Shown here: piece by piece, positions 1 through 8,742 of the stretch
Numbering within the stretch: the stretch's first letter is position 1
Layout of the letters: each line of letters opens with the position of its first letter
From: Candidatus Fermentibacterales bacterium
GTDB taxonomy: Bacteria; Fermentibacterota; Fermentibacteria; Fermentibacterales; JAFGKQ01
Length of the DNA stretch: 8,742 nucleotides
Direction of reading: 5' to 3'
NCBI GenBank assembly: GCA_016928495.1
Contig: JAFGKQ010000034.1
Coordinates: forward strand, 1 to 8,742
Notes under the pieces: model-generated
The model's database searches: none
What the model saw: the letters and a program-made list of their open reading frames with translations, nothing else
Told to the model about the DNA's origin: nothing
Translations under genes and position numbers: made by a program

Positions 1-27
1 CCTCTCGCTTCCCGAGACCTGCCTCAT
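1..27 (-). CDS. Start of an unidentified downstream gene (partial, 9 codons)
   Basis: An ATG at 27-25 opens a frame reading MRQVSGSER that runs off the low-coordinate end of the window. It lies 16 nt after the stop of the barrel gene and has a good Shine-Dalgarno match (AAGGGAG at 41-35, 7 nt from the ATG), which is the main reason for calling it. Nine residues say nothing about function. The short gap suggests it is the next gene in the same transcription unit as rsmA and the barrel protein. It could be a chance ATG, but the ribosome binding site makes a real start more likely. Confidence 0.5.
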
Positions 28-43
28 GGCTTCGCTCCCTTGC
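28..43 (-). promoter_or_regulatory. Intergenic spacer with ribosome binding site for the downstream gene
   Basis: The 16 nt between the TGA of the barrel gene and the next ATG contain AAGGGAG (41-35), spaced 7 nt from the start. There is no room for a separate promoter or terminator, so the two genes are probably co-transcribed. Confidence 0.5.
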
Positions 44-1882
44 TCAGAACAGGTAGTTGAAGGCCGCGCTGGCGGTCCAGTAGCTCGGCCTGTCATCGGA
101 ATAGAACGTCCTGGTAGCGTTGAGTTGCAGGTTGCCCTCGCCCAGCCGCATCCTGCAGTCTACGCCCACATGGCTGAGCTGGTCCACGCTCGGAGGCAGG
201 CTGCTTCCCAGGAGGCGCCTCTCGGAGTACTCGTAGGAGTAGCTGGGTGTGATCCCGAGATCAGATCTGATATGGAACCCGGCATATACCGTCACTCTGT
301 CGGAGATCCTCTCCTCCGACCGCTCGTAGACCGAGTTCTCGTAGCTGCCCTGATCCTGGAACCTGAAGCGGTTGGTGATGCCGAGCTGAGTGCTGTCCGC
401 GGAGACACGCCGGCAGGAGAGGACGGACTCGACCCTCCTGAACAGCAGGTTGTTGCCGGTGCTGCTGTACTCCGGATACGTGAACGTGGTGTAGTCCGCG
501 CTGAGCTCGACCAATTCGTCCAAGCGCCATCCTCCCCCCAGATCGTAGGAAGCGCTGGGCGCAGCGCTGTAGGTAGAGGAGGTCTTGTTGTTGCCGGACT
601 GCTCACCGTAGATGTAGATGGTCTCCCTGCGCTGAGCCTGCAGAACCAGCTTCAGGTCCAGTCTGCCGCTGACCGGGAGCTCGGTCCGGAGGCTCATGGA
701 CTCCCGCAGCTCGTCCCTGTCGTAGTTGTCTTCGAACGGGTTCCCGAAGACGTCTTCCCATGTCCCGAAGGTGTCGTACCGGAACAGCTCCACGACCCTG
801 TCGAACGTTATCTTCGCACTGCCCGGCTGGTAGACCAGCGAGGCAAGGAAGCTCCTGGTATCCGACTGCTCCCATATCTCGAACAGGTCGGGAACGCCGG
901 TCCCTAGCTGCTTCCTGTCCGTCCTGGAGATCGAGCGCATGAGGGAGAACTCGATGCTCAGGTTGTCCAGGACCTCCCAGAGCGCCCTGCCCGTCAGGCG
1001 CCTGGTCTGCTCCAGCCTGTCCCTGACGTCCTCCTCGATCACCGTGTCGGCCTGGGATTCCCAGAACTTGTCGTGCCAGGACCAGTCGGTGCCCAGCTCC
1101 ACGGAGAGGCCCGGGGACAGGACCGGGCAGGTGACCGTGAAGCTGTGATGGTAGCTCTGGAGGTTGTTGCTGTAGCTGGAGTCGTGGTAGACGACCTGCT
1201 GCCTGCTGGCTCCGATCTCGGCCATCAGGCTTCCCCCCTGGAACAGGGCAGGGAAGCTGTAGCTCATCCTGGCGCTCAGGTCATCCTGGTTCCTGTCGGT
1301 CTGCCTTCCCATCGTCCTGTTCTCGAGGAAGCTGAGACTCGCGGATATCCTGCTCGTCAGCTTGTGGTTGACGCCTATCGAGACGTTGCTGACGCTTCCC
1401 CTGTCATCGCCGGTCAACAGGGAGTCGCCCGAGACCGTCTCGTACTCCTCGAAGTGAGTGCCCAGGCTTACCTGGAGACTGAGCCATTCCAGCGGATTGC
1501 AGCGTATCTGACCCGTGGCCGTGTTCTGGAGCTGGTCGCTTATGAGGTCCCCGTAGCGCTCCTTGATGTCGATCTGCCTCTGGAGGTTCGCCGATAGCTC
1601 CACCGAGCTTACGGGGCGATAGCTTATCGATGCGGAGCCATTCCTGAAGTCGCTGAAGCGGTCCAGGTCCTTGCTCCTGGTCGCGCTGAACGAGGCGGAG
1701 GCGCTCAGCGTGGTGTTCTCGGAGACGTACTGGACAACGGACAGCGAGTTCTTGAGGGTGCTGGACTCCTTGTACTGGGAGAGCTGGATGTCGTACTGGA
1801 TGTTGGCGGCATCGAGCCGCCCCGGGACGACCAGCAGCAGGGGCGCCAGCCCCGCGAGCAGGACCCTGCCGAACCCTCTCAC
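44..1882 (-). CDS. Predicted outer-membrane beta-barrel protein, family not recognised
   Basis: I do not recognise the family. The start chosen is GTG at 1882-1880, giving 612 residues. Its first bases overlap the rsmA stop as GTGA, and GGAG lies 7 nt upstream. An upstream ATG at 1969 would add 29 low-complexity Ala/Gly/Arg/Pro/Ser residues ahead of the signal peptide and overlap rsmA by 91 nt, so it is unlikely. From the GTG, residues 1-25 look like a Sec signal peptide: Arg2 and Arg6, then a hydrophobic run VLLAGLAPLLLVV, then RLDA before ANIQYD (cleavage probably after Ala25). The mature part of about 587 residues is rich in Ser, Thr, Tyr and Arg. It has many short alternating polar/hydrophobic segments separated by Asp/Asn/Gly-rich turns. 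It ends AAFNYLF, with Phe608, Tyr610 and Phe612 alternating as in the BAM-recognised C-terminal beta signal. No plug, POTRA, OstA or OmpA domain is visible. LptD, which neighbours ksgA in gamma-proteobacteria, was considered, but no LptA-like N-terminal domain is seen. Outer-membrane location is a strong inference; function is unknown. Confidence 0.8.
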   Translation of the reverse strand: MRGFGRVLLAGLAPLLLVVPGRLDAANIQYDIQLSQYKESSTLKNSLSVVQYVSENTTLSASASFSATRSKDLDRFSDFRNGSASISYRPVSSVELSANLQRQIDIKERYGDLISDQLQNTATGQIRCNPLEWLSLQVSLGTHFEEYETVSGDSLLTGDDRGSVSNVSIGVNHKLTSRISASLSFLENRTMGRQTDRNQDDLSARMSYSFPALFQGGSLMAEIGASRQQVVYHDSSYSNNLQSYHHSFTVTCPVLSPGLSVELGTDWSWHDKFWESQADTVIEEDVRDRLEQTRRLTGRALWEVLDNLSIEFSLMRSISRTDRKQLGTGVPDLFEIWEQSDTRSFLASLVYQPGSAKITFDRVVELFRYDTFGTWEDVFGNPFEDNYDRDELRESMSLRTELPVSGRLDLKLVLQAQRRETIYIYGEQSGNNKTSSTYSAAPSASYDLGGGWRLDELVELSADYTTFTYPEYSSTGNNLLFRRVESVLSCRRVSADSTQLGITNRFRFQDQGSYENSVYERSEERISDRVTVYAGFHIRSDLGITPSYSYEYSERRLLGSSLPPSVDQLSHVGVDCRMRLGEGNLQLNATRTFYSDDRPSYWTASAAFNYLF

Positions 1883-2724
1883 GGAAGGACTCCGGCCAGA
1901 TCGACGAAGCCCTGGGGAGGAAGCCGCTCCGCCCGCAGAAGCGGGTCTATGCCCACCTTCCGCAGGCACTCCAGAGCCTGCTCCCTCGGCATCATCCTCG
2001 AGAGGTTGTTCAGCAGTGTCTTCCTCCTGGATCCGAACGCTACGGATACCAGCCGCTCGTACCTCTTGCGCAGCTCGCCCGGTACGGCCGGCCTGGGCCT
2101 ACGGGTCAGCGAGACCACTCTCGAGCTGACGGCTGGTGTAGGGTAGAAACAGTCCCTGCCCGCGTCAAGAACCCGCGTTACCTCGAACTCGGGCCAGATG
2201 GCAAGGGCGAGTCTCCCGTAATCCTTCCCGCCGGTGAGGCACGACGCCCTCTCGGCCATCTCCCTCTGCAACATGAGAACCGCCAGGCGGACGGCGCCGA
2301 GGCCGGGCTCCAGCAGCCTGAGCAGCATGGCCGACGACTCGCTGTAGGGCAGGTTCCCGGCGACGAAGTCGAACGGGAACCCGGGAAGCAGCGAGGGCTC
2401 GAGGCGCAGGAAGTCCCCCTCGATCACGCTGAGCCTGGGATCGCCTCCGTGGCTGTCCCTCAGGAAGCCGGCGAACTCCGGACATATCTCCACGGCACAG
2501 ATGGACCTCATCCCCTCCAGCCCGAGAAGGGCCCCGGTGAGAGAGCCCAGCCCGGGCCCTATCTCCAGGAGGCTGAACCCGGACGGGCACGGCGGCTGTC
2601 CCGCGATGAAGCCGGCGATCCGGATTGCCTTGCCGCGGTCGACCAGGAAGGTCTGCCCAAGCCTGCGGCTGGGCCTCACCCCGAGCTTCCCGAGTATCTC
2701 CCTCGTCTCCCGCTCTCCCGGCAT
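1879..2724 (-). CDS. rsmA: 16S rRNA (adenine(1518)-N6/adenine(1519)-N6)-dimethyltransferase RsmA/KsgA
   Basis: Cytoplasmic SAM-dependent enzyme that dimethylates two adjacent adenines in the 3'-terminal helix 45 of 16S rRNA, a late checkpoint of 30S assembly. The 281 residues match the family length. Visible signatures in order: the GQTFLVD entry motif (23-29); SAM motif I LEIGPGLGSLTG (53-64); the ribose-binding acid Glu79 in AVEI; GDF with Asp104; catalytic motif IV NLPY (124-127); LQREMAERA (152-160) followed by DYGRLAL (168-174); YPTPAVSSRVV (194-204); and the C-terminal FGSRRKTLLNNL (230-241). Motif IV continues SES where NIS/NIT is usual. The ATG at 2724 sits 38 nt after the TatD/radical SAM stop, with GGAG 10 nt upstream, a slightly long spacing. 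Its TGA overlaps the GTG of the barrel gene. Proximity of tatD to ksgA also occurs in Bacillus-type genomes. Confidence 0.96.
   Translation of the reverse strand: MPGERETREILGKLGVRPSRRLGQTFLVDRGKAIRIAGFIAGQPPCPSGFSLLEIGPGLGSLTGALLGLEGMRSICAVEICPEFAGFLRDSHGGDPRLSVIEGDFLRLEPSLLPGFPFDFVAGNLPYSESSAMLLRLLEPGLGAVRLAVLMLQREMAERASCLTGGKDYGRLALAIWPEFEVTRVLDAGRDCFYPTPAVSSRVVSLTRRPRPAVPGELRKRYERLVSVAFGSRRKTLLNNLSRMMPREQALECLRKVGIDPLLRAERLPPQGFVDLAGVLP
1890..1893 (-). promoter_or_regulatory. Ribosome binding site deciding the GTG start of the barrel gene
   Basis: GGAG lies inside the last codons of rsmA, 7 nt upstream of the GTG at 1882. With the GTGA stop/start overlap and the signal peptide that follows directly, it fixes the start and suggests translational coupling to rsmA. 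Confidence 0.6.
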
Positions 2725-2762
2725 TTGCCGCTATCTCCGCCCGTGCCGGCGCAGCATGCTTC

Positions 2763-4133
2763 TCAGCCCCTGATCCGCAGCGGCAGGCCGAGTCTCTCCG
2801 CCGTCGCGGCCACCGCATCCGCATCGAGTCCGGGCCAGCGCACTGCGGTCGCCCTCACGCTGCAGGAGGGCACTCTCCTGGCCAGAGAGACGAAAGCGAG
2901 CAACCGGTCCCACGCGTCGGGAACGCCGGGTCTGCATACCGATTCGTAGGAAGCGGCGTCATGAGCGTTGAGGCTGATGCTGACGCAGTCCAGCTCCTTC
3001 AGCATTCTCACCGCTCCGGATTCCTCGCAGAAGGACAGCATGAGGCCGTTCGTGTTCAACCTGGTCTTCCACCCGGCGGACCTGGCCCCGGACGCCAGCT
3101 CCGTCACTGCCTCGTGTCTCAGCGTAGGCTCCCCGTAGCCGCAGAACACCAGCTCATCATACCTGTCAGCCGACAGGCAGGACATGGCTGCGGCGAGCCG
3201 CTCTGGCCCGGGGTCTCCACCCCTGTGAGCCAGCAGGTAGCCGCCTATCCCATCCTGCAGCTTCCGCACGCAGAAGAGGCAGTCGTTGTTGCAGCGCCCG
3301 GTGACGTTCACGTACACCGCGTTGCCCAGCCTGTAGACGAGGTCAGTGCGACGGTATGGTCCCAACTGGAAGGCCCTCTGCGAGTTGTCCAGGACCCGGG
3401 ATGCGGCGGCCTCGATGTCACACCCCCAGCACCTCGCCACCTCCTCGAGCACGAGCGGCAGATGTGACGGCTCGCTGGGCTTTCCCCTGTGTCCCCGAGG
3501 GGCCATGAAGGGGGTATCGGTCTCGATCAGCAGGCTGTCGGCGGGCATGGTGCGCACCATCTCCCTGAGCCCTTCACGGGAGGGATAGGTGAGACAGCCG
3601 GTGAACCCCGCGAACCTGGGTCTCTCCTGCGTCTGCTGTTCCAGAGTCCGGCGCACGGTGCCGTAGTCTCCGGTGTAGCAGTGAAGCACCACGGGCGCAT
3701 CGAGCGATACGATCTCGCCGCAGACCTCCTCTTCCGCGTCCCTGGAATGCGCTATCAGCGTCTTGCCCAGAGCGGACGATACCCGGCAGTGGCTGGCCAG
3801 CCATTCCCTCTGGGCGTCCAGTGACTCCCTGCCGGAGTGGTGGAGGTCGAGGCCCGTCTCTCCGAGAGCCACCGCCCGGGGATCCAGGGCAAGGTCCGCC
3901 AGGTCGCCGACTGCGGACTCGCCGTGAGGCGGAAGGTAGCAGGGATGGTTGCCCACGGCGGCCACTATCGAGCTGTGGGTGTGGGCCAGGCTGAGAGCAT
4001 CGAGCGACGTCTCCCTGTCTATTCCTGGAACGAGCATGAGCCGCACTCCGGCAGAGACGGCTCTCTCGAGCACGCCCTCGAGACCCTCGCGGACCGGATC
4101 CATGTAGAGGTGGCAGTGGGTGTCGAAGAGCAT
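2763..4133 (-). CDS. TatD-family metal-dependent hydrolase fused to a TatD-associated radical SAM domain
   Basis: One continuous 456-residue frame encodes two domains. Residues 1 to about 255 are a complete TatD/YcfH-type amidohydrolase-fold nuclease: DTHCHL with metal ligands His6 and His8, GNHP (61-64), GETGLD with Glu92, IAHSR with His129, VLHCYTG with His151, ETDTPF with Asp206, and RGKPSEP (216-222). Residues about 270-456 are a short radical SAM domain with the [4Fe-4S] motif CNNDCLFC (Cys281, Cys285, Cys288; Cx3Cx2C), the SAM-binding GYGEPT (332-337), and LNTNG (359-363). No SPASM or other auxiliary cluster domain is seen. TatD proteins are Mg-dependent 3'-exonucleases/DNases implicated in DNA repair and RNA processing. 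A radical SAM family associated with or next to TatD is known, but its substrate is unknown to me. The start at 4133 is right because DTHCHL falls at residues 4-9. The upstream GAGGG, 10 nt away, is a weak ribosome binding site. It lies 23 nt after purA and 38 nt before rsmA, so it is probably in the same operon. Confidence 0.92.
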   Translation of the reverse strand: MLFDTHCHLYMDPVREGLEGVLERAVSAGVRLMLVPGIDRETSLDALSLAHTHSSIVAAVGNHPCYLPPHGESAVGDLADLALDPRAVALGETGLDLHHSGRESLDAQREWLASHCRVSSALGKTLIAHSRDAEEEVCGEIVSLDAPVVLHCYTGDYGTVRRTLEQQTQERPRFAGFTGCLTYPSREGLREMVRTMPADSLLIETDTPFMAPRGHRGKPSEPSHLPLVLEEVARCWGCDIEAAASRVLDNSQRAFQLGPYRRTDLVYRLGNAVYVNVTGRCNNDCLFCVRKLQDGIGGYLLAHRGGDPGPERLAAAMSCLSADRYDELVFCGYGEPTLRHEAVTELASGARSAGWKTRLNTNGLMLSFCEESGAVRMLKELDCVSISLNAHDAASYESVCRPGVPDAWDRLLAFVSLARRVPSCSVRATAVRWPGLDADAVAATAERLGLPLRIRG

Positions 4134-4156
4134 TGCGCGGGCGCCCTCGAGGGCCG

Positions 4157-5449
4157 TCAGACGTCTCTCCGGATGATCTCGGATCTCCCGGGACCCGTCG
4201 AGACGAGCCCTATCGGCACACCGATGAGCTCCTCCAGATAGAGGACGTAGTCCCTGGCTTTGCGGGGGAGCGCATCCCAGCTCGTCATGCCGCGGATCTC
4301 CTCCTCCCAGCCGTCCAGCTCCCGGTAGAAGGGCCGGTGCAGGGCCATTCTCGCGCCCCGTTCGAAGATGCCCGCAGATGCTTCGGGATCGAGCTCGTAC
4401 CTGTTACAGACCCGGAGCTTCTCGAACCCGCTGAGAACGTCGAGCAGCGTGAGGGCAACCCACGAGCAGCCGTTGAGCCGCACCGCGTACCTGGCCAGCA
4501 CTCCGTCCAGCCAGCCGCACCTCCTGGGCCTTCCCGTGGTGGCTCCGTACTCACCTCCGCGCTCCCTGATCCTGTCTCCCGTCTCGTTCGGCAGCTCGGT
4601 GGGGAAGGGCCCGGCTCCGACCCTGGTCGAATAGGCCTTCATGACACCCACGACCTGGCCGATGGAGCGCGGGCCGATGCCGAGGCCCGAGCAGGCGCCT
4701 CCGGCGGTGCAGCTTCCTCCAGTAACGTAGGGGTAGGTTCCATGGTCGGGGTCCAGCAGGGCGCCCTGTGCCCCCTCGGCGAGCACGGACCCTCCGCTCT
4801 CGAGGATATCGGCGATCCGCAAAGAGACGTCACCGGCATAATCGAGAAGCGCCAGGGAGGCCTCGACGAACCTGCCGGTAGCATCTCGAAGGGCGGAGAG
4901 ATCGGACCCGGAGGGAGCGGAACCGCCCATGGCGTCCAGATGATACTCGAGCTGCTCCCGGGCCTTGTGGCGGAGGCCCTGCTCGAACGCAGCGTCCTCG
5001 AGCCTGATGCCCCTTCTCCAGTACTTCTCCGCATAGCAGGGCCCTATTCCCCTGGCTGTGGTCCCGATCGAGGAGTCCCCGCGCCTGGCCTCGTCCCACT
5101 TCTCGACGACTCTGTAGACCGGATGGACCAGATGGGCCCCGGCGCTGATCAGCAACCTCCCGCGATCCACGGGCAGGCCCGCGCCGGCAAGCTCCCCCAT
5201 CTCCCCGAGAAGGGCCCCGGGGTCTATCACGCACCCCGAGCCGATGAGGCCTTCCACGTTCTCTCGCAGCAGCCCGGTCGGCAGGTGATGCAGGACGAAC
5301 GACAGGTCTGGCCCTACGCTGACGGTATGGCCGGCGTTTCCGCCACCGGAGAATCGGGCGACCGCGTCGACCGACTCGGAGAGGATGTCGACGATCTTCC
5401 CCTTGCCCTCGTCGCCCCACTGGAGCCCCGTGAGAACGTCAACAGGCAT
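4157..5449 (-). CDS. purA: Adenylosuccinate synthetase PurA
   Basis: Catalyses GTP-dependent condensation of IMP and aspartate to adenylosuccinate, the committed step to AMP, in the cytoplasm. The 430 residues match the family length and all main signatures are present: WGDEGKGK (11-18) with catalytic Asp13; GGNAGHT (36-42) with His41; GTTARGIGPCYAEK (129-142); AEGAQGALLD (224-233) and HGTYPYVTGG (236-245); KAYSTRVGAGPFPTEL (271-286); YGATTGRPRRCGWLD (301-315); and STGPGRSE (417-424). One departure stands out. The guanine-recognition motif, normally TKLD, reads TLLD, with Leu335 (codon CTG at 4447-4445) where E. coli has Lys331; the Asp is kept as Asp337. The ATG at 5449 has AAGGG 5 nt upstream. 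This is the first gene after the only sizeable intergenic gap, so it probably heads the purA-tatD/rSAM-rsmA-barrel unit. Confidence 0.97.
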   Translation of the reverse strand: MPVDVLTGLQWGDEGKGKIVDILSESVDAVARFSGGGNAGHTVSVGPDLSFVLHHLPTGLLRENVEGLIGSGCVIDPGALLGEMGELAGAGLPVDRGRLLISAGAHLVHPVYRVVEKWDEARRGDSSIGTTARGIGPCYAEKYWRRGIRLEDAAFEQGLRHKAREQLEYHLDAMGGSAPSGSDLSALRDATGRFVEASLALLDYAGDVSLRIADILESGGSVLAEGAQGALLDPDHGTYPYVTGGSCTAGGACSGLGIGPRSIGQVVGVMKAYSTRVGAGPFPTELPNETGDRIRERGGEYGATTGRPRRCGWLDGVLARYAVRLNGCSWVALTLLDVLSGFEKLRVCNRYELDPEASAGIFERGARMALHRPFYRELDGWEEEIRGMTSWDALPRKARDYVLYLEELIGVPIGLVSTGPGRSEIIRRDV

Positions 5450-5454
5450 CGCAG

Positions 5455-5472
5455 CCCTTCCCTGAAGAAGGA
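5455..5472 (-). promoter_or_regulatory. purA ribosome binding site inside a possible small hairpin
   Basis: The Shine-Dalgarno region GGGAAGGG (5462-5455) ends 5 nt before the purA ATG. Reading along the transcript, CCTTC (5471-5467), a loop TTCAGG (5466-5461) and GAAGG (5460-5456) form a perfect 5-bp stem, with one more G-U pair outside (5455 with 5472). The 3' arm is the ribosome binding site itself. This could sequester the site, but a 5-bp stem can arise by chance. Confidence 0.35.
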
Positions 5473-5506
5473 GAGAGACCCGGCCAAGCCCTGGCGGACA
5501 AGCTGA

Positions 5507-5535
5507 AGTATCTACACCGGGCTGCCGGCAGGCAA
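5507..5535 (-). promoter_or_regulatory. Candidate sigma70-type promoter for purA
   Basis: On the minus strand TTGCCT (5535-5530) and GATACT (5512-5507) are separated by exactly 17 nt. Each matches four of six consensus positions for -35 and -10. Initiation would fall near 5500, giving a leader of about 50 nt before the ATG. The 103-nt region 5450-5552 is the only place in the window with room for a promoter between genes. The spacer carries the 10-bp palindrome CTGCCGGCAG (5522-5531), which touches the -35 box, flanked by a 6-bp inverted repeat CACCGG/CCGGTG (5515-5520 and 5545-5550). This might be an operator or may be chance in GC-rich DNA. No convincing rho-independent terminator for engB was found here. 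Confidence 0.35.
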
Positions 5536-5552
5536 GGTGAGCGACCGGTGGC

Positions 5553-6125
5553 TCACGAGACCACCTGAGTTATCCACTTCCAGAGCTCTGGCAGGCCCTC
5601 CCCGGTCCTTCCGGAGACAGGGATCACCGGGCCCAGTGCGCCCGCGGCATCCACCGAGGCTCTCCTCTCCGCCCTCTTCAGCTTGTCGATCTTGGTGAGA
5701 GCTATCACGTAGGGCTTCCCAGTGCCCCTGAGAAGGGCGGACATCTCCCTGTCCGAGTCCATGGAGCAGTGCCGGGAGTCCACGAGAAGGATGCTGCCTC
5801 TCAGGGCTTGCCGCTCCCTGAGGTAGCCGGGTATGAGAACCGACGACCAGCGGGAGCGTACCGCCCGGCTCGTCTTCGCGTAGCCGTAGCCGGGAAGGTC
5901 TACGAGCACGAACCGCCCATCTACCAGGAAGAGGTTCATGCTCCTCGTACACCCCGGCTTCTTGCTGGTCCTGGCCAGGCCATCCCTGCCGAGGAGCGCG
6001 TTCAGAAGCGTGGACTTGCCCACGTTGGACCTTCCGATGAAGGCGACCTCTGGCCCGATGGGGCCGGAGGGCAGGGCGGAGAGGGTCCGGCACTGCGTGA
6101 GAGGCTCGACGCGGTGGGAGGCCAT
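5553..6125 (-). CDS. engB: Ribosome biogenesis GTP-binding protein EngB/YsxC/YihA
   Basis: Small TRAFAC-class GTPase needed for late assembly of the 50S subunit. The 190 residues match the family length. The GTPase motifs are in order: G1 P-loop GRSNVGKS (31-38); G2 Thr60 in KPGCTRSMNLF; G3 DLPGYGYA (76-83), the typical EngB form; G4 TKID (144-147); and G5 SGRTGEG (171-177). The ATG at 6125 is 5 nt after the clpX stop and has only a weak ribosome binding site (GAG within the clpX TGA region), so translation probably depends on coupling to clpX. In Bacillus ysxC also sits downstream of tig and clpX, but with lon genes in between, and those are absent here. It is the last gene before the 103-nt gap. 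Confidence 0.96.
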   Translation of the reverse strand: MASHRVEPLTQCRTLSALPSGPIGPEVAFIGRSNVGKSTLLNALLGRDGLARTSKKPGCTRSMNLFLVDGRFVLVDLPGYGYAKTSRAVRSRWSSVLIPGYLRERQALRGSILLVDSRHCSMDSDREMSALLRGTGKPYVIALTKIDKLKRAERRASVDAAGALGPVIPVSGRTGEGLPELWKWITQVVS

Positions 6126-6130
6126 TCAGC

Positions 6131-7396
6131 TCACACGGCTTCGTCGATAGCCCTGGTCTCGCCTTCGGGCTCCCTCTCCTCGAGGGTGGGCTCCTCTGTG
6201 CGAAGAACTGCGCCAGGCGTCATGACGACGCGGGAGTAGGTGGCCTTGAGTGAAGGCAGCTCGAACATGATCTCGAGCAGGGCCTTCTCCAGAATGCCCC
6301 TGAGGCCCCTGGCGCCGCTCCCGCTCTTCCGCGCCTCCCGCGCGACGGTCCGGAGAGCCTCGTCGGTGAACACCAGCTCGACGTCCTCGAGGTCGAAGAA
6401 GTACTGGAACTGCCTGACCAGCGCGTTGCGGGGCTCCGTCATGACGCTCACCAGAGCATCCTCGCTCAGATCGTCCAGAGCAACCGTGACGGGCAGCCTG
6501 CCGACAAGCTCGGGGATGAGGCCGTAGTGTACGAGGTCGTGCGGCTCCAGCCTGTCCAGAAGGCTGCCCTCGTCGGACCTCTCCCCGAGACTGGCCCCGA
6601 AGCCCATGGCACCGCTCCTCAGCCTCGAGGTTACAAGGCCCTCGACACCGTGGAAGGCCCCCCCGCAGATGAAGAGGATGTCCGAGGTATCCAGGAGTAT
6701 GTTCTCCTGATAGGGGTGCTTGCGCCCGCCCTGGGGAGGAACGCTCGCAACGGTTCCCTCGAGTATCTTCAGCAGGGCCTGCTGGACTCCCTCGCCCGAG
6801 ACGTCCCTCGTTATGGAGGGGTTCTCGGATTTCCTCGATATCTTGTCGATCTCGTCGATGTAGATTATGCCCTGCTGCGCACGCTCGACGTCCATGTTCG
6901 TGACCTGGAGGAGCCTGAGCAGGATGTTCTCGACATCCTCTCCGACGTAGCCAGCCTCGGTCAGCGTCGTGGCATCGGCAATCGCGAAGGGAACGGAGAG
7001 TATCCTGGCGAGCGTCCGCGCGAGCAGGGTCTTGCCCACGCCCGTCGGGCCTATCAGGAGGATGTTGCTCTTCTCCACTTCCACTTCGGCGTCAGGCGCC
7101 TTCCTGGACCTCAACCTCTTGTAGTGGTTGTAGACGGCCACCGAGAGCACGCGCTTGGCCCGGTCCTGACCCACGACGTACTCGTCGAGGCCGGCCTTTA
7201 TCTCGGATGGGAAGGGAAGCTCCTTGGTCAGGAAGTCCGGCTCCGTCTTCCTGGTAGTCTCCTCGAGGATGATCTCGTGGCAGTACTGCACGCACTCGTC
7301 GCATATGGCGACGCCAGGGCCCTGGATAAGCCTGGCGACGTCGCTCACGGGGCGATTGCAGAACGAGCAGCGGGCCGGCGCCTTCTCCGGAGCCAT
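6131..7396 (-). CDS. clpX: ATP-dependent Clp protease ATP-binding subunit ClpX
   Basis: AAA+ unfoldase that recognises tagged substrates and feeds them into ClpP. The 421 residues match the usual length. The N-terminal zinc-binding domain has Cys10, Cys13, Cys32 and Cys35 (CSFC...CDEC). The AAA+ core has Walker A GPTGVGKT (116-123), pore-1 loop GYVG (149-152), Walker B IIYIDEID (177-184), the pore-2 region with [21 protein letters not shown] (195 onward, conserved), the PELVGR arginine-finger segment (Arg300), and sensor-2 [10 protein letters not shown] (361-370). The ClpP-docking loop, IGF in E. coli, reads MGF here (264-266 in SGAMGFGA). The last 25 or so residues are an acidic tail. The ATG at 7396 comes 1 nt after the clpP stop (TGACATG), with AAGGA 5 nt upstream inside clpP, which indicates tight translational coupling. 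Confidence 0.98.
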
Positions 7397-7397
7397 G

Positions 7398-8015
7398 TCA
7401 GTCCTTCATCTTCGTTTCCGACTCGCTCCTGGCCGAGAGAACGTTGTCGACCAGGCCGTACTCCACGGACTCGTCGGCATCCATCCAGAAGTTCCTGTCG
7501 GAGTCTCTCTCGATCTTCTCGATATCCTGGCCCGTATGGCTCGAGATGATGGCGTTTATCTGGTGCCTCAGCTTGATTATCTCCCTGGCCTCGATCTCGA
7601 TGTCGCTCGCCTGCCCGGCCACTCCTCCGACAGGCTGATGGATCATGACCCTGGCATGGGGCAAGATGTTGCGTTTGCCTCTGGCGCCGGATGCCAGCAA
7701 GAGAGCGGCCATGCTGGCGGCCGCGCCCATGCAGAAGGTCGCGACGTCGGGCCGTATGAACTGTATCGTGTCGTATATCGCGAGCCCAGCGGACACGGTG
7801 CCCCCCGGGCTGTGTATGTACATGTTGATGTCCTTCTCGGGATCCTCGCCCTCGAGGAAGAGCAACTGAGCAACCACCACGCTGGCGGTGTGGCTGGTGA
7901 TGGCGTCACCTATGAAGACGATCCGCTCCTTCAGCAGCCTGGAGTAGATGTCGTAGGCTCTCTCGGTGCTGCCGACCTTCTCCACTACGAACGGTATTAT
8001 CGACAACCGGGCCAC
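7398..8015 (-). CDS. clpP: ATP-dependent Clp protease proteolytic subunit ClpP (Ser-His-Asn triad)
   Basis: Self-compartmentalised serine protease that forms the chamber of ClpXP. The 205 residues align without gaps to E. coli ClpP over the part I compared (offset 10). Landmarks: [14 protein letters not shown] (21-34), [14 protein letters not shown] (69-82), nucleophile Ser101 in MGAAASMAA, and His126 in RVMIHQP. The third triad residue, Asp185 in the E. coli precursor (ERDTERD), falls on Asn175 here (ERDSDRN; codon AAC at 7493-7491). The rest of the block, VEYGLVD (184-190), is normal. Listeria ClpP1 is a known example with a natural Asn at this position, so the protein need not be dead. The start is GTG at 8015, directly abutting the tig TAG (TAGGTG). 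GAAGGG lies 3 nt upstream, a short spacing. No better start exists, because the conserved IIPFVVEK begins at residue 6. Few residues precede that block, so any propeptide is minimal. Confidence 0.97.
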
Positions 8016-8742
8016 CTACCCTTCACCGGGTCCGGAATCGCTGTCGCCCTCCACCAGGATCCACTCCCAGCCGGCATCCTGTTCCCCGTCGGCCGAGCGG
8101 TCCGCTTCGATCGGGACCTCCTCTATCCTGGCCGCGGACGTGACGAGCTCGAGGGCCCTGGCGTTCCGGATCCGGTCCCTCACGGACGCGTCCGACTCGC
8201 CCTCTCTCCGGGCCTTCTCGATGTCCTCTCCGCTCACCTCGATCCCCTCGGCAAGGGCGATGCCACGAAGAACGAGGTATTCCCTCGCTCTCGACTCGGC
8301 GAGTCTGAAGGCTATCTCGCTGGTCGCCTTCTGCTGCTCCTCGTCGCCGGGCGTGTCTTCCACCGCCCCCAGGATGCCGATCGCGATGTTCGCTACCATA
8401 TACCTCGGTGGATCGACTTCGTTCCGCTCGACGAGCTCCTTCCGCGCCTGGGTCTCGAGCTGCTCGCGCGCCTCCTTCTCGAACCTCTCCCTGAAGCTCT
8501 CGCGAAGCGACTTCCTCAGATCCTCGAGGGACTCGAACTTGCCCACCCTGGCCGCGAACTCGTCGCCGAGCTCCGGATAGCTGGGCTCGAGGACCTCGAG
8601 GATGCGGAACCTGTGGCTGTCCGCCAGCTTGCGGTCGGCCGGGAGATCGTCGCCCTCGGGCCCCTTCGCGAGATAGGAGATCCTGGCCACGAAGCGGTCC
8701 CCTGCCTGAAGCCCCCTGACTATGCCATCCATGCCAGGGCCG
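8016..8742 (-). CDS. tig: Trigger factor, C-terminal part (5' end beyond window)
   Basis: Ribosome-associated chaperone that shelters nascent chains. The window holds the last 241 or so residues; the frame stays open through 8742, so the ribosome-binding N-terminal domain and most of the PPIase domain lie outside. The Met at 8732 is internal: GPGMDGIVRGLQAGDRF matches the family's PG-(M/F)-(E)DG-(I/L)-x-G-x-x-AG-(D/E) segment of the FKBP-like domain. After it come the PPIase end strand (SHRFRILEVLE), the PELGDEFAARVG linker equivalent to ELPEL-EFAKRFG, a long charged helical segment (69-105 from that Met) and the helical C-terminal chaperone domain with VDPPRYMV in place of the usual VPxxLI. 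It ends in an acidic, Gly/Ser/Asp-rich tail. The length from this segment to the stop is close to that of E. coli. Its TAG abuts the clpP GTG. tig upstream of clpP-clpX is a widely conserved order. Confidence 0.94.
   Translation of the reverse strand, partial: GPGMDGIVRGLQAGDRFVARISYLAKGPEGDDLPADRKLADSHRFRILEVLEPSYPELGDEFAARVGKFESLEDLRKSLRESFRERFEKEAREQLETQARKELVERNEVDPPRYMVANIAIGILGAVEDTPGDEEQQKATSEIAFRLAESRAREYLVLRGIALAEGIEVSGEDIEKARREGESDASVRDRIRNARALELVTSAARIEEVPIEADRSADGEQDAGWEWILVEGDSDSGPGEG
8019..8024 (-). promoter_or_regulatory. Ribosome binding site for the GTG start of clpP
   Basis: GAAGGG lies within the last codons of tig, just before its TAG, and only 3 nt (the stop codon itself) separate it from the GTG. 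The spacing is shorter than usual, which suggests that terminating tig ribosomes help initiate clpP. Confidence 0.45.

Follow-up and report, generated by a model that had tools for sequence, protein, structure and literature searches.

A recent paper terms ClpP proteases with a Ser-His-Asn catalytic triad rare and gives the general triad as Ser-His-Asp/Asn (PMC12900304); another calls them uncommon (PMC9765437). In ClpP1 of Listeria, a natural case, Asn172 favours an inactive heptamer and the N172D exchange yields a more active tetradecamer. With its Asn in place, this ClpP1 is active only together with ClpP2, and in the crystal structure of the ClpP1P2 complex the Asn triad adopts an active-site alignment (PMC5361862). 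The D172N derivative of S. aureus ClpP is described as compressed and inactive, with the active extended state being restored by ADEP (PMC9035409, PMC8182300, PMC7496096). A further variation of the third residue is found in P. plecoglossicida ClpP1 (Ser-His-Pro), whose low activity was reported to stem mainly from something other than this residue (PMC12900304).

Here, we analyzed a stretch of 8,742 nucleotides (the window), which corresponds to contig C118 of a 2.3 Mb draft genome (G000, 81% complete) and carries a clpP gene with Asn at this position of the triad.

A ClpP with a Ser-His-Asn triad encoded in a tig-clpP-clpX operon

The features of the window relevant to this analysis are the following:

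6131..7396, minus strand: clpX, 421 aa, with zf-C4_ClpX, AAA_2 and ClpB_D2-small domains and an N-terminal zinc finger
7398..8015, minus strand: clpP, 205 aa, GTG start, triad Ser101-His126-Asn175
7491..7493, minus strand: codon AAC of Asn175 (minus-strand read), at the column of E. coli Asp185
7491..7499, minus strand: Asp173-Arg174-Asn175, that is, the acidic and arginine residues that we take to be the oligomerisation sensor, beside the triad Asn
7638..7640, minus strand: codon CAT of His126, at the column of E. coli His136
7713..7715, minus strand: codon AGC of Ser101, at the column of E. coli Ser111
8016..8732, minus strand: C-terminal portion of tig (trigger factor), truncated at the contig edge (Trigger_C, E 1.8e-10)

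The clpP product matched the Pfam CLP_protease profile (PF00574) with 272 bits (E 3.4e-81) over positions 3-180 of 182, that is, over the whole domain. As modelled with AlphaFold2 (mean pLDDT 89), it has the ClpP fold, and the model superimposed on solved ClpPs, including that of E. coli (1yg6, 2fzs), at about 1.0-1.5 Å over ~190 residues. HMMER aligned the protein gap-free with E. coli ClpP across residues 6-199, pairing a 10-residue motif with E. coli ERDTERDRFL and thereby Asn175 with Asp185. The same register was obtained by MAFFT with many relatives (Ser101, His126 and Asn175 on E. coli Ser111, His136 and Asp185). Both alignments agree with the initial annotation of the window, which had placed Asn175 on the catalytic Asp. 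The Ser nucleophile and the His base were both present in their motifs, and the third residue conformed to a Ser-His-Asp/Asn triad, not to one with strict Asp.

The columns of His126 and Ser101 held His and Ser, respectively, in each of the 136 sequences of Asp or Asn type that were tallied. Among 32 sequences, the Asp171 column and Arg174 were invariant and Asp173 was at least 90% conserved; the E. coli counterparts of Asp171 and Asp173 are Asp181 and Glu183. Since Asp-type ClpPs, too, have acidic residues in both columns, neither residue is a displaced triad acid, and Asp171 or Asp173 as the true third residue, a possibility that the initial annotation had raised against its own reading, was rejected. 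A sensor of oligomerisation in ClpP has been described elsewhere (PMC9035409). On the minus strand, the codon at 7493-7491 reads AAC, as previously noted, and a sequencing error there appears very unlikely because 40 related genomes share the Asn, via both Asn codons.

In the window and at 40 of 40 related loci checked, tig, clpP and clpX lie on one strand, with tig upstream of clpP, which is the arrangement of a housekeeping ClpXP operon and is in line with the standard operon proposed in the initial annotation. In the window ClpX, the position of the IGF loop, which docks to ClpP, is occupied by the sequence MGFGA. A ClpC-like protein, which has an LGF motif, and a ClpB-like protein are encoded in the genome as well. 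By profile, fold and operon, the window protein is a ClpP encoded by an ordinary gene, and it is the main housekeeping ClpP of its host. This uncultured bacterium has Candidatus Aegiribacteria, Sabulitectum and Fermentibacteraceae as its closest relatives with a name, which places it in Candidatus Fermentibacterota.

Comparison with described ClpPs

The window ClpP resembles E. coli ClpP (1yg6, 2fzs, 6wr2) in fold, length, Ser and His residues, sensor Arg and location next to clpX, and is 57% identical to it in the fold alignment. It differs in having Asn175 where the E. coli protein has Asp185. With Listeria monocytogenes ClpP1 it shares a natural Ser-His-Asn triad, with Asn at the same column (PMC5361862, PMC12900304). 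This parallel had been drawn from the outset and is correct, although the likeness is limited to that one residue: Listeria ClpP1 accompanies ClpP2 as an accessory paralogue, is inactive alone, has no N-terminal chaperone-binding motif and is 44% identical to E. coli ClpP (PMC5361862), whereas the window ClpP is the sole ClpP and is encoded within tig-clpP-clpX. Thus, of the two marks of a Listeria-type accessory ClpP1, it has the Asn in place of the triad Asp and lacks a co-occurring second ClpP of the Asp type.

The S. aureus D172N protein carries the identical substitution at the same column, but this was engineered into an Asp-type background and keeps the protein in a compressed, inactive form unless ADEP binds (PMC9035409, PMC8182300). 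Pseudomonas plecoglossicida ClpP1 likewise has an altered third triad residue; however, the residue is Pro instead of Asn and the protein is an N-terminally shortened accessory paralogue (PMC12900304).

Asn and ClpP copy number within the order

Besides the window, the Asp185 column held Asn in all 40 same-order relatives with a readable motif, one frameshifted gene (G041) included. The codons employed were AAT (25) and AAC (16), with one genome being counted twice, and no Asp codon (GAY) was found. As the codons drift synonymously without reversion, the residue itself is under selection in the order, and Asn is the normal state in Fermentibacterota. Intact same-order clpP genes also retain Ser and His. 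The initial annotation had treated the Asn as a singular oddity; it is instead fixed in the lineage and, as described below, routine in other phyla.

The search for a second ClpP (E <= 1e-20) covered 41 same-order genomes, of which 24 have a completeness of 90% or more. Apart from the clpP of the operon, it yielded matches in three genomes (G039, G040 and G041). The G039 protein is a divergent, Asp-type, full copy whose contig carries phage structural genes, and was rejected as a second host ClpP because it is phage-encoded. This contig (C9; L070:1556-2140, with L190) is binned with a Fermentibacterota genome; its terminase-, portal- and capsid-like genes were recognised by eye. Also rejected were the two copies in G040, an inverted duplicate within one 6.8 kb contig with equal score and length, and the extra match in G041, which corresponds to the two halves of a frameshifted clpP. 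The latter gene (L072) lies in two overlapping frames, owing to a frameshift or an assembly error, with the Asn in the downstream piece. Weaker matches in the same search (E about 1e-5 to 1e-7) were distant relatives, not ClpP. No second chromosomal (host) ClpP was therefore found at E <= 1e-20 in the 41 same-order genomes, and the window's own genome has one ClpP. The mixed ClpP1P2 system that had been predicted for the case of a second clpP is thus unsupported.

Asn-type ClpPs outside the phylum

Among 54 genomes that each represent one other family, the main ClpP had Asn in 10, and nine of these 10 had no other match better than about E 1e-7. Five further phyla were surveyed in genomes with a completeness of 95% or more; L017, L021 and L020 are part of the counts given here. 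Asn was present in 8/10 genomes in the phylum of G048, 5/5 in that of G044, 3/3 in that of G071, 27/30 in that of G086 (the rest being two Asp and one Ser) and 15/19 in that of G097; about 46 of the five-phyla genomes combined Asn with the absence of a second ClpP at E <= 1e-20. On this sequence survey, Asn is the majority state in the five further phyla, mostly as the sole ClpP. Carriers by name include Balneolaceae, Eisenbacteria, Fibrobacteres, Chitinivibrionales and WOR-3. Outside the order, Ser and His were retained in 24 of 24 Asn-type sequences tallied.

Both states may occur within one family, as in f77, where G130 and G137 have Asp and G136 has Asn. On a protein tree of 152 sequences, Asp and Asn must have been exchanged at least 10 times; how many of the origins are independent is uncertain given that the deep branches are poorly supported. 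The initial annotation had named, as grounds for abandoning its reading, a survey with Asn routine in active stand-alone ClpPs of the lineage. Our survey largely bears this out, Asn being fixed in the lineage and, without a second ClpP, routine in other phyla, while the word 'active' derives from conservation.

Two other patterns were seen in these genomes. The main ClpP of G117 (L240) has a Ser-His-Ser triad with the motif DRSYFM, in a genome that has a second ClpP too. Furthermore, G112, G145 and G162 (at least 96% complete) gave no ClpP match at E <= 1e-20, although their phyla otherwise have ClpP.

In a limited search of open-licence papers, we found no prior paper noting Asn as a phylum-wide ClpP state. 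Entire phyla have as their single ClpP a form that the literature calls rare or uncommon and whose studied examples are inactive by themselves. Either the Asn functions well in such proteins, or the ATPase gates the core; both options bear on how ClpP stays silent and on ClpP activators and inhibitors.

Search for compensating residues

Comparison of Asn- and Asp-type sequences gave small p values at the columns of E. coli residues 104, 126, 146, 152 and 157, which sit in the handle helix and the core. Columns 146 and 157 showed no change in the G048 and G086 phyla, and the well-supported branches provided only one independent Asn/Asp pair for the comparison. In this column-by-column analysis, no compensating column recurring across all Asn clades was found. 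The five columns were rejected as compensation, as they are not recurrent in all Asn clades and kinship explains them.

Proposed mechanism and alternative explanations

Most likely, the window ClpP forms a homotetradecamer that hydrolyses peptides with its Ser-His-Asn triad. Ser101 would attack and His126 would act as the general base, while Asn175 would hold and orient His126 by a hydrogen bond and, unlike Asp, would supply no negative charge. We infer that the enzyme is active because all else is conserved and no other ClpP is present. The Asn may shift the particle at rest to a less active form, either compressed or heptameric, and docked ClpX, or the ClpC-like ATPase of the genome, may supply the active extended state. 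Such gating is suggested by analogy with Listeria ClpP1 and S. aureus D172N, that is, one natural paralogue and one engineered mutant. ADEP, which restores the latter, occupies pockets used by the ATPase loops. Taking activity and gating together, the window ClpP is probably a working, homomeric, sole ClpP with a Ser-His-Asn triad that is less active at rest until a Clp ATPase docks. The broader notion that Ser-His-Asn represents a widespread second stand-alone ClpP design, normal in several phyla, whose core is off until a Clp ATPase docks, is more tentative, and we regard it as quite possible but short of probable.

The strongest alternative is mere tolerance of the Asn, in the absence of gating. 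Asn would then be fully equivalent to Asp, with other contacts holding the extended tetradecamer, and the enzyme would be active and ungated like E. coli ClpP. Asn and Asp exchange inside single families and phyla without gene loss or paralogue gain, in keeping with such equivalence, and the third residue of P. plecoglossicida ClpP1 was not the main cause of its low activity (PMC12900304). On the other hand, no compensating column recurs in all Asn clades, and Asn172 of Listeria ClpP1 and D172N of S. aureus both disfavour the active state. Full equivalence seems to us rather doubtful. What counts against our preferred reading is that both studied Asn cases are poorly active or inactive by themselves.

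Loss of function, a hidden paralogue and deamidation are each unlikely. Exchange of Asp for Asn strongly lowers the activity of trypsin and traps S. aureus ClpP in an inactive form, both of which would suit a window ClpP that is no longer proteolytic and acts as a scaffold or regulator. We nevertheless give this little credence, in view of the Ser and His retained in every Asn-type sequence tallied outside the order and in the intact genes within it, of the operon with clpX retained in 40/40 cases and of there being no other ClpP able to do the work. A second ClpP that is needed, as ClpP2 is for the Asn-bearing ClpP1 of Listeria (PMC5361862), might have been missed in a draft genome that is incomplete; yet the same-order relatives, including the 24 that are at least 90% complete, are without a second host ClpP, and the only full extra copy sits on a phage-like contig, which makes a ClpP1P2 system highly improbable. 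Equally improbable is the deamidation of Asn175 to Asp after translation, which would yield a working Ser-His-Asp enzyme. This one-atom change is compatible with the sequence, but in the Asn-type ClpPs read the Asn is followed by Phe, Tyr, Asn, Lys or Cys and never by Gly or Ser, the residues that create fast deamidation contexts. We retain the working, probably ATPase-gated sole ClpP as the preferred reading.

Other features of the window and its genome

No RNA was found in the window with Rfam. One ORF (2763-4133, minus strand) fuses a TatD DNase domain to a radical SAM domain, and a 641-aa ORF (44-1969, minus strand) gave an outer-membrane beta-barrel match only, below threshold. Elsewhere in the same genome (contig C12), the Lon protease L195 contains an in-frame tandem repeat, TARRIAGGK/R, in about four copies, placed between its ATPase and protease parts.
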